A program made the position numbers and the translations under genes. Shown here piece after piece: positions 1-63,933 of a DNA stretch of 63,933 nucleotides (position 1 is its first letter; every line of letters starts with the position of its first letter). The notes under the pieces are model-generated. The model saw only the letters and a list, made by a program, of their open reading frames with translations. It made no database searches and was not told the DNA's origin. The stretch is from Eubacteriales bacterium (GTDB lineage Bacteria; Bacillota; Clostridia; Lachnospirales; Lachnospiraceae): the NCBI GenBank assembly GCA_030524175.1, contig JAUNHC010000031.1:1-63933 (forward strand), given 5' to 3'.

Positions 1-45
1 AGGAGATGGTTAGAACTCTTAAAGAATTATGGTGCTAAAACTTAA
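1..45 (+). CDS. C-terminal tail of a preceding gene (partial)
   Basis: Frame 1 is open from the first base and ends in TAA at 43-45, giving the tail RRWLELLKNYGAKT. This is probably the end of a protein that starts outside the window. Fourteen residues are too few to name a family, and it could be chance. The next 80 bases have no gene and lead into the ptsG-type promoter. Confidence 0.35.
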   Translation, partial: RRWLELLKNYGAKT

Positions 46-124
46 AGACGGGATTGAGGGGATGGGGAATTTGGAATAGTGTAAGTACAATTCATACAGG
101 TGAATGGCGACCTTAAATTTACAC

Positions 125-158
125 TTGACAAATTGCAGGAGAAGGTGTAGCTTATAAA
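125..158 (+). promoter_or_regulatory. Candidate promoter of the PTS operon
   Basis: A consensus TTGACA lies at 125-130. The best -10-like match is TATAAA at 153-158, but the 22-base spacing is longer than usual. The promoter is placed mainly because the antiterminator leader begins directly after it. The exact -10 box is uncertain. Confidence 0.4.
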
Positions 159-161
159 CAT

Positions 162-233
162 AGTATGTAACTGGTGAGCAGGCATTAACTATGCATAACA
201 TTAGGGATGTTTATGTGTGTTAATGCCTTTTTT
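162..233 (+). promoter_or_regulatory. RAT antiterminator site overlapping a leader terminator
   Basis: Bases 162-190 resemble the ribonucleic antiterminator target of GlcT/LicT proteins (GTAACTGGTGAGCAGGCAT). The right half of that element is also the left arm of a terminator: GGCATTAAC at 181-189 pairs with GTTAATGCC at 219-227 and seven T residues follow. This mutually exclusive arrangement is typical of PRD-antiterminator-controlled PTS operons. The PRD protein at 2481 is the obvious partner. Binding is inferred. Confidence 0.8.
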
Positions 234-308
234 GTATACATTTTTATACCCGGGGAAGGGCAGATACCATAGGCATCCTGTAAATTCATTGAAAAGGAGA
301 ATGTATTT

Positions 309-2456
309 ATGAAGGACAAAATCTTTGGTGTTCTGCAGCGCGTGGGGAGATCTTTTATGCTTCCTATAGCAATGCTCCCGGTAGCAGGACTGCTTTTAGG
401 CATCGGGCAGTCACTGACAAACGAAACTATGCTTCAGACCTATGGCCTTATGAAGATCATGGGGCCTGGGACCGTATTAAATGCAGTTTTTACGGTAATG
501 AGCAGTGCCGGTAATATCATTTTTGCAAATCTGCCCATTATTTTTGCAATGGGGGTTGCCATTGGCATGGCAAAGAAGGAGAAAGAAGTGGCAGCACTTG
601 CCGCTGTGGTTGCCTTTTTTATCATGCATGCATCCATCAGTGCGATGATCGTCATCAACGGCGGCACAGAGAATATGCTTGAGGGCGCCACTACCTCAGT
701 GGTGGGGATCACATCCCTGCAGATGGGGGTGTTTGGCGGTATTATTGTCGGACTGGGAGTGGCATCTCTTCACAACCGCTTTTATAAGATTGAACTGCCG
801 CAGGTACTTTCCTTTTTCGGCGGTACGCGGTTTGTCCCTATTATCAGTGCGTTGGTGTACACGGCAGTGGGTATCCTCATGTTTTTCCTTTGGCCGGTGG
901 TCCAGCAGGGCATTTACAATATAGGGGATCTTGTGTTAAAATCTGGATATGCTGGTACATGGGTGTACGGATTTCTGGAAAGGGCATTGATCCCTTTTGG
1001 ACTTCACCATGTATTTTATCTGCCTTTTTGGCAGACTGCGCTGGGAGGTACTTTGCAGGTGGCAGGACAGACCATTGAGGGTGCACAGAATATCTTTTTC
1101 GCCCAGCTTGCAGCGCCGGATGTGAGTCACTTTGCAGTTTCGGCTACCAGATTTATGTCTGGAAAATTCCCGCTTATGATCTTCGGTCTTCCCGGGGCAG
1201 CGCTTGCTATGTACCGGACAGCTAAGCCGGAGAAGAGAAAGGCAGTGTCCGGACTTCTGCTTTCTGCTGCTCTCACCTCCATGCTTACCGGTATCACAGA
1301 GCCTCTGGAGTTTACTTTCCTGTTCATTGCCCCGCTGATGTATGTAATACATTGCGTATTTGCAGGATTGGCTTATATGCTGATGCATATCCTTAATGTA
1401 GGTGTGGGTATGACCTTCTCAGGCGGTATCATTGATCTGTTTTTGTTCGGAATCCTTCAGGGAAATTCTAAGACCAGCTGGGTTTGGGTTGTGATTGTGG
1501 GAATTGTATATTTTATTGTTTATTATTTTCTGTTTTCCTTCCTTATCCGCAAATTCAACTACCAGACGCCGGGCCGGGATGACAATGAGGAGGTTAAGCT
1601 CTATACAAGAAAAGATGTGGAGGCCAGGAAGCGCGGACAGGAGCTTTCGGGAGGACAGACGGCAGAGGATCAAATGTCAGCGGAAATTTGCAGAGGACTT
1701 GGCGGAAAGAAAAACATTTCTGATGTGGACTGCTGTGCCACCAGACTTCGGTGTACGGTTTTTAAAGCAGAATTAGTGGATGATGCGCTTTTAAAATCCA
1801 CAGGTGCTTCAGGAGTGATCCATAAAGGTACCGGTGTGCAGATCATCTACGGACCTAAGGTTACGGTGATCAAATCCAATTTGGAGGACTATCTGGAGAC
1901 TGCGCCATTGGAAGAAATTTCTCCTCTGCCTGAGAAGGAGCCGGAAGCAGAGGCGGATGTGCCTATAGAAAAGGATAAGTTCCAAAAGCTGGTTAAGACA
2001 GTTGTGATCAAAAGTCCCATTACAGGAATTGCCGCTCCGCTGTCAACTGCACCGGATGAGGGGTTTGCAGGCGGAATGATGGGTGATGGTATGGTTGTGG
2101 AGCCTACAGACGGGATGATCACTGCTCCTGAGGACGGGGAGGTTTCCTTTGTTTTCCCCACCAGGCACGCGGTCGGATTTAAGACAGAGAGCGGAATAGA
2201 GATGCTGCTCCATATAGGAATAGACACGGTGAAGCTTAACGGTGAGGGCTTTGAAGTTCTCATAGAAGAGGGAACTAAGGTGAAAATGGGACAGCCATTG
2301 ATGAAAATAGACATTGATTTTCTAAAAGGCCATGCACCGTCATTAGTATCCCCGATCTTATGTACAGAACTGGAGGAAGGCCAAATGATCCGGCAGCTCA
2401 GCGAAGGAAGCATAAAGGCAGGGGAGAATCTGTTCGCCGTTGATTTTTTTGAATAA
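309..2456 (+). CDS. ptsG: PTS glucose-family permease EIICBA
   Basis: Membrane permease of the phosphotransferase system that imports and phosphorylates glucose or a related hexose such as N-acetylglucosamine. All three domains are in one chain: EIIC at about 1-430 with many membrane segments; EIIB with the motif DCCATRLR, in which Cys476 is the expected phospho-cysteine; and EIIA at about 580-715 with histidines 620 (TRHAVGF) and 635 (LLHIGIDT), spaced 15 residues as in IIA-Glc. The start at 309 follows an AAGGAG site. The leader RAT and the downstream antiterminator suggest substrate-dependent antitermination. Exact sugar specificity cannot be read from sequence; glucose is preferred because of family and context. 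Confidence 0.9.
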   Translation: MKDKIFGVLQRVGRSFMLPIAMLPVAGLLLGIGQSLTNETMLQTYGLMKIMGPGTVLNAVFTVMSSAGNIIFANLPIIFAMGVAIGMAKKEKEVAALAAVVAFFIMHASISAMIVINGGTENMLEGATTSVVGITSLQMGVFGGIIVGLGVASLHNRFYKIELPQVLSFFGGTRFVPIISALVYTAVGILMFFLWPVVQQGIYNIGDLVLKSGYAGTWVYGFLERALIPFGLHHVFYLPFWQTALGGTLQVAGQTIEGAQNIFFAQLAAPDVSHFAVSATRFMSGKFPLMIFGLPGAALAMYRTAKPEKRKAVSGLLLSAALTSMLTGITEPLEFTFLFIAPLMYVIHCVFAGLAYMLMHILNVGVGMTFSGGIIDLFLFGILQGNSKTSWVWVVIVGIVYFIVYYFLFSFLIRKFNYQTPGRDDNEEVKLYTRKDVEARKRGQELSGGQTAEDQMSAEICRGLGGKKNISDVDCCATRLRCTVFKAELVDDALLKSTGASGVIHKGTGVQIIYGPKVTVIKSNLEDYLETAPLEEISPLPEKEPEAEADVPIEKDKFQKLVKTVVIKSPITGIAAPLSTAPDEGFAGGMMGDGMVVEPTDGMITAPEDGEVSFVFPTRHAVGFKTESGIEMLLHIGIDTVKLNGEGFEVLIEEGTKVKMGQPLMKIDIDFLKGHAPSLVSPILCTELEEGQMIRQLSEGSIKAGENLFAVDFFE

Positions 2457-2480
2457 AACGGACTCAGAGAGGGAGAGAGT

Positions 2481-3311
2481 ATGTACAGAGTGACAAAGGC
2501 ATTAAATCATAATGCAGTTCTTACGGTGAAGGATGGAGGAAGACAGGAGTATCTCATATTGGGCAAAGGAATCGGCTTCGGCAAGAAAGTCAGCGAGCGG
2601 ATCGAACCGGGAAAGGAAAGCGTGGTGTATTCCCTTCAGTCTGTGAGCAAGAGGGGAATTGCCAGAGACCTTTTGCGGGAGCTCGATCCTCAGTTCCTGG
2701 AAGTGGCGGATGCAGTTCTCAATGCCGCTCAAAAGGAGTTTGACTCTATTGACCGGGACATACTCTTTCCCATGGCTGATCATATTGCATTTGCAGTAAA
2801 GAGGATGAAAAGAGGGGAGTACATTGCCAATCCCCTGACTCAGGATATCCAAGTCCTGTTTTACAAGGAGTACAAAGCGGCAGATACAGCCAGGAATCTT
2901 CTGCGAGAGATGCAGCAGATTGAGATCAATGAGGACGAGATCGGCTATATTGCTCTGCATGTGCATTCTGCTATCTGCGGTGAGAATGTAGCGGATGCCA
3001 TGCAGATCGCAAGCGCAGTGCGGGAATGCATCACCATGATCGAACAGGATCTGGGAAAGAAGATAGATGTACAGACTCTGTCCTATAACCGGCTGATGAA
3101 CCACATTAAGTATATGGCCGCCCGGGCAGTAAATAAGGAAAAACTAAAGCTGGATATGAATCCGTATATTTCGGAACAGTATCCGGAATCTTTTCAGATA
3201 GCTGAAACTGTCTGCGGACATCTGGGAAAGCATCTGAAAATCAAGCTGGAAGAGATAGAGATCGGATATCTGGCTATTCACATAGAACGGGTGTATACTG
3301 AGGAAGCATAG
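2481..3311 (+). CDS. BglG/LicT-family PRD transcription antiterminator
   Basis: RNA-binding antiterminator that stabilises the RAT hairpin when sugar is available. The first ~58 residues match the co-antiterminator domain (NHNAVL start, LGKGIGFGKK). Two PRD domains follow, at about 65-170 and 175-276. Each has the expected pair of conserved histidines: ADHIAFAVKR and IALHVHSA in PRD1, MNHIKYMAAR and LAIHIERV in PRD2. These are targets of EIIB and HPr phosphorylation in the family. It lies 24 bases after the EIICBA gene, so it is probably co-transcribed and feeds back on the RAT at 162-190. Whether it is closer to GlcT or LicT is unclear. Confidence 0.9.
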   Translation: MYRVTKALNHNAVLTVKDGGRQEYLILGKGIGFGKKVSERIEPGKESVVYSLQSVSKRGIARDLLRELDPQFLEVADAVLNAAQKEFDSIDRDILFPMADHIAFAVKRMKRGEYIANPLTQDIQVLFYKEYKAADTARNLLREMQQIEINEDEIGYIALHVHSAICGENVADAMQIASAVRECITMIEQDLGKKIDVQTLSYNRLMNHIKYMAARAVNKEKLKLDMNPYISEQYPESFQIAETVCGHLGKHLKIKLEEIEIGYLAIHIERVYTEEA

Positions 3312-3379
3312 AACCGGAGACATGGAGATATTTAATATAGAAAAACTTTACACTATGGCATTAAAAAGGAGAATAAATC

Positions 3380-3637
3380 ATGAAAACATTTGACTATATA
3401 ATCAAAGATGAGATTGGAATGCACGCAAGACCTGCAGGAATGCTGGTAAAGGAAGCAAAGGCTCTGGACTCCAAAATAACTATTTCCGCAAAGGGAAAGA
3501 GTGCGGATGCAACGAGACTGATGGCACTAATGGGAATGGGGATTAAAAAGGGAGACGAAGTGACAGTTGCTGTGGAAGGCGGTAATGAGGACAGCAGCTG
3601 TGCTGCTATGAAGACATTTTTTGAAGAAAATCTGTAA
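3380..3637 (+). CDS. ptsH: HPr phosphocarrier protein lacking Ser46
   Basis: Small cytosolic PTS phosphocarrier of 85 residues, normal for HPr. The catalytic region is intact: GMHARPAG with His15 and Arg17. At the site where Gram-positive HPr carries regulatory Ser46, aligned by His15 and by the KxxxxxxLM segment, this protein reads SADATRLM and position 46 is Arg. HPr kinase therefore should not phosphorylate it at the usual site. A good AAGGAG site precedes the ATG, and a terminator follows at 3701-3735. It could be a PTS-dedicated HPr with a second canonical copy elsewhere. Confidence 0.92.
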   Translation: MKTFDYIIKDEIGMHARPAGMLVKEAKALDSKITISAKGKSADATRLMALMGMGIKKGDEVTVAVEGGNEDSSCAAMKTFFEENL

Positions 3638-3700
3638 TCGTTCAGGCTGGAGCGTGTTTGAAAATTCAGCGGCAAGATAAGGAGATAAATATTGCAATGT

Positions 3701-3735
3701 AAAAGGGGCTGTCGGAGTGGACAGTCCTTTTTTGG
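3701..3735 (+). terminator. Rho-independent terminator after HPr
   Basis: AAAGGGGCTGTC at 3702-3713 pairs, with one mismatch, with GACAGTCCTTT from 3720, and a run of T follows. It closes the PTS operon. Confidence 0.8.
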
Positions 3736-3786
3736 ACTGATATTACGCTATCTTAAGGGTAAAATAAAAAGTAAAACCTCTGACAA

Positions 3787-3862
3787 TTGTGTAAAATAAA
3801 CATTTTTTAGGTATAATAAATTTTAATAAAATAAATTAGCACTCACCTATTGACAGTGCTAA
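3787..3862 (+). promoter_or_regulatory. clpB promoter with CIRCE operator
   Basis: TTAGCACTC at 3836-3844 and CAGTGCTAA at 3854-3862 are separated by nine bases. This is the HrcA-binding CIRCE element with a single mismatch in the right arm. A TATAAT at 3812-3817 lies just upstream, with a weak -35 (TTGTGT, 3787-3792). The operator covers the presumed start site, so repression by HrcA with heat-shock release is expected for clpB. Confidence 0.88.
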
Positions 3863-3944
3863 CAAAAGGTGTTATAGTTCGAATAGAACAAAAAACAATC
3901 AGTATTCTAATTTTGAATGCTTTTCGTATAAAGGAGGAAAGCCT

Positions 3945-6539
3945 ATGAATATCAGTAAATTTACACAAAAATCCATACAGGCGGTCCAGAATCTGGAGAA
4001 GGTTGCTTACGAATACGGCAATCAGGAGATAGAGCAGGAACATCTGTTATACTCCCTTCTCACCCAGGAGGACAGCCTTATTCTCAAATTGATTGAGAAA
4101 ATGGAAATCAATAAAGAATATTTTATCAATGTGGTGGAAAAAGCTTTGGATGCCAAAGTTAAAGTATCCGGCGGAGAACTGCGTTTCGGCCAGTATTTAA
4201 ACAGAACCCTGGTGAATGCTGAGGATGAGGCAAAGGCCATGGGTGACGAGTATGTTTCTGTAGAGCACTTGTTCCTTGCCCTTTTGAAATATCCCAGTCC
4301 GGGTATGAAGAAAATTTTTAATGAATTTGGCATAACAAGAGAACGTTTTCTCCAGGCTTTGAACACGGTGCGCGGAAACCAGCGTGTTGTCAGCGATAAT
4401 CCTGAGGCTACCTATGATACTCTCAACAAATACGGCGAGGATTTAGTGGAAAAAGCGCGTAACCAGAAATTGGACCCTGTCATTGGACGTGATGCGGAAA
4501 TCCGGAATATTATCCGGATCCTGTCCCGTAAGACCAAGAATAATCCTGTTCTTATCGGTGAGCCGGGTGTGGGAAAGACAGCCGCCATCGAGGGGCTTGC
4601 CCAGCGTATTGTAGGAGGCGATGTTCCCGAAGGACTGAAGGATAAAAAAATCTTTGCCCTTGATATGGGCGCACTTGTGGCCGGCGCAAAATACCGGGGC
4701 GAATTTGAGGAACGGCTGAAAGCCGTTTTGGAAGAAGTGAAGAAAAGTGAGGGTAACATTATTCTTTTCATTGATGAGCTTCACCTGATCGTAGGAGCCG
4801 GCAAAACAGACGGTGCCATGGATGCCGGAAATATGCTCAAGCCCATGCTTGCAAGAGGCGAACTTCACTGTATCGGTGCAACTACCTTGGATGAATACCG
4901 TAAATATATTGAAAAGGATGCCGCATTGGAGCGCCGTTTCCAGCCTGTTATGGTAGATGAGCCTACGGTTGAGGATACCATATCTATCCTCAGGGGACTG
5001 AAGGAACGGTATGAGGTTTACCATGGCGTTAAAATTACAGACAGTGCCCTGGTAGCGGCAGCAACCCTATCCCACAGATATATTACAGACCGTTTTCTTC
5101 CGGATAAGGCCATTGACCTGGTAGACGAAGCCTGTGCCCTGATCAAGACAGAGCTTGATTCCATGCCCACAGAGCTGGATGAGCAGCGCCGGAAGATCAT
5201 GCAGCTGGAGATAGAAGAGTCTGCCTTGAAGAAGGAAACTGACAATTTAAGCAAGGAACGTCTGGGAAATCTGCAGAAAGAGCTTGCAGAGCTGAGAGAT
5301 GCCTTTAATACGGCAAAGGCCCAGTGGGACAATGAGAAACATTCTGTGGAAAAACTTCAGAAACTCCGTGAGCAGATTGAGGATGTAAATAAACAGATCC
5401 AGAAGGCACAGCAGAATTATGACCTGGAAAAAGCAGCAGAGCTTCAATACGGTGAATTGCCAAGACTTGTACAGCAGTTGGAAATTGAGGAACGCAATGA
5501 GAAGGAAGGGGACAGAAGACTGGTACATGAGGCTGTCACTGATGATGAGATTGCAAGGATCATTTCCAGATGGACCGGCATCCCTGTGACCAAGCTTACA
5601 GAAGGTGAGCGGACTAAGCTGTTAAGCCTGGAGGACCAGCTTCATCAACGTGTTGTTGGACAGGAGGAAGGTGTGCGCAGGGTTACAGACGCCATACTCC
5701 GTTCCAAAGCCGGCATTAAAGATCCAACGAAACCTATTGGTTCCTTCTTGTTCCTGGGGCCTACAGGTGTAGGTAAGACAGAGCTTGCAAAGACTTTGGC
5801 TGAGAACCTTTTTGATGATGAGCAGAATATGGTGCGTATTGATATGAGTGAATACATGGAGAAATATTCTGTGTCAAGACTGATCGGAGCACCTCCCGGA
5901 TACGTGGGATACGAGGAGGGCGGCCAGCTTACAGAGGCCGTACGCCGCAAACCCTACAGCGTGGTTTTGTTTGATGAAATAGAAAAAGCTCATCCTGATG
6001 TGTTTAATGTACTTCTCCAGGTTTTGGATGACGGGCGTATCACTGATTCCCAGGGACGTACTGTGGATTTTAAAAATACGATCCTTATTATGACCTCAAA
6101 TATCGGTTCGCCCTATCTTCTGGACGGCATTGATGCTGACGGAGGAATCAAGCCGGAGGCAGAGGAAATGGTAATGAATGACCTCAGGGCACATTTCAGA
6201 CCGGAATTTCTCAACAGGCTTGATGAAATAATTTTATTTAAACCCTTGACAAAAGGTAATATTGGTAAGATAGTAGATTTGATGGTGAAAGACCTTGACA
6301 AACGTCTTTCTGACCAGGAGCTTTCCCTGGAGCTTACCGACAGAGCCAAGGACTATGTGATCGAGAATGGATATGACCCGGTTTATGGGGCCCGTCCTCT
6401 GAAGCGTTATCTTCAGAAGTATGTGGAGACCCTGGCTGCCAGGAGAATACTCTCCGGTGATGTCCATGCCGGTGATACGATCGTCCTTGATGTTGAGAAT
6501 GGGGAATTTATTACCAGAGTAAAGGATGGAAACAGATGA
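3945..6539 (+). CDS. clpB: ATP-dependent disaggregase ClpB
   Basis: Hexameric HSP100 chaperone that pulls proteins out of aggregates together with DnaK. At 864 residues it has full family length. Order of parts: N-terminal Clp repeat domain (~1-145); first AAA+ domain with Walker A GEPGVGKT near 205-212 and Walker B LFIDELH; long coiled-coil middle domain (~410-530), which separates ClpB from ClpA/ClpX-type unfoldases; second AAA+ domain with GPTGVGKT near 605 and [11 protein letters not shown]-terminal D2-small domain. The start follows AAGGAGG. A CIRCE element upstream places it in the HrcA regulon. Its stop overlaps the start of the DUF4250 gene. Confidence 0.97.
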
Positions 6540-6709
6540 TACCCAAAGACCCTGCAATACTATTAAGTTATGTGAATACACAGCTCAGGGACTATTATGA
6601 ATCCCTGGAAGCCCTCTGCTCCTGCAGAGGCATGAAGAAAAATGAACTGGTGGAAAAACTGGCGGCTATTGATTATCATTATGACGAGAATATTAACCAG
6701 TTTATTTAG
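6536..6709 (+). CDS. DUF4250 domain small protein
   Basis: A 57-residue protein whose ATG overlaps the clpB stop (ATGA), so it is translationally coupled and shares the heat-shock transcript. It begins [19 protein letters not shown], which matches the DUF4250 pattern (PKDP.hLLS.VN..LRD) as I remember it. It has no membrane segment and no known function. The arrangement suggests a role during proteotoxic stress, but that is inference only. Confidence 0.8.
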
Positions 6710-6727
6710 CGGCAGAGCCTGACACAA

Positions 6728-6768
6728 GCAGGCAGAAGAACAAGTATATGTTTTTCTGCCTGCTTTTT
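6728..6768 (+). terminator. Terminator of the clpB operon
   Basis: GCAGGCAGAA (6728-6737) pairs perfectly with TTCTGCCTGC (6754-6763), followed by five T residues. The sequence upstream of the left arm is not A-rich, so it acts mainly on the plus strand. Confidence 0.88.
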
Positions 6769-6786
6769 GTTACATAAAAGCATTTT

Positions 6787-7623
6787 TTAAGTTAAGCCCC
6801 ACGTTTTAGGTTTGTGCAAGTATGGAGGCAGAAGCGTTTTATCATTCCCGTTTGCGCTGTTTATCTGTATTTGTGTCAAAAACAGACATTGGCTTAAATC
6901 AGTATTGCATATATTTGTATCACGTGTATCAGCGCCTAAAAAATTTGCTCCGTATAGATTTGATCGTTCTAAATTAGCCGCAATCAATAAGGACATACTA
7001 AAATCCTTTCCTCTAAGATCTTTTTGTTTCATATTTTTCCCAATATAATCCTTAGAAGATACTTTATTTGAATTAGGAAAATATGATTGAAATATTGTAC
7101 AGATATGTTTGAGATAGTTGTTTGCCTTCTCACAGAATGGTTGGGTATCTAAAACAGCCAGCTTTTCTAATGATATGTCTATCAACATATTTCCCTCATC
7201 AATTAATGATCTTGCCTTTTCCTTTTCGGACTGCGGCAGCTGTAATATTAAACATTGTGATAAATACCATAGGGTTTGATATACTCTCATGACAACTAAA
7301 AACGAATTGAAAATTTGCTCCGCTTCTTTTTGGGGAATCGTAAGCCAATTTGGCAAATCCTTAACATAACGAGTAATATACTGCCCTGCACCAAAACAAT
7401 CATAAGCCATACAACCTTTTAGCCCATGTTTCGGTAATTGTGGATATATCTTACATTTATAATCAGTTTGAAGATTTTTGCAAGCTGTTCCGGCTTTTTT
7501 ATCTTTGGGAAATCCATCCGATTTTGAAAAATATAAAGCAACACAGCATAAGCCGCTGCAACTTTCACAATTAATCTTATATGGTTGGAATATAGATAAA
7601 TCAATGTCTTTGTTATATATCAT
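6787..7623 (-). CDS. YkgJ-like cysteine cluster plus pentapeptide-repeat protein
   Basis: A 278-residue protein starting at the ATG at 7623, which has an AGAGAGGT site; an in-frame extension to 7683 lacks one. The N-terminus carries a cysteine cluster, CESCSGLCC, then spaced cysteines ending in KCKIYPQL and GCMAYDCFGAG, as in the YkgJ family of putative metal-chelating domains. The middle is helical. Residues ~215-262 hold a short run of pentapeptide repeats (ANLERSNLYGANFLGAD). It is divergent from a TetR regulator that probably controls it. Molecular function is unknown; a metal- or Fe-S-dependent role is inferred from the cysteines. Confidence 0.75.
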   Translation of the reverse strand: MIYNKDIDLSIFQPYKINCESCSGLCCVALYFSKSDGFPKDKKAGTACKNLQTDYKCKIYPQLPKHGLKGCMAYDCFGAGQYITRYVKDLPNWLTIPQKEAEQIFNSFLVVMRVYQTLWYLSQCLILQLPQSEKEKARSLIDEGNMLIDISLEKLAVLDTQPFCEKANNYLKHICTIFQSYFPNSNKVSSKDYIGKNMKQKDLRGKDFSMSLLIAANLERSNLYGANFLGADTRDTNICNTDLSQCLFLTQIQINSANGNDKTLLPPYLHKPKTWGLT

Positions 7624-7752
7624 CTTTATACCTCTCTTAAAAAGTGTACCATTTGTGACATTGCTATGATATAGTATAAACATTTAGAAGAATGAAGTCA
7701 ACAAAGGCAAAACAAGTGCTACATAAATCAAAAAAGTGTGACAGGAGAATTT

Positions 7753-8304
7753 ATGGAAAAAAAGAGAAATGCCATAGCGGAGCAATCTAAGCAATGGATT
7801 ATGGAGGCAATGATCAGTTTATTAAAAGATAAAGAATTAGAAAAAATAACAATCTCGGAATTGGCAAAGAAATCCGGATTATCAAGAAGGACATTTTATC
7901 GTAATTTTGATTCTAAGACAGATGTGATTGTTTGCTGCTGCGAAAAGCTATGTAAGGAATACATAACCTATTTTGATAGAGATATGGATTATTCAGTTAA
8001 TCATATGGTAGACGTATATTTTTCCTTTTGGGAACAACATTTAGATTTTTTGCGCCTGTTATCGAATAATGACTTACTTTGCCACTTGATCGATGTGTCA
8101 AATAAATATTGGAAGTCAATTTATGAACGCTTTAAAAATCATTGGAAGGATAACAGTAATGAAACAGAGCTGGAATATTGTTTGCTGTTTAACATGGGCG
8201 GACTATGGAATATCTTAATAAAATGGCTGTATAGTGAAACAAGACAATCTCCCAAAGAACTAGAGGAGTTAATAAAACACTCCATCACTCTGTTTATAAA
8301 GTGA
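7753..8304 (+). CDS. TetR/AcrR-family transcriptional regulator
   Basis: DNA-binding repressor of 183 residues. The ATG at 7753 is chosen over an upstream GTG at 7738 because AGGAGA lies at the correct distance before it. The N-terminal helix-turn-helix is clear: ITISELAKKSGLSRRTFYRNF near residues 35-55, then FDSKTDVI. The C-terminal half is helical with WEQHLDFLRLLSNN, resembling the TetR_C_7 ligand-binding type. It is divergent from the cysteine-cluster/pentapeptide gene, with 129 bases between starts that should hold both promoters. Ligand unknown. Confidence 0.88.
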   Translation: MEKKRNAIAEQSKQWIMEAMISLLKDKELEKITISELAKKSGLSRRTFYRNFDSKTDVIVCCCEKLCKEYITYFDRDMDYSVNHMVDVYFSFWEQHLDFLRLLSNNDLLCHLIDVSNKYWKSIYERFKNHWKDNSNETELEYCLLFNMGGLWNILIKWLYSETRQSPKELEELIKHSITLFIK

Positions 8305-8378
8305 ATTATAGGGTGAAATTGCCTTTTATTTATGTATGTGCTATGATTTACCAAATTACACTTTGGAGGACAGAACCT

Positions 8379-8588
8379 GTGAAAAAATATGAATATAAAT
8401 TTGTAGAGATTCATGCAAAAAGAGGATTGAAAGACAAGGTTGGCGATACATTTGATGAATGCAAACACATTATAACTGCTGAAGCTGAAAATGGTTGGAG
8501 ATTAAAACAAGTAGTCACACCTTTTAATGAAAAGTCAGGTGTATATAATGCAACCGGATACCAAATTATTTTTGAAAAGGAAATTTAA
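8379..8588 (+). CDS. DUF4177 domain protein
   Basis: Small cytosolic protein of 69 residues. The GTG start at 8379 is preceded by GGAGGA; the longer open frame from 8301 includes a region without a ribosome site. KKYEYKFVEI and ENGWRLKQVV match the DUF4177 pattern (W/YEYK.v.i ... L...g..GWElv). Function unknown. It lies between the TetR gene and a P-loop kinase, all on the same strand, and may share their transcript. Confidence 0.7.
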   Translation: MKKYEYKFVEIHAKRGLKDKVGDTFDECKHIITAEAENGWRLKQVVTPFNEKSGVYNATGYQIIFEKEI

Positions 8589-8605
8589 ATCATAAAGGAG
8601 CGCCT

Positions 8606-9253
8606 ATGAAACCAACATTAACTACGCTGCCATCACTTGAAATAAAAGGGTGGTCCGAAGAAACGCTGTCTAATCTGGCAGCCCAAATATTAAATCACAT
8701 GCCCAGGCCTTTAATACTCATTGACGGGGCTGCCGGATCAGGGAAGACAACTTTAGCGAAAAAGCTTGCTGATCTGCTGGATGCTGATCTGGTTCATACA
8801 GATGATGTAAGCTGGTGTGCGGACCCGGTCCATTGGGACGGTGAGATGCTTGCAGGTATTGTAGGTCCCTGGCTCGCCGGAAAGAAAACTGCTTATAAGC
8901 CAACAGGCTGGATCAAGGAAAACCGGCCAGGTTTCATCAATGTGGATCCTGACAGGGCGCTCATCATAGAGGGCATGGGAGCGTGCAGAAGAACCATGCG
9001 CGAATGTGCGGCATATTCCATTTGGGTAGACACAGAGCCGGAGATTGCCCGAGCCCGTGTTGTTCAGAGAGATATTGCAAATGGGGAAAATGGCGGCACT
9101 GTGGAGTCAGTCACAAAATTCGCTGACTGGTGGGATTCCCTCATGCTTCCTTTATTTTTGGAGGAGGAAGCATGGAACCATGTGGATGTGATCGTGAATG
9201 GGTCCAGGTCTGATCTGACGAAAGATAAGCTTCTGGTCCATCACAATCATTAA
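8606..9253 (+). CDS. P-loop kinase, uridine-kinase-like
   Basis: Nucleotide-binding protein of 215 residues with Walker A GAAGSGKTTLAKKL near residues 41-54, then VHTDDVSW (likely acceptor-binding aspartates) and LIIEGMGA as the Walker-B-like strand. An R-rich lid region (ARARVVQRDIANGE) follows. These features fit the uridine kinase/phosphoribulokinase-like family in which short paralogues phosphorylate unknown small molecules. The start follows AAAGGAG. A terminator follows at 9280. The substrate cannot be deduced. Confidence 0.75.
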   Translation: MKPTLTTLPSLEIKGWSEETLSNLAAQILNHMPRPLILIDGAAGSGKTTLAKKLADLLDADLVHTDDVSWCADPVHWDGEMLAGIVGPWLAGKKTAYKPTGWIKENRPGFINVDPDRALIIEGMGACRRTMRECAAYSIWVDTEPEIARARVVQRDIANGENGGTVESVTKFADWWDSLMLPLFLEEEAWNHVDVIVNGSRSDLTKDKLLVHHNH

Positions 9254-9279
9254 TATCAACACTTCAAGAGTATTCATTT

Positions 9280-9305
9280 GTCCCGGCTTTTGTCCGGGAC
9301 TTTTA
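9280..9305 (+). terminator. Terminator after the P-loop kinase
   Basis: GTCCCGG (9280-9286) pairs with CCGGGAC (9294-9300) across a seven-base loop, and TTTTA follows. Confidence 0.85.
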
Positions 9306-9405
9306 TTGTCAATAGTAAATTAGCCTCACGAACTAATTTTGTCCTGTATTTCCACGAAAACGCCAAATATAAATCTTAAAAAAATATAAATTTACTAAAA
9401 AACAC

Positions 9406-9454
9406 TTGCCATTTTTGTAAAAATGTATATTATATATAGTTAGCCGACTAACTA
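9406..9454 (+). promoter_or_regulatory. Promoter and MarR-type operator of the exporter operon
   Basis: TTGCCA at 9406-9411 and TATTAT at 9428-9433 are 16 bases apart. Directly after the -10 lies an inverted repeat, TAGTTAG (9437-9443) and CTAACTA (9448-9454), covering the presumed transcription start. This is a classic position for autorepression by the MarR protein encoded next. Confidence 0.72.
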
Positions 9455-9474
9455 ATATAATGGGAGGTGAGAAG

Positions 9475-9972
9475 GTGCATCCATTTGATTTTGAGAATTA
9501 TGAAGACAAGGGTATGCAAGGTCTTATGATGGAAATGAGCAGGCGGTACGCAGGGAAGTGCTTCCATCAGATCATGGAATCGGGAATCTATCCCGGACAG
9601 GTGCCGGTGCTCCGGCTTTTGGCGGAGAAGGACGGTTACAACCAGCGGGAGATTGCCCAGCGTCTGCGTATTAAGCCGCCTACGGTCAATGTGACGATCC
9701 AGCGATTGGAGAAGTCCGGTACTGTTTTCCGTAAACAGGACGAGAATGACCAGAGAGTGACGAGGATCTATCTCACAGATAAAGGAAGAAAGTGTGTATC
9801 TGAGGCTATGGGCAAGATCATGGCCAATGAGAAATTAATTTTCGGCAATTTCAGTGAGACGGAGATTTGCCTGATGCGTCGGTTTTTCCGGCAGATCATA
9901 GAGAATATTGATGCCATACCCGGGCCGTCAAGAGAAGATTGTATGAGGAAAGAGGGATTGGATAAATGCTGA
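9475..9972 (+). CDS. MarR-family transcriptional regulator
   Basis: Winged-helix repressor of 165 residues. GTG at 9475 is preferred because GGAGGTGA lies just upstream; an ATG at 9460 would place that site inside the gene. It contains the recognition helix region QREIAQRLRIKPPTVNVTIQRLEKSG and the wing ENDQRVTRIYLTDKGR. Its 3' end overlaps the first exporter gene by seven bases, so the three genes form one unit. It probably binds the palindrome at 9437-9454 and is released by an exported toxic compound. Confidence 0.9.
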   Translation: MHPFDFENYEDKGMQGLMMEMSRRYAGKCFHQIMESGIYPGQVPVLRLLAEKDGYNQREIAQRLRIKPPTVNVTIQRLEKSGTVFRKQDENDQRVTRIYLTDKGRKCVSEAMGKIMANEKLIFGNFSETEICLMRRFFRQIIENIDAIPGPSREDCMRKEGLDKC

Positions 9973-12128
9973 AACTGATAAAATATCTGAAAAAATCAGC
10001 AGGATACATTGTCCTGATCGTAGCATTGCTGTTTTTGCAGGCTTACTGCGATCTGTCTCTGCCGGATTATACCTCGAGAATTGTGAATGTGGGAATCCAG
10101 CAGAATGGAATTGAGGACGGTGTTCCGGAGAAAATCAGGGTATCTACAATGGAGAACCTTGAGCTTTTAATGAAAGAAGATGTAAAAGAGAAAATTGAAG
10201 ACTCCTATACAAAAGACGGAGATATTTATGTGCTGAAGAAAGATATTTCCGGGGACAAGAGGGAGGAACTGAATGATGCATTCTGCAAGCCGATGATGAT
10301 GCTTTCCGGAATGACATCAGAGGATGGAGACAGCAAAGCCATGCTTTCGCAGATGGGGATTCCGGAGGGGGCAGACCCCATGCAGGTACTGGCACAGCTT
10401 CCCCGGGAAGCCTTGGATAAAATGACTGAAGGTATGGATGAGAAGCTTTCAGATATGCCGGAATCACTACTTACCCAGTCGGCAGTTATGTTTGTGAGAG
10501 CAGAATATGAAGCAATGGGTGAGGACGTGGATGCAATTCAGATGGATTATATTAAGACATCCGGAATCCGGATGCTTTTAATGGCTCTTTTGATTATGCT
10601 GGCGGCAATCAGCGTAACCTTCCTTTCTGCCAGAGTGGCAGCAGCCCTGGGGCATGATCTGAGAAATAATGTTTACCGGAAGGTAATTGGTTTTTCCGGC
10701 GGTGAATACAATAAGTTTTCCACAGCATCACTCATAACCAGAAGCACCAACGATGTACAGCAGGTGCAGCAGACAATGACTATGATGTTCAGGATTGTGC
10801 TTTATGCCCCGATTTTAGGTATCGGCGGTGTGATCAAGGTACTCCAGACAGAGGCATCTATGACCTGGATCCTGGCAGTGGCTGTCATATTGATCCTGCT
10901 GCTGGTGGTTACTCTGTTTGCCCTGGCAATGCCGAAATTTACAAAGCTGCAGACACTCATTGACCGGCTGAATCTTGTGACCAGAGAGATCCTGATCGGT
11001 ATTCCTGTCATCAGGGCATTCAGCAGGGAAAAGCATGAAGAAGAGCGTTTTGAAGAGGCAAATGACACTTTGACCAGGACGAATCTCTTTGTCAACCGTT
11101 GTATGACATTTATGATGCCTACCATGATGCTGATCATGAACGGTATCTCAGTTCTGATCATATATAGCGGAGCTCATTCAGTGGATAACGGCACGATGCA
11201 GGTAGGAAATGTTATGGCGTTTATACAGTATGCCATGCAGATCATCATGTCCTTCCTGCTGATCACTGCAATGTCCATCATGCTCCCAAGGGCAAACGTT
11301 TCAGCGCGCCGTATCAATGAAGTGCTGACTACTAAAGAGAGTATTCTTGACCCGGAGAGCCCGGTACAGCCTTCTGAGAGAGAAAAAGGTACAGTGGAAT
11401 TCGATCATGTGACCTTCGCTTATCCGGAAGCAGATGAAAGCGTTCTTACTGATATTACATTCAAGGCAAGGAAGGGAGAAACCGTGGCGGTGATCGGAAG
11501 TACCGGAAGCGGCAAGAGTTCCCTTATAAACCTTATACCGAGGTTTTATGATGTTACAAAGGGCAGCGTCCGTGTGGACGGTGTAGATGTAAGGGATATG
11601 TCCCAGAAAGATTTAAGGGACCGTCTTGGTTATGTGCCTCAAAAGGGTGTTCTCTTCTCAGGTACGATTGATTCCAATATCCGTTACGGTAAGACAGATA
11701 TATCTGAGGTTGAGGTTAAGGAAGCGGCAGAAGTTGCCCAGGCTGCAGATTTCATTGAAGAGAAAAAAGCTGCCTATAATGCCCCCATATCTCAGGGAGG
11801 AACTAATGTTTCCGGCGGACAGAAGCAGCGTCTCTCCATTGCAAGAGCAATAGCGAAAAAACCGGAGATATTTATATTTGACGATAGCTTTTCTGCACTG
11901 GACTTCAAGACAGACAGTAAGCTGCGCAAAGCTCTTAAAGAGCACACCAAGGACGCCACCACGATCATTGTGGCTCAGCGTATCAGCACTATTTTACATG
12001 CAGATCAGATTATTGTATTGGATGACGGACGAATGGCCGGCATCGGAACTCATCAGAAACTTATGAAGAGCTGTGAGGTTTACCGTCAGATTGCAATGTC
12101 ACAGTTATCAGAGGAGGAATTGGCATGA
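9966..12128 (+). CDS. Heterodimeric ABC exporter, degenerate-site subunit
   Basis: Half-transporter of 720 residues: six-helix membrane domain plus ATPase domain. About 150 residues are inserted between the first two membrane helices (about 40-195), probably extracellular, which makes it longer than its partner. The ATPase has Walker A GSTGSGKSS and an intact signature VSGGQKQ. The Walker B is FIFDDSFSALD, with Asp in place of the catalytic Glu, and the H-loop reads VAQRIST, with Gln for His. These changes mark the non-hydrolysing site of heterodimeric exporters such as TM287/288 or BmrCD. The partner starts four bases before its stop. Drug or lipid export is inferred from MarR control. Confidence 0.9.
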   Translation: MLKLIKYLKKSAGYIVLIVALLFLQAYCDLSLPDYTSRIVNVGIQQNGIEDGVPEKIRVSTMENLELLMKEDVKEKIEDSYTKDGDIYVLKKDISGDKREELNDAFCKPMMMLSGMTSEDGDSKAMLSQMGIPEGADPMQVLAQLPREALDKMTEGMDEKLSDMPESLLTQSAVMFVRAEYEAMGEDVDAIQMDYIKTSGIRMLLMALLIMLAAISVTFLSARVAAALGHDLRNNVYRKVIGFSGGEYNKFSTASLITRSTNDVQQVQQTMTMMFRIVLYAPILGIGGVIKVLQTEASMTWILAVAVILILLLVVTLFALAMPKFTKLQTLIDRLNLVTREILIGIPVIRAFSREKHEEERFEEANDTLTRTNLFVNRCMTFMMPTMMLIMNGISVLIIYSGAHSVDNGTMQVGNVMAFIQYAMQIIMSFLLITAMSIMLPRANVSARRINEVLTTKESILDPESPVQPSEREKGTVEFDHVTFAYPEADESVLTDITFKARKGETVAVIGSTGSGKSSLINLIPRFYDVTKGSVRVDGVDVRDMSQKDLRDRLGYVPQKGVLFSGTIDSNIRYGKTDISEVEVKEAAEVAQAADFIEEKKAAYNAPISQGGTNVSGGQKQRLSIARAIAKKPEIFIFDDSFSALDFKTDSKLRKALKEHTKDATTIIVAQRISTILHADQIIVLDDGRMAGIGTHQKLMKSCEVYRQIAMSQLSEEELA

Positions 12129-13966
12129 GTGAGCAGAGAAAAAGAGGCCCCATGGGAGGCCACGGCCGGGGAATGGCTCCGGTGGAGAAAGCCAAGGACT
12201 TCAGAGGGGCAATGGCCAAGCTGTTTAAATATATGGGACGGTATAAATTGCGTTTTGCCCTGATGTTTGTGTTTGCAGTGGCAGGCACAGTCTTTAGCAT
12301 TGTAGGTCCCAAGATACTTGGAAAAGCCACTACGGAACTGTTTAACGGGCTGTTGGCAAAAGTAAACGGTACCGGAGGCATTGACTTCGGTAAAATCGGA
12401 ACAATTCTTTTATGGACACTGGGATTATATTTGGTCAGTGCATGTTTTACCTACATTCAGGGATTTGTAATGACCGGGATTTCCAATGATGTCACATATA
12501 ATTTAAGAAAAGATATCTCAAAGAAAATCAACAGGCTTCCGCTGGATTACTTTGAGAGCAGGCCAAACGGAGAGATCCTCTCCAGGGTGACTAACGATGT
12601 GGATACTCTGCAGATGAGTCTGAACCAGAGTCTGACCCAGATGATCACGTCGATCACCACGTTGATCGGTGTGCTGATCATGATGCTGTCCATCAATGTG
12701 TGGATGACACTGGTAGCATTGCTGATCCTGCCCGTGTCAATGGTGATCATCAGCCAGGTGATGAAGCGCTCTCAGAAATATTTCCGCGATCAGCAGAGAT
12801 ATTTAGGCCAGGTCAACGGCCAGATTGAAGAAAATTTTGGCGGTCACAATGTTGTAAAGGTGTTTAACAAAGAAGAGGATGTTGTACAGGAATTTGAAAA
12901 GGACAATAAAAAGTTATATGAATCAGCCTGGAAATCCCAGTTTTTCTCAGGTATGATGATGCCCATCATGCAGTTTGTAGGAAACCTTGGATACGTGATG
13001 GTTGCCCTTCTGGGCGGTGTTTTTGCCATCAGAGGAGCGATCGAGGTTGGTGAGATCCAGTCCTTCTTCCAGTACATCCGGAATTTCACTCAGCCCATTC
13101 AGCAGATAGCACAGGTTACCAACCTGCTTCAGTCTTCAGCCGCAGCTTCAGAGCGTGTGTTTGAGTTTCTGGAGGAGCCGGAGGAGGATCAGAAAGTAGA
13201 GAATCCGGCAGATATCACAGGACTTAGCGGTGATGTTCAGTTTGAACATGTGAAATTCGGATACAATCCCGACCGTATCATTATCAAAGATTTTTCAGCA
13301 GATATCCGGGATGGACAAAAAGTAGCCATTGTAGGTCCTACCGGAGCAGGAAAAACAACTATGGTGAAACTGCTCATGCGTTTCTACGATGTAAACGGCG
13401 GCGCGATCAAGGTGGACGGCCACAATCTAAAGGAATTTAACAGAAGCCAGCTCCGGGAAATGTTCGGAATGGTTCTTCAGGATACATGGCTGTTCTCCGG
13501 AACCATAATGGAGAATATCCGTTATGGAAGACTGGAAGCAACAGATGAAGAGGTGATCGCGGCAGCTAAGGCGGCTCATATCCATAATTTCATCATGCAG
13601 CAGCCAGGAGGCTATCAGATGGTTCTGGACGAGGAAACCAGCAATATTTCCCAGGGACAGAAACAGCTTTTGACCATAGCCCGCGCTATATTGGCAGACA
13701 ATAAAATCCTCATTCTGGACGAAGCCACATCCTCTGTGGATACAAGAACAGAGATGCGGATCCAGAAAGCTATGGATAACCTGATGAAAGGACGTACCAG
13801 CTTTGTGATCGCACATCGTCTTTCCACTATCAAAGATGCAGATCTGATCCTGGTCATGAAGGATGGAGATATTATCGAACAGGGCAGCCATCAGGAACTG
13901 CTGGAGCGCAACGGCTTCTATGCAGATTTGTATAACAGCCAGTTTGAAAAAGCAGAAGCAGTATAA
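12125..13966 (+). CDS. Heterodimeric ABC exporter, catalytic subunit
   Basis: Half-transporter of 613 residues coupled by ATGA overlap to the preceding gene. A hydrophilic Gly/Arg-rich N-terminus is followed by six membrane helices and an ATPase domain with Walker A GPTGAGKTT, canonical Walker B LILDEATSSVD and H-loop IAHRLST. Its signature is ISQGQKQ instead of LSGGQ, which would complete the degenerate site with the partner's Walker A/B. The two subunits are thus complementary: one functional and one degenerate site. The substrate is unknown; multidrug, peptide or lipid are all possible. A terminator follows at 13981. Confidence 0.92.
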   Translation: MSEQRKRGPMGGHGRGMAPVEKAKDFRGAMAKLFKYMGRYKLRFALMFVFAVAGTVFSIVGPKILGKATTELFNGLLAKVNGTGGIDFGKIGTILLWTLGLYLVSACFTYIQGFVMTGISNDVTYNLRKDISKKINRLPLDYFESRPNGEILSRVTNDVDTLQMSLNQSLTQMITSITTLIGVLIMMLSINVWMTLVALLILPVSMVIISQVMKRSQKYFRDQQRYLGQVNGQIEENFGGHNVVKVFNKEEDVVQEFEKDNKKLYESAWKSQFFSGMMMPIMQFVGNLGYVMVALLGGVFAIRGAIEVGEIQSFFQYIRNFTQPIQQIAQVTNLLQSSAAASERVFEFLEEPEEDQKVENPADITGLSGDVQFEHVKFGYNPDRIIIKDFSADIRDGQKVAIVGPTGAGKTTMVKLLMRFYDVNGGAIKVDGHNLKEFNRSQLREMFGMVLQDTWLFSGTIMENIRYGRLEATDEEVIAAAKAAHIHNFIMQQPGGYQMVLDEETSNISQGQKQLLTIARAILADNKILILDEATSSVDTRTEMRIQKAMDNLMKGRTSFVIAHRLSTIKDADLILVMKDGDIIEQGSHQELLERNGFYADLYNSQFEKAEAV

Positions 13967-13980
13967 ATATTAAAAATCAA

Positions 13981-14023
13981 AAATGCAGCTTACCTTGGCA
14001 GCAGGGGCAGGCTGCATTTTTTG
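13981..14023 (+). terminator. Terminator of the MarR/exporter operon
   Basis: AATGCAGC at 13982-13989 pairs with GCTGCATT at 14011-14018, followed by TTTT. Confidence 0.85.
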
Positions 14024-14150
14024 TGGTGTGGAAAGTGGATACTTGTATTGTTCATAAATAAAATAATGTAAAATATTCCCAAATCGGTTTGAAAAGCTTT
14101 TCGTTTGTAGTAAAATATAACTAATACAGATGGAAAGGGGCTGATTTTAG

Positions 14151-15962
14151 ATGGAGAAGGGAAACGGCCAGAAAGCAATAGCCGGGGGAGGTGCGTTCAA
14201 CTGCCGGTATGATGAGTTCCTGACCTTGATGGAGGCCGATGAAAGTCTGTTTGATTTTATGGGGTTTTCAAGAGAAGAATTCGAGAAGGAATTCGGCAAT
14301 CATGTGCTTGAGGCAATCTATGAGGGTGACAGAGAAATAATTTTAGAAGAGATCAAGAGACAGCTTTCCAAGGGAAAAGTCTTTATGTATGAGAACAGGC
14401 TGAAAGTTAAAGGCGGCATTAACCGGTGGGTATGGGTCAGTGCCGAGCTGAAACAGGATGATACAGACGGGAATTGGTTTCATTGTACCTTCCATGATAT
14501 CAGCTGTGAAAAAGAAGCGCAGGAAAGACTGGAAATGAGTGAGAAGCGGTATGAGATCATACTTTCCCATATGCAGGATATAATTTTCGAACTGGACTGT
14601 ACCACTTATGACATATATTATTCCCCAAGCTTTGAAAAGAAATTCGGTTACCAGATTCCTGTAAAGGGATTTCCGGATTCCATGTTTGCCACTGACATTG
14701 TTTATGAAGAGGACAAGGCCCCTCTCCGTAAGCGGTTTCAGGCTATGCTAAAAGGCAGCGGAGAAATGGAATGTGAATACAGGCTGAAAAAAATAGACGG
14801 TACCTATATCTGGGTGGATGTACATGCCACAGCTTTACGTGACGAGGAAGGAAGACTGCTTAAAATCCTGGGAATCATATCAGATATTGACCAGCGTAAG
14901 CAGGAAATCCTCAAAGCAAAGAGAGCTGCCACCTCAGATCCTCTTACAGGTCTTTTGAACAGACGGGAATGTGCGGCCCAGATAGAACAATATATGAGAG
15001 AAAACCAGGAACCGGCTGCGTTTCTTTTGATCGATGTGGACAATTTTAAGCAGATCAATGACACATACGGGCATTTGTACGGAGACAGTGTTCTCAATCA
15101 GGCAGCAGGCAGCCTGAAGGCAATTTTCCGCAGGAATGATATTGTGGGACGCATCGGAGGAGATGAGTTCGTAGTATTTATGACAAATCTTAGCCAGAGA
15201 GGAGTCATTGCATCCAAGACAGCAGATATCCAGCATATATTCCAGAGCTTTGCTGTGGGAGATATGCCCTGCGGAATCGGGTGCAGCATCGGAGTCAGTT
15301 TTTATCCTGGACATGGCAATGACTTCCGCTCATTGTTCTCCAAGGCTGATGTGGCAATGTACCAGGCCAAGAAAAAGGGAAAAGGCGGCTATTGTGTTTA
15401 TGGGAACAGGGTGGTAAGTGAGGATGACACAGACCCTATCCAGCCTTCCCGTGAGATGCAGAAAAATCTCCATGATTATATTCTTGAGTATACTCTGAAT
15501 ATTTTTATAGAAAATACACAGAATCATTGTGCTGTTCCCAAGCTGCTGAACTTGCTGGGAAGAGTTTTTAGTGCAGACCGTATATACATTTTCCAGAAAA
15601 TGAATACAATGAAATTGACGAATACATACGGATGGACCTCTGATGAAGGGGCTTCAGACGGAATAAAGCCACCGGATATCAGAAGATTTCCTATGGAGGA
15701 GACCATCACATTTTACAATGATACGGGGAAGCTTAAGGATCTTGAAATGCGGCAATGGTTTGCCGCCCGCAGTACAAAGGCTGCTGCTGTCTTCTGCATG
15801 AAGGATATGGAAGAAATCCTCACTGCCGTGGTATACGAGGACTGCCATGATACCCGTCCTTCCAGCGATGAGGAGCGGTATTCCATTTTGATGATCAGCC
15901 GGCTGATTCATTTGTTTCTCTTAAAAGAGAAGGCGGCTGGGGAAAGGAACACAATAAAATGA
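14151..15962 (+). CDS. PAS-PAS-GGDEF diguanylate cyclase
   Basis: Putative c-di-GMP synthase of 603 residues, without obvious membrane segments. Two PAS folds occupy about 15-120 and 130-255. The GGDEF domain (about 262-420) has the intact active-site motif RIGGDEFVVF at about 336-340. RRND, five residues upstream of it, forms the RxxD inhibitory I-site. The last ~160 residues look like a GAF-type sensory domain. The start follows GGAAAGGGG. Its stop overlaps the ATG of the AraC gene, so the two are co-expressed. The signal sensed is unknown. Confidence 0.88.
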   Translation: MEKGNGQKAIAGGGAFNCRYDEFLTLMEADESLFDFMGFSREEFEKEFGNHVLEAIYEGDREIILEEIKRQLSKGKVFMYENRLKVKGGINRWVWVSAELKQDDTDGNWFHCTFHDISCEKEAQERLEMSEKRYEIILSHMQDIIFELDCTTYDIYYSPSFEKKFGYQIPVKGFPDSMFATDIVYEEDKAPLRKRFQAMLKGSGEMECEYRLKKIDGTYIWVDVHATALRDEEGRLLKILGIISDIDQRKQEILKAKRAATSDPLTGLLNRRECAAQIEQYMRENQEPAAFLLIDVDNFKQINDTYGHLYGDSVLNQAAGSLKAIFRRNDIVGRIGGDEFVVFMTNLSQRGVIASKTADIQHIFQSFAVGDMPCGIGCSIGVSFYPGHGNDFRSLFSKADVAMYQAKKKGKGGYCVYGNRVVSEDDTDPIQPSREMQKNLHDYILEYTLNIFIENTQNHCAVPKLLNLLGRVFSADRIYIFQKMNTMKLTNTYGWTSDEGASDGIKPPDIRRFPMEETITFYNDTGKLKDLEMRQWFAARSTKAAAVFCMKDMEEILTAVVYEDCHDTRPSSDEERYSILMISRLIHLFLLKEKAAGERNTIK

Positions 15963-16819
15963 GGCTTGTAAGAGACAATATTCCCCTGGAGAAGGAGTTT
16001 CCTTTTAAGATATCACAAGTGGTGCTGGATCATGGAAACAGTGATCCGGATGTTTTCCACTGGCATAGTTATTTTGAGATCACTTATGTGGAAAAAGGCA
16101 GCGGAAATTATTTTGTAAATGGCCAGGAATACACCATGGATGAAGGGGACATTATCATTTTTAACAATGTAGAGCCTCATGGATGGAAGCTTCTGGGCCA
16201 GGATATGCATCTACTGGTGATGGTGTTTTCTCCGGAATTCGTGGCGGAAAAGCTGAGTGTTTTTGATTCCGAGTATCTGAAACCTTTTGTGGAGAGGGGC
16301 AGCAATTTTAAAAACAGAATTGGTAAAGAAGAGCCTGTCAGTCATGAAATCTGTGAGAGTATCCGTGAGATTTATGAGGAATGGGAGGTCCGTAAGGAAG
16401 GCTATCCTTTGATGATCAAGGCAAATATTCTTCGTATTCTCACTATGCTGATCCGCACCTACCAGGACGAAAGCAAATCCGGAGAGATGCTGAAAGAGAA
16501 GAAGAACGCAATGAAGCGGCTTGAACAGGCCTTTGCCTATATTGATACACATTACTGTGACAAAATCACTCTCGATGAGGTGGCGGCCTCTGCCTATATG
16601 AGTTCCAATTATTTCTCTTCTTATTTCCGTAAAGTGACAAATATCAGCTTCAGCGATTATGTTACCAGGCTGCGGATCATGCACGCAAGAGAGCTTCTAC
16701 GCGACACAGATAAAAGCGTGATGGAGATCGCCATGGGCTGTGGATTCAATAATATTTCTAATTTTTACCGGCTTTATAAGAAGCATGTTGGAAAGTCGCC
16801 CAGGGAGGACAAGAAATAA
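15959..16819 (+). CDS. AraC-family regulator with cupin sensor domain
   Basis: Transcription factor of 286 residues. The N-terminal cupin (~15-150) includes HWHSYFEITYVEKGSGNYFVNG, typical of sugar-sensing AraC proteins. The C-terminal double helix-turn-helix (~185-286) includes ITLDEVAASAYMSSNYFSSYF and MEIAMGCGFNNISNFYRLYKK. It is translationally coupled to the GGDEF gene. The GH31 glycosidase 196 bases downstream is a likely target, though a terminator-like hairpin separates them. Confidence 0.9.
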   Translation: MRLVRDNIPLEKEFPFKISQVVLDHGNSDPDVFHWHSYFEITYVEKGSGNYFVNGQEYTMDEGDIIIFNNVEPHGWKLLGQDMHLLVMVFSPEFVAEKLSVFDSEYLKPFVERGSNFKNRIGKEEPVSHEICESIREIYEEWEVRKEGYPLMIKANILRILTMLIRTYQDESKSGEMLKEKKNAMKRLEQAFAYIDTHYCDKITLDEVAASAYMSSNYFSSYFRKVTNISFSDYVTRLRIMHARELLRDTDKSVMEIAMGCGFNNISNFYRLYKKHVGKSPREDKK

Positions 16820-16875
16820 ACCGGAAAAGGTGAAAATAGTATAAAATCTGGCGAAGATATGACATAGACAGAAAA

Positions 16876-16930
16876 TGGCCCCGATGTTAGGATGTGCATA
16901 ACAAATACTTCCTGGCACGGGGCTTTTTTA
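16876..16930 (+). terminator. Terminator between the AraC and GH31 genes
   Basis: GCCCCG (16878-16883) pairs with CGGGGC (16918-16923), followed by TTTTTT. The 34-base loop is long, so efficiency is uncertain. Confidence 0.65.
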
Positions 16931-17015
16931 TGGACTGCGCCCTTTTGTTCCGGGCTTATCCTTATAGCCTGTTGAAAATAAATGCCGGGAAATCGGAGAA
17001 GAGAGGTAGATAAAA

Positions 17016-19397
17016 ATGGCAGAAGCAAGAATTACGGATACATATGTAGAGGTAGAAGCCGGGGGGCTTAAAATTCGTCTGATTCCGGTGACAGAAGAAA
17101 TTATCCGGTGCATCACGGCAAAGAAAGAGATAAATGAAAACGCGGATTCCTTCATAATAGAGAAGAAAGAATATCCCCGGGTATCCTTTGAAACAGAGGA
17201 AGGGGAAGAGAGCATTACCATAAAAACACCAAAGGTCCGGGCAGATCTAAACTACTCCACAGGGGAGATAACCTGGAAGCATCCGGACGGCAGCGTATGG
17301 CTGAAAGAGGCAGGGAAAGACTTGACTGAAATCGATGTGATACGTTATACCACAGGGGAGGAACCACCTGTGATCAAGCGTGTAAAAACAGTGGACGGAG
17401 AGCGTAATTTCATCCAGAATCTGAAAGAAGAAGCAGACCGCAAGGCATATCGTGCCCGTATGTTTTTTAAGTGGAAAGAGGAGGAGGAGATTCACGGACT
17501 TGGTCAGGCTGAGGAAGGAATCTACAATTACAGAGGACATAATCAGTACCTTTACCAGCATAATATGCGTATCCCTATGCCTGTTCTGGTGTCCACAGAA
17601 GGGTATGGGATCCTTGTGGACTGCTGCTCACTGATGACCTTTAACGACGAAGGGAAAAAGTCTTATTTATTCCTGGATACAGTAGACCAGATTGATTATT
17701 ATTTCATGGGCGGAGAGACAATGGATAATATCATCCGTGACTGCCGCTTTCTTACCGGAAAAGCCCAGATGCTTCCTAAATGGGCCTACGGATATGTGCA
17801 GTCCAAGGAACAGTATTACACAGACCAGGAATTAGTGGATATTGTAAAGCATTACCGGGAGCTGAAGGTGCCTCTTGACTGTGTGGTCCAGGACTGGAAT
17901 ACATGGGAGCCGGGCAACTGGGGCGAGAAGATCGTAGACAAATCCCGTTACGGAAATCTGAAAAAATGTATGGATGAAATCCATGAAATGAATGCCCATA
18001 CTATGGTTTCCGTATGGCCTAATATGAATGCAGGAGGGAAAAACCATCAGGAATTTTTTGATGCCGGATACCTTTTGAATGATTATTCAACCTACAATGC
18101 CTTTGATGAAAAAGCAAGAGAAATGTACTGGAAACAGGCAAAAGAAGAGCTGTTTGACGGAGGCTTTGATTCCTGGTGGTGCGATTCCACAGAACCCTTT
18201 TCCGGCCCTGACTGGGGCGGGGAAGTGAAGAAAGAGCCATGGGAACGATATGCCCTTGTGGGAAATGAACATAAGAAATACCTGGATGCAGCTCAGGCAA
18301 ATGCTTTTGCCCTCATGCATGCAAAAGGGATTTATGAGAATCAGAGGAAGGACTGCCAGGACAAACGTGTGCTCAACCTGACACGCTCAGGATATGCATC
18401 CGGCCAGAAATATGGGGCAATGCTCTGGTCAGGAGACACCTGCGCCAGCTGGGAAAATTTTAAAATCCAGATTGTAGAGGGACTGAACATGGGACTTAGC
18501 GGATATCCTTATTGGACCTTGGATATCGGAGCCTTTTTCACTGTTGATGACAAGTGGCAGAACAGGGGCTGCGGGTGCAATACCAATCCCAATCCTCTAT
18601 GGTTCTGGCAGGGAAAATACAACGAAGGAGTGAAGGATAAGGGCTACTGTGAACTTTATACACGGTGGCTTGAGATGGGGGCTTTTCTTCCCATGTTCCG
18701 TTCCCATGGTACGGATACCCCAAGGGAAATCTGGAACTTCGGTGAGAAAGGTACGATGTTCTATGATGCCATAGAGAAGTACATCAACCTTCGTTATCAC
18801 TTGATGCCATATATCTATTCACTGGCAGGTGCAGTTCATTTTAATGATTATACGATAATGCGCAGTTTACTCTTTGATTTTCCAAAGGATAGAGAAGCCG
18901 GAAAAATTGAGAATCAGTTTATGTTTGGCCCGGCGCTTCTCATTTGTGCTGTCACAGAGCCTATGTATTATGAGGCAGGCGATGTGGAGATCCACAGGGA
19001 AAAGAAATGGAACTGTTACCTGCCTGGAGGATGCACATGGTATGATTACTGGACAAATAAGCGTTATGACGGAGGCCAGTATGTAATGGTTGATGCACCT
19101 ATTGATAAAATGCCTGTTTTCGTAAAGGCAGGTTCCATACTTCCTACCGTCCGGGGACTGCAGTACGCTGACCAGAAGCCAGAGGAGCCTATGAAAATAT
19201 ATGTTTATCCAGGTGCAGACGGAAAATTCACCTTATACGAGGATGAAGGAAACAACTATAATTTTGAGAAAGGTGCTTATGCCACAACGGAATTCTCCTG
19301 GGATGAAAAACAGCACAGCTTTTATGTACAACCCCGCCAGGGAAGCTATCCTGGAATGAAAGAACTGGAGTATACAGTGGAGGTAGTGGGAGATTAA
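17016..19397 (+). CDS. Glycoside hydrolase family 31 (alpha-glucosidase/xylosidase)
   Basis: Cytosolic retaining alpha-glycosidase of 793 residues with no signal peptide. An N-terminal beta-sandwich (~1-240) precedes the (beta/alpha)8 barrel with VVQDWNTWEPGNWG and the nucleophile segment FDSWWCDSTEPFSG, whose first Asp after WWC is the expected nucleophile. ARSHGTDT-like FRSHGTDTPREIW and the C-terminal beta domain (VFVKAGSILPT) are typical. The WWxDxTEP form is commoner in alpha-xylosidase or oligosaccharide-processing GH31 subgroups than in maltase types. It probably acts on imported oligosaccharides. An AGAGAGG site precedes the ATG. Confidence 0.9.
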   Translation: MAEARITDTYVEVEAGGLKIRLIPVTEEIIRCITAKKEINENADSFIIEKKEYPRVSFETEEGEESITIKTPKVRADLNYSTGEITWKHPDGSVWLKEAGKDLTEIDVIRYTTGEEPPVIKRVKTVDGERNFIQNLKEEADRKAYRARMFFKWKEEEEIHGLGQAEEGIYNYRGHNQYLYQHNMRIPMPVLVSTEGYGILVDCCSLMTFNDEGKKSYLFLDTVDQIDYYFMGGETMDNIIRDCRFLTGKAQMLPKWAYGYVQSKEQYYTDQELVDIVKHYRELKVPLDCVVQDWNTWEPGNWGEKIVDKSRYGNLKKCMDEIHEMNAHTMVSVWPNMNAGGKNHQEFFDAGYLLNDYSTYNAFDEKAREMYWKQAKEELFDGGFDSWWCDSTEPFSGPDWGGEVKKEPWERYALVGNEHKKYLDAAQANAFALMHAKGIYENQRKDCQDKRVLNLTRSGYASGQKYGAMLWSGDTCASWENFKIQIVEGLNMGLSGYPYWTLDIGAFFTVDDKWQNRGCGCNTNPNPLWFWQGKYNEGVKDKGYCELYTRWLEMGAFLPMFRSHGTDTPREIWNFGEKGTMFYDAIEKYINLRYHLMPYIYSLAGAVHFNDYTIMRSLLFDFPKDREAGKIENQFMFGPALLICAVTEPMYYEAGDVEIHREKKWNCYLPGGCTWYDYWTNKRYDGGQYVMVDAPIDKMPVFVKAGSILPTVRGLQYADQKPEEPMKIYVYPGADGKFTLYEDEGNNYNFEKGAYATTEFSWDEKQHSFYVQPRQGSYPGMKELEYTVEVVGD

Positions 19398-19475
19398 CGG
19401 TTATCTGATAACTGCGACCATACAAAATGTACCGCCTTGCCGGCTGTTTTTCTGACAGAAGGGGGCATTACATGG

Positions 19476-21590
19476 TTATTTGATTTTGCGGATGCCAAGA
19501 TCATCCTCAATTTTTCTGACCGTATACCGGTAAATCAGAAAGAAAGCAATTGAGAGTACACCCAGAACTCCCAGACACACCAGAAGCGAATATAATTCAC
19601 TGGAAGTGAGACGGTTGTCATTGGCGTACAGAAGCATACTGTAGAGAAGGGTCATTAAGGCCATTCCGGTAAGGGCAGGTATTCTGAAAACAATGATACA
19701 CTGGCGTCTTACTTCCGCAGTGAGGAACCCAGGGGAGCCTCCCAGCCTCTTAAGGTCATCGAATACATACCGGTTGTTGAGTGCGATAGCCTGGCAGCGT
19801 GTATAACCTATGACCATAGCTGCTGCGAAGCAGATGAGAGCCACGAACATAAAGGCCATTAAATACACAGAAAAAGTTGTGAGAAAATCATTTCGGTCAA
19901 GGATACGGAATTGTGGCATGTAGGCCCAGTAAAGGCGGAAATCTGAGGAATCTGCTTCTTCGTAGCTGACGGCAGACATGGAATCAGTGTCGCCCCAATA
20001 AGTAAGACCCTTTTCCTCTTTCGCGATTTTCGCCACAGGGTCATAATATAGGGGAAGTTCACACTCCGGCCCGAAGGAGTCCACAAAGGTGTGGAAAAAT
20101 GTGCTGGCGAAATTGTAATTGTCCTTTCCGGCAGCATTGAAGTATACCAGGGTGCCATTCCATACAGGCGAGAGTTTCCGGGAGATTTCATCGTAGTCCA
20201 GGTCATTGATCACATAAAATTTTCTATTTCCTGCCATGAGGTCAAAGTGGAGATAATCTTTGAAGGTTACTTCGATTTTTTCCCGAGTGACCATGTTGAT
20301 AAGGTTAGTTGCGTTGACATTTGCAAATAAGCTGCCTGAGGACTGGGTGCCGGTGAGTGCATAATAACTTTTAGGAGGGACTGAAATCTTCTGCCCTGTC
20401 ATTTTCCGGTAACTGCTTTCAGACAGAAAGTTTCCGCTATTCAGCAATGGAGAGTATTCTACATGAAATGCAAGATTCTCATCCTGGATTTCTTCATACC
20501 CGTCCATCCCCAGAGTGATGTAGGGACATTCTTTCCAGTCCTTAAGGGAAAGGCCGTAAGAATCAGCCAGGTCAACGACTTCACGCTGTGAGGGAACGTT
20601 CTGGTCTGCCCTGTAGTGATATGCATAATCATACTCATGGTTGTTGATATCTATCATTTGTGCTGTTGCAAGTACAGGAATATAGAAAATTGCAAAGCAT
20701 CCCCCTGCGATCAGTATTGTACTTACAATGAGACTGTTGACAGTTTGTTTTCCCTGGAATTTCATCATACTCCTGGAGATGATATTTTTGTAAGGTTTCT
20801 TTTTATGTGAGACCCAGCCATGTATTACTGTGTGCATCATCACTAGGTACAAGCCAATGAAAACAGGGGCGTATGTGATATTCAGCCAGGAGGGAGGATA
20901 GGCCTGGAATAGTGCCTGGTAAACGGAACCGGAATAGTAACCAGCCACAGCTCCGGCAAAAATAAGAAAGATCCCAAGGGGACCGCACCAGCAGCCAAGC
21001 TCCTTCACTGGTTCGTTTTTGTGCTCCTCCTGGACAACATCCAGGATATTGGTTTTCCTCAGATATTGGTATGCCATAATGCAGGCGCAGCCGGTTACCA
21101 GCAGACAGAAAGCTGCAGACACAAACAGGCATTGATAATTAATGACCAGATTCATTTCATCGGAATCAACAATAAACAGCCGGAAAATTTTCCAGAGTAG
21201 TATTACAAAAGGGATTCCGGCGACGATTCCGGTCAGTGAGGAAAAACCGCTCAGCAGCGCCACCTCCCGGAACAGCCCGGGGGCAAGGCGCTTTTTTGAT
21301 GCGCCGAGAGCCATGAGGATGCCAAGCTGCCTTGATTTTTTTCGGAAAAACAGGCTGGCTGCATAGATGGTGAAGATCACACAGCCGAACAGCGCCATCG
21401 CAAAGACTGCATATAATTGTTTCCTGCTGTCACCGCCTTCCGGCAGCACATTAAGGATAGTAGGAGAAAAAAGGATAACTGTGTAGGCAGTGATCAGCAT
21501 CAATGATACAAAGTTGCATAACAGGTATAATGCAGCCTGCTTTCTTGAGGCTTTCTGTAATTTATTTTCTAAGCTTTGCATAGTCATCAT
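19476..21590 (-). CDS. BceB-like ABC transporter permease (FtsX family)
   Basis: Membrane permease of 704 residues. It shows the ten-helix layout of BceB/VraE proteins: one N-terminal helix, an FtsX block (~60-180), two further pairs, a large extracellular domain (about 310-565) and a second FtsX-like block (about 580-700). Such permeases, with a BceA-type ATPase, sense and detoxify cell-wall-active peptides such as bacitracin. The gene overlaps the ATPase stop by four bases. The 5' gene order and the divergent regulatory system support a peptide-resistance role, but the regulatory pair is LytTR type rather than BceRS. Confidence 0.85.
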   Translation of the reverse strand: MMTMQSLENKLQKASRKQAALYLLCNFVSLMLITAYTVILFSPTILNVLPEGGDSRKQLYAVFAMALFGCVIFTIYAASLFFRKKSRQLGILMALGASKKRLAPGLFREVALLSGFSSLTGIVAGIPFVILLWKIFRLFIVDSDEMNLVINYQCLFVSAAFCLLVTGCACIMAYQYLRKTNILDVVQEEHKNEPVKELGCWCGPLGIFLIFAGAVAGYYSGSVYQALFQAYPPSWLNITYAPVFIGLYLVMMHTVIHGWVSHKKKPYKNIISRSMMKFQGKQTVNSLIVSTILIAGGCFAIFYIPVLATAQMIDINNHEYDYAYHYRADQNVPSQREVVDLADSYGLSLKDWKECPYITLGMDGYEEIQDENLAFHVEYSPLLNSGNFLSESSYRKMTGQKISVPPKSYYALTGTQSSGSLFANVNATNLINMVTREKIEVTFKDYLHFDLMAGNRKFYVINDLDYDEISRKLSPVWNGTLVYFNAAGKDNYNFASTFFHTFVDSFGPECELPLYYDPVAKIAKEEKGLTYWGDTDSMSAVSYEEADSSDFRLYWAYMPQFRILDRNDFLTTFSVYLMAFMFVALICFAAAMVIGYTRCQAIALNNRYVFDDLKRLGGSPGFLTAEVRRQCIIVFRIPALTGMALMTLLYSMLLYANDNRLTSSELYSLLVCLGVLGVLSIAFFLIYRYTVRKIEDDLGIRKIK

Positions 21591-22342
21591 TTTTCATCAC
21601 CACTCATTTCTTTGATGGCATCTAAGAGAAGATCATGGAATGCACTGCGCTGTCCTGCTTTGCACAGCTGGCGGTAGACCGTGCCGTCCTTCAGGAGGAT
21701 CACCCTGTCACAGAAGGAAGCAGAAAAGCTGTCATGTGTTACCATGAAGATGGTGGCATCCATCTGGTTTCTCGCATGATCGAAGGCTTCTATTACAGTG
21801 CGGCTTGATTTGCTGTCAAGGTTTCCTGTAGGTTCATCGGCCAGTATGATCAATGGATCGTTGATCAGGCTTCTTGCCACAGCAGTACGCTGACGTTCAC
21901 CGCCGGATACTTCAGCAGGGTATTTGCTCCTTATATGGCTGATTCCAAAAAGATTGATCAGACGGTCAGCCCGGTTTTCTGCATCACGGCTTACGCTGCC
22001 CTGGATGATTCTGGGTACCAGGATATTTTCCCGGATAGTCAGACCGTCCAGGAGCATGAAATCCTGAAATACAAATCCAAGTTTTTCATTTCTTATTTTT
22101 GCAAGCTGATTTTCATTCATGTCTTTAAGTTCCTGGCCGCCTAAAGTGATATTGCCGTCCTCGAAAGGGATGTAGCAGGAAATACAGTTGAGCAGCGTAC
22201 TTTTTCCAGATCCGGAAGGCCCCATTACGGCTACAAATTCTCCCTTCGCTACACTTAAGTCAACACCCTTTAACACAGGATAAGTTTTCTTTCCGATGGA
22301 ATAAGATTTTCGGAGATTTTTTACATTCAGCATATTTTCCAC
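21587..22342 (-). CDS. BceA-like ABC transporter ATP-binding protein
   Basis: ATPase of 251 residues for the neighbouring permease. Motifs: Walker A GPSGSGKSTLLN (~40-51), Q-loop FVFQDFMLLDGLT, signature VSGGERQRTAVAR, Walker B LIILADEPTGNLD and H-loop MVTHD. These match the MacB/LolD/BceA group. Translation starts after a GGTGGAA site. Its promoter region, shared with the response regulator, contains four TGTAAA boxes that are plausible LytTR binding sites. Confidence 0.92.
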   Translation of the reverse strand: MENMLNVKNLRKSYSIGKKTYPVLKGVDLSVAKGEFVAVMGPSGSGKSTLLNCISCYIPFEDGNITLGGQELKDMNENQLAKIRNEKLGFVFQDFMLLDGLTIRENILVPRIIQGSVSRDAENRADRLINLFGISHIRSKYPAEVSGGERQRTAVARSLINDPLIILADEPTGNLDSKSSRTVIEAFDHARNQMDATIFMVTHDSFSASFCDRVILLKDGTVYRQLCKAGQRSAFHDLLLDAIKEMSGDEK

Positions 22343-22402
22343 CTTTTCTTTCTATGATTTGCTGAGTGAACTATATCATGAAAAACATCCCCGGGATTTT
22401 AT

Positions 22403-22489
22403 GATGTAAAGCCTGGAAGGCCTCATGTAAACTTTGGGGGCTTAATGCGGAAATTGTAAAGTTTTGCAGTTCTTATGTAAAGTTTGGCA
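22403..22489. promoter_or_regulatory. Two pairs of LytTR-like direct repeats
   Basis: The divergent region between the ABC operon and the response-regulator gene holds four copies of TGTAAA followed by a T/G-rich tail, starting at 22405, 22426, 22455 and 22476. Within each pair the spacing is exactly 21 bases, two helical turns, as known for LytTR proteins such as AgrA that bind 9-bp repeats 12 bases apart. This suggests that the regulator at 22613 binds both sets. The assignment is by pattern and spacing. Confidence 0.62.
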
Positions 22490-22519
22490 ACCCTTTCCTT
22501 TTACCAACGAAAGACCGGA

Positions 22520-22549
22520 TTGTTACTGTATTGGTGTGCGTGTTATACT
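22520..22549 (+). promoter_or_regulatory. Promoter of the LytTR two-component operon
   Basis: TATACT at 22544-22549 is preceded by TG at 22541-22542, giving an extended -10. A TTGTTA at 22520-22525 is the best -35, 18 bases upstream. The second TGTAAA pair ends about 35 bases upstream of the -35. Confidence 0.5.
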
Positions 22550-22612
22550 ATTCCATAAGAAACTATTGCCGCAGGGGTGCGGCAGGAAAATATGACAGTG
22601 AGGGTGTTTGTT

Positions 22613-23341
22613 ATGCTTCGGATCGCATTATGTGATGATGAAACAGCTGCCAGAGATTCCGTCCGTTTTCTGTTGGAGAAGATTCTCTATGAGGGCAGCG
22701 AGGATATTGTATATGAGTTTACTTCAGGAAATAGTGCAGTCAAATGGCTGAAGGCACATCCCGGAGAGGTTGACCTTTTGTTTCTTGATGTGGAGATGGA
22801 AGGTCTTAACGGAATGGAGACAGCCAGGAAGATACGGGAATTTAACAAGGAGCTGGTGATCGTGTTTTTGACAGGGTACTCCGATTATGTCTTTGAAGGG
22901 TATGAGGTTGGTGCCCTTGACTATGTGATGAAGCCTGTAAAGGAGAAACAGCTGCGGAATATTATCAGCAGGGTACGCGGGCTGTTGATACAGAACCAGG
23001 AAAAGGTATTTGCTTTTAAAAATACAGATGGCACTTTCCGTATGTCTGTTGACAGGATTTTATATTTTTACAGTGACAGACGTAAAGTTGTATTAGTGAC
23101 CAAGGAAAAGAAATATCCTTTTTACGGAAAGCTGGATGAAGTAGAGCAGCAGGTTAAAGAACAGGTATGTACCGGATTTGTGCGTATTCACCAGAGATAT
23201 CTTGTGAATGAAAACAAGGTGGAGTTCGTGGGGAAGGGAGAGGTGCATGTGGCAGGAAATGTGCTCCCTGTGAGCAGAAGCATGAAGGAGAGAGCAGAGG
23301 CCAGTCTTGCCAGAGCTATGCTTGAGGGAGGGTATAAATGA
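22613..23341 (+). CDS. LytTR-family response regulator
   Basis: Response regulator of 242 residues from the ATG at 22613; the open frame extends to a GTG at 22577, but conserved homology starts at MLRIALCDDE and GAGGG precedes this ATG. The receiver domain has Asp8/Asp9, phospho-acceptor Asp59 (LLFLDVEMEG) and Lys in VMKPVKE. The C-terminal LytTR DNA-binding domain includes ILYFYSDRRKVVLV and FVRIHQRYLVN. It should bind the paired TGTAAA boxes at 22403-22489 and control the divergent transporter. Its stop overlaps the sensor kinase start. Confidence 0.92.
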   Translation: MLRIALCDDETAARDSVRFLLEKILYEGSEDIVYEFTSGNSAVKWLKAHPGEVDLLFLDVEMEGLNGMETARKIREFNKELVIVFLTGYSDYVFEGYEVGALDYVMKPVKEKQLRNIISRVRGLLIQNQEKVFAFKNTDGTFRMSVDRILYFYSDRRKVVLVTKEKKYPFYGKLDEVEQQVKEQVCTGFVRIHQRYLVNENKVEFVGKGEVHVAGNVLPVSRSMKERAEASLARAMLEGGYK

Positions 23342-24588
23342 ACAGATTCCTTTTTTTGTGTGTAGGATTACTTCCGGGAGGAATCCTTATTTATCTGTCT
23401 CTGGGATGTTTTTTCATACAGAGAAAAGAGCATGTGAGAAAGGTACTTCTTCTCATAAGCTGCTGTCTTCTCAGCGGTATGATCATCCACATTGCGGATT
23501 GGACAAACATACTTTCCACTCTTGGCATTTTTCTGGCGGCTGTATTGATAGGGTGCGAGGGGAGCGGGCTTAAGAGGATTACAGTTGGTCTGATGTTTGC
23601 CAGCACTGTGCTTGCTTTTAATGCTTTAATGGACAATTTTGTATGGCGTTATGGGGGGAAGACTTTTGTTGAGAGGTTGGTGTTTGTCACTGCCCTATAT
23701 TTTTTGTGCAGGCATTTTTCTCCCGGAAAGGATCTGGAGCTTACTCCTGCCATGTGGAGACTGCTTTTGCTGCTGACAGCCACACCTATGGGTATCATAT
23801 TGTGTGTGGTCCTGTTTACTTTTTACGGGCAGCAGGAGAATACTTTCCAGTATTTTCTTTTGTTATTACTGGCATTGTTTTCTTTTGCAGGGCTTCTGTG
23901 GACCGTAACAGTACTTTTCAAACAGCGAAGGCTTGAAGAGGCACAGATGTCGGCGGAGATGAACAGCAGGTATTACGGGATGATGGAGAAACAGAATTTT
24001 GAAATCCGAAGACTTAAGCATGACCTTACAAATCATCTGCAGGTGCTTTCTGCTCTGCCGGCAGAACAGAAAGACGCTTATATCCGGGAGATGCTGGACA
24101 ATTCCGCCTTATACCAGACCTTGAAATATTGTAATGATGATATAGTAAACGTTATATTGAGCACGAAAGCTTCTACTATGGGTATGTACGGAATTGAATT
24201 TCATGTGAAAGCAGAAATCCCGGAGCCGTTGCCTCTTGAGAAACCGGATATTTGTGCTGTTTTTGGAAATGCTCTGGACAATGCCGTGGAGTCAGTGTGC
24301 AGGCTTGGACAGGAAAAACGGTATATTAATCTTGAGACACGTCTGGGCAAAGGGATGTTTGTGCTGAAAGTAGAGAATCCCGGGACGGACTTGCTGTCCG
24401 GGAATGAGCTTCCGCCAACGACCAAGGCAGATAAGCGGGCACATGGTCTGGGACTTAAAAGTGTACAGCGGATTGCAGAGAAATATGACGGAAGTCTGGA
24501 GGTTAAAACAGAGGGCGGAGAATTTATTTTCTTCTTTTATTGTAAAGCACAAAATCACCGCGGGGCAGCAGATGGCACAGCTAAGTGA
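23338..24588 (+). CDS. GHKL-type sensor histidine kinase
   Basis: Membrane kinase of 416 residues, partner of the LytTR regulator (ATGA overlap). Six hydrophobic segments fill the first ~205 residues. The dimerisation motif RRLKHDLTNHLQVLSALP contains the phospho-accepting His. The ATPase domain shows DICAVFGNALDNAVES (N box) and AHGLGLKSVQRIAEKYDGS (G box). This is the AgrC/ComD type that usually senses peptides; no peptide pheromone gene with an agrD look was found nearby. In this context it may sense a cell-wall-active compound. Confidence 0.9.
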   Translation: MNRFLFLCVGLLPGGILIYLSLGCFFIQRKEHVRKVLLLISCCLLSGMIIHIADWTNILSTLGIFLAAVLIGCEGSGLKRITVGLMFASTVLAFNALMDNFVWRYGGKTFVERLVFVTALYFLCRHFSPGKDLELTPAMWRLLLLLTATPMGIILCVVLFTFYGQQENTFQYFLLLLLALFSFAGLLWTVTVLFKQRRLEEAQMSAEMNSRYYGMMEKQNFEIRRLKHDLTNHLQVLSALPAEQKDAYIREMLDNSALYQTLKYCNDDIVNVILSTKASTMGMYGIEFHVKAEIPEPLPLEKPDICAVFGNALDNAVESVCRLGQEKRYINLETRLGKGMFVLKVENPGTDLLSGNELPPTTKADKRAHGLGLKSVQRIAEKYDGSLEVKTEGGEFIFFFYCKAQNHRGAADGTAK

Positions 24589-24795
24589 CGCGAAATTGAG
24601 GAATCCTATGCATACAACAAGGATGAAAGAGGAATTAAGATACCCAGCCGATGGTCCAACATAAAAAAGTTTACTGTTAAGTAAGTATTGCAAAAACTGT
24701 GGGATTGATTATTCACCCATCTTATGATAAGATTCCACCATGAGCACCGCGTACAGGGTAGGATCCTCCACTCCGAAAGAGGGGAGGTGATGCGG

Positions 24796-24888
24796 ATGGG
24801 AATATTTGAAGTATTGAGCTTGCTCTTTTTGGGCGGCACATTCCTCATCGCGTTACTGACCTACATAGATAGGCATAACCGGAAATAA
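24796..24888 (+). CDS. Putative holin-like type I toxin peptide
   Basis: A 30-residue peptide: MGIFEVLSLLFLGGTF, a hydrophobic core, then a charged tail DRHNRK. This is the pattern of the holin-like toxin family (small Firmicute peptides related to TxpA-like toxins). The ATG at 24796 follows GGGGAGGTG at the right distance; an ATG at 24790 lies too close. The predicted peptide spans the membrane once. A convergent antisense transcript overlaps its 3' region, as expected for a type I system. It was too short for routine gene calling. Confidence 0.72.
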   Translation: MGIFEVLSLLFLGGTFLIALLTYIDRHNRK

Positions 24889-24990
24889 AAAATGCCTACC
24901 CTGTCGGCCAACAGGATAGGCGTTTGTCCGTTAGGACAATAAACATTTAGTTCTGAGGGCTTCCACCTTGTGGGCGGATGCTCTTTTTAT
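24889..24990 (-). ncRNA. Candidate antisense RNA antitoxin
   Basis: Predicted RNA of about 100 nt, transcribed leftward from the promoter at 24997-25025. On the minus strand it ends in a hairpin, GCCTATCCTGTTGG and CCGACAGGGTAGGC, followed by ATTTTTT, located at about 24888-24920 just after the toxin stop. It would overlap the 3' untranslated region of the toxin mRNA, as RatA or SR4 do. Boundaries are predicted from signals only. Confidence 0.65.
24945..24988 (+). terminator. Probable terminator of the toxin mRNA
   Basis: The segment GAGGGC...CCACCTTGTGG...GATGCTC followed by TTTTT at 24983-24987 can fold into a hairpin with CCAC/GTGG at its top. The toxin mRNA would therefore run through the whole antisense region, giving long overlap. 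Confidence 0.55.
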
Positions 24991-24996
24991 GTGTTC

Positions 24997-25025
24997 ATTA
25001 TAGCATGAAGATTTGAGATTATCAA
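24997..25025 (-). promoter_or_regulatory. Consensus promoter of the antisense RNA
   Basis: On the minus strand TTGATA (25025-25020) and TATAAT (25002-24997) are separated by exactly 17 bases. This is a near-perfect vegetative promoter pointing toward the toxin gene with no protein gene downstream of it on that strand. Confidence 0.78.
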
Positions 25026-25029
25026 TACA

Positions 25030-25447
25030 GAAATGAAGATGTCAGGGCTGATGCGCATGTAAAGGTTACTGCAACGGCACAGATTGCACAAATGTACATT
25101 CGCAAACAGAATATATTTACGGAGAAAAAGATATATCCCTATGCAACGATGGACAATCTGCGTTTGGATTTACTTCCATCAGTCTTGCAGATACACCTGG
25201 TTCAGGAACCAGAAAACTGTTTAAGTACAGCAGATACTATTCCGGTAAAGATCCTGAGTTCAAAGAAGGCGATGTATTTAGGATTGTTGTTCCTTTGGAT
25301 GACACCTATTCCTATGATTTTAATCTTGGAAATGGTGATAAAAATGAGAAATCTGGCACTAATTTCGGCACCATTGACACTATTCATCGCACAGATCAAG
25401 ATGAAGTTTCGGATGAACAAAGATTGCTTCAGTTGTTAGCGTGTTAG
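25030..25447 (+). pseudogene. Frameshifted remnant, C-terminus of an AlbA/RecG-like ATP-binding protein
   Basis: From 25142 to the TAG at 25445-25447 one frame reads NDGQSAFGFTSISLADTPGSG, then TRKLFKYSRYYSG, PEFKEGDVFRIVVPLDD. This resembles the C-terminal part of AlbA_2/RecG-like putative transcriptional regulators. Immediately upstream, another frame is open across VTATAQIAQMYIRKQNIF, consistent with a frameshift near 25140. No start or ribosome site supports an intact gene; an unrelated frame of 115 codons at 25092 is judged a shadow. The parent gene was probably lost by deletion. Confidence 0.55.
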
Positions 25448-25477
25448 CGAGAAATCCTAAAATAACGTCTCCCCTTC

Positions 25478-25506
25478 TTGACAACACCATCAGGATAGGA
25501 TATAAT
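25478..25506 (+). promoter_or_regulatory. Perfect consensus promoter of the structured RNA
   Basis: TTGACA (25478-25483), 17-base spacer, TATAAT (25501-25506). Both hexamers are perfect matches and no protein gene follows for 550 bases, which points to a highly expressed noncoding RNA. Confidence 0.88.
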
Positions 25507-25512
25507 CCAGAC

Positions 25513-25925
25513 AATATATGAAAGAGATTCTTTCATAATATGAATATGTCATGTGATATGTGTTTAGAGTATCCATGCAAATATTTTCTCTGACCACCCG
25601 AAACGGGTTCAGGCCATACGGACAGCCGGGTCAACTGCCGATGGGCAACGTTTGGTTGCCATATTGATTGAGTTAAAAGCTCAATTTTATAAGTTGGTTA
25701 CTTTATAACCAGGGCGCAGAAGCGCACATCAACTTGTAAAATGGTCAATAGAGTGGTAAAAGTAAGTATTTGCTATATAGACTCTGAAGGGAATTTTCAC
25801 ATGGAAGAAGCTTCACATGAAAGAAGCTCCATAGCCGGAAGGAAGAGGAGTATCCTTCTACAGGAACGGCGCTGAATATTTCAATGACTATTTACAGACG
25901 ATGTGTGCAGACACATCGTCTTTTT
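25513..25925 (+). ncRNA. Structured noncoding RNA, possibly raiA-motif RNA
   Basis: About 413 nt between a perfect promoter and a strong terminator. Visible helices: TATGAAAG/CTTTCATA (25517-25537); ACCCG/CGGGT (25596-25608); GGCAAC/GTTGCC (25644-25660); ATTGAG/CTCAAT (25667-25685). There is also a three-way junction closed by AAGTTG/CAACTT (25691-25735) with arms GGTTA/TAACC and GCGC/GCGC. The terminator stem GACGATGTGT/ACACATCGTC lies at 25897-25920. No open frame with a ribosome site fits. From memory the core (about 25590-25875) resembles the raiA motif RNA of Firmicutes and Actinobacteria. RNase P RNA, tmRNA and 6S RNA signatures are absent. It lies just upstream of the polyamine operon but is separated by its terminator. 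Confidence 0.72.
25897..25925 (+). terminator. Terminator of the structured RNA
   Basis: Ten-base perfect stem GACGATGTGT/ACACATCGTC with a GCAG tetraloop and TTTTT at 25921-25925. It isolates the RNA from the speD operon downstream. Confidence 0.92.
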
Positions 25926-26055
25926 GCTATGAAAAAAACTTCGTTTATTTTATATGGGGAAAACTGCGCCGAAGCCATACATTGAATAGGTAAGATATTA
26001 TGCTTAAGCCCTTGGGCTTACAAAAGTAGTATTGATAAGAAAAGGAGAAGGCGGG

Positions 26056-26814
26056 ATGAGTGAGAAGTTAAAGCTCTATGGTTTTAATAACCTGACAAAA
26101 GCCTTGAGCTTCAATATTTATGATGTATGCTATGCAAAGACCGCCAGGGAACAGAAGGACTATATCGCTTATATTGATGAGCAGTATAATGCAGAACGCC
26201 TGACGAAAATACTGACCACCCTGACGGATATGATCGGCGCCACAGTGCTGAACATTGCCAGACAGGATTACGAGCCCCAGGGGGCTTCGGTGACGATCCT
26301 CATTGCAGAAGAAAGTATGATTCCGGCGGGGGACACCCAGCTTGCCCATCTGGATAAGAGTCATGTTACAGTACATACCTATCCGGAATATCATCCGGAG
26401 ACTTGCCTGGCAACCTTCCGGGTAGATATAGATGTGGCCACCTGCGGAGAGATCACACCTCTTTCTACCCTGGATTATCTCATCGGGTCCTTTGACTCGG
26501 ATATCATTACCATGGATTACCGTGTGAGAGGATTCACCAGGGATGTAAACGGAAGGAAGCTGTTCATGGATCATGAAATAACCTCTATCCAGGATTATAT
26601 CAAGAAAGAAACCCTCCGCAAATATGATGCGGTGGATATTAATGTTTATGAGGCAAACTTGTACCATACAAAAATGATGCTTAAGGATGTGGAGCTTCAG
26701 AATTATCTGTTCAACACAGATGTATATGAACTTCCGCCCAGAGTACGCCTGGAAATCATGCAGAATCTCCGCAGGGAGATGATTGAGATTTTCAGCGGCC
26801 GGAATATTTATTGA
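26056..26814 (+). CDS. speD: S-adenosylmethionine decarboxylase, E. coli type
   Basis: Pyruvoyl enzyme of 252 residues that makes decarboxylated SAM, the aminopropyl donor. The cleavage site is in [17 protein letters not shown], where Ser102 should become the pyruvoyl group. Further family segments are [14 protein letters not shown] and [14 protein letters not shown]. The ATG at 26056 follows AAGGAGAAGG; the frame extends upstream without a good start. First gene of a six-gene polyamine operon. No clear promoter was found in the 130 bases before it; the semi-palindrome TAAGCCC/GGGCTTA (26005-26020) lies there and could be regulatory. Confidence 0.95.
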
Positions 26815-26833
26815 CAACAAAGGGGGGACTGAC

Positions 26834-28285
26834 ATGCTTTCACAGGAACGTGCGCCCATTTATGAGGCGCTTCAGGAATTTGAAAAGAAGAGAGTGGTGC
26901 CCTTTGATGTGCCCGGGCATAAGCGGGGGAGGGGGAATCCTGAACTGGTATCCCTTCTGGGAGAGAAATGCGTGGGTATTGATGTGAATTCCATGAAGCC
27001 CCTGGACAATCTCTGCCATCCTGTCTCTGTGATCAGGGAGGCTGAGGAGCTGGCGGCAGACGCTTTCGGCGCAGCCCATGCTTTTTTGATGGTAGGAGGC
27101 ACTACCTCGGCAGTGCAGGCCATGATCTTATCAGTGGCGAAAAGGGGAGATGAGATCATTCTTCCCAGGAATGTACACCGGAGTGTCATGGGAGCTATGG
27201 TGCTGTGCGGCGCTGTACCGGTGTATGTGGACCCGGCCTGTGACAAAAGGCTTGGGATACCCTTGGGAATGCGGGTGGAAGATGTAAGGAACGCCATTGC
27301 GGCTCATCCTCATGCAAAAGCAGTTCTAGTAAACAATCCTACCTATTATGGTGTCTGTTCGGATATCTGTACCATTGCAAAGCTGGCACATGAAAATGGT
27401 ATGCTCTGTCTGGTCGATGAGGCACATGGAACACATTTCTATTTCAGCGGACAGCTGCCTGTTTCCGCCATGGAAGCAGGGGCTGATCTGGCAGCTGTTT
27501 CCATGCATAAGTCAGGGGGAAGCCTGACTCAGAGCTCTCTGCTCCTGGCAGGTCCGGGAGTGTCTGAAGGGTATGTGAGACAGATCATTAATTTGACTCA
27601 GACTACCAGCGGCTCTTATCTTCTTTTGTCAAGCCTTGACATTTCCAGAAGAAATCTGGCTCTGCGGGGAAAAGAAGCCTTTGAGAGGGTGATCCGCCTG
27701 ACCCAGTATGCCAGGGACGAGATCAATGCTATCGGAGGATATTATGCCTTTGGAGGAAGACTGCTCAACGGAGACAGTGTGTTTGACTTTGATGTGACCA
27801 AGCTGTCGGTGCATACACTGGACATTGGGCTTGCGGGGATTGAAGTGTACGACCTTCTCCGTGATGAATATGATATCCAGATTGAATTTGGAGATTTAGG
27901 GAATATTCTTGCCTATCTGTCCATTGGGGACCGCAGCAGGGAGATTGAACGCCTGGTGGGAGCCCTTTCTGAGATCAAGCGCCGATACAGCCGGGACAAG
28001 ACTGGGCTTATGCACCAGGAATACATAGAACCCCAGGTGGCGGTTTCTCCTCAGGAGGCTTTTTATTCAGAAAAGGAAATGCTTCCCCTGGATGAGACCA
28101 TAGGAAGGATATGCAGCGAGTTTGTCATGTGTTATCCCCCCGGGATTCCCATTCTGGCTCCCGGGGAGCGGATCACCCGGGACATTTTAGACTATATTCA
28201 TTATGCGAAGGAAAAGGGCTGCAGCATGACAGGTCCCCAGGATCCGCAGATCCGTATGCTGAATGTACTGAAGGCAAGAATATGA
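26834..28285 (+). CDS. speA: Orn/Lys/Arg decarboxylase family, probable arginine decarboxylase
   Basis: PLP-dependent fold-type I decarboxylase of 483 residues, the length of the short Bacillus SpeA/YaaO group. PLP-binding Lys226 lies in SMHKSGGSLTQSS; VDEAHGTHFYF holds the PLP aspartate. The ATG at 26834 follows AGGGGGG. Because agmatinase is encoded three genes downstream, arginine decarboxylation to agmatine is the most consistent reaction, leading to putrescine. Lysine or ornithine as substrate cannot be excluded from sequence alone. Confidence 0.85.
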   Translation: MLSQERAPIYEALQEFEKKRVVPFDVPGHKRGRGNPELVSLLGEKCVGIDVNSMKPLDNLCHPVSVIREAEELAADAFGAAHAFLMVGGTTSAVQAMILSVAKRGDEIILPRNVHRSVMGAMVLCGAVPVYVDPACDKRLGIPLGMRVEDVRNAIAAHPHAKAVLVNNPTYYGVCSDICTIAKLAHENGMLCLVDEAHGTHFYFSGQLPVSAMEAGADLAAVSMHKSGGSLTQSSLLLAGPGVSEGYVRQIINLTQTTSGSYLLLSSLDISRRNLALRGKEAFERVIRLTQYARDEINAIGGYYAFGGRLLNGDSVFDFDVTKLSVHTLDIGLAGIEVYDLLRDEYDIQIEFGDLGNILAYLSIGDRSREIERLVGALSEIKRRYSRDKTGLMHQEYIEPQVAVSPQEAFYSEKEMLPLDETIGRICSEFVMCYPPGIPILAPGERITRDILDYIHYAKEKGCSMTGPQDPQIRMLNVLKARI

Positions 28286-28350
28286 GAGGCAGAACAAGAA
28301 AGGCAGGACATGAAACGGGTACACTTGCATAGGGAAGGAGGAAGGATTCA

Positions 28351-29202
28351 ATGGAGCTTTGGTTTTCAGAACGCCATACGTCCAATGTGAAACTGTCTAT
28401 CCGTGTGGACCGGCAGCTTTACAGCGGCAAAAGCGAGTATCAGAGAATTGATGTCTTTGATTCACTGGAATTCGGCAGGTTTTTAGTTTTAGACGGTTAT
28501 ATGATGCTTACTGAGAAGGATGAATTTATTTATCATGAAATGATCACCCATGTCCCCATGGCTGTTCATCCACAGGTGAAAGATGTGCTGGTAATAGGGG
28601 CAGGGGACGGGGGAGTGATCCGGGAGCTGGCCCGGTACCCGGAAATCGGACATATTGATATGGTAGAGATCGATCCGCTGGTGGTGGAGGTGTGCAGAAA
28701 ATATTTGCCTCTTACTTCCTGTTCACTGGATGATCCGCGTGTGCAGATCCACTATGAGGATGGGTTGAAATTTGTGCGTTCCAGAGCAGATGCCTATGAT
28801 TTGATCATTGTGGATTCCACAGACCCCTTTGGACCGGGAGAGGGACTTTTTACCAGGGAATTCTACGGGAATTGTTATAAAGCGCTGAAGGAGGACGGGA
28901 TTTTGGTGAATCAGCATGAAAGTCCCTATTATCCTGAGGATGCAATGGCTTGTCAGAGGGCTCATAAGAATATTGTGCAGTCATTTCCCATAAGCAAGGT
29001 TTACCAGGCCCACATTCCCACATACCCCTCGGGACACTGGCTGTTTGGTTTTGCGTCCAAGAAGTATCATCCTCTTAGGAATCTGGATGAGGGGCGCTGG
29101 AATCAGCGGGGGCTGACCTGCCGTTACTATACAACCACATTGCATAAAGGGGCTTTTTATATCCCTGCCTATGTAGAGGAGCTGTTAAGAGATGTTGAGT
29201 AA
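28351..29202 (+). CDS. speE: Spermidine synthase
   Basis: Aminopropyltransferase of 283 residues that uses decarboxylated SAM and putrescine. Motifs: SEYQRIDVFDSLEFGRFLVLDG at the N-terminus, VLVIGAGDGGVIREL (nucleoside-binding loop), MVEIDPLVVEVCRKY, and IIVDSTDPFGPGEGLF with the catalytic Asp. AGGAGGAAGG precedes the ATG. The 3' end overlaps agmatinase by 11 bases. This enzyme belongs to the SAM-dependent spermidine route. Confidence 0.95.
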   Translation: MELWFSERHTSNVKLSIRVDRQLYSGKSEYQRIDVFDSLEFGRFLVLDGYMMLTEKDEFIYHEMITHVPMAVHPQVKDVLVIGAGDGGVIRELARYPEIGHIDMVEIDPLVVEVCRKYLPLTSCSLDDPRVQIHYEDGLKFVRSRADAYDLIIVDSTDPFGPGEGLFTREFYGNCYKALKEDGILVNQHESPYYPEDAMACQRAHKNIVQSFPISKVYQAHIPTYPSGHWLFGFASKKYHPLRNLDEGRWNQRGLTCRYYTTTLHKGAFYIPAYVEELLRDVE

Positions 29203-30046
29203 GAATACAGAAACTTTTATGGCCTGTGACAAAGATATTTCACTGGCAGATACCATTTTATTCGGAGCGCCCTTTGATTCCACCACATCCTACCGGCCGG
29301 GAACCCGGTTCGGCAGCAGTACGATCCGGCGGGAATCTTTTGGCATAGAAACCTACAGCCCTTACCAGGACAAAGATCTGGAGGATGTGGCAGTATTGGA
29401 CTACGGAGATTTGGAGCTTGTCTTTGGAGATACAGGGGCTGCATTGGAACAGATCACCCATTTTACCAGGGAGGTCCTCAATGAAGGAAAACGTCCGTTT
29501 ATGCTGGGCGGGGAGCATTTGGTGACTCTGGGAGCATTTCGGGCTGTGTTTGAAAAATACCCCCAGGTGGAAATCATACATTTTGACGCTCATTCGGATT
29601 TGAGACAGGAATATCTGGGGGCAAAGCTTTCTCATGCCTGTGTGCTGCGCAGATGCTGGGAACTGACTGGAGACAGGAGGATCCATCAATTTGGAATCCG
29701 CTCCGGGGACAAGGAAGAGTTTCAATGGGGAAGCGCCCATGTACATACGCAGAAATTTGATTTCCGGGGACTGGAGGAGACACTTGACGGGCTTTCCGGT
29801 AAGCAGGTGTATTTTACTGTGGATCTGGATGTGCTGGATCCGGGATGTTTCCCCGGAACAGGAACTCCTGAACCGGGAGGGGTAAGTTTTGAGGAACTTC
29901 GCAGGGCAGTGACCTTGGTGTGCAGCCGGGCAGATATTGTGGGCTGCGATGTAAATGAACTGAGCCCTCCTTACGATCCAAGCGGGATTTCAGCCATGGC
30001 GGCCTGCAAGATCGTGCGGGAAATGCTGCTGGCTATGATGAAATAA
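29192..30046 (+). CDS. speB: Agmatinase
   Basis: Dinuclear manganese ureohydrolase of 284 residues that converts agmatine to putrescine and urea. Metal ligands are visible in GGEHLVTLG, IHFDAHSDLR and FTVDLDVLDPGCFPGTGTPEPGG. It overlaps the speE stop, so the two are coupled. Together with the decarboxylase it supplies putrescine for both spermidine routes in the operon. Arginase-type activity is less likely, given length and context. Confidence 0.93.
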   Translation: MLSKNTETFMACDKDISLADTILFGAPFDSTTSYRPGTRFGSSTIRRESFGIETYSPYQDKDLEDVAVLDYGDLELVFGDTGAALEQITHFTREVLNEGKRPFMLGGEHLVTLGAFRAVFEKYPQVEIIHFDAHSDLRQEYLGAKLSHACVLRRCWELTGDRRIHQFGIRSGDKEEFQWGSAHVHTQKFDFRGLEETLDGLSGKQVYFTVDLDVLDPGCFPGTGTPEPGGVSFEELRRAVTLVCSRADIVGCDVNELSPPYDPSGISAMAACKIVREMLLAMMK

Positions 30047-30054
30047 GAAGAAAC

Positions 30055-30190
30055 GTAACTGTTCAGTACAGGACTGTGCATTTACTGCACAGTCCGTGCG
30101 AAAACGTTGAACAGCCAAAAGCAAGCCCCATCGCCAAAGGCGATTTTCATGGGCTTGCGGCGTAACTGTTCATGGTTCTGAACAGTTACG
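30055..30190 (+). repeat. Nested palindromes between speB and the carboxynorspermidine genes
   Basis: CGTAACTGTTCA occurs at 30054-30065 and 30161-30172. The second copy faces its complement TGAACAGTTACG (30179-30190), forming an 11-bp hairpin. CGTTGAACAG (30105-30114) is a partial inverted copy. Between these lie two more stems: GGACTGTGCA/TGCACAGTCC (30071-30095) and GCAAGCCC/GGGCTTGC (30121-30158) with inner TCGCC/GGCGA. No T tract follows. It may be an mRNA processing or stabilising element, or a dispersed palindromic repeat. Confidence 0.75.
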
Positions 30191-30222
30191 AAACAAAAAT
30201 AAAATTACAGGAGGTAACGAAA

Positions 30223-31482
30223 ATGAGCAAAGTATTGGTGATCGGCTGCGGAGGCGTTGCAGGAGTGGCAATTCAAAAATGCTGCCAGAACAGTGAGGTA
30301 TTTACAGAGGTATGTATTGCAAGCAGGACAAAATCAAAGTGTGATGCACTGAAAGCAAAACTGGAGGGAAAAACTGCTACAAAGATTACCACAGAACAGG
30401 TGGATGCTGATAAGGTGGAGGAACTGGTTGCTCTGATCAAAAAGGTAAAGCCTGACCTTGTTATGAATATTGCGCTGCCTTATCAGGATTTAACCATTAT
30501 GGATGCCTGCCTGGAATGCGGAGTAAATTATATGGATACAGCCAATTATGAGCCTGAGGATATCACAGAGCCTAATTGGCGTGCCGCCTATGAAAAACGC
30601 TGCGAAGAAAAGGGCTTTTCTGCTTATTTTGATTATTCCTGGCAGTGGGCTTATGAGGAGAAATTTAAAGAAGCCGGACTTACCGCCCTTCTGGGCTCTG
30701 GTTTTGACCCGGGGGTTACCCAGGTTTACTGTGCATATGCGCAAAAGCATCTTTTTGACGAGATAGAGACCATTGATATCCTGGACTGCAACGGAGGGGA
30801 CCACGGATATCCCTTCGCCACTAATTTTAATCCGGAGATTAATCTTCGGGAGGTCTCCGCCCCTGGTTCTTACTGGGAGGATGGCCGCTGGGTGGAGATT
30901 CCGGCCATGAGTATTAAGCGTGAATATGAGTTTGACCAGGTGGGCAGAAAAGATATGTATCTGTTACACCATGAGGAGATAGAATCTCTGGCAAAGAATA
31001 TTCCGGGAGTAAAGAAAATACGCTTCTTTATGACCTTTGGCCAGAGTTATCTCACACACATGAATTGCCTGCAGAATGTGGGAATGCTGTCCACAGAGCC
31101 TATTGAATTTGAAGGACATTCCATAGTTCCCATCCAGTTTCTAAAGGCCCTCCTTCCCGACCCGGCCACCTTAGGCCCACGCACTGTGGGAAAGACAAAC
31201 ATCGGCTGTATCTTTACAGGAAAGAAGGATGGACAGGAGAAGCGTGCATATATCTATAATGTATGCGATCATCAGGAATGTTTCCGGGAGGTAGGGTCCC
31301 AGGCTATTTCCTACACCACCGGCGTACCTGCCATGATCGGGGCAATGATGCTGGTGACAGGGAAATGGAACAACCCTGGTGTGCATACAGTAGAAGAGTT
31401 TGACCCGGATCCCTATATGGAAGCCCTGAATAAATGGGGACTTCCCTGGCAGATCAATGATGAACCGGAGATGGTAGACTGA
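30223..31482 (+). CDS. Carboxynorspermidine/carboxyspermidine dehydrogenase
   Basis: Saccharopine-dehydrogenase-like enzyme of 419 residues. The Rossmann loop is VLVIGCGGVAGVAIQKC. DYSWQWAYEEKFKEAGLTALLG, GFDPGVTQVYCAYAQKH and ILDCNGGDHGYPFATNFNPE are typical of the CANSDH/CASDH group. It condenses aspartate semialdehyde with putrescine (or diaminopropane) to carboxyspermidine (or carboxynorspermidine) using NADPH. The ATG at 30223 follows AGGAGG. It is followed after one base by the matching decarboxylase gene, so the pair forms the SAM-independent route. Confidence 0.9.
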   Translation: MSKVLVIGCGGVAGVAIQKCCQNSEVFTEVCIASRTKSKCDALKAKLEGKTATKITTEQVDADKVEELVALIKKVKPDLVMNIALPYQDLTIMDACLECGVNYMDTANYEPEDITEPNWRAAYEKRCEEKGFSAYFDYSWQWAYEEKFKEAGLTALLGSGFDPGVTQVYCAYAQKHLFDEIETIDILDCNGGDHGYPFATNFNPEINLREVSAPGSYWEDGRWVEIPAMSIKREYEFDQVGRKDMYLLHHEEIESLAKNIPGVKKIRFFMTFGQSYLTHMNCLQNVGMLSTEPIEFEGHSIVPIQFLKALLPDPATLGPRTVGKTNIGCIFTGKKDGQEKRAYIYNVCDHQECFREVGSQAISYTTGVPAMIGAMMLVTGKWNNPGVHTVEEFDPDPYMEALNKWGLPWQINDEPEMVD

Positions 31483-31483
31483 T

Positions 31484-32611
31484 ATGCAGGAAAGAGAGCT
31501 TCGAACCCCTTGTTTTTTGGTGGATGAGAAGAAACTCATACACAATCTTGAAATATTAAAGGAAGTGAGTAGCACCAGTGGATGCAAAATCCTCTTGGCC
31601 CAAAAGGCCTTTTCCATGTTTTCGGTATATCCGCTGCTGGCGAAATATCTGGCAGGAACCACAGCCAGCGGTCTGTATGAGGCCCGCCTTGGGTATGAAG
31701 AGTTCGGCGGGGAAACCCATGTATATTCTCCGGCTTACCGGGAGGAGGAGATGGATGAGCTGTTGAAGTATGCAGATCATGTTATTTTTAATTCTCCTGC
31801 CCAGGTGCGGAAATATGGTGAGAAAGTACGGTCTGCCGGGAAACAGGCAGGACTTCGCATTAACCCGGAGTGTTCCACCCAGGAGGGCCATGCCATTTAT
31901 GACCCCTGTGCTCCCGGTTCCCGTCTGGGAACTACTTATGCACAGTTTGATGAGAGTATTCTCCCAATGCTGGACGGACTTCACTTTCACACTCTCTGCG
32001 AGCAGAATTCTGATGATCTGGAAACAACAGCCCAGGTGTTTGAAGAGAAATTCGGGAAATATCTTTACAATATGAAGTGGCTGAACATGGGCGGCGGACA
32101 TCATATCACAAGAGAAGACTATGATATTTCCAGGCTTGTGAAAGTGGTGCGCCATTTCCGGGAAACCTATGGGGTACAGGTGTACCTGGAACCGGGGGAG
32201 GCAGTGGTGCTCAATGCCGGATACTTGGTGACCAAGGTGCTGGAAATTGTAAAAAATCAAACAGAAACTGCCATATTGGATGCTTCGGCTGCCTGTCATA
32301 TGCCGGATGTAATAGAAATGCCCTACCGTCCGCCCCTTTTGGGAGCAGGAAAGGCAGGGGAGAAGGCATATACCTATCGTCTTGCCGGACCAACCTGTCT
32401 TGCGGGGGATGTGATAGGGGACTATTCCTTTTCTGAGCCTCTGAAAGAAGGCAGCACACTGGTCTTTGAGGATATGGCCCTCTACACTATGGTAAAAACC
32501 AATACCTTTAATGGAATGCCACTACCGGATATTGTATTCCGGGATTGTGCCGGAGAGTGCAGGATAGTGCGGAGATTTTCATATGATGATTTTAAAAACA
32601 GATTATCCTGA
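31484..32611 (+). CDS. nspC: Carboxynorspermidine/carboxyspermidine decarboxylase
   Basis: PLP enzyme of alanine-racemase fold (type III), 375 residues. The PLP lysine is in KILLAQKAFSMFSVYPLL. LHFHTLCEQNSDDLE, WLNMGGGHHITREDY and VYLEPGEAVVLNAGY fit NspC. GPTCLAGDVIGDYSF carries the substrate-binding Cys/Asp. It removes CO2 from carboxyspermidine to give spermidine. It starts one base after the stop of the dehydrogenase gene. Last gene of the polyamine operon; a weak hairpin lies in the following 100 bases. Confidence 0.93.
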   Translation: MQERELRTPCFLVDEKKLIHNLEILKEVSSTSGCKILLAQKAFSMFSVYPLLAKYLAGTTASGLYEARLGYEEFGGETHVYSPAYREEEMDELLKYADHVIFNSPAQVRKYGEKVRSAGKQAGLRINPECSTQEGHAIYDPCAPGSRLGTTYAQFDESILPMLDGLHFHTLCEQNSDDLETTAQVFEEKFGKYLYNMKWLNMGGGHHITREDYDISRLVKVVRHFRETYGVQVYLEPGEAVVLNAGYLVTKVLEIVKNQTETAILDASAACHMPDVIEMPYRPPLLGAGKAGEKAYTYRLAGPTCLAGDVIGDYSFSEPLKEGSTLVFEDMALYTMVKTNTFNGMPLPDIVFRDCAGECRIVRRFSYDDFKNRLS

Positions 32612-32798
32612 TGTGATGCCGTAGTAGTTCTGACAGATTTGAACAGCGCAGACCTGCCTGAACTTTTCCATGCCGTAATTACTGCGGCGGGGCAGGCAAA
32701 AGCTGTCCCATATTTTTCCTATACTTTTACACCTGATTAGGGTATAATATATAACTGACTTTTAAATATTTGCAATCAGATTCAGGAGGTTTTTTCAT

Positions 32799-32846
32799 AT
32801 GCTTGCAATGACAATACCAACTACAAAAGGAAAACTATGGCTATGA
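32799..32846 (+). CDS. Short upstream ORF overlapping the HelD start
   Basis: ATG at 32799 is preceded by AGGAGG with good spacing, and encodes MLAMTIPTTKGKLWL (15 residues). Its TGA at 32844 overlaps the helicase start codons at 32837 and 32843. A TATAAT lies at 32743-32748. The strongest ribosome site in the region therefore serves this small frame, suggesting translational coupling or leader-peptide control of helD. Alternatively it has no function. Confidence 0.45.
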   Translation: MLAMTIPTTKGKLWL

Positions 32847-34891
32847 ATAAAGACGGCAAAGCATACCTTTCTTACGTGCTGGAGAAACTGAAGGCCCGAA
32901 TTCAGGAGATCAGTCTTTCTATTGCAGCGGGACAAAAAGAAATTGAAGGTATGCATGAATACTATTGGGAAAATTATACAGAAATGGACCAGTACGGCTA
33001 TGAAGATTTTGATAACCGTCAAGCCCTTCTTCATCAGATGAATGCCAACCAGGAACAGCTTCTCCTGAAACAACGATTTCGGAAAATGGTGGATTCTCCT
33101 TTCTTCGGGAGAGTGGATTTCCGGTATGAGGGAGAAGAAGAGGCGGAGACCTTTTATATCGGCATAGGTAACTTTTCCGAAAGGGTTGGAGGTATCCCTC
33201 TGGTTTACGACTGGCGCGCACCTGTGAGCGGTTTGTTCTATGATTTTGACAAGGGGCCTGCATCTTATCAGGCGCCTCTGGGGGAAATGTGCGGTGACAT
33301 CACTTCTAAATGGCAGTATAAGATCCGCCGGGGCAGGATGATCTATGAGTTTGAAAGTGATGTGAAAATTGACGATGAGATTCTCATGGCTGAGCTTGGA
33401 AGTCACGGAGAGGTACAGCTTAAGAATATTATCCGCACCATTCAGCGGGAACAGAACGCAATTATAAGAAATACCAAGGACAAGATCATGGTGATCCAGG
33501 GGGCAGCAGGAAGCGGCAAAACTTCAGTTGCCCTTCACAGGATTGCTTACCTGCTTTATCATGACAGACAGAATTTAAAATCTTCCGATATCCTGATCCT
33601 TTCACCAAACGGAGTGTTTTCTGATTATATTTCACACATCCTGCCGGAATTGGGAGAAGAAAATATTCAGGAGATGAGCTTTGACCTTTTTGCTTACCGT
33701 CAGCTTAAGGATACGGTTTCAGACTGTGAGGACCGCTGTGACCAGATAGAAAGGATCCTCAAACATCCGGAATCTTCCTATGCCTGGAAGGAGAAACAAT
33801 CCCAGGAATTTGTCAACAGTCTGGAACGGTTTGTGACAGAACTGGAAGATAGTCTGATGGATTTCAGGGATGTGGAGTACCGGGGATTTATCAAGACAGA
33901 GGCAGAGATCATAGAACTATTTTACTTTAAGTTTATGGATATTCCCCTGCTTTCCAGAATGGAGGCAGTGGCAGATTATTTCATTGACGAGGTGGAAACT
34001 CTGAGGGATAAGGACCTTCCTGAGGAAGAGCGGGAGGAACTCAAAGAGAAATTCATGAAGATGTATGAGACCAGGGATTTGTATGTGCTGTACAACTGGT
34101 TTTTGGATAGCTGCGGGTACAAGAAGCTGCCCAAGGTTTCCCTTGAAAAGAGAAAGCTTCGTTATGAGGATGTATATCCGGTCCTCTATTTGAAATACCG
34201 GCTTCAGCCTCAGAAAGAGCATGGCAGTATCAAGCATCTGGTAGTAGATGAGATGCAGGATTATTCCAGACTCCAGTATCTGATCCTGAAGAAAATGTTC
34301 TCCTGCCGTATGACCATTCTCGGAGACAAGGCACAGACAATGGAAGAGGAACAGCAGGATGTAATGAAATTTCTTCCAAAGATTTTCGGCAGAGAGATCC
34401 GTGAGATCGTGATGAATAAAAGCTACCGCAATACTGTGGAAATAGCAGCCTACGCCAACCAACTTACGGGGATAACTGATGTGGAATTGTTCCAGCGCCA
34501 CGGCGAACCTGTGGAGGAGAGACTTTTCCGGGGAATGGAGGAAGCACTGGAAACTGTTTGTGAGAGGCTGAAACTTGGGGAAGAGGAGTATGAGACTGCG
34601 GCAGTGATCCTCAGAAGTGAGAAGGAGGCAGCCCGTGCAGCAGAAATCCTGAAGGAGCGGCTTGCAGAGTCTGGCTTTGATACGGAAGAGAGATTGTCCT
34701 ACCTGAACCGTGACAGTTCCAGTTTCAAAAAGGGCCTTACAGTCACTACCTTCTATTTGGCAAAAGGCCTGGAATTTGATCAGGTATTCTGTGTATTTCC
34801 GGATAAAGACGGAAGTCCTCTGGCACGCCAGGGCAGGTATATCGCAGCTACCAGAGCATTACATGAGCTGCATATGTACGAATTTAAATGA
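32837..34891 (+). CDS. helD: HelD-type UvrD-like helicase
   Basis: Superfamily 1 ATPase of 684 residues. It has an N-terminal coiled coil (about 10-75), a charged insertion, Walker A QGAAGSGKTSVALHRIAYLLYH, and ILSPNGVFSDYISHILPELG. Motif II is VVDEMQDYS, and motifs V-VI near the end read TTFYLAKGLEFDQVF and RYIAATRALHELH. This matches Firmicute HelD, which binds RNA polymerase and releases it from stalled complexes. ATG codons at 32837 and 32843 are both possible. A bidirectional hairpin follows. DNA helicase IV is the older family name. Confidence 0.9.
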   Translation: MAMNKDGKAYLSYVLEKLKARIQEISLSIAAGQKEIEGMHEYYWENYTEMDQYGYEDFDNRQALLHQMNANQEQLLLKQRFRKMVDSPFFGRVDFRYEGEEEAETFYIGIGNFSERVGGIPLVYDWRAPVSGLFYDFDKGPASYQAPLGEMCGDITSKWQYKIRRGRMIYEFESDVKIDDEILMAELGSHGEVQLKNIIRTIQREQNAIIRNTKDKIMVIQGAAGSGKTSVALHRIAYLLYHDRQNLKSSDILILSPNGVFSDYISHILPELGEENIQEMSFDLFAYRQLKDTVSDCEDRCDQIERILKHPESSYAWKEKQSQEFVNSLERFVTELEDSLMDFRDVEYRGFIKTEAEIIELFYFKFMDIPLLSRMEAVADYFIDEVETLRDKDLPEEEREELKEKFMKMYETRDLYVLYNWFLDSCGYKKLPKVSLEKRKLRYEDVYPVLYLKYRLQPQKEHGSIKHLVVDEMQDYSRLQYLILKKMFSCRMTILGDKAQTMEEEQQDVMKFLPKIFGREIREIVMNKSYRNTVEIAAYANQLTGITDVELFQRHGEPVEERLFRGMEEALETVCERLKLGEEEYETAAVILRSEKEAARAAEILKERLAESGFDTEERLSYLNRDSSSFKKGLTVTTFYLAKGLEFDQVFCVFPDKDGSPLARQGRYIAATRALHELHMYEFK

Positions 34892-34906
34892 TGCCAAGGT
34901 CATAGA

Positions 34907-34968
34907 GGTGCTGCCACGTAAGTCCGGTGAGACATGAATGTCTCCCGGGACTTGTGGCAGCACCCCTT
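34907..34968. terminator. Hairpin between convergent helD and response-regulator genes
   Basis: GGTGCTGCCAC (34907-34917) pairs perfectly with GTGGCAGCACC (34954-34964). The intervening bases form a second stem, AGTCC...GGACT. CTTCTTTA follows on the plus strand. It probably serves both convergent genes. Confidence 0.75.
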
Positions 34969-34983
34969 CTTTATGTTCTTAAA

Positions 34984-35736
34984 TTATTCGTTACCCCCGC
35001 GGAATTCTATGGGACTTTTTCCTGTATGCTTTTTAAATATCCTGCTGAAATAGCCCTGGTCGTGGTAGCCTGTGATCTCGCCGATCTGACGGATGGACAG
35101 CTCAGGATTATGCTGCAGCATCTTCTGGGCTTGTGACATCCTAAGATTAATGATGTACTTGCTGGGGGTGCAGTCATATACCTGGCAGAAAATTTTGGTG
35201 AGATAGCTGGGGCTGTAATTTAAGTTGTTGGCAATCAGGTTAAGATTAATATCCTGTGCATAATTTTCTACAAGGAAGTCCTTAAGAAGAGCAGCAATCT
35301 GTGCCGGAGACATCCGGGTGGTGCCTGGATTGAATACCTCGTCATAGCTGCTCTTGGTTATCTGAAATTCCTTCTTGATCTTCAGCAGAACGGTCTTAAG
35401 CTCGTCCGGGTCTATGGGCTTCAGAAGGTAATCGGAAACCTTCAGATTGATGGCACTGCGGGCATAATCAAAGTCCGAGAATCCGCTTGTGATGATAAAC
35501 TTGGTGAGGGGGAATTGTTCACGCACCTTTGTGAGCAGGGTAATGCCGTCCATGACAGGCATACGGATGTCAGTGATAACAACGTCAGGAGTGAGCTGCT
35601 CGATCAGCTCGTAGGCCTGGCTTCCTGTCTGGGCCTTGCCCACCACCTCAAAATCCTGGTCCGCTCTCTGGATTTTCTGTATGAGATTGTTTAATAATAA
35701 TTCTTCATCTTCCGCAACCACTATTGTATATTTCAT
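34984..35736 (-). CDS. YesN-type response regulator (receiver plus AraC HTH)
   Basis: Response regulator of 250 residues. Receiver domain: VVAEDEELLL, phospho-acceptor in PDVVITDIRMPVMDG, and KPIDPDELK. C-terminal AraC double helix-turn-helix: INLNLIANNLNYSPSYLTKIF and IRQIGEITGYHDQGYFSRIFKKHTGKSP. Such proteins, paired with YesM kinases, activate adjacent sugar ABC importers. The sensor gene ends one base before it. Likely targets are the paired repeats at 37680-37712 upstream of the solute-binding protein gene. Confidence 0.92.
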   Translation of the reverse strand: MKYTIVVAEDEELLLNNLIQKIQRADQDFEVVGKAQTGSQAYELIEQLTPDVVITDIRMPVMDGITLLTKVREQFPLTKFIITSGFSDFDYARSAINLKVSDYLLKPIDPDELKTVLLKIKKEFQITKSSYDEVFNPGTTRMSPAQIAALLKDFLVENYAQDINLNLIANNLNYSPSYLTKIFCQVYDCTPSKYIINLRMSQAQKMLQHNPELSIRQIGEITGYHDQGYFSRIFKKHTGKSPIEFRGGNE

Positions 35737-35737
35737 G

Positions 35738-37546
35738 TTATTCTACCTTATCCTCCCCGTCATTTGAGAAATACCGCCCGATGGAAACAATTCCGTGGCC
35801 GTCCGCAGTATTTCCGTATATAAAAATTATATCATCTTTACAGAAGAGTTTCCAGCGGAGAAATACATTGAGGGTACCCAGACCGTTTATTTTCAGCTCC
35901 GGCATCCCGGGATTTTTTAAGGCATCTTCTATATTTTTGGATATCTTTTCTATGGCTTCTTCTGTAAATCCGTTTCCGGAATCTATGACATCGATCTGCC
36001 AGTGGTCTTTTTCAACATACCCCTTTACTGAGATATACCAGGGCGGCAGACAGTCTGAGCCATATTTTATGGCATTTTCCACAATGGGCTGAATGATCAG
36101 CTTGGGAACCTTTTCCTCTAAAAGCTGGTCATCAATGGAAATGGTGTAGTTAAGGCTGGTCTGGTACCGCACCTTCATGCAGTACAGATATTTCTGTACA
36201 TAGTCTATTTCCTCCTGCAATGTGACGATGGTACTGGAGGTATTGGTGATATAGCGCATGATCTTGGAAAGATTCCGGCACATTTTTACCACTACATCGG
36301 TATCGCCGTTTTCAGCCAGTACCATAATGCTGGAAAGGGAATTATAATAAAAATGTGGATTGATCTGGGTCTGCAATGCCAGGGTACGGGATTTCACTTC
36401 CTGCTCCTTGGCCTCCATCAGCTGGTTCATGGAATCCTTAAGGTTGTCGCTCATGTGCTGGAATGCCTGGTAAAGCTCCTCCAGCTCATTGACGGATACA
36501 TGATAGGCTGTGGCTTTTTCCTGACCGAGAGTATCAAGCTCCATACGCTGGATGATATGCTTAAGATGCTTGATGGGCCGGATCAGGGAACGGGACAGCC
36601 GGTAGGAGATAAAGGCTGACACCAAAAGGAAAAGGGCAACTACCCCCGCCAGGACTTTCAGCAGGTTATATACCGGGGCAAGGATGGCCGATTCCGGCTG
36701 CACTGTGAGATAGGTATATCCGGTGTAGGAGGAAACACTTCTGGCAGCATATTCATTGGTCTTGTCCAGGGGGCTGCGGAAGGGAAGTGTGGAAGAGGCG
36801 GTGACAGTCTGGAAATATTTTTCCATATCTGTGGCTTGTTCTTCTGTTACCTCGTAAGGATATACAAGGCTGCCGTTTTTGTCAAAGATGTATATCTGAG
36901 CTGCAGCGTCCTTATTCTTTTTCTTATAGGAAATAACACTTTTAAAAACAGACTTGCACTGTTTTAAAGTTTCGATTGCGCCAACCGGCCTTCCGTACTG
37001 GTTATTGAAGGAACGGTACAGGGAAATGAACCACTGTTTATATTTGGCGGATTTGGAATATATATCTGTCTCGTAGGGGCTGCTGATGATTTTAGACCCT
37101 TCCAGCATCCGGGCTTCTTCCATCCAGTCCAGCTGTTCTATTGGGACTTTTTTCACCATAGTAGAAAGACCTGCCTGGATTACATTGCCGGAAAAATCAT
37201 AAAGATTGATCTGAGCAGCCTTAAGCTCCGTACCGCTCATGGCAATGAAAAGATCCGCCATTTCTGTGAGCATATTGTCCGAAATGTTAAGCTCAAAGGA
37301 TTTGTCCAGTATATTTTTTGACATATTGCTGTAGTTAATATTCACGGATACAGTATCCAGGTCTCTCAGGGAGCTGTCCACCTGGTTCTGAAAGCTTGAA
37401 TTCAGTGTATTCATGGCCTGGATCTGACTGTCTACCAATTGTCTGGAAACAAATACATAGAAAAAAACTGCAAAGGAAAAGAGAATCAGACAGGCAAGAC
37501 ATAAATATGCCAGGAATAGTTTTGTCTGAAGTTTTGTCTGTTTCAA
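35738..37546 (-). CDS. YesM-type sensor histidine kinase
   Basis: Membrane kinase of 602 residues. A first transmembrane helix (about 11-33), an extracellular sensor of about 260 residues and a second helix (~297-318) are followed by a HAMP linker. The His-kinase motif is QTQINPHFYYNSLSSIM with the phospho-accepting His. The ATPase has IIQPIVENAIKYG and a glycine-rich VIDSGNGF. It belongs to the group that senses oligosaccharides, sometimes through the ABC solute-binding protein. Transcribed away from the importer operon it is expected to control. Confidence 0.92.
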   Translation of the reverse strand: MKQTKLQTKLFLAYLCLACLILFSFAVFFYVFVSRQLVDSQIQAMNTLNSSFQNQVDSSLRDLDTVSVNINYSNMSKNILDKSFELNISDNMLTEMADLFIAMSGTELKAAQINLYDFSGNVIQAGLSTMVKKVPIEQLDWMEEARMLEGSKIISSPYETDIYSKSAKYKQWFISLYRSFNNQYGRPVGAIETLKQCKSVFKSVISYKKKNKDAAAQIYIFDKNGSLVYPYEVTEEQATDMEKYFQTVTASSTLPFRSPLDKTNEYAARSVSSYTGYTYLTVQPESAILAPVYNLLKVLAGVVALFLLVSAFISYRLSRSLIRPIKHLKHIIQRMELDTLGQEKATAYHVSVNELEELYQAFQHMSDNLKDSMNQLMEAKEQEVKSRTLALQTQINPHFYYNSLSSIMVLAENGDTDVVVKMCRNLSKIMRYITNTSSTIVTLQEEIDYVQKYLYCMKVRYQTSLNYTISIDDQLLEEKVPKLIIQPIVENAIKYGSDCLPPWYISVKGYVEKDHWQIDVIDSGNGFTEEAIEKISKNIEDALKNPGMPELKINGLGTLNVFLRWKLFCKDDIIFIYGNTADGHGIVSIGRYFSNDGEDKVE

Positions 37547-37679
37547 GTTTGGGACCTCCTTTGGGATGATTTTGTGTCCTGGCTTTATTGTACCACAATT
37601 TCGTCTGTAGTTGTAGGAAAATCACAAGGGCTGTTTTATAGTCCATTAGTAAAAATGGTTAAAAGAGACAATCAAACTT

Positions 37680-37712
37680 TGTGAAAAACGTACATGTCTG
37701 TGAAAAAAGTAC
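37680..37712 (+). promoter_or_regulatory. Direct repeats, candidate YesN-regulator site
   Basis: TGTGAAAAACGTAC at 37680-37693 and TGTGAAAAAAGTAC at 37699-37712 differ at one base and are 19 bases apart, upstream of the importer operon. AraC-type response regulators commonly bind such direct repeats next to the -35. A CTTATC/GATAAG inverted repeat lies at 37761-37778. Binding is inferred. Confidence 0.5.
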
Positions 37713-37819
37713 AAAATATAACCGGGAATGTCCATGGATTCAGATATGGTTTTTTGGTAGACTTATCACAACAGATAAGTTCGGAAACATAAGAACTCGA
37801 AAACAAGGAGGAAAAAGTA

Positions 37820-39136
37820 ATGAAGAAAAGATTTTTAGCAGTGGCCTGTTCAGCGGCAATGGTGGCTTCCATGACAGCAGGTCTGGCAACAAATGTTTCT
37901 GCTGCAACAGACGAATTTGCAGGAGAAGAATTAAGCATTCTTGTATCCGCAGGGTGGATGGACAACCGTTATGATGAGACAATTGAACGTTTTGAAGATA
38001 CTTATGATGTAACCGTGGATTTACAGACAATTCCTGCAGACCAGTATATGGACCTTCTGCAGTCAAAACTGTCCACTGATTCCTGTGCGGATATTTTCTG
38101 GATTCAGTCAAATCCATTTGCCATTGAATCTGTGATCGTTGACCCGGAAAAATACTGCATCGATTTCACCGGAGCTGAATGGGAAGAGAAAATCCCGGAA
38201 GCACGCCGTGATGCATGTAAATACAATGACAAATTATATGGCCTTCAGTTGTGGCATAACTCTCCGGAATACGTAATGCTTTACAACAAAACCCTGTTCG
38301 AAGAAAACGGCTGGGAAGTACCGGCTAACTATGAAGAACTGAAAGCTCTGTGCGCAGAAATCCTTGAAGCAGGAATCACACCTTGGTTCTTACCTGGAGC
38401 TGACGGATGGCAGCATCAGCTGGCATTCTTCCAGATCGGCGGATGCTATGAGGAAGCACAGCCTGGTTTATATGAAGCACTGAACAACAATACTGCAACC
38501 TTCGCAGACAATGAGAAAATGATCGAAGTTCTGGATCAGTTTAAAGAGTTCTCCGATGCCGGCTACTTCGGAGAAGACTGGATCGGAACAGACAGCACCA
38601 ATATGTCCAATGAATTCGGCGACAGAAACTGTGCAATGGCACTGGCAAACTCCAGCTTTATCAAACAGATCCAGGAAGATACAGGAACAGAGGATGAATT
38701 CGGATTATTCCTTGAGCCTCTTGGAGACAACACTTATTTCCCGGCAAGCCCGGCAGGCTCAACTATGTTCGGTTACAACGGAACAGAGCATCCTGAGCTT
38801 GTAAAAGAGTTCTTTAACTTCGTAACCACAACTGAAAGTTTACAGGAAATCCTGGACAATTCTCCTGCATACACCAACATTCATGTAAATGATGATGCAG
38901 TAGAACAGCATTGGCTGCCTGAGGAAGAAGAATTCATGAACAGCATTCCGGAAGAGAAAATGTCCATCTCTGTTCTTCAGAACGGTACCAAGTATACAAA
39001 TGATTACTGGAACAACTTTGGCCAGGATATGGTAGCTTTCTGCCAGGGTGAAATGGAAGCAAACGATGTCCTGAAAAACATGGACACAAACCGTGCGGAA
39101 GCTGCCAAAACTACAGGAGACGAAGCCTGGAAGTAA
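37820..39136 (+). CDS. Sugar ABC transporter solute-binding protein
   Basis: Extracytoplasmic family-1 solute-binding protein of 438 residues. N-terminal signal peptide KKRFLAVACSAAMVASM with AxA-like end VSAA near residue 29. Family segments include LSILVSAGW, FWIQSNPF, MLYNKTLFEENGWEVPANYEELKAL and PASPAGSTMFGYNG. There is no convincing lipobox: the only Cys, at position 10, lies too early. This is unusual for a Gram-positive binding protein, so it may be secreted, or anchored through its uncleaved N-terminus. AGGAGG precedes the ATG. First gene of the importer operon with two permeases and a GH95. Confidence 0.9.
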   Translation: MKKRFLAVACSAAMVASMTAGLATNVSAATDEFAGEELSILVSAGWMDNRYDETIERFEDTYDVTVDLQTIPADQYMDLLQSKLSTDSCADIFWIQSNPFAIESVIVDPEKYCIDFTGAEWEEKIPEARRDACKYNDKLYGLQLWHNSPEYVMLYNKTLFEENGWEVPANYEELKALCAEILEAGITPWFLPGADGWQHQLAFFQIGGCYEEAQPGLYEALNNNTATFADNEKMIEVLDQFKEFSDAGYFGEDWIGTDSTNMSNEFGDRNCAMALANSSFIKQIQEDTGTEDEFGLFLEPLGDNTYFPASPAGSTMFGYNGTEHPELVKEFFNFVTTTESLQEILDNSPAYTNIHVNDDAVEQHWLPEEEEFMNSIPEEKMSISVLQNGTKYTNDYWNNFGQDMVAFCQGEMEANDVLKNMDTNRAEAAKTTGDEAWK

Positions 39137-39305
39137 TCTGTTCCCGTTACTCTGAATGTAAAGTGAAAAGGTAAAATGACTGTGCGGAGGAGCTTTCCTT
39201 CGCACTGTTCATTCAAAGGTATGCAGGATCAGCCTTTTGTCGCCCGGGAAGGGGCGGGCACCAGACTGCTGCAGTTACCGTCATCAAAGAAAAGGAGGTG
39301 CTCCT

Positions 39306-40187
39306 GTGAATAAAAAGAAGATTTATCCACAGTGGTTTCTGATCGTACCCTTGGTACTATATATTGTGTTTTTCCTTCTTCCCAGTATTATGGGTGTTGG
39401 ATATTCCTTTACAGACTGGAACTCAAGAAGTGTACTCAACGGGACACATTTTGTAGGTCTTCAGAATTACATAGAAATATTCACATCAGATAAAGATTAT
39501 CTGTCAGGTATCGGACATACCCTTATGTTTACGGTGGTATCCAATATTGTCAAATTAATTCCTGCGTTATTGATCGCCATTATGCTCCAGGAGGGGCTGA
39601 GGGGAAAAGGATTTTACCGCACCATGCTGTATCTTCCTTCTATTCTTCCCTTTGTGATCATCGGTCTTATTTTCAAATCAATCCTTAATTATAATAACGG
39701 ACTTCTCAATGTATTGCTGGAAGCCTTTCACTTAGGATTTTTGAAACAAAAATGGCTTTCTGATTTAGGTATGGTATGGAAATCTATTTTCGGTGTGGAT
39801 GCATGGAGAGGAATCGGTTATGTCATGACCATATTCCTGGCAGGTTTGAATACCATTCCCAAATCTTACTACGAGGCAGCTCAGATCGACGGCGCCAATT
39901 TCTGGCACAGACTGCGCTATGTCACACTCCCCATGATGACTGGCTCCATCATGATCAACCTGGTATTCGGTATCACTTACGGTCTGAAGGTATTTGATAT
40001 TATTTACGTATTGACAAACGGCGGCCCGGGACATGCCACAGAGGTTCTGACCACTTATGCGTTCCAGCTTTATTCAAGAGGCCAGTACGGAATGTCCACG
40101 GCGCTGAATACTGTACTTTTGATCATCACAGCTTTTGTAGGTGTATTTATTGTTAGAACTTTAGGAAAACAGGAGGTGCAGCAATGA
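39306..40187 (+). CDS. Sugar ABC transporter permease (MalF-like)
   Basis: Inner-membrane permease of 293 residues with six predicted helices, from the GTG at 39306 after AAAGGAGGTG. The ATPase-contact EAA loop reads YYEAAQIDGANFWHRLRYVTLPMM. It pairs with the next permease; the stop overlaps that start (ATGA). As in many Firmicute carbohydrate importers, no ATPase is encoded here, so a shared MsmK/UgpC-type ATPase elsewhere is expected. Confidence 0.92.
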   Translation: MNKKKIYPQWFLIVPLVLYIVFFLLPSIMGVGYSFTDWNSRSVLNGTHFVGLQNYIEIFTSDKDYLSGIGHTLMFTVVSNIVKLIPALLIAIMLQEGLRGKGFYRTMLYLPSILPFVIIGLIFKSILNYNNGLLNVLLEAFHLGFLKQKWLSDLGMVWKSIFGVDAWRGIGYVMTIFLAGLNTIPKSYYEAAQIDGANFWHRLRYVTLPMMTGSIMINLVFGITYGLKVFDIIYVLTNGGPGHATEVLTTYAFQLYSRGQYGMSTALNTVLLIITAFVGVFIVRTLGKQEVQQ

Positions 40188-41005
40188 CGAAAAAAAGAGT
40201 CCAGTCGGTCATCAAGCATTTGGTGTGTATCCTTCTGTGCATGACAGTTATCCTTCCTTTTTACATGGTTGTGATCAACTCCTTTAAATCAAAGGCAGAG
40301 GCGGCGAGAATGAGCCTTTCCCTGCCCACAGAATGGCTTTTCAACAACTATACAGAGGTAATCGACAAAGGAAACCTGGTCCAGGGATTTATGAACAGTT
40401 TGCTCTATGCTTTAGTAGCGACAACTCTGGGTGTGGTCCTCTGCTCCATGGCAGCCTTTGTTATGTGCCGTAAACGGACAAAATTAAATGTATTCCTCTA
40501 CTACTTTGTCCTTTGTGGTCTGTTTTTCCCGGTAAACTATGTTACTTTGGTACGGGTTCTCACCACCCTGCATTTAAATGATACCCGTCCCGGAATTGTT
40601 CTGGTGTTTACCAGTGCCATGATTCCCTTCTGCGTGTTTACCATCCGGAACTTTGTCACTTCGGTTCCGGTAGAACTTGATGAGGCAGCAGTTATTGACG
40701 GGGCAGGACCAGTGAGTTTGTTCTTTAAGATCATCATGCCTCTTTTGAAACCCACAATGGTTACTTGCTTTATCCTCCAGTTTATGGGCGTGTGGAGTGA
40801 TTTCCTCACACCATTATATTTGTCCAGCAAGAGCAAGCTCTTCCCTATGACAATGGCAGTTTACCAGTTCTTTGGGAAGAATAAGAATTATTGGAACTAT
40901 ATTTTCGCAGATATCGTACTGACCTGTATTCCTGTTATTATCGTGTATATGATCGGGCAGAAATATATTGTAGGCGGTATGACCTCAGGAGCAGTTAAAG
41001 AATGA
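40184..41005 (+). CDS. Sugar ABC transporter permease (MalG-like)
   Basis: Second permease, 273 residues, six helices. The EAA loop is DEAAVIDGAGPVSLFFKIIMPLLKP. Overlaps both the preceding permease and the GH95 gene by four bases, so uptake and hydrolysis are tightly coupled in expression. The substrate is predicted to be a fucose- or galactose-containing oligosaccharide because of the GH95. Confidence 0.93.
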   Translation: MTKKRVQSVIKHLVCILLCMTVILPFYMVVINSFKSKAEAARMSLSLPTEWLFNNYTEVIDKGNLVQGFMNSLLYALVATTLGVVLCSMAAFVMCRKRTKLNVFLYYFVLCGLFFPVNYVTLVRVLTTLHLNDTRPGIVLVFTSAMIPFCVFTIRNFVTSVPVELDEAAVIDGAGPVSLFFKIIMPLLKPTMVTCFILQFMGVWSDFLTPLYLSSKSKLFPMTMAVYQFFGKNKNYWNYIFADIVLTCIPVIIVYMIGQKYIVGGMTSGAVKE

Positions 41006-43284
41006 TGACTAAAATGAAACTCACAGATACCCGGCAGGCATCCCGTTTTGGAGAGGGATACCCTGTGGGAAATGGACAGATGGGGGCCGTGGTTTACGGC
41101 TCCTTTCCTGTAGAGAAGCTGGTGTTGACAGAAAATACCTTCTACAGCGGAAGGAAAAGTGAGGAAAACAACCAGCCTGGTGCTAAGGATGCATTTTACA
41201 GGATGAGGGAATATATCACCCGGGAGAACTATGAGGCGGCTCATAAGGAGGCGGAGAAATTCCATGGGATCCGAAACGATTATGGAACGAATCTCCCGGT
41301 AGGCAATCTGGAAATTACCTTCGAAGATATGGATGAGACTGCTTCCTATGAAAGAAGTCTTGACTTCCAAAAGGGTATTGCAGAAGTTGACATGAAGGTG
41401 GGACATACTTGTATCCATACAGAAACTTTTGCTTCTCATCCCCATCATGTACTTGTATGGCATATGGAGAGCACCGGGCCTGTTGATCTGACGGCAGGCT
41501 TTCGGCCATATCATGAGAACGGGCAGACTGCCCCGGCAGACCAGGGCTTTTTGTATACAGCCAAGGCAATAGAAACGGTTCATTGCGGAAATCCCTGTGG
41601 GGTATCACTATACGGAAGGTGTTTGGCAGATACAGACGGTGTGCTGAGCACAGAGGGCGGCGGACTTAAGATCCAGGGCGCATCCGGTGTGACACTTTAT
41701 CTTATTTGCCGCACGGATTATGAATGGCAGATGTCAGAAAATACTCCTTTGGAGCACAACTTTGGGGAGAGAGCCTGGGAAGAGTTGGAAAACCACACAA
41801 ATGCTCTTCTTAAGAATGATTTTAGGAAAATACGCAGTGACCATGAGCAGGATATTTCCCGCATTATGTCCAGGGTAGACCTTCAGATGGAAGGAAATAA
41901 AGCCTGCGAGGCAGCGGAATTATTCCAATACGGGCGTTATCTGCTCCTGTCCAGCTCCCGGGAAGATTCTCTTCTGCCTGCACACCTCCAGGGTATTTGG
42001 AATGATGATGTGGCGTGCCGGATTGGATGGTCCTGTGATATGCATCTTGATATCAACACACAGATGAACTATTTTCCTTCCGATGTGACAAATATGCCTG
42101 AAACTCTGCCGCCTGTACTACACTGGATGAAGTTGCTTGCACAGGAAGGCAGAAAGACAGCCAGGGAGGCTTATGGCCTGGAGGGCTGGTCGGCTGAGCT
42201 GGTGTCAAATGCCTGGTGTTATACAGCCCCCTACTGGGCAGTACCCCTGTCCCCGTATCCTACAGGAGGAGCATGGCTTCTTTCTCAGCTTTGGGAGCAT
42301 TGTGACTACGCAGGGGATACAGAGCTTTTAAAAAGCGAGATTTATCCCTTGATGAAAGGTGCTGTGGAATTTTTTACAGGCTATGTGTTTGAAGATGAGA
42401 AGAGCGGCCAGATACTAAGCGGTCCTTCTGTTTCGGCAGAGAACAGCTTTGTGAGCCAGGGGAAAACCTATCAGCTGAGCAATGGCTGTACCTATGAGAT
42501 CACTGTCATACGGGAACTGTTTGAGAACTTTCTTAAGGTTTGCCGCACAATTGAAAAAGAAGAGCCCGGGGCAGCTGACAAAAATCTTATAACAAAAGTT
42601 CAGGAAATACTCCCCGGGCTTCCGGGCTTCCGTGTGATGCCGGACGGAACACTGGCTGAATGGACACATGATTTTCCTTCATCAGATCCCCAGCACCGCC
42701 ATACCAGCCATCTAATGGGACTGTTTCCCTTTGCCCAGATCACCCCTGACAAAACCCCTGACCTTGCACAGGCGGCAAGCAAGACCATTGAAGCAAAGCT
42801 TAATCCCTATGAACAATGGGAGGACACCGGCTGGGCCCGTTCTCTTCTCCTTCTCTATGAAGCACGCCTTCACAATGGGGAAAAGGCCTGGTTCCATGTA
42901 AAGAGCATGCTGGATCAGCTCAGGGAGCCTAACGGTATGATCTATCATCCGCCAACGAGAGGAACTGTATTTGACGATGATTTCGGACATGTATATGAGC
43001 TTGACGGAAATACAGGCTTTACATCCGGGATTGCCGAGATGCTGCTTCAGAGTCATGATCAGATTATCCGCCTTCTGCCGGCAGTTCCAAAAGAGTGGAG
43101 AGAGGGACATGTAAAAGGTCTTAAAGCAAGGGGCGGAGTCACTGTGGAAATTGTGTGGCGTGATGGCAGGGTTGTTGAATATAGGCTTATTTCCCAAAAG
43201 GACCAGAAGTGCAGAGTGATGTATAATAACAAGGTACATGAGGCTGATTTAATAAAAGATAAGATGTATATCTGGAAAGAATAA
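41002..43284 (+). CDS. Glycoside hydrolase family 95 (alpha-L-fucosidase-like)
   Basis: Cytosolic glycosidase of 760 residues with no signal peptide. GYPVGNGQMGAVVYG at the N-terminus, then the (alpha/alpha)6 region with LLPAHLQGIWNDD and LDINTQMNYFPSDVTNMPE, and HRHTSHLMGLFPF, are hallmarks of GH95. Known members release alpha-1,2-linked L-fucose, or L-galactose. Intracellular location together with the ABC importer suggests degradation of imported fucosylated oligosaccharides from mucin or milk. Activity on alpha-L-galactosides is an alternative. Confidence 0.92.
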   Translation: MMTKMKLTDTRQASRFGEGYPVGNGQMGAVVYGSFPVEKLVLTENTFYSGRKSEENNQPGAKDAFYRMREYITRENYEAAHKEAEKFHGIRNDYGTNLPVGNLEITFEDMDETASYERSLDFQKGIAEVDMKVGHTCIHTETFASHPHHVLVWHMESTGPVDLTAGFRPYHENGQTAPADQGFLYTAKAIETVHCGNPCGVSLYGRCLADTDGVLSTEGGGLKIQGASGVTLYLICRTDYEWQMSENTPLEHNFGERAWEELENHTNALLKNDFRKIRSDHEQDISRIMSRVDLQMEGNKACEAAELFQYGRYLLLSSSREDSLLPAHLQGIWNDDVACRIGWSCDMHLDINTQMNYFPSDVTNMPETLPPVLHWMKLLAQEGRKTAREAYGLEGWSAELVSNAWCYTAPYWAVPLSPYPTGGAWLLSQLWEHCDYAGDTELLKSEIYPLMKGAVEFFTGYVFEDEKSGQILSGPSVSAENSFVSQGKTYQLSNGCTYEITVIRELFENFLKVCRTIEKEEPGAADKNLITKVQEILPGLPGFRVMPDGTLAEWTHDFPSSDPQHRHTSHLMGLFPFAQITPDKTPDLAQAASKTIEAKLNPYEQWEDTGWARSLLLLYEARLHNGEKAWFHVKSMLDQLREPNGMIYHPPTRGTVFDDDFGHVYELDGNTGFTSGIAEMLLQSHDQIIRLLPAVPKEWREGHVKGLKARGGVTVEIVWRDGRVVEYRLISQKDQKCRVMYNNKVHEADLIKDKMYIWKE

Positions 43285-43700
43285 AGCAAATACTAAACGG
43301 GTGCCCGGATAAGAATTGTCCTGGGTGCCCATTTCATTTTAAATATTATCCCATTGGAAAAATAATAAGCAGCAAGGCAGTTATTCAATCCCCTGATACT
43401 TTACAAAAATGTAACATATTTCACCGGAAAGAGGATGTGTTCTTTTGTCTGAAATTGTTATTTTAAATTCAATTTTTACCCCATAAAACAACGGATATCC
43501 AAGTTTTTCCAGAAATAAAAATATTTTTCGTAATAATTCTAAAGAAGTTGCTACACATAATGTATAATTTTACCCCCATATAGTTTATAATATTTTCACA
43601 GGAATTTCATAAACCGTATTGGAAATTTTATTGACATGTTTGTAATAAAATTGTAAAATATAGTATAAGGGACTGTAGATGATAAAATAAGGAGGATACT
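43285..43700. other. Intergenic region with a lipoprotein promoter
   Basis: 416 bases without a gene. A hairpin CCCGGA/TCC-T-GGG at about 43305-43330 may end the GH95 operon but lacks a T tract. The middle is A+T-rich. TTGACA (43631-43636) and TAAAAT (43654-43659), 17 bases apart, form a strong promoter for the lipoprotein gene at 43701. Confidence 0.7.
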
Positions 43701-44741
43701 ATGAAGAATAAAAAAATATTGGCTATATTAGCGATGACGGTGACTTTGTCCATGGCGATGTCAGCATGCAGCTTTGGCGGAGATAAACCGGATGAGGTGG
43801 TGGAGGTCACTCCTACTCCGGAACCTACTAAGGCGCCTGACCCTACACCCACGGTAGCACCGGATGTACAGGATTCGACGTATACATCAGCTGATAAGTC
43901 AGTTTCCATCAAGCTTCCCAATGCCACTTGGGCAAATAAGACAGACGATGCGAAGATGCTCAGTTTTGAATCGCCGGATGAGGGTAAGATACTTATTCTC
44001 TATGGATCGGGCGAGGAAGATATGGGTGCGGCCATTATTCCCAGCACTCAGGATATGGCAGTAAGACTTCAGCAGGCCGATGATATGGTAGAGGGAACTG
44101 ATTTTGAGATCCAGAATTTCGCAGCTAATGAAGTAAGCGGCGTGAACGTTTACTCCTATGTTGTGAAGATGCTGAATAAAGAAAAATCCGGTGGTTACGC
44201 ATATGTTGTCAATAAAGTTTTCTCAAATGACAATGAGTATTACAATCTTTCCGGATCTGTTAAGCAGGACAGTGCGGAGGCACTCAGTGCTATGCAGACA
44301 GCCATCAACAGCTTCCAGATAAAAGGCGATTCCACCTTGAAGCCGGCAGCCGCAGGCGGCAATGCAGGCGGTGACGGAAATGCTGCTGCAGGACAGAACG
44401 GCGGCAACGGAGACGGTGCAGGTACAGACGGCGGGCAGACTTCTGACGGTGGTTCAGGCTCAGGCGGAAATATCAGCGATGCAGCTCTCAGTGATACAAA
44501 CCAGACAAGAACTATTTACCGTAATTCAGACGGCCAGCCCCTTGTTATCACAAATGACGGCAGCGGCAACTGGGTAGATGAGAATGGAAACAGCTATGAT
44601 TTCGCCACAGATGAAGATGTCTATGACCAGGACGGAACAGATTATTACTATCACGGCGAAGCGGCAGACGTGTATTATATGCCGGTAGACGGCGGATACG
44701 ACGATTATGATGATTACGATGATTCCGGAGACTATGAATAA
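43701..44741 (+). CDS. Lipoprotein with acidic Tyr/Asp tail, unknown function
   Basis: Surface lipoprotein of 346 residues. The signal sequence ends in the lipobox MSAC (Cys near 23). A Pro/Thr-rich stalk (PTPEPTKAPDPTPT) leads to a globular domain (~55-215) resembling PsbP/DUF-type lipoprotein domains (SVSIKLPNATW...FQIKGD). A Gly/Asn/Ala-rich linker and a small domain (TIYRNSDGQPLVITNDGSG) follow. The last 15 residues are almost only Asp, Tyr and Glu. AAGGAGG precedes the ATG and a terminator follows. The acidic tail may bind cations or surface partners. Not recognised as a named family. Confidence 0.8.
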   Translation: MKNKKILAILAMTVTLSMAMSACSFGGDKPDEVVEVTPTPEPTKAPDPTPTVAPDVQDSTYTSADKSVSIKLPNATWANKTDDAKMLSFESPDEGKILILYGSGEEDMGAAIIPSTQDMAVRLQQADDMVEGTDFEIQNFAANEVSGVNVYSYVVKMLNKEKSGGYAYVVNKVFSNDNEYYNLSGSVKQDSAEALSAMQTAINSFQIKGDSTLKPAAAGGNAGGDGNAAAGQNGGNGDGAGTDGGQTSDGGSGSGGNISDAALSDTNQTRTIYRNSDGQPLVITNDGSGNWVDENGNSYDFATDEDVYDQDGTDYYYHGEAADVYYMPVDGGYDDYDDYDDSGDYE

Positions 44742-44775
44742 TTAGAAAGTATTGACCGGAAATAGAAACAACACG

Positions 44776-44815
44776 GCAGGGCGCTGACAATTGTATGTCA
44801 GTTCCCTGCTTTTTT
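44776..44815 (+). terminator. Terminator after the lipoprotein gene
   Basis: GCAGGG (44776-44781) pairs with CCCTGC (44804-44809), with inner CTGACA/TGTCAG, followed by six T residues. Confidence 0.88.
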
Positions 44816-44880
44816 GTATACTAGGGCAGTACTCCATTTTGTTCTGACCGGAAGGTTATGACTTCCCTAGTATACAAAAA
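44811..44880. repeat. 16-bp perfect inverted repeat
   Basis: TTTTTGTATACTAGGG (44811-44826) and its exact complement CCCTAGTATACAAAAA (44865-44880) enclose 38 bases. The left arm starts inside the T tract of the lipoprotein terminator. It could be a terminator for leftward transcription, a cruciform or the ends of a tiny mobile element. Confidence 0.85.
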
Positions 44881-45003
44881 CCCTCCGGGGGATGCACACA
44901 ATGTGGAGAGGAAGGCTGCTCCGCAGCTGCACATTGGCGCACAATTGTTCTTTGTAGGGATGGGAATCCATAATATTGTCGGCATACGTATTCCTTTTTT
45001 GGC

Positions 45004-45060
45004 TTGTATATTCCGCGATATAGTATTATAATGGAATAAAAGCGTGCACGAGTACGCATT
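45004..45060 (+). promoter_or_regulatory. Promoter and autoregulatory operator of the LacI gene
   Basis: TTGTAT (45004-45009) and TATAAT (45027-45032) are 17 bases apart. The imperfect palindrome at 45039-45060 (GCGTGCACGAGTACGC core) matches the perfect operator at 46593-46614 at 16 of 22 positions. It covers the transcription start, consistent with autorepression. Confidence 0.72.
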
Positions 45061-45080
45061 GGGAAAGGAGCAGCAGGGAA

Positions 45081-46109
45081 ATGCAGGTAACGTTGCAGCA
45101 GATTGCTGACGCAGCAGGGGTGTCCAGAGGGACAGTGGACCGTGCGCTGAAAAACAGAGGAAGAGTCAAGCCTGAGGTCGCTGAGAGGATAAAAAAGATA
45201 GCCCAGGAGATGGGATATCAGCCAAGTCTTGCAGGCCGTGCCCTTGCCATGGCCAGGCGGAATGTAAAAATAGGAGTGATTCTGCAGTCTGCACAGACGC
45301 CGTTCATGGAGCAGGTGTATGAAGGGATACTGGCCGGTAAGCAGGAAGTGGAAAGCTTAGGGGGCAATGTGGAAATTTATCGGATCAACGGCGTGGACGC
45401 AGGAAAAGTCATGGAGATCATGGAGGAATTAAAGGACAACGGCGTTTCCGGTATTGCATTATCTCCTTCAGAGGATACCATGCTTAAGAAGATGATCAAT
45501 ACCTTTGCCGGGGATCTTGGAATCCCTGTTGTCACTTTTAACTCAGATGTGGAAGACACGAAACGGCTCTGCTTTGTGGGGCAGGATACATTTCAGAGCG
45601 GCCGCGCTGCAGCTGGTCTGATGGGAGAGATAACCGGGGGTACGGGAGAAGTGGCAGTGATATCGGGACATGTGTCCAATCCGGCCTTAAATAACAGGAA
45701 CAAGGGGTTTTGTGCGGAAATCAGGGAATCCTATCCGGGCATTACACTTGTGAAAACCCGCTATTCCTATGACGATGACTGGGTGGCTGCGAAAATTGTG
45801 GAAGAACTTCTCCTGGAGCATCCGGTATTAAAGGGCATTTATATCACCGGCTCCACCGTCAAAGGAATATGTGAGATGCTTCACAATCTGGGCAGGGAAA
45901 ATGACATAAAAGTTATCGGAAATGATTTTCTGGAAGAAAATAAAGGCTGGGTCAAGGATGGGGTGCTGAATTTTCTTATAGGACAGGATTCCTATGTGCA
46001 GGGATATGAACCTGTGATGATACTGTTCCGTCTCCTGCTGGAGGATGAACAGCCGGACACGCCTTATAAATATACAGAAATCGTGATAAAGAACAAATAT
46101 AATCTATAA
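45081..46109 (+). CDS. LacI-family regulator, probable inositol-operon repressor
   Basis: Repressor of 342 residues. The LacI helix-turn-helix and hinge are clear: TLQQIADAAGVSRGTVDRALKN and YQPSLAGRALA. The remainder is a periplasmic-binding-protein-like sugar domain (IGVILQSAQTPFMEQVYEGI, ISGHVSNPALNNRNKGF) related to ribose/inositol-binding proteins. GGAAAGGAG precedes the ATG. Palindromes of the same kind lie at its own promoter and at the iol operon promoter, so it very likely represses both and responds to an inositol or derived ligand. This contrasts with the DeoR-type IolR of Bacillus. Confidence 0.88.
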   Translation: MQVTLQQIADAAGVSRGTVDRALKNRGRVKPEVAERIKKIAQEMGYQPSLAGRALAMARRNVKIGVILQSAQTPFMEQVYEGILAGKQEVESLGGNVEIYRINGVDAGKVMEIMEELKDNGVSGIALSPSEDTMLKKMINTFAGDLGIPVVTFNSDVEDTKRLCFVGQDTFQSGRAAAGLMGEITGGTGEVAVISGHVSNPALNNRNKGFCAEIRESYPGITLVKTRYSYDDDWVAAKIVEELLLEHPVLKGIYITGSTVKGICEMLHNLGRENDIKVIGNDFLEENKGWVKDGVLNFLIGQDSYVQGYEPVMILFRLLLEDEQPDTPYKYTEIVIKNKYNL

Positions 46110-46169
46110 TAGAAGAAAAGCAGAACATCAGCAGAGACTATAGAAGAAAAGCAGAACATCAGCAGAGAC
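46110..46169 (+). repeat. Tandem duplication, 31-base period
   Basis: The 29-base segment from 46110 to 46138 (starting TAGAAGAAAAGCAGAACATC) is repeated exactly at 46141-46169, right after the LacI stop codon. The rest of the gap to 46592 is A+T-rich and holds no gene; GCGTGCGCG-like bases near 46400 may be a weak extra half-operator. Confidence 0.85.
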
Positions 46170-46592
46170 CGCTGCAGTGCCCGGCGGGGAGGATTTTACG
46201 AAAATTAGGAGCTGAGATCAGGATCTGCGTGCACTTTACTGTGATATATGAGAGAGGAAAGCCGGATAAAGCTTTCTTCTTTTTTTATTACGAAAGTTCC
46301 GCACGGCACACATGACCGTTTTATTTGAAAAAAGGATGTCAAAAGGGTACCTGTTTCCCATCCTTTTGATGGTTTGGTCTATCAAATAAAGCGAATAATT
46401 ACGCGCACGCAAATAAAAAGGAAGTAAAAGAAAGATGTAGAGAAAACTATAATATGAAAAACACATAAAAAGATACATGAAATTGAGCGTAAAAACCAAG
46501 ATTATAATACAAAATGCACAAATAAATTGTTAAAATACTGTCATATAGAAAAAGTGAATAAAAATCAGTTGAAAATATTGGTAGTTCTTCCA

Positions 46593-46622
46593 ATTGCGTT
46601 CACGTGAACGCAATGGTATTAT
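46593..46622 (+). promoter_or_regulatory. iol operon promoter with perfect LacI-type palindrome
   Basis: ATTGCGTTCAC at 46593-46603 is followed directly by its exact complement GTGAACGCAAT (46604-46614), a perfect 22-bp palindrome. The promoter TTGCGT (46594-46599) - 17 bases - TATTAT (46617-46622) is embedded in it, so bound repressor would block RNA polymerase. The centre ACGT and similarity to the operator at 45039 point to the LacI protein. Confidence 0.82.
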
Positions 46623-46686
46623 CATATCATCAAAGGGAAACAAAAAATAATTACATACCAATCATTAAAAAATGGAGGAATAAAAA

Positions 46687-47691
46687 ATGTTAAGAGTTGG
46701 AGTTATCGGATGCGGCGGAATGGGCCGGGATCACATTAAGAGACTGACAGACAAAATCCAGGGAGCAGAAGTGACAGCAGTGTCTGATGTATTTGAAGAG
46801 AGTGCAAAAAAAGCAGCAGCTATCTGCGGGGCAAAAGTTTACACAGACGGGATCGAATTGATCAATGATCCAGAAGTGGACGCCGTGTTTATCGTGTCTC
46901 CGGGATTTGCCCACATTGAACCGTTACTGGCAGCGATCAAAGCGGGAAAGAGGATTTTCTGTGAAAAGCCATTGTGCACAACTGCTGAGGATTGCCTGAA
47001 AGTAGTAAATGCTGAGGTGGAATCAGGAAGACATTTAATACAGCTTGGCTTTATGAGACGATATGACAAAGGTTATATGCAGGTGAAGGAAGCACTGAAA
47101 TCCGGCGAATACGGAGAGCCGCTTATGATGCACTGTACACACAGAAATCCTGAGGTGGGAACAAATTATACAACACCAATGGCTGTGCACGATACCGCGA
47201 TCCATGAGATCGATGTACTCCACTGGCTGGCAGATGATGAGTATGATTCCGCACAGGTGATCATGCCCCGGGTTACAAAATATTCACACTCCCAGTTAAA
47301 CGACCCGCAGATCATGCTTCTTCGTACGAAAAAAGGTGTATGTATTGACGTTGAAGTATTTGTAAACTGCAAATTCGGTTATGACATTAACTGTGAGGTG
47401 GTCTGTGAAGACGGCGCTATCAAGATGCCGTCGCCAATCTATCCGGCTATCCGCAAAAATGCTGCTGTTGCAACAACAATAGATACAGACTGTTTCGTGA
47501 GATTCCAGGATGCTTATGACAAAGAAGTACAGGATTGGGTAGATGCGGCAGAGCAGGATATTATAAACGGGCCAAACGCATGGGACGGATATCTGGCAGC
47601 AGTGACTGCTGATGCCCTTGTAAAAGCACAGGAGACAGGTGCTGTTGAAAAAATCCAGACAGCAGTAGAAAAACCGGAATTTTATAAATGA
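46687..47691 (+). CDS. iolG: myo-Inositol 2-dehydrogenase
   Basis: NAD-dependent Gfo/Idh/MocA oxidoreductase of 334 residues that oxidises myo-inositol to 2-keto-myo-inositol (scyllo-inosose). Rossmann motif RVGVIGCGGMGRDHIKRL; catalytic EKPLCTTAEDC with Lys; MRRYDKGY; and HDTAIHEIDVLHWLAD with the catalytic Asp/His pair. The overall pattern closely follows Bacillus IolG. AATGGAGG precedes the ATG. First gene of the operon under the palindrome. Confidence 0.92.
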   Translation: MLRVGVIGCGGMGRDHIKRLTDKIQGAEVTAVSDVFEESAKKAAAICGAKVYTDGIELINDPEVDAVFIVSPGFAHIEPLLAAIKAGKRIFCEKPLCTTAEDCLKVVNAEVESGRHLIQLGFMRRYDKGYMQVKEALKSGEYGEPLMMHCTHRNPEVGTNYTTPMAVHDTAIHEIDVLHWLADDEYDSAQVIMPRVTKYSHSQLNDPQIMLLRTKKGVCIDVEVFVNCKFGYDINCEVVCEDGAIKMPSPIYPAIRKNAAVATTIDTDCFVRFQDAYDKEVQDWVDAAEQDIINGPNAWDGYLAAVTADALVKAQETGAVEKIQTAVEKPEFYK

Positions 47692-47795
47692 TAAGACACC
47701 AGGGTCAAAAGAGAGCCTGGGAAGGCAATGTATGCTAGGTATCTTTTGGCCCTTGAAAGATAAGATTTTAAATTGGAATATGGAGGAAAACAACA

Positions 47796-48626
47796 ATGAA
47801 ACTTGGATTTAACGAAGCAACCGCACTGGAGTGCAAGGGACAGTCTTTAATGGCTGATTTGGAAATGTGTGAAAAATACGGTTTTGATTATATTGAAATC
47901 CGTTTTGACTGTGTGAAGGATTATTTAGAGGAACATTCCCTGGAGGAGCTGGCAGACTGGTTTAAGAACCACCATCTCAAACCATGGGCATATAATACCT
48001 TGATTTATTTTAATCAGAGGGATGAAGCAGGAGAAAAGGAAATAGACGAGGAAGTAGACTTTATACTCAAAGTTTCCAAGGCCATCGGCATGAAGATGCT
48101 GATCACAGTGCCAAACTTTGATGTGAAAGATAAAAGTGTGGGAGAGATCAAGGAGGAAGCGGTGAAGCGGCTCCGTTATTTATCCGACAAGGTTGGGGCA
48201 GACATGAAGATCTCCCTGGAATTCTGCGGCGCACCAAACTGCTCTATCAACCAGTTCGGCACAGCCTATGACGTGGTAAAGGCTGTTGACAGGGATAATG
48301 TAGGGGTAACGGTAGATACCTTCCATTTCCACGAAATGTGTTCAAGGCTTCAAGACCTGGAAGCAGCTGACGGAAAGAAAATTTTCGCATATCACCTTAA
48401 TGACTGCGAGGATCTTCCCCTTGGCTCCTGCGGCGATGACAAACGTCTGTGGCCTGGCGAAGGTGTAGTTGACCATGCGGGGATCGCGGCAGCACTTAAG
48501 AAGATTGGATTTGACGGTGTTTGCACTATTGAGGAATTCCGGCCTGAATACTATGAGATGAGCCATGAGGAAAATGTAAAAAAAGCAGCAGAAGTGACTA
48601 AGGCATTTGTTGAAAAATATTTCTGA
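47796..48626 (+). CDS. iolI: 2-keto-myo-inositol isomerase
   Basis: TIM-barrel isomerase of 276 residues that interconverts 2-keto-myo-inositol and 1-keto-D-chiro-inositol. It resembles Bacillus IolI along its length: MKLGFNEATALE, MCEKYGFDYIEIR, NRDEAG-like NQRDEAGEKEI, GVTVDTFHFHEM, YHLNDCEDLPLG and IEEFRPEYYEM. Divalent-metal ligands (Glu in LEFCG, Asp/His in DTFHFH, Glu in IEEFRP) are present. AATATGGAGG precedes the ATG. Confidence 0.93.
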   Translation: MKLGFNEATALECKGQSLMADLEMCEKYGFDYIEIRFDCVKDYLEEHSLEELADWFKNHHLKPWAYNTLIYFNQRDEAGEKEIDEEVDFILKVSKAIGMKMLITVPNFDVKDKSVGEIKEEAVKRLRYLSDKVGADMKISLEFCGAPNCSINQFGTAYDVVKAVDRDNVGVTVDTFHFHEMCSRLQDLEAADGKKIFAYHLNDCEDLPLGSCGDDKRLWPGEGVVDHAGIAAALKKIGFDGVCTIEEFRPEYYEMSHEENVKKAAEVTKAFVEKYF

Positions 48627-48678
48627 AACTGAAAAGAATCCGCAAGTCACCAAGTGACCGGCAGGAAACAGGAAAGGA

Positions 48679-48707
48679 GCAGGGCAGTATGGAAGAATCT
48701 GCCCTGC
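48679..48707 (+). other. Hairpin in the iolI-transporter intergenic region
   Basis: GCAGGGCAG (48679-48687) pairs perfectly with CTGCCCTGC (48699-48707). No T tract follows, so it is more likely an mRNA structure adjusting expression of the transporter relative to iolI than a terminator. Confidence 0.6.
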
Positions 48708-48776
48708 ACAAAGGGTGATGATATGACTAAGGGAGGTATCCCAGAGCTGCTGAACTTTAAGCAGAAGGGAAAAGAT

Positions 48777-50810
48777 ATGAATGAATTTATCAAAGTCCCG
48801 GTGTCGGAAAAGCTGGCCTATTGTTTCGGCGACCCGGCATTGACTTTGATGTATACCATGACCACCACACTGCTGATCTATTTCTATACAAATGTAGTAG
48901 GGATTTCAGCGGGCGCTGTAGGTATGATCATGCTGCTCTCACGGGTGTTCGACGGTTTTTCCGACGTATTGATGGGCACTATCATAGACCGTACCCACTC
49001 TAAATACGGAAAGGCCAGAATCTGGATACTCCGCCTGGCCATCCCTTATGCCCTGGCTGCTGTCCTTCTGTTTACCATGCCCCCTATGGGCAATACAGGA
49101 AAGGTTATCTATGCGTTTGTCACGTACAACATAATGAATACAGTGGTATATACAGCCATCAGCCAGCCCTTCCACGCTCTTGGCTCTCTTATGAGCCGTG
49201 ACAGGAGGGAGCGGGATATTATCTGTAATATCCGTATGGTACTTTCTATCACTGCCAGTATGGTGATCACGGCATTCACCCTGCCGCTGATCAATCAGGT
49301 GGCAAAATTGATCGATAACCAGCAGGCAGCTTGGATCATAGTGACTGCAGCATATGCGCTGGTTTCGGTATTTGTTTTACTGAATACTTATTGTACCTGT
49401 ACGGAACGTGTTTCAGCTGTCAAGCAGACAAAAGAGGAAAAGTCAGATGTACCTTTCCTGAAAGCGTTTAAAGTTACAGTGACGAACCGATATTTTCTTA
49501 TTGCACTGGGACTGATGATATTTTACACGGCATATCAGATCATTATCGGGACAGACCTTACATATTACTGCCAGTATGTTCTTAATGACGTTGACTTAGT
49601 GATGCCGCTGTCAGCAGCAGAAAAAATAGCAACTATCATCGGAATTGCCATGCTTCCCCGTATATTGCCAAAATACGGCAAGCGCCGGCTCATTTGTGCA
49701 GGATGTATACTCGGCATAGCGGGACAGCTGCTTTTCCTTCTGAATATTACCAGTGTTCCTCTTGGTGTTGTGACCTGTATCATGAGAGGGATCGGGATCG
49801 CACCTTTCTATGGAGTCCAGTATTCCCTTCCAAGTGATGCGATAGAATACGGTCACTGGAAGAACGGAGTCCGCGTTGAAGGTCTCATGTTCTCTTCCAT
49901 GAGTATGGGACAGAAAGCAGGCTCGGGCTTTACCTCTGCGATCATGGGAGCAATACTTTCCATGGCAGCATTTGACGGGCTGAAAGCCACAGCAGCAGAG
50001 CAGACAGCATCTGCTATTGCAGCCATCAAGAATTTCTATCTTTACGTTCCCATTGCACTGTGGGCAGTGATGTTTATCATAGCAGCCTGTTATAAGCTTG
50101 ACAAGATGTATGACAGCATGATGAGAGAGCTGATCTCAAGAGAAGGAAAGGAACACCCGGAGGAGATTCCGGTGCAGCCTTATTCAGGGAACCGGATCAA
50201 CATTGCTGTGGGCCGCGTTTATGGAAGCAGCGGCAGGATCATAGCAGAACGGCTTGCAGAGAAGCTGGACTGCCGCGTCTATGACAGACAGATCATCTGC
50301 CTTCTGGCGGAAAAACTGGGGATGGAAAATGCAGACCTGGAAGAAGTACAGAAATATCTGGATAACTATAATTATGGAGGCCCTGAGCCGGCCTTTTCCC
50401 CCTATGCATACCCCAAGGCAGGAGTTGCAGGAGATTTAAGTCCCATTCAGACCTTTGAAACACAGTGCCGGATCATTCTGGGGCTTGCCCAAAATGCACC
50501 GGGAGTTTTCCTGGGAAGATGTGCAAATTTCGTCTTGAATGAGCAGAAACATACGTATTCTTTCTTCCTTTATGCAGATGACGCATACCGGGAAAAAGAA
50601 GGAAAAGAGTATTACGGACAGACGCTTTCCCAGCTAAACCAGAAGGATGCTCTCAGAAACGAATATTACCAGAGATTTACCGGAATGAGACGGGATGACC
50701 CTGCCAATTATGATATGGTCGTCAACGTATCGAAGACAGGAGTAGACGGAGCAGTGTCTATGATTTTAGATTATGTATATAAGAAAGAGGAGGAACAGCA
50801 TGCTGAATAA
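48777..50810 (+). CDS. GPH-family sugar/inositol symporter fused to a cytidylate-kinase-like domain
   Basis: One uninterrupted frame of 677 residues from the ATG at 48777 (AAGGGAAAAG site); an in-frame ATG at 48723 is possible. Residues ~1-465 form a twelve-helix glycoside-pentoside-hexuronide:cation symporter ([60 protein letters not shown]). Residues ~475-670 match the cytidylate-kinase-like family (Cytidylate_kin2): [51 protein letters not shown]. The P-loop is noncanonical, GRVYGSSGR. The soluble domain should be cytoplasmic. Within the iol operon, inositol uptake is likely. Such a fusion could phosphorylate the imported substrate or regulate transport. Confidence 0.88.
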
Positions 50811-51696
50811 AAATAAAGTAAGGCTGGGGATAGCACCTATTGCCTGGACAAACGATGATATGCCGGATTTGGGAAAAGAGAATACCTTTGAGCAATGTGT
50901 GAGTGAAATGGCACTTGCAGGTTTTACCGGCTCAGAAGTGGGCGGAAAATACCCCGCCGATACAGAGATTTTGAAAAAAGCATTGGATATGCGGGGGATT
51001 GAGATATGTAACCAGTGGTTTTCCTCTTTTCTGATTTCCCGTCCTTTTGAAGAAACAGAGCGTGAATTTGTGGCGGCTCTGGATTTTCTGAAAACAATGG
51101 GAGCCAAGGTGATAGGTGTCTCTGAACAGAGCTACAGTATTCAAGGAAAGATGGAGCAGCCTGTATGGGAAGGCAAGTATGTGATGGATGAGGATGAATG
51201 GAGGCTTCTTGCGGAGGGCCTTAACAAGCTGGGAAAGATCGCCAGAGAAAAGGGCATGACACTCACCTTCCATCACCATATGGGAACTGTTGTACAGACA
51301 GAGGAAGAGATAGATAAATTTATGGAAATGGTGGACCCGGATCTGGTATTCCTGCTTTTTGACAGCGGTCACCTCTCATTTGCAGGGATCGATCCGGAGA
51401 ATGTACTGAAGAAATATGTGGATCGTGTGAAGCATGTACATCTCAAAGATATCCGTAAGGATATGGTGGAAAAATCAAAGAATGAGGGCTGGAGCTTCTT
51501 AAAGGGAGTGAGAGAAGGGGTATTCACCGTGCCAGGAGACGGGGATGTGGATTTTGCCCCTATATTCAGGATCCTTGAAGAAGCAGGATATGAAGGCTGG
51601 GTGGTAGTGGAAGCAGAACAGGATCCTGCAAGAGCTAATCCGCTGGAATATGCCATAAAAGCAAGAAAATATATTGCTGAAAAAACAGGCTTATAA
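50800..51696 (+). CDS. iolE: Inosose dehydratase
   Basis: TIM-barrel lyase of 298 residues that dehydrates 2-keto-myo-inositol to the cyclic diketone. [58 protein letters not shown] and HVHLKDIR are typical of IolE, including metal-binding Glu, Asp and His. ATG at 50800 follows GAGGAGG and overlaps the transporter gene by 11 bases. Confidence 0.93.
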
Positions 51697-51720
51697 ATCA
51701 GCCGAAAAGGAGGAGTTGCC

Positions 51721-52644
51721 ATGAAAATAGCATTTGATGTGGATGTTCTTGCAAAACAGATGGACATTAACCGTATGGTACATCAGGTGGCAGACTGGGG
51801 CTACAAATATATCGAACAGTCACCCCATCCAAGGATCAATCCCTTTTATAAACATCCGCTTTTTTCCAGGGAATGCCAGCAGGAATACAGACAGGCTCTG
51901 AGCGAAACAGGAGTAGAGATATCTTCTTTCATCGTGGTATACCGGTGGTCAGGGCCAACAGAGGAGCAGAGACGGTTCGCAGTTGCAAACTGGAAAAGAA
52001 TGATAGAGATTGCAGTTGATATGGGCGTGCCGGTGATCAACACAGAGCTTTCCGGTGATCCTAATCAGCAGGAAATCTGCAATGGTATGTGGTACCGTTC
52101 CATGGAAGAGCTGCTTCCTATAATAGAAAGAGAAGGACTTCGCGTTGAAATCCAGTCCCATCCCTATGATTTCTGTGAGTTGAATAATGAAACCTGTGAC
52201 ATGGTGAAATCCTTCCGCTCCAGGAATCTGGGCTATGTGTATTCAGCCCCTCATGGATTCTTCTATGATGAAGGGAAAGGAGATGTGCGGTCTATGCTGA
52301 AATATGCAGGAGATGAGCTGACTCATGTACTCTTTGCAGATACCTTTAACCAGACACTGGACTGCAGATATATCGCCAATCCTCCTTGGCTGAATCAGAG
52401 AGGAAGATCAGACGTGACCATTCACCAGCATCTGGCTATGGGGGAAGGAGACGTGGACTTCGATGGAATCTTCCAGACTTTGCGGGAGATGGATTTTGCC
52501 CGCAAGCAGTTAAAACCTGACGCTCCAAAAACAGGAGGAGACAATATTGCCTGTGTATCCATGTTTGGATTTCCGGAAAAAATGGACAGACAGGCACCGG
52601 AAGCCAGAGAACGTATCCAGAGAGAATTAGTGGATGCAAGATAA
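51721..52644 (+). CDS. iolH: IolH-like sugar isomerase/epimerase
   Basis: TIM-barrel protein of 307 residues. MKIAFDVDVLAKQMDINRMV, WGYKYIEQSPHPRINPFYKH and LAMGEGDVDFDGIFQTL resemble Bacillus IolH, whose reaction is not firmly known. Metal-binding Glu/Asp/His residues occur in EIQSHPYDF and LFADTFNQ. AAAGGAGG precedes the ATG. Last gene of the iol operon; a terminator lies at 52717. Confidence 0.8.
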   Translation: MKIAFDVDVLAKQMDINRMVHQVADWGYKYIEQSPHPRINPFYKHPLFSRECQQEYRQALSETGVEISSFIVVYRWSGPTEEQRRFAVANWKRMIEIAVDMGVPVINTELSGDPNQQEICNGMWYRSMEELLPIIEREGLRVEIQSHPYDFCELNNETCDMVKSFRSRNLGYVYSAPHGFFYDEGKGDVRSMLKYAGDELTHVLFADTFNQTLDCRYIANPPWLNQRGRSDVTIHQHLAMGEGDVDFDGIFQTLREMDFARKQLKPDAPKTGGDNIACVSMFGFPEKMDRQAPEARERIQRELVDAR

Positions 52645-52994
52645 GCAAAAACATGCTGCTTCTCACAGCCCTAAGGGCCCCGCATGGCAGCATAAACATG
52701 ACATATCCCTTGTATGCAGACAGCCTGAGGTGTAAAAACCACAGGCTGTCTGTATTTATTAAGAAGGGACTCCATTTGTTACTTTTCACTGGTAATATCC
52801 CGCGAGGTGTTTTCATACAAAATGACTTGTAAAAATTTTGCAAGTTTTTGCGCTCTATGTTATTATGGAGTGCGGAGGAATGAAGAATACAATATTTTAC
52901 AATTCTTCCGCAGATTACCTGTTTGTAATGTATAGGTAACAGGGCAGGCTTGCCTGGACTTTTACTGTATAGAAGATACAGAACGGAGGAAATA
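52645..52994. other. Intergenic region between the iol operon and the methyltransferase gene
   Basis: 350 bases without a gene. It holds a C/G-rich hairpin near 52665-52695, the terminator at 52717-52757 and an A+T-rich stretch with candidate -10 boxes (TATTAT near 52859) before the methyltransferase ribosome site ACGGAGG. I see no further structure. Confidence 0.6.
52717..52757 (+). terminator. Terminator of the iol operon
   Basis: CAGACAGCCTG (52717-52727) pairs perfectly with CAGGCTGTCTG (52742-52752), followed by TATTTATT. Confidence 0.8.
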
Positions 52995-53759
52995 ATGGAA
53001 GCATATGGTGATTTTGCCAAAGTTTATGATACATTTATGACTGATATTGACTACCGGGAATGGGCAGTATATATTAAAGAAAGATTGAAGGAACAGGGAA
53101 TCCGGGACGGACTGGTGCTGGAGCTGGGATGCGGTACAGGGACAATGACCGAACTGCTTTCAGAGGCAGGTTACGATATGATCGGTGTGGACAATTCAGA
53201 GGAGATGCTGGCAGAGGCCATGGAGAAAAGAATAGAATCCGGCCATGATATCCTCTACCTTCTTCAGGATATGCAGGAATTTGAATTGTATGGAACAGTG
53301 CGCGCTGTAGTCAGTGTATGTGACAGCATGAATTATATTACAGAACAAGAAGAACTGCTGCAGGTATTTTCCCTGGTAAATAACTATCTTGACCCGGGAG
53401 GCATTTTTATCTTTGATATGAACACGGTATACAAGTACAGGGATATGATCGGAGATGCCACAATAGCGGAGAATCAGGAGGATGGAAGTTTCATCTGGGA
53501 GAACAGCTATGACGATGAGAACAACATTAATGTTTATGAGCTTACCCTATTTCTCAGACGGCAGGACGGGCTTTATGAAAAAAGTGAAGAAGTTCATTAT
53601 CAGCGGGCTTACCATGAAGAGACAGTGAGGAAGCTTATAGAGGAAGCGGGGATGGAGTTCCTTGGCATTTATGATGCATATACCCTGAATCCTCCGGCAC
53701 AGGACAGCGGACGTCTTACCTTTATAGCAAGGGAAAAAGGAAAGGCTGTAAATGACTGA
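52995..53759 (+). CDS. Class I SAM-dependent methyltransferase
   Basis: Methyltransferase of 254 residues with the SAM-binding loop VLELGCGTGTMTELL (motif I), MIGVDNSEEMLAEA (motif II) and FDMNTVYKYRDM (post motif). The N-terminus YGDFAKVYDTFMTDIDYREW is common in a Firmicute group often found beside hslO. ATG at 52995 follows GGAGG. The substrate is unknown. It is separated from hslO by 125 bases that contain short direct repeats. Confidence 0.85.
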   Translation: MEAYGDFAKVYDTFMTDIDYREWAVYIKERLKEQGIRDGLVLELGCGTGTMTELLSEAGYDMIGVDNSEEMLAEAMEKRIESGHDILYLLQDMQEFELYGTVRAVVSVCDSMNYITEQEELLQVFSLVNNYLDPGGIFIFDMNTVYKYRDMIGDATIAENQEDGSFIWENSYDDENNINVYELTLFLRRQDGLYEKSEEVHYQRAYHEETVRKLIEEAGMEFLGIYDAYTLNPPAQDSGRLTFIAREKGKAVND

Positions 53760-53809
53760 TATGTCTGTCCTGCGGCAGCGGATAACAGATAATCGAAAAA
53801 CATGAGACA

Positions 53810-53860
53810 ACATAAATAGCAGACAACAGAAATAGAAAAAACATAAATAGCAGACAACAG
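53810..53860 (+). repeat. Tandem duplication before hslO, 31-base period
   Basis: ACATAAATAGCAGACAACAG occurs at 53810-53829 and 53841-53860. The unit is not related to the 46110 repeat although the period is the same. AACAGACAGGAG after it includes the hslO ribosome site. Confidence 0.85.
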
Positions 53861-53884
53861 GAAAATAACAGACAGGAGACAGAA

Positions 53885-54763
53885 ATGAGCGATTATATTG
53901 TAAGAGCAATGGCGGCAGACAGTCAGATCAGGGCTTTTGCCGCAGTGACAAAGGATGTGGTGGAGACTGCGAGAAAAGATCACAATACAAGTCCGGTGGC
54001 TACGGCAGCCCTGGGACGTCTTCTTACCGGGGGCGCTATGATGGGAGTCATGATGAAGGGGGATAAGGATATCCTGACTCTGCAGGTTAAGGCAGGGGGG
54101 CCCCTTCAGGGAATGACTGTCACAGCTGATTCCAAGGGAAATGTGAAAGGCTATGTGGGCAATCCTAACGTATGCATTCCGGCAAACAGTAAAGGGAAGC
54201 TGGATGTGGCCGGCGCTGTGGGTGTGGGATTTATGAATATCATCAAGGATCTGGGACTGAAGGAGCCTTATGTAGGACAGGTTGCCCTCCAGACCAGTGA
54301 GATTGCAGAGGACTTGACTTATTACTTTGCCACCAGCGAACAAGTGCCATCAGCCGTAGGTCTTGGCGTTCTCATGAATAAGGATAATACAGTTCGCCAG
54401 GCAGGAGGCTTTATTGTCCAGCTTATGCCTTTCGCAGAAGAAAAAGTAATTGCGAAACTTGAAGAAAATGTGCAGAAGATCAATTCTGTTACAAATCTTC
54501 TGGAAGAGGGACATACACCGGAAAGTCTTCTTGAGAAGGCTCTGGAAGGATTTGACGTGGAGATCAGCGACAGGGTGCCTACGCAGTTTTACTGTAACTG
54601 CAGCAAAAACCGGGTGGAGAAAGCGCTTATCAGTATCGGGCGAAAGGACTTAAATGAGCTGATACAGGAAGGTAAAGACATTGAGATGAATTGTCATTTT
54701 TGTAATACCAACTATACATTCAACGTGGAGGAATTAAAAGAAATCCTTCGCAGGTGTAAATAG
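53885..54763 (+). CDS. hslO: Redox-regulated chaperone Hsp33
   Basis: Cytosolic holdase of 292 residues activated by oxidation. The N-terminal domain has TGGAMMGVMMKGDKDILTLQ and GNVKGYVGNP. The C-terminal zinc switch has both cysteine pairs, FYCNCSKN (about 236-238) and NCHFCNTNY (about 269-272). ACAGGAG precedes the ATG. NAD synthase follows after 15 bases and may share the transcript. Confidence 0.96.
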   Translation: MSDYIVRAMAADSQIRAFAAVTKDVVETARKDHNTSPVATAALGRLLTGGAMMGVMMKGDKDILTLQVKAGGPLQGMTVTADSKGNVKGYVGNPNVCIPANSKGKLDVAGAVGVGFMNIIKDLGLKEPYVGQVALQTSEIAEDLTYYFATSEQVPSAVGLGVLMNKDNTVRQAGGFIVQLMPFAEEKVIAKLEENVQKINSVTNLLEEGHTPESLLEKALEGFDVEISDRVPTQFYCNCSKNRVEKALISIGRKDLNELIQEGKDIEMNCHFCNTNYTFNVEELKEILRRCK

Positions 54764-54778
54764 AAAAGAGGTACGGTT

Positions 54779-56689
54779 ATGAGACAGGGATTTATCAAAA
54801 CGGCGGCAGCGACTCCTATGATCACTGTTGCGGACTGCAAGGCTAACGGCGAAGAGATCATCAGGCTTATCCGTGAGATGGAAAAGGAACATGCGAAGAT
54901 AATGGCTTTTCCGGAATTATGCATCACAGGTTATACCTGTCATGATTTATTTCTCCAGAGAACCCTGCTTAAAAGCGCCTGGGATACACTCCTTGAGATC
55001 GGGGATAAAACCAGAGATGTAGATGCTCTGATTTTTGTGGGACTTCCTGTATCCTATAAAGGCAAGCTGTATAATGCGGCTGCAGTATTAAACTGGGGAA
55101 GAATCCTGGGAATCGTGCCGAAGACTCATCTGCCCAATTACAGTGAGTTTTACGAACAGCGTTATTTTGCTTCCGGTGCAGGATGCCTTGAGTTTATGGA
55201 TCTGGAAGGGGAGAGGATACCCTTTGGCACGGAGCTTGTGTTTGCCTGTGATGATATTCCTGAGCTTACGGTGGCAGCAGAAATCTGTGAGGATCTGTGG
55301 GTTCCTCAGCCGCCCAGTGTCAGCCATGCACAGGCAGGAGCGCATATTATCGTAAACCTTTCGGCCAGTAATGAGATGGTGGGCAAGGATGCTTACCGCC
55401 GTAGTCTTGTGACAGGGCAGTCAGCTCGTCTGGTGTGCGGATATATTTATGCCAACGCTGGAGAAGGAGAGTCCACCCAGGATTTGGTTTTCGGCGGCCA
55501 GAATATGATCGCAGAGAACGGAGTGGTACTGGCAGAGGGACAGAGATTTAAAAACGGAATCATTTATGGGGAGATTGACGTGCAGAGGCTGGAGGACGAG
55601 AGAAGAAGACTTTCCACTTTCCCTGCTGCTGACACGGAGAGCCATTTGACTGTGCCTTTTGATCTTCAGATTGGGGAAACTCCCCTTACCAGAGTGTTCC
55701 CCCAGTATCCTTTTGTGCCGGCCACGAAAGAGGAGAGAGATCAGAGATGTGAGGAAATTCTTAATATTCAGGCCATGGGTCTGAAAAAGAGGATGGAGCA
55801 CATTCAATGTGAGAAGGCCATGGTAGGTCTTTCCGGTGGCTTGGATTCCACGCTTGCCCTGCTTGTGATAGCCCGTACCTTTGATTTCATGGGCGTTCCA
55901 AGAGAGCAGATACACTGTGTCACCATGCCCTGCTTCGGAACTACAGACAGGACTTATCAGAATGCATGTAAACTAAGCCAGTGTCTCGGTTCAACACTCA
56001 GTGAAGTAAATATCAGAGAAGCGGTAAGTGTGCATTTTCAGGATATCGGCCACGATGCTGACGTACATGATGTGACTTATGAGAACAGCCAGGCCCGTGA
56101 ACGTACACAGATCCTCATGGATATGTCAAACCAGGAGGGCTCCATACTGGTGGGGACAGGCGATTTGTCTGAGCTTGCCCTTGGATGGGCTACCTATAAT
56201 GGAGACCATATGTCCATGTACGGAGTAAATGGATCTGTGCCTAAGACCCTGGTGCGCCATCTCGTAAGATATTATGCAGAAACCTGCGGAGAAGAGAATC
56301 TTAAGGACGTGCTTCTGGATATCCTTGACACTCCGGTGAGCCCGGAACTTCTGCCTCCTGAAAACGGCGTCATCGCCCAGAAAACAGAAGACCTGGTGGG
56401 CCCATATGAGCTTCATGACTTTTTCCTGTACTACATGCTCCGTGCAGGATTTGAGCCCAGAAAGATATACCGTATTGCCTGCCGCACGTTTGAGGGTATC
56501 TATTACAAAGAGACGATACTGAAATGGCTTAAGACCTTTTATCAGAGATTTTTCTCCCAGCAGTTCAAACGCTCCTGTCTGCCGGACGGTCCAAAGGTGG
56601 GGAGTGTGGCAGTATCTCCAAGGGGAGACCTGCGTATGCCAAGCGATGCAAGCGCAAGAATATGGCTGGAGCAGCTTGAAACTCTTTAA
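54779..56689 (+). CDS. nadE: Glutamine-dependent NAD+ synthetase
   Basis: Two-domain enzyme of 636 residues that amidates deamido-NAD. The N-terminal nitrilase-type glutaminase has catalytic Glu (AFPELCITGYTC), Lys (PKTHLPNYSEFYE) and Cys (AAEICEDLWVP). The C-terminal synthetase has the PP-loop VGLSGGLDSTLAL, GTGDLSELALGW and KRSCLPDGPKVGSV. AAGAGG precedes the ATG. Four bases after its stop, sequence of a transposon protein remnant begins, marking the edge of an accessory segment. Confidence 0.96.
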   Translation: MRQGFIKTAAATPMITVADCKANGEEIIRLIREMEKEHAKIMAFPELCITGYTCHDLFLQRTLLKSAWDTLLEIGDKTRDVDALIFVGLPVSYKGKLYNAAAVLNWGRILGIVPKTHLPNYSEFYEQRYFASGAGCLEFMDLEGERIPFGTELVFACDDIPELTVAAEICEDLWVPQPPSVSHAQAGAHIIVNLSASNEMVGKDAYRRSLVTGQSARLVCGYIYANAGEGESTQDLVFGGQNMIAENGVVLAEGQRFKNGIIYGEIDVQRLEDERRRLSTFPAADTESHLTVPFDLQIGETPLTRVFPQYPFVPATKEERDQRCEEILNIQAMGLKKRMEHIQCEKAMVGLSGGLDSTLALLVIARTFDFMGVPREQIHCVTMPCFGTTDRTYQNACKLSQCLGSTLSEVNIREAVSVHFQDIGHDADVHDVTYENSQARERTQILMDMSNQEGSILVGTGDLSELALGWATYNGDHMSMYGVNGSVPKTLVRHLVRYYAETCGEENLKDVLLDILDTPVSPELLPPENGVIAQKTEDLVGPYELHDFFLYYMLRAGFEPRKIYRIACRTFEGIYYKETILKWLKTFYQRFFSQQFKRSCLPDGPKVGSVAVSPRGDLRMPSDASARIWLEQLETL

Positions 56690-56692
56690 GAC

Positions 56693-56878
56693 GGTTATAG
56701 ACTGGCCATTGAGATTGAATGTTACCAAAGGCTTGACGTGATGATGGAACAGATGAAAATAAGAGAAGGTGTCACAGAACAACTTAAAGCCGAAAATCAG
56801 ATGTTATGGGTAGGTAAGATGAACAATATCAAGGCTTGTGCGGAGGAAGTGATATTGGCAGAGCTGTTATATCAATAA
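56693..56878 (+). pseudogene. TnpV transposon-protein remnant (C-terminal part)
   Basis: An open frame without a proper start ends at TAA 56876-56878. It reads YRLAIEIECYQRLDVMM, REGVTEQLKAENQMLWV and GKMNNIKACAEEVILAELLY. The REGVTExLKAENQMxWV segment is characteristic of TnpV-type proteins of Clostridia mobile elements. The N-terminal half is missing. It indicates that a mobile element once sat at the 3' end of nadE. Confidence 0.72.
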
Positions 56879-56995
56879 GGGGAGGAACGGAGCGGGAAAC
56901 TGCTCCGTTTGTTTTGCTTTTGGCTATCAAAAATTGATAGATTCTGATATAATAAAACTAATAAATTGAAGTTTGTGGACAGAAGAGGTATTAAA

Positions 56996-58123
56996 ATGAA
57001 ACTGGATGATTTCTTAAAAGAAAAGGCATTTTCAAAGTACAAAGATGGAATAGATAAAATAAAAGATGATTTTATTAGTTCTGGATATGAAAGATTTCTT
57101 TGGAGAAAAACTTTAGTAGAATGGGATGATGCATCCAAAACTGTTAAAAAAGAAATGAACGCAAAAAAGTATGTAGTTAATGAGAATGTTCAAAACTTTA
57201 TAAATCAGTTTGCCTGCCTTCAAGATTCTGGTATCGCATTTATTTATCCTGAATCATATGCACCAAATTATTTTTTGATACAAGAGTTGTTAAAATATGC
57301 CAAAGCAGATTATATATTAGAAAATTTAATTCCTGAAGACGGAACAATTAATCACATTGTAATTTTTAATGACAATAAAGAAAACAAAGAGGTGATTCAG
57401 TTAATGAATCATTTAGTATATTCAGCCATATTGGGTGAAAATTTCGGTGGATATAAGTTGCTTGACGAGCATTTATGTTATTACTTAGAATTCTGTGGAG
57501 ATAATTCTTTGATTTATACCATGAAAGTACCAAATAGCCTTATGCACTATCAGGGATATGTGACTAGGAGAGATACAAATCCTTTTGTTTTATATAATAC
57601 GAGAAAAAATATTGAAGCATTGATAAAAAAAGGTTATTTTGAGACAGAATTTGACCTATATAGAAATTTGAAAAATACATTGATGCCTTTTTTGCAAGAA
57701 ATGTATCTCAAAGCTGAAAAATATGAAAATGGGAATTATGATTGGAAAGCAGCCAAGAGTAAGTTGACAGGTGATTTGATTGAGAAGGGAGTTTTAAAAT
57801 CAAAATGGAAAAACGAACAGTCTCTTTACTTGCTTGTAAAAAAGACTTTCCCTAATGCCATATTTCAATACAGACCAGATTGGCTTTCTCCTCAAAGTCT
57901 AGATATATATATACCAGAGATAAATGTTGGAATAGAGTACCAAGGAATACAACACTATATGGAGGTGGAGTTTTTTGGTGGAAAAAAGGCCTTTGAGCAT
58001 AGAGTTGTATTGGATGAAAAAAAGCGTGAAATGTGTAGAAAAAAGAAGGTGAGATTGGTTGAATGGAATTATAATATAGATATTACAAATAAAAACCTGC
58101 AGGCACTTTTGAAGGAGCAGTGA
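56996..58123 (+). CDS. Uncharacterised protein with PD-(D/E)xK-like nuclease domain
   Basis: Protein of 375 residues in A+T-rich DNA unlike the preceding housekeeping genes. The N-terminal ~275 residues are not recognised. The C-terminal ~100 residues look like a restriction-endonuclease fold: SLDIYIPEINVGIEYQG provides an Asp and E-x-Q, followed by FFGGKKAFEHRVVLDEKKREMCRKKKVRLVEWNY. This resembles Vsr/very-short-patch or homing-nuclease-like domains fused to larger accessory proteins. ATG at 56996 follows AGAAGAGG. Position next to a TnpV remnant and before an AbiE pair suggests a defence or mobile-element function. Confidence 0.65.
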   Translation: MKLDDFLKEKAFSKYKDGIDKIKDDFISSGYERFLWRKTLVEWDDASKTVKKEMNAKKYVVNENVQNFINQFACLQDSGIAFIYPESYAPNYFLIQELLKYAKADYILENLIPEDGTINHIVIFNDNKENKEVIQLMNHLVYSAILGENFGGYKLLDEHLCYYLEFCGDNSLIYTMKVPNSLMHYQGYVTRRDTNPFVLYNTRKNIEALIKKGYFETEFDLYRNLKNTLMPFLQEMYLKAEKYENGNYDWKAAKSKLTGDLIEKGVLKSKWKNEQSLYLLVKKTFPNAIFQYRPDWLSPQSLDIYIPEINVGIEYQGIQHYMEVEFFGGKKAFEHRVVLDEKKREMCRKKKVRLVEWNYNIDITNKNLQALLKEQ

Positions 58124-58167
58124 GTTTATGAACAAAAGTTAGAAGGTGTTCATGAGGAGGTATTGCA

Positions 58168-58272
58168 ATGTTTGAATTTTTACTTGTGTGTTCATTATTA
58201 GTTCCACTTTCTATGATTGTATTAGTCAAACAATGGGAGCAAAGCCACCTGCAGACAGATACGGACTGTTAG
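58168..58272 (+). CDS. Small single-span membrane peptide
   Basis: 34-residue peptide starting MFEFLLVCSLLVPLSMIVL, a likely membrane helix, with a polar tail KQWEQSHLQTDTDC. GAGGAGG lies seven bases before the ATG. Too short for routine calling. It could be a small toxin or a membrane-associated accessory peptide. The 200 bases after it (58273-58479) contain no gene with a ribosome site. Confidence 0.55.
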   Translation: MFEFLLVCSLLVPLSMIVLVKQWEQSHLQTDTDC

Positions 58273-58479
58273 GATAACGAACGAATATGTCGAGATTAAA
58301 TCAGGATATATGGAGCTATTCACATACATATTGGGGGAGAATTATTTTCTTCATAGGAATTGTTTGATGAGGGAACTTCATATCTTACAGAACCTTTATG
58401 TTAGAATGCCTTTGGTTAAGAATATGACATAGTGAAACAATTGAATGATGATAATGATTAGAGAAATTGTGAGACATAG

Positions 58480-58950
58480 ATGATAAGAAAAGGTAGACCA
58501 TTAAAAAAAGTATGTATAAAAAGCAAGAATAGAACAGAAAAGATGCCTAGATTTCAATTATATAGTCCTAGAGAAAAATTACAGAATTGTATTTGGGAAT
58601 TCACAATTGGAGATGCAGATGATAAACCATCTGTACCACATGCGCATGCAAAGGAAAAAGGATACAGACTTGATGCTTGGACAGGAGATGTTTACCCACC
58701 TGGAAATGAAAGAATAAGAACCATTGGTAAATTGAAATCAAAGGAATTAAGTAAATTGCATAAAGACCCAGGGTTTATTGACTTTGCAAAAAAGCAGATT
58801 GAGTGGTATCGAGAAGAAAATCCACAAATTAGTTTTTTTGTTCCGGAGTGGTTTGAACTAAAAAATAGACAGGTACGATTAGGAATGATGAAACAACCGA
58901 AAACTGTAAACAAATTTGTGTTCATAGGACAAGTCAGTATTCATGTATAG
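58480..58950 (+). CDS. Hypothetical protein
   Basis: 156 residues, basic N-terminus, no signal or membrane segment. Features: WEFTIGDADDKPSVPHAHAKEKGYRLDAWTGDVYP, where a histidine-containing stretch may bind metal or nucleic acid, then a charged helix and FFVPEWFELKNRQVRLGMM. No good ribosome site precedes the ATG at 58480; an internal ATG at 58543 is an alternative. Not assigned to a family; probably an accessory gene of the island. Confidence 0.55.
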   Translation: MIRKGRPLKKVCIKSKNRTEKMPRFQLYSPREKLQNCIWEFTIGDADDKPSVPHAHAKEKGYRLDAWTGDVYPPGNERIRTIGKLKSKELSKLHKDPGFIDFAKKQIEWYREENPQISFFVPEWFELKNRQVRLGMMKQPKTVNKFVFIGQVSIHV

Positions 58951-58990
58951 AGAATAGGAAAGAAGATGTTTTTGGTGGATTGGAGAATGT

Positions 58991-59860
58991 ATGAATGATA
59001 ATCAAAAAATTGGTACAAATCTAAGAGTGCTTCGTAAGATACACCATGAAACGCAAGAAGGATTAGGAGAGCTCTTGGGCTTAAGTAAGTCTGCAATCTC
59101 GGCTTATGTGAAGGGTGAGAGAGCATTAGATACGCAGAAGTTGCAACTCTATGCTAATCATTATCATAAAACTGTGGATGAATTAGTGAGCGGGGATTTG
59201 ACAGGTCTTAAATCCATGAGATATTTTCATGTAAGCAAAGAACAGATGAAAAAGATGTTCGATTATGGATTTCCAAGAGTTTATTCGGACGAAGAAAGTT
59301 ATAACAAAAGTTTTCAAAATGCATACGAAAAGCATACAAAAATTTATGAAGCATTGTATGATATGGAAACAGCAAGTAAAGTATTAGTAAGTCGATGTTT
59401 GGAAGAGTATTCTACTGCATTAGAAGAGTCTGAACTTATTGAGGCTGCTATAAATATATTAGGACTTATTTTCATTTGTTGGACCTCCATAGTCGATGAA
59501 AAATACATGGAAATTGGTAATATGATTAAAACAAGCGGAAAGAAATCGCTTGAAATAAAGAAGCTCTTGTCAGATGGTGATATTGTAATTGACTCTGAAA
59601 TAGAGAGATTACGAGAACAGTTTCTGGAAGATTATGATGATATGGTAATGGAGTTAATTGCCTATACAAAAGCATCTATGGAATGGGCGGAATGCGGAGA
59701 TTTCTATTTGGCAATGAAATATATTGTAGGGATGCAGGATAATTATCTATCACGGGAGATGAACCAGCAAATAGATATTCAGATGATATGTTCCTTATGT
59801 GAATTGAACAATCCATATGCGCTTCGATATTTACTAGAACAAGACGAGATAATAGAATAA
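58991..59860 (+). CDS. XRE-family regulator with long C-terminal domain
   Basis: 289 residues. An N-terminal Cro/C1-type helix-turn-helix, IGTNLRVLRKIHHETQEGLGELLGLSKSAISAYVKGERALD (about 7-47, seen in pieces), is followed by ~230 helical residues rich in Glu and Lys without recognised motifs. This layout occurs in regulators of mobile elements and in antitoxin-like proteins. The ATG has only a weak GGAGA site. The small membrane protein at 59990 follows and may be its partner. Confidence 0.78.
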   Translation: MNDNQKIGTNLRVLRKIHHETQEGLGELLGLSKSAISAYVKGERALDTQKLQLYANHYHKTVDELVSGDLTGLKSMRYFHVSKEQMKKMFDYGFPRVYSDEESYNKSFQNAYEKHTKIYEALYDMETASKVLVSRCLEEYSTALEESELIEAAINILGLIFICWTSIVDEKYMEIGNMIKTSGKKSLEIKKLLSDGDIVIDSEIERLREQFLEDYDDMVMELIAYTKASMEWAECGDFYLAMKYIVGMQDNYLSREMNQQIDIQMICSLCELNNPYALRYLLEQDEIIE

Positions 59861-59989
59861 AGATTTTGTGAAAAGACTTTGAAGTTTTTCTTTATTACCT
59901 TTTTCCGCGTTTTGTGGAACTTTTTTGAGAAATTATCATGTATGATTAATTCAGAAGAAAAGTAAACAAAATTATTGGAGGATAAGCAT

Positions 59990-60238
59990 ATGACAAAAAC
60001 AAGTGAAGCGAAAAAAGTTGGAACGGATGTTGTAACACAGGGAATGAGAAAATTTAGCAATGGTGCTATAACAAAAGATAATGTGATTATAGTTGCATCG
60101 ATTATTACAATTGGCTCCTTAATTGCAATTCATGATTTAATCATGCATGGCTATGGAGTAGAAGGTGAGTATGAGTCAGAAACAAAGAAAGTATCAGCAC
60201 AGTTTAGATCAAATGCGTATTACGCAAAAGCGGTGTAA
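59990..60238 (+). CDS. Small membrane protein, unknown function
   Basis: 82 residues from the ATG at 59990 after TTGGAGG. One hydrophobic segment, VIIVASIITIGSLIAIHDLI, is preceded by a polar N-terminus and followed by an acidic then polar tail ending YYAKAV. The family was not recognised. It lies downstream of the XRE gene in the A+T-rich island and could be controlled by it. Confidence 0.65.
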   Translation: MTKTSEAKKVGTDVVTQGMRKFSNGAITKDNVIIVASIITIGSLIAIHDLIMHGYGVEGEYESETKKVSAQFRSNAYYAKAV

Positions 60239-60498
60239 AGCATTCTTTGAAAGAAACTTCTTTCATCTTTGGTTCATTTAGTTAGTTGAAAAATGCATCT
60301 GCCATTGGACTTAGGTGCATTTCAATTAATTTATCAATTGTACTCCGGCTTGGCTCTATTTTGGCTCTAATAATTTTGAATGAGAAAAGTGTGCTGAAAA
60401 TATGGAGGATATGATGATGAAAAGACATAAATGTGTACTGAGAAATATATGGATTATTCTATCAGCACCAGAATTCGTATATAAATCAGTAGTGTGAT

Positions 60499-60530
60499 AA
60501 AAAGCAGAGAGTGCAGTCCCTCTGCTTTTT
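60499..60530. terminator. Bidirectional terminator
   Basis: AAAAAGCAGAG (60499-60509) pairs perfectly with CTCTGCTTTTT (60520-60530). The A tract and T tract make it symmetrical. Confidence 0.88.
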
Positions 60531-60614
60531 ATGTGAGGAAATACTTTGTATTTTGCAAAAAATTACTTGCTGCAAAGTATTTCTCAATAAAGGTGGTCAC
60601 AATTTTTGCAATAT

Positions 60615-60668
60615 TTTTGTCAAGTAAAAACAAAATTTACTTGACAAAAGAAACAGATAACCTATAAT
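60615..60668 (+). promoter_or_regulatory. AbiE promoter with inverted repeat
   Basis: TTTTGTCAAGTAAA (60615-60628) and its exact complement TTTACTTGACAAAA (60636-60649) flank seven bases. The right arm contains the -35 TTGACA (60641-60646), and TATAAT follows at 60663-60668 after 16 bases. AbiEi antitoxins are known to repress their own promoter through inverted repeats, so this is the expected operator. Confidence 0.78.
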
Positions 60669-60688
60669 GAAAGAAAGGTGGTGATGTA

Positions 60689-61384
60689 ATGTCAAGTTAC
60701 GTAAGTGTATTGGAAAATGCAGTCAAAGAAATCCCAGCAAATCAGTTGATTATTGCATCTGAACTATACAGCAGATTATCTTCGGAGATTACAGAACAGG
60801 CTTTTTATAAAACAATGGAAAGATTTTCAAAAAGCGGAAAACTGGTGCATCTGACAAAGGGGGTTTACTACCGTCCTAAGAAAACACGTTTTGGAACTGT
60901 GCCTATCTCGGACGATGAGATTGCGGGCTATTACCTGAAAAATCAACAAGGCCTTATGGTAGGATACCGAATGTTTAATCAGAAAGGAATTACTACACAG
61001 ATTGGCAAGCAGGTGGAGATATTATCAACAATACTGCCGGAAGAGCAAAAACATATCCGAAATGTATCTGTGCGTAAGATAACAGTTCCGCTGAATGAGG
61101 AAACAATACCGGTAATGGAAGCTATGGAAATATTGCAGGCATATCAGGAGATGGAAGATGTAAATACAAAAGTATTGGCTGCATATATGACCAACTTTGT
61201 ACAGGTATATTCGGATTCCGCAATGGAACTTGTACTTGCCAACCGAAAGTATAAAAAATCAACAATAGCATTTATGACTGCTTTTTTGAACTATCATCAA
61301 GTAAAACATTCATTAAGCAGACACTTGTCGCCTATGTCAGATTATAAAATACCAAATGTGGAGGAACTGTATGTATTTGCATAA
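60689..61384 (+). CDS. abiEi: AbiEi-type antitoxin and autorepressor
   Basis: 231 residues (DUF6088/AbiEi type). The N-terminal winged helix LIIASELYSRLSSEITEQAFYKTMERFSKSGKLVHLTKGVYYRP binds DNA in this family; the C-terminal domain neutralises the toxin. AAGGTGGTGATG precedes the ATG. The toxin gene starts 14 bases before its stop. Type IV toxin-antitoxin systems of this kind can abort phage infection. Confidence 0.85.
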   Translation: MSSYVSVLENAVKEIPANQLIIASELYSRLSSEITEQAFYKTMERFSKSGKLVHLTKGVYYRPKKTRFGTVPISDDEIAGYYLKNQQGLMVGYRMFNQKGITTQIGKQVEILSTILPEEQKHIRNVSVRKITVPLNEETIPVMEAMEILQAYQEMEDVNTKVLAAYMTNFVQVYSDSAMELVLANRKYKKSTIAFMTAFLNYHQVKHSLSRHLSPMSDYKIPNVEELYVFA

Positions 61385-62309
61385 GGATATGGAAGCCTTT
61401 AATGAGTTGTCAGCCATTACAGCTGAACATATGGGGATTCCGATGCTGGCTGTAAAAAGAGACTATTATATTGTGACCATGCTGCAAATGCTGGCAAATA
61501 GCCCGTATGCAGAAAAATGTGTGTTTAAAGGGGGAACATCATTGAGTAAGGGGTATCCGGGGTCAATTTTAAGATTTTCCGAAGATATTGATCTGACATT
61601 TATTCCAGACGACGCTATCAGCAGAAAGCAATATGATAAAGAATTAAAAACTATTGAAAAGATTATGACAGTAGGAGCATTTAGTGAAAAGATTCCTGAA
61701 GAACGGAATGATCGGAATAAAAGTTCTTATGTTTGGTTTGAAGAGGATGGTAAAGATCGTGTGAAATTAGAAATTGGTTCAAGTATTCGTCCAGATCCAT
61801 ATTCCCGAAAAATGATAAAGTCATATATTCAAGAGTACTTAGAAACCCAAGGAATGTCAAGTGTGATTCAGGAATATGAATTAGCACCAGTATCTGTGAA
61901 TGTTCTCTGTATTGAGCGTACATTTTTAGATAAACTTATGGCAGTAAAACGTCATGCAATTTGTGGTACATTGGAGAGAAAAGTAAGACATATTTATGAT
62001 GTCACTATGCTTTTTGAACGAAGTGACATTAAAGCGTTTTTGTGTGATAAAATTGGATTAAAGGAATTGATTAGAAAAACCAAAGATACAGACAGTTTCT
62101 ATCTGGAAAAACGTAACGCTTTGAAAAAATATAATCCTGTTGGTAGTTATGATTTTCCTTCATGGGAACGGTATTTTAATGATGCCATTCGTAACAGGTA
62201 CGAAAAGTTGCATGAGGATTTGCTATACACAAATGAAAAACAAGATTTTGACAAGGCAATTTTTACGTTTCGTAAAGTTAGCCAATTATTTTCTGAGTTG
62301 GGAGAATAG
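61371..62309 (+). CDS. abiEii: AbiEii-type nucleotidyltransferase toxin
   Basis: 312 residues. The motif CVFKGGTSLSKGY followed by RFSEDIDLTF is the hallmark of the AbiEii/AbiGii (DUF1814) nucleotidyltransferases; the two Asp residues of EDIDL bind metal. KLEIG and FLDKLMAVKRHAI follow. Related toxins modify tRNA or other targets with nucleotides and are bacteriostatic. ATG at 61371 has GGAGGA; an upstream ATG at 61356 is less likely. It overlaps the antitoxin, as usual. Confidence 0.9.
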   Translation: MYLHKDMEAFNELSAITAEHMGIPMLAVKRDYYIVTMLQMLANSPYAEKCVFKGGTSLSKGYPGSILRFSEDIDLTFIPDDAISRKQYDKELKTIEKIMTVGAFSEKIPEERNDRNKSSYVWFEEDGKDRVKLEIGSSIRPDPYSRKMIKSYIQEYLETQGMSSVIQEYELAPVSVNVLCIERTFLDKLMAVKRHAICGTLERKVRHIYDVTMLFERSDIKAFLCDKIGLKELIRKTKDTDSFYLEKRNALKKYNPVGSYDFPSWERYFNDAIRNRYEKLHEDLLYTNEKQDFDKAIFTFRKVSQLFSELGE

Positions 62310-62345
62310 GCCAGTCATTATGAAAGTTTCAAACACGCTCTAGGG

Positions 62346-62381
62346 AAAAAGGCGGGGAACTTAATTGTTCTCCGCCTTTTT
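62346..62381. terminator. Bidirectional terminator between abiEii and the FMN-binding-like gene
   Basis: AAAAAGGCGGGGAAC (62346-62360) pairs, with one G-T, with GTTCTCCGCCTTTTT (62367-62381). It serves the convergent genes on both sides. Confidence 0.9.
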
Positions 62382-62801
62382 GACAGCCGATTCAATGGCA
62401 TTTAAGAGTACCATAGAAGTGTATTTCTGATCACTGGAATACTGAATATTTTCCAGTGACTGGGTAGAATAGATCTGACTGGCAAGAGATTCCAGGGCAG
62501 GTTCCATGAGCGGGAACATGGCAGCGGTACTCTCGCTTAGATTCACTAAGTTTATGGATTTGATCCTGTCAGCATCCACCGTGACTTCCACATCGAAAGT
62601 GTTGTCGTTGAGCACGATGGAGGAGTTATACACGCCGGCTTTGTACTTATTTACGGCATCGCTGGAAGCAGATGATGATGATTTTCCGGGCCCAAACATA
62701 AAAAACATCAGGACACCGAGAATAACAGCAAGTATCACAAATATGGCAGTGTACACCACTTCCTTCATATGTAGAACAATAATTTTCGTTTTAGAACTCA
62801 T
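62361..62801 (-). CDS. Membrane-anchored FMN-binding-like domain protein
   Basis: 146 residues. An N-terminal cytoplasmic stretch, one membrane helix (~14-36), a Ser-rich linker, then a domain of ~95 residues: YKAGVYNSSIVLNDNTFDVEVTVDADRIKSINLVNLSES. This resembles FMN_bind domains. Where those have SGATxTS, with the threonine that is flavinylated, this protein has YSSDQKYTSMVLLNAIE, so covalent FMN attachment is doubtful. AGGAGG lies before the start (minus strand). An extracytoplasmic role is inferred. Confidence 0.7.
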   Translation of the reverse strand: MSSKTKIIVLHMKEVVYTAIFVILAVILGVLMFFMFGPGKSSSSASSDAVNKYKAGVYNSSIVLNDNTFDVEVTVDADRIKSINLVNLSESTAAMFPLMEPALESLASQIYSTQSLENIQYSSDQKYTSMVLLNAIESAVKKAENN

Positions 62802-63144
62802 GGTACGCGCCTCCTGGTTTACTTTCTATATCCTATTACAAATAACTTTAAAATATGCGGACTTTTATGGCTTTAAGAGATTTTGCTTTCAAATCAAACA
62901 ACCAGGCTTCCTTGTATTTTAAATGAAACTTCCCATAAGACAACTGATTAAAGACGATCGTTCCGCGATTATGCGCTTCCACAATCGCTACCCATATTCG
63001 CCATACGGGTTAGCCCGGAACGTATCCATAAGTCTCTACATGCAGGTATGGGCCATCTCACAGCTGCCGTTCGGGCCTTTCATAATAAAGGCTGCATGGC
63101 CAGAAGTTAAAGGTGATTTTGGGGAATCTTCAGGATGGTTTTCT
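62802..63144. other. Intergenic region, possible decayed coding remnant
   Basis: No gene with a ribosome site. On the minus strand 62940-63120 reads through two stops with protein-like segments (SGHAAFIMKGPNGSCEMAHTCM, stop, RLMDTFRANPYGEYG, stop), which may be a degraded gene. The plus-strand frame 62923-63195 is judged to be a chance frame. Confidence 0.3.
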
Positions 63145-63622
63145 GTTTACAGGAATAAAATACCTATAAAAAGTCCGTACCGCCAGAATTTATAGGTATT
63201 TCCCAGGCATCCTCAAGATATTTGCATCGTGAACAGGAAAAAATACCCATAAAAAATCTATACCTCCAGGATTTATAGGTATTTTCGGAACATCCTAAGG
63301 ATATATGGGACATGAATAGGAAAAAAATACCTATAAAAAGTCTGCATAACCAGAATTTATAGGTATTTCCCGAGTATTCACAGGATATATGGACCGTGTA
63401 AAGGGAAAAAGTACCTATAAAAAGTCTGCATCGCCAAAATTTATAGGTATTTCTCGGATATTTTCTAGATATATGGACTGTGTAAAGGAAAAAAGTACCT
63501 ATAAAAAGTCTGTATCACCAGAATTTATAGGTTATTCCCGGACATCCTCAGGATATTATCACCGTGAACAGGAAAAAAACACCCATAAGAAGTCCATTTC
63601 TCCAGAACTTATAGGTAATTCA
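63145..63622. repeat. Array of six 84-bp hairpin repeats
   Basis: TACCTATAAA-like motifs start at 63161, 63244, 63328, 63412, 63496 and 63580, a period of 83-84 bases. In each unit AAATACCTATAAA faces TTTATAGGTATTT across about 18 bases (first copy 63158-63170 and 63189-63201), forming a 9-13-bp hairpin. The stretch between hairpins (CATCCTCAGGATATATGGACCGTG...) is also conserved. The period is a multiple of three, so a 94-codon frame (63389-63673) crosses three units, but stops interrupt the others and no ribosome site is seen. Confidence 0.88.
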
Positions 63623-63703
63623 TATATATGGAACCCAAACTCCATTAACTGTGTACAAATCAAGCGAGCATAATTCTTGGCGTGGTTTTGGTTTTCAGTT
63701 TAA

Positions 63704-63733
63704 TTGCAGCAAAAGGCCGGGATATGCTATAAT
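63704..63733 (+). promoter_or_regulatory. Extended -10 promoter reading into the 68-bp repeats
   Basis: TTGCAG (63704-63709), 18 bases, TATAAT (63728-63733) preceded by TG at 63725-63726. Transcription would start at about 63740, exactly where the tandem repeats begin. Confidence 0.65.
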
Positions 63734-63742
63734 GAAGCTTAA

Positions 63743-63933
63743 CCATAAGGTCAAGCAGCTATCCGAAGGCCCATGAGCCGTAGAGCGAATGGTTAAGCGC
63801 TGCTGATTGCCCATAAGGTCAAGCAGCTATCCGAAGGCCCATGAGCCGTAGAGCGAATGGTTAAGCGCTGCTGATTGCCCATAAGGTCAAGCAGCTATCC
63901 GAAGGCCCATGAGCCGTAGAGCGAATGGTTAAG
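63743..63933 (+). repeat. Tandem 68-bp repeats at the window edge
   Basis: Units starting CCATAAGGTCAAGCAGCTAT lie at 63743, 63811 and 63879. The first two are complete and practically identical; the third is cut by the window end. Each contains AAGCGCTGCTGATTGC and GGCCCATGAGCC. The period is not a multiple of three. The near-identity suggests recent expansion or functional selection. Confidence 0.92.

Follow-up and report, generated by a model that had tools for sequence, protein, structure and literature searches.

Why should a cation symporter encoded among inositol genes carry, in the same polypeptide, a domain of a cytidylate-kinase-like family, and what might such a domain do for the transporter? 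The question is raised by one gene of a Lachnospiraceae genome, located in a 63,933-nucleotide stretch of DNA that was analyzed as a whole and is referred to here as the window. The use of inositol by gut bacteria is of interest for host health (PMC8355322, excerpts). A preliminary description of the locus had proposed that the fused domain either phosphorylates the imported polyol, outside the phosphotransferase system (PTS), or gates transport by nucleotide. This interpretation is partly supported by the present analysis, and nucleotide gating would come close to the reading that we favor from sequence comparisons.

Results

The gene is a single uninterrupted frame, from ATG to stop, that encodes both domains (Table 1). 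In Pfam, MFS_2 (PF13347) is found at residues 15-443 with 277 bits against a cut-off of 27, and Cytidylate_kin2 (PF13189, hereafter KIN for the domain or the gene encoding it) at residues 475-653 with 107.8 bits against a cut-off of 28, covering positions 1-176 of the 176 in the profile; a search of the genome itself for the PF13189 domain returned 50199-50735 with 111.6 bits. The NCBIfam model of GPH symporters, TIGR00792, matches residues 12-455 (314.5 against a cut-off of 231.35), so that the junction of a cation symporter with a Cytidylate_kin2-type domain, as first described, is confirmed on both sides. MFS families and PF13189 were the only Pfam matches, with no PTS IIA domain, and the IolC model TIGR04382 was not among the NCBIfam matches of the fused protein.

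Table 1. Location of the features discussed in the text (window positions unless a locus is given).
Feature	Location	Strand	Remarks
Fused symporter-kinase-like gene	48777..50810	+	677 aa, stop 50808-50810
GPH:cation symporter domain, residues 1-460	48777..50156	+	PF13347, TIGR00792, MelB alignment
Interdomain linker, residues 461-473	50157..50195	+	alignment A1; length and sequence vary among orthologues
Cytidylate_kin2 (PF13189) domain, residues 474-677	50196..50807	+	PF13189 match
P-loop-like motif GRVYGSSGR, residues 479-487	50211..50237	+	position and conservation
LacI-family regulator, periplasmic-binding-protein-like sensor	45081..46109	+	PF00356, PF13407
IolG-type inositol dehydrogenase	46687..47691	+	NF052679 465 bits, below 540; TIGR04380 200 bits, below 355
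Xylose-isomerase-like TIM-barrel enzyme	47796..48626	+	PF01261 119 bits; conserved neighbor
IolE, inosose dehydratase	50800..51696	+	TIGR04379 425 bits, cut-off 290
Second xylose-isomerase-like TIM-barrel enzyme	51721..52644	+	PF01261 128 bits; conserved neighbor
MATE-PF13189 fusions	L077:44-2026, L147:3786-5780, L149:4803-6815, L151:3740-5779, L152:77-2134		
DUF6198-PF13189 fusions	L079:6468-7745, L130:1453-2736, L257:3287-4639, L258:2980-4287		

MelB, a homologous GPH carrier, aligns with residues 7-450 only and thus has no counterpart of the PF13189 domain. Its D55 and D59, which we take to be the cation-site aspartates, correspond to D59 and D63 of the fused carrier, invariant in 26 rows of alignment A1, but its D19 and D124, presumably sugar-site positions, correspond to T23 and S129. 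The carrier is predicted to import inositol or one of its stereoisomers together with a cation. The preliminary description gave the carrier twelve helices; a crude hydropathy scan showed 7 to 10 peaks, all of them before residue 465. In the orthologues of alignment A1 both domains are conserved and the linker is variable. Compared with the nearest orthologue, dN/dS (NG86) is 0.028 for the carrier and 0.066 for the KIN part; values of 0.023-0.050 for the carrier (7 of 10 pairs computable) and of 0.066-0.121 for the KIN part (6 of 10 computable) are rough due to saturated dS, as are those of the remaining computable KIN pairs (0.081-0.121, dS >1.6). An internal start for a free KIN domain, suggested by a GGAGG and an in-frame GTG at codon 466 (window 50157-50180), is regarded as incidental: the arrangement is present in 2/22 fused sequences, those of the window and L087, and internal start-like codons with a match of at least five bases amount to 57/1163.

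The fused gene is one of six genes on the same strand, which encode, in this order, a LacI regulator, an IolG-type enzyme, a TIM-barrel protein, the fusion, IolE and a second TIM-barrel protein. The last 11 bp of the fused gene are shared with the start of iolE. The gene for the LacI-type regulator ends 577 bp before iolG, and many orthologous loci have a homologue of it close to the fusion. IolG of the window is closest to the bifunctional myo/D-chiro-inositol class without reaching the curated cut-offs. In Anaerostipes rhamnosivorans, the IolG protein AR1Y2_0342 is linked to chiro-inositol use and AR1Y2_0345 is an induced IolE (PMC8355322, excerpts). As initially pointed out, the operon encodes no IolC kinase; iolC is, however, present elsewhere in the genome (G000:C8; 380 bits, cut-off 300), in a main inositol cluster on contig C8 (L174:292-12614) together with iolD, an iolG-like gene and genes for a sodium/solute symporter and a class II aldolase. 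The window operon may handle a stereoisomer of inositol and supply the main iol pathway encoded on that contig. Among ten further genomes, iolC scored above the cut-off in nine, namely in 6/7 with the fusion and in 3/3 without it, and the lone fusion genome lacking a match is 78% complete. Consequently, the idea that the fused domain stands in for an absent iolC was ruled out. Upstream in the window, at 37820-43284, genes apparently for a sugar ABC transporter precede a 760-residue ORF, by its sequence presumably a glycoside hydrolase.

The fusion is rare. Whole-length matches were obtained in 4/299 genomes of the source's family, the window's genome included. When 392 genomes of the order were searched with the KIN part, six carried it with 55-100% identity, within frames of 696-725 residues; ranking next is a stand-alone KIN protein with 34% identity. 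A sample of 30 genomes from the order listed 29 matches, 25 of them strong, and no long fusion apart from that of the window. In named genomes, 28 orthologous loci were compared, of which 21 are fused, five have a true stop before the KIN domain (L104, L105, L106, L108 and L111) and two are cut by the contig end (L109 and L110). A frameshift or assembly artefact is ruled out, since the same fused frame recurs in 21/28 loci. The fused records include Blautia, Dorea, Faecalicatena and Clostridium, several being MAGs, and the linkage to inositol genes holds across these genera: an iol gene lies within the fetched stretch in 20/21 fused loci, L088 being the exception, and the fused gene occupies the middle or the end of the orthologous operons.

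In the carrier tree, from which L068, L069, L071, L072, L073, L074 and L090 were omitted as same-contig copies, the unfused L104 groups with the fused L094 (support 96/91), which indicates one loss of the domain at that point; the six changes counted on this tree are an overcount, as L109 and L110 were scored as unfused despite being cut by the contig end and L108 was omitted. In the KIN tree (71 rows), a quick tree without bootstrap, the fused domains, 16 after removal of redundancy, group together in a single clade (100*), close to three stand-alone genes, L075, L175 and L183, in a 19-row clade (99*). Two of these three adjoin GPH genes. The L075 gene (L075:16048-16647) lies 1.4 kb beyond an unfused orthologous operon, separated from it by a PTS IIA gene and a regulator-like gene on the opposite strand; in view of these intervening genes, and of only about 38-43% identity in its top matches listed, it is not proposed as the direct source of the domain.

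The same two components also occur as separate neighboring genes. In another order, the stand-alone KIN gene of L183 lies 6 bp downstream of a gene for a GPH symporter, and their run also holds an aldolase gene, iolC, iolD and iolE, with iolG on the opposite strand; the KIN gene of L175 precedes another GPH symporter gene by 16 bp. A search with the L183 protein in 189 genomes of its order gave matches in 92. The 30 loci returned, among them that of the query, were counted with all ORFs: a GPH gene lies at most 150 bp upstream on the same strand in 23 and at 287 bp in one, and the fetched flank shows none in the remaining six; an iolG-like sequence is found in the 1.5-kb flanks of 16/30. These loci are relatives of a single query that already stood beside a GPH gene, so they attest a conserved gene order rather than independent events. 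Gene pair and fusion share components and inositol-pathway context and differ in being two genes instead of one and in their carriers: identity to the window carrier is only 38% for the GPH protein of the L183 operon and 27% for the one next to the KIN gene of L175, which places them in other GPH subfamilies.

The motif GRVYGSSGR, previously called a noncanonical P-loop, is close to the motif usual in the whole PF13189 family, R-x-[YF]-G-S-G-G according to our own reading of 30 stand-alone sequences. In 22 distinct fused domains, R480, G483 and G486 of this motif are kept without exception, position 484 is S in 12 and A in 10, and G485 is replaced by S in 22/22. Also kept in 22/22 are Y502, D503, G580, R581, R605, D624, R627 and Y645. 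Besides G485S, the substitutions C576G, R608E and W639R are present in all 22, at positions occupied by the usual residue in most of the 30 stand-alone domains (G485 27/30, C576 29/30, R608 26/30, W639 30/30), R608 and W639 being defined by their conservation in stand-alone domains, outside the Pfam definition. N584 is found in 22/22 fused domains and in 10/30 stand-alone ones. The stand-alone genes adjacent to GPH genes (n=24) retain the usual residues (G485 24/24, R608 23/24, W639 24/24), hence the changes at 485, 608 and 639 go with the fused form. Given four conserved positions changed in 22/22, catalysis may be lost in the fused domain; nucleotide binding could be lost as well.

GPH symporters are not the only membrane proteins to which the domain is joined. 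The earlier statement that each of the two families normally lacks the other is right for most members; fusion of PF13189 to a membrane protein has nevertheless taken place more than once. Fusions to MATE proteins were found as seven ORFs (L077, L147-L152), with both domains recognized by Pfam in 4/4 tested (L077, L147, L151, L152), and adjacent MATE and PF13189 genes occur in L153, L156, L157 and L158, with distances from a 4-bp overlap to 21 bp and MatE confirmed by Pfam for L156 and L158. A further MATE-PF13189 frame, L078:5351-7327, has a stop inside the kinase-like domain. Fusions to DUF6198 proteins comprise six ORFs (L079, L128-L130, L257 and L258), Pfam identifying both parts in 4/4 tested (L079, L130, L257, L258); in L128 a stop lies inside the matched stretch. 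Several DUF6198-PF13189 genes are preceded by a short ORF, presumably a MarR regulator, and the L130 fusion comes from a Blautia genome that also carries the GPH fusion. On the KIN tree, the MATE fusions need three changes, two of them forced by starred branches, and the GPH (100*) and DUF6198 (87) fusions each fit a single origin.

Stand-alone KIN genes were also examined for their neighbors. Of 24 strong matches other than the window's, 23 were usable, L191 giving no KIN ORF. A transporter-like gene ends at most 60 bp before the KIN gene in 8/23, compared to 7/106 control genes of 150-270 residues drawn from 12 of the other sampled genomes, the window's own not being represented (Fisher p 0.0009), in a test that ignores kinship, four of the eight positives forming one clade and two more being close kin. 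The transporter-like class follows a hydropathy and motif rule, and Pfam, applied to two of the eight positives, identified a CitMHS/ArsB-like protein (L193) and an ABC protein (L196). In a second set, the 14 stand-alone KIN genes most like the fused domain, no transporter-like neighbor was found within 60 bp, although two of these are preceded by an ABC gene, at distances of 117 and 163 bp; pooling both sets gives 8/37 (p 0.016, relatedness ignored). Stand-alone PF13189 genes directly follow ABC ATPase genes in L196, L197, L198, L199, L192 and L083, with gaps of -38 to 20 bp; names such as livF or GlnQ for these neighbors are our assumption.

PF13189 is widespread, with matches at E 1e-12 in 7/14 named control genomes. 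Longer PF13189 proteins of 310-336 residues with an extra C-terminal part were observed in L177:755-1687, L178:1495-2478, L179:991-2001 and L180:994-1998, the gene that follows in L177, L179 and L180 being presumably one for hypoxanthine phosphoribosyltransferase, and a 566-residue ORF (L154:360-2060) has a weak partial match (36.5 bits) to a PF13189-type profile near its C-terminus. In Fusobacterium nucleatum, an RNA-seq table lists CS401_RS03620, a 'cytidylate kinase-like family protein', with a value of 1.956 and an efflux RND permease, RS3610, two steps away by locus tag, with 1.953 (PMC9848294, excerpts), which may point to an association with transporters outside this phylum.

Discussion

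In order to explain why the domain is attached to an inositol symporter, we hypothesize, with slightly more confidence than doubt, that the PF13189 tail is a nucleotide-responsive partner that regulates the carrier, both binding and regulation being predictions from sequence. The domain would hang from the C-terminus of the carrier by a flexible linker, face the cytoplasm, as expected from the topology of MelB, and dock on the inner face of the carrier, where the bound nucleotide would set the level of transport. It would derive from a free-standing PF13189 protein encoded beside GPH symporters, joined to the inositol carrier in one lineage. The five natural orthologues without the domain indicate that the carrier can do without it, and a domain that is dispensable in some orthologues, variably tethered and probably cytoplasmic fits a regulator. 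Likewise, the recurring companion of PF13189 is a transporter and not one substrate, which favors nucleotide-responsive control.

A precedent for this arrangement is LacS of Streptococcus thermophilus, a member of the GPH family. Like the fusion, LacS consists of a symporter and an extra soluble C-terminal domain, which is dispensable for transport and regulates the carrier from the cytoplasmic side (PMC10703360, excerpts). The likeness is in arrangement only, since the tail of LacS is a PTS IIA domain and its signal the phosphorylation by HPr, whereas here the tail is PF13189 and the signal would be a nucleotide.

Three other explanations were considered. The fused domain could act locally as a protein or nucleotide kinase, either on the carrier itself or to supply nucleoside diphosphates at the membrane, instead of only sensing a nucleotide, as might be suggested by partners that are different transporters and by the family residues, including R608 and W639, kept in the GPH-adjacent stand-alone homologues; the loss of these two residues in every fused domain (22/22) makes this unlikely. 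Stand-alone Cytidylate_kin2 proteins of solved structure, 3hdt and 3fdi, belong to PF13189 over their full length but are free-standing, whereas the window domain is fused to a carrier and has fixed changes at conserved positions; they bear only the names 'putative kinase' and 'uncharacterized protein', and the literature searched assigned neither of them a function. Nor did that literature, consulted in excerpts under the family names, transporters, MATE, inositol operons and 3HDT/3FDI, yield a characterized PF13189 kinase or an account of a PF13189 role or transporter fusion: the family name did not turn up in the text of PMC7806268, and in the excerpts of PMC8756737 and PMC9848294 a PF13189-family gene is mentioned merely in gene tables.

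We consider slightly more doubtful that the domain is a pseudo-enzyme kept to help the carrier assemble, remain stable or reach its place in the membrane, and devoid of any nucleotide role. Family positions fixed to other residues throughout the fused clade would agree with it, as would the fact that at least one lineage has lost the domain; nevertheless, a large share of the P-loop-like core, along with several arginines, is invariant in 22/22, a conservation without obvious purpose in a pure scaffold.

The inositol pathway begins with the oxidation of free inositol by IolG, and MATE and DUF6198 proteins are not expected to import polyols. That the domain is an active kinase phosphorylating the incoming inositol or its product, coupled to transport outside the PTS, is accordingly improbable: the kinase-like family, its residues kept in 22/22 (R480, G486, Y502, D503, G580, R581, R605, D624, R627) and its tie to inositol operons, both fused and as a gene pair, speak for it, but against the preliminary proposal of polyol phosphorylation stand iolC in the window's own genome, in six of the seven other fusion genomes searched and in an operon with the paired genes, this first pathway step, the five orthologous carriers without the domain, the sister domains on MATE and DUF6198 proteins and the replaced family-conserved positions. 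The pathway steps are given in PMC8355322 (excerpts).

Returning to nucleotide-responsive regulation, the inositol fusion, together with the gene pairs and the further carriers fused to this domain, provides a concrete hypothesis for PF13189, a nucleotide-kinase fold that would control membrane transport. The inositol symporter is a good object on which to test it, as the domain is removable and some natural orthologues lack PF13189. Tentatively, and with more reservation than for the inositol carrier itself, we extend the hypothesis to PF13189 proteins as general nucleotide-dependent regulators of transporters in Bacillota, which, as free partners encoded beside transporters or as fused tails, would serve carriers of unrelated structure, namely GPH, MATE, DUF6198 and ABC systems. 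If true, PF13189 regulators would be a counterpart of the control exerted by PII/GlnK or IIA proteins, and the inositol fusion would be its clearest case.
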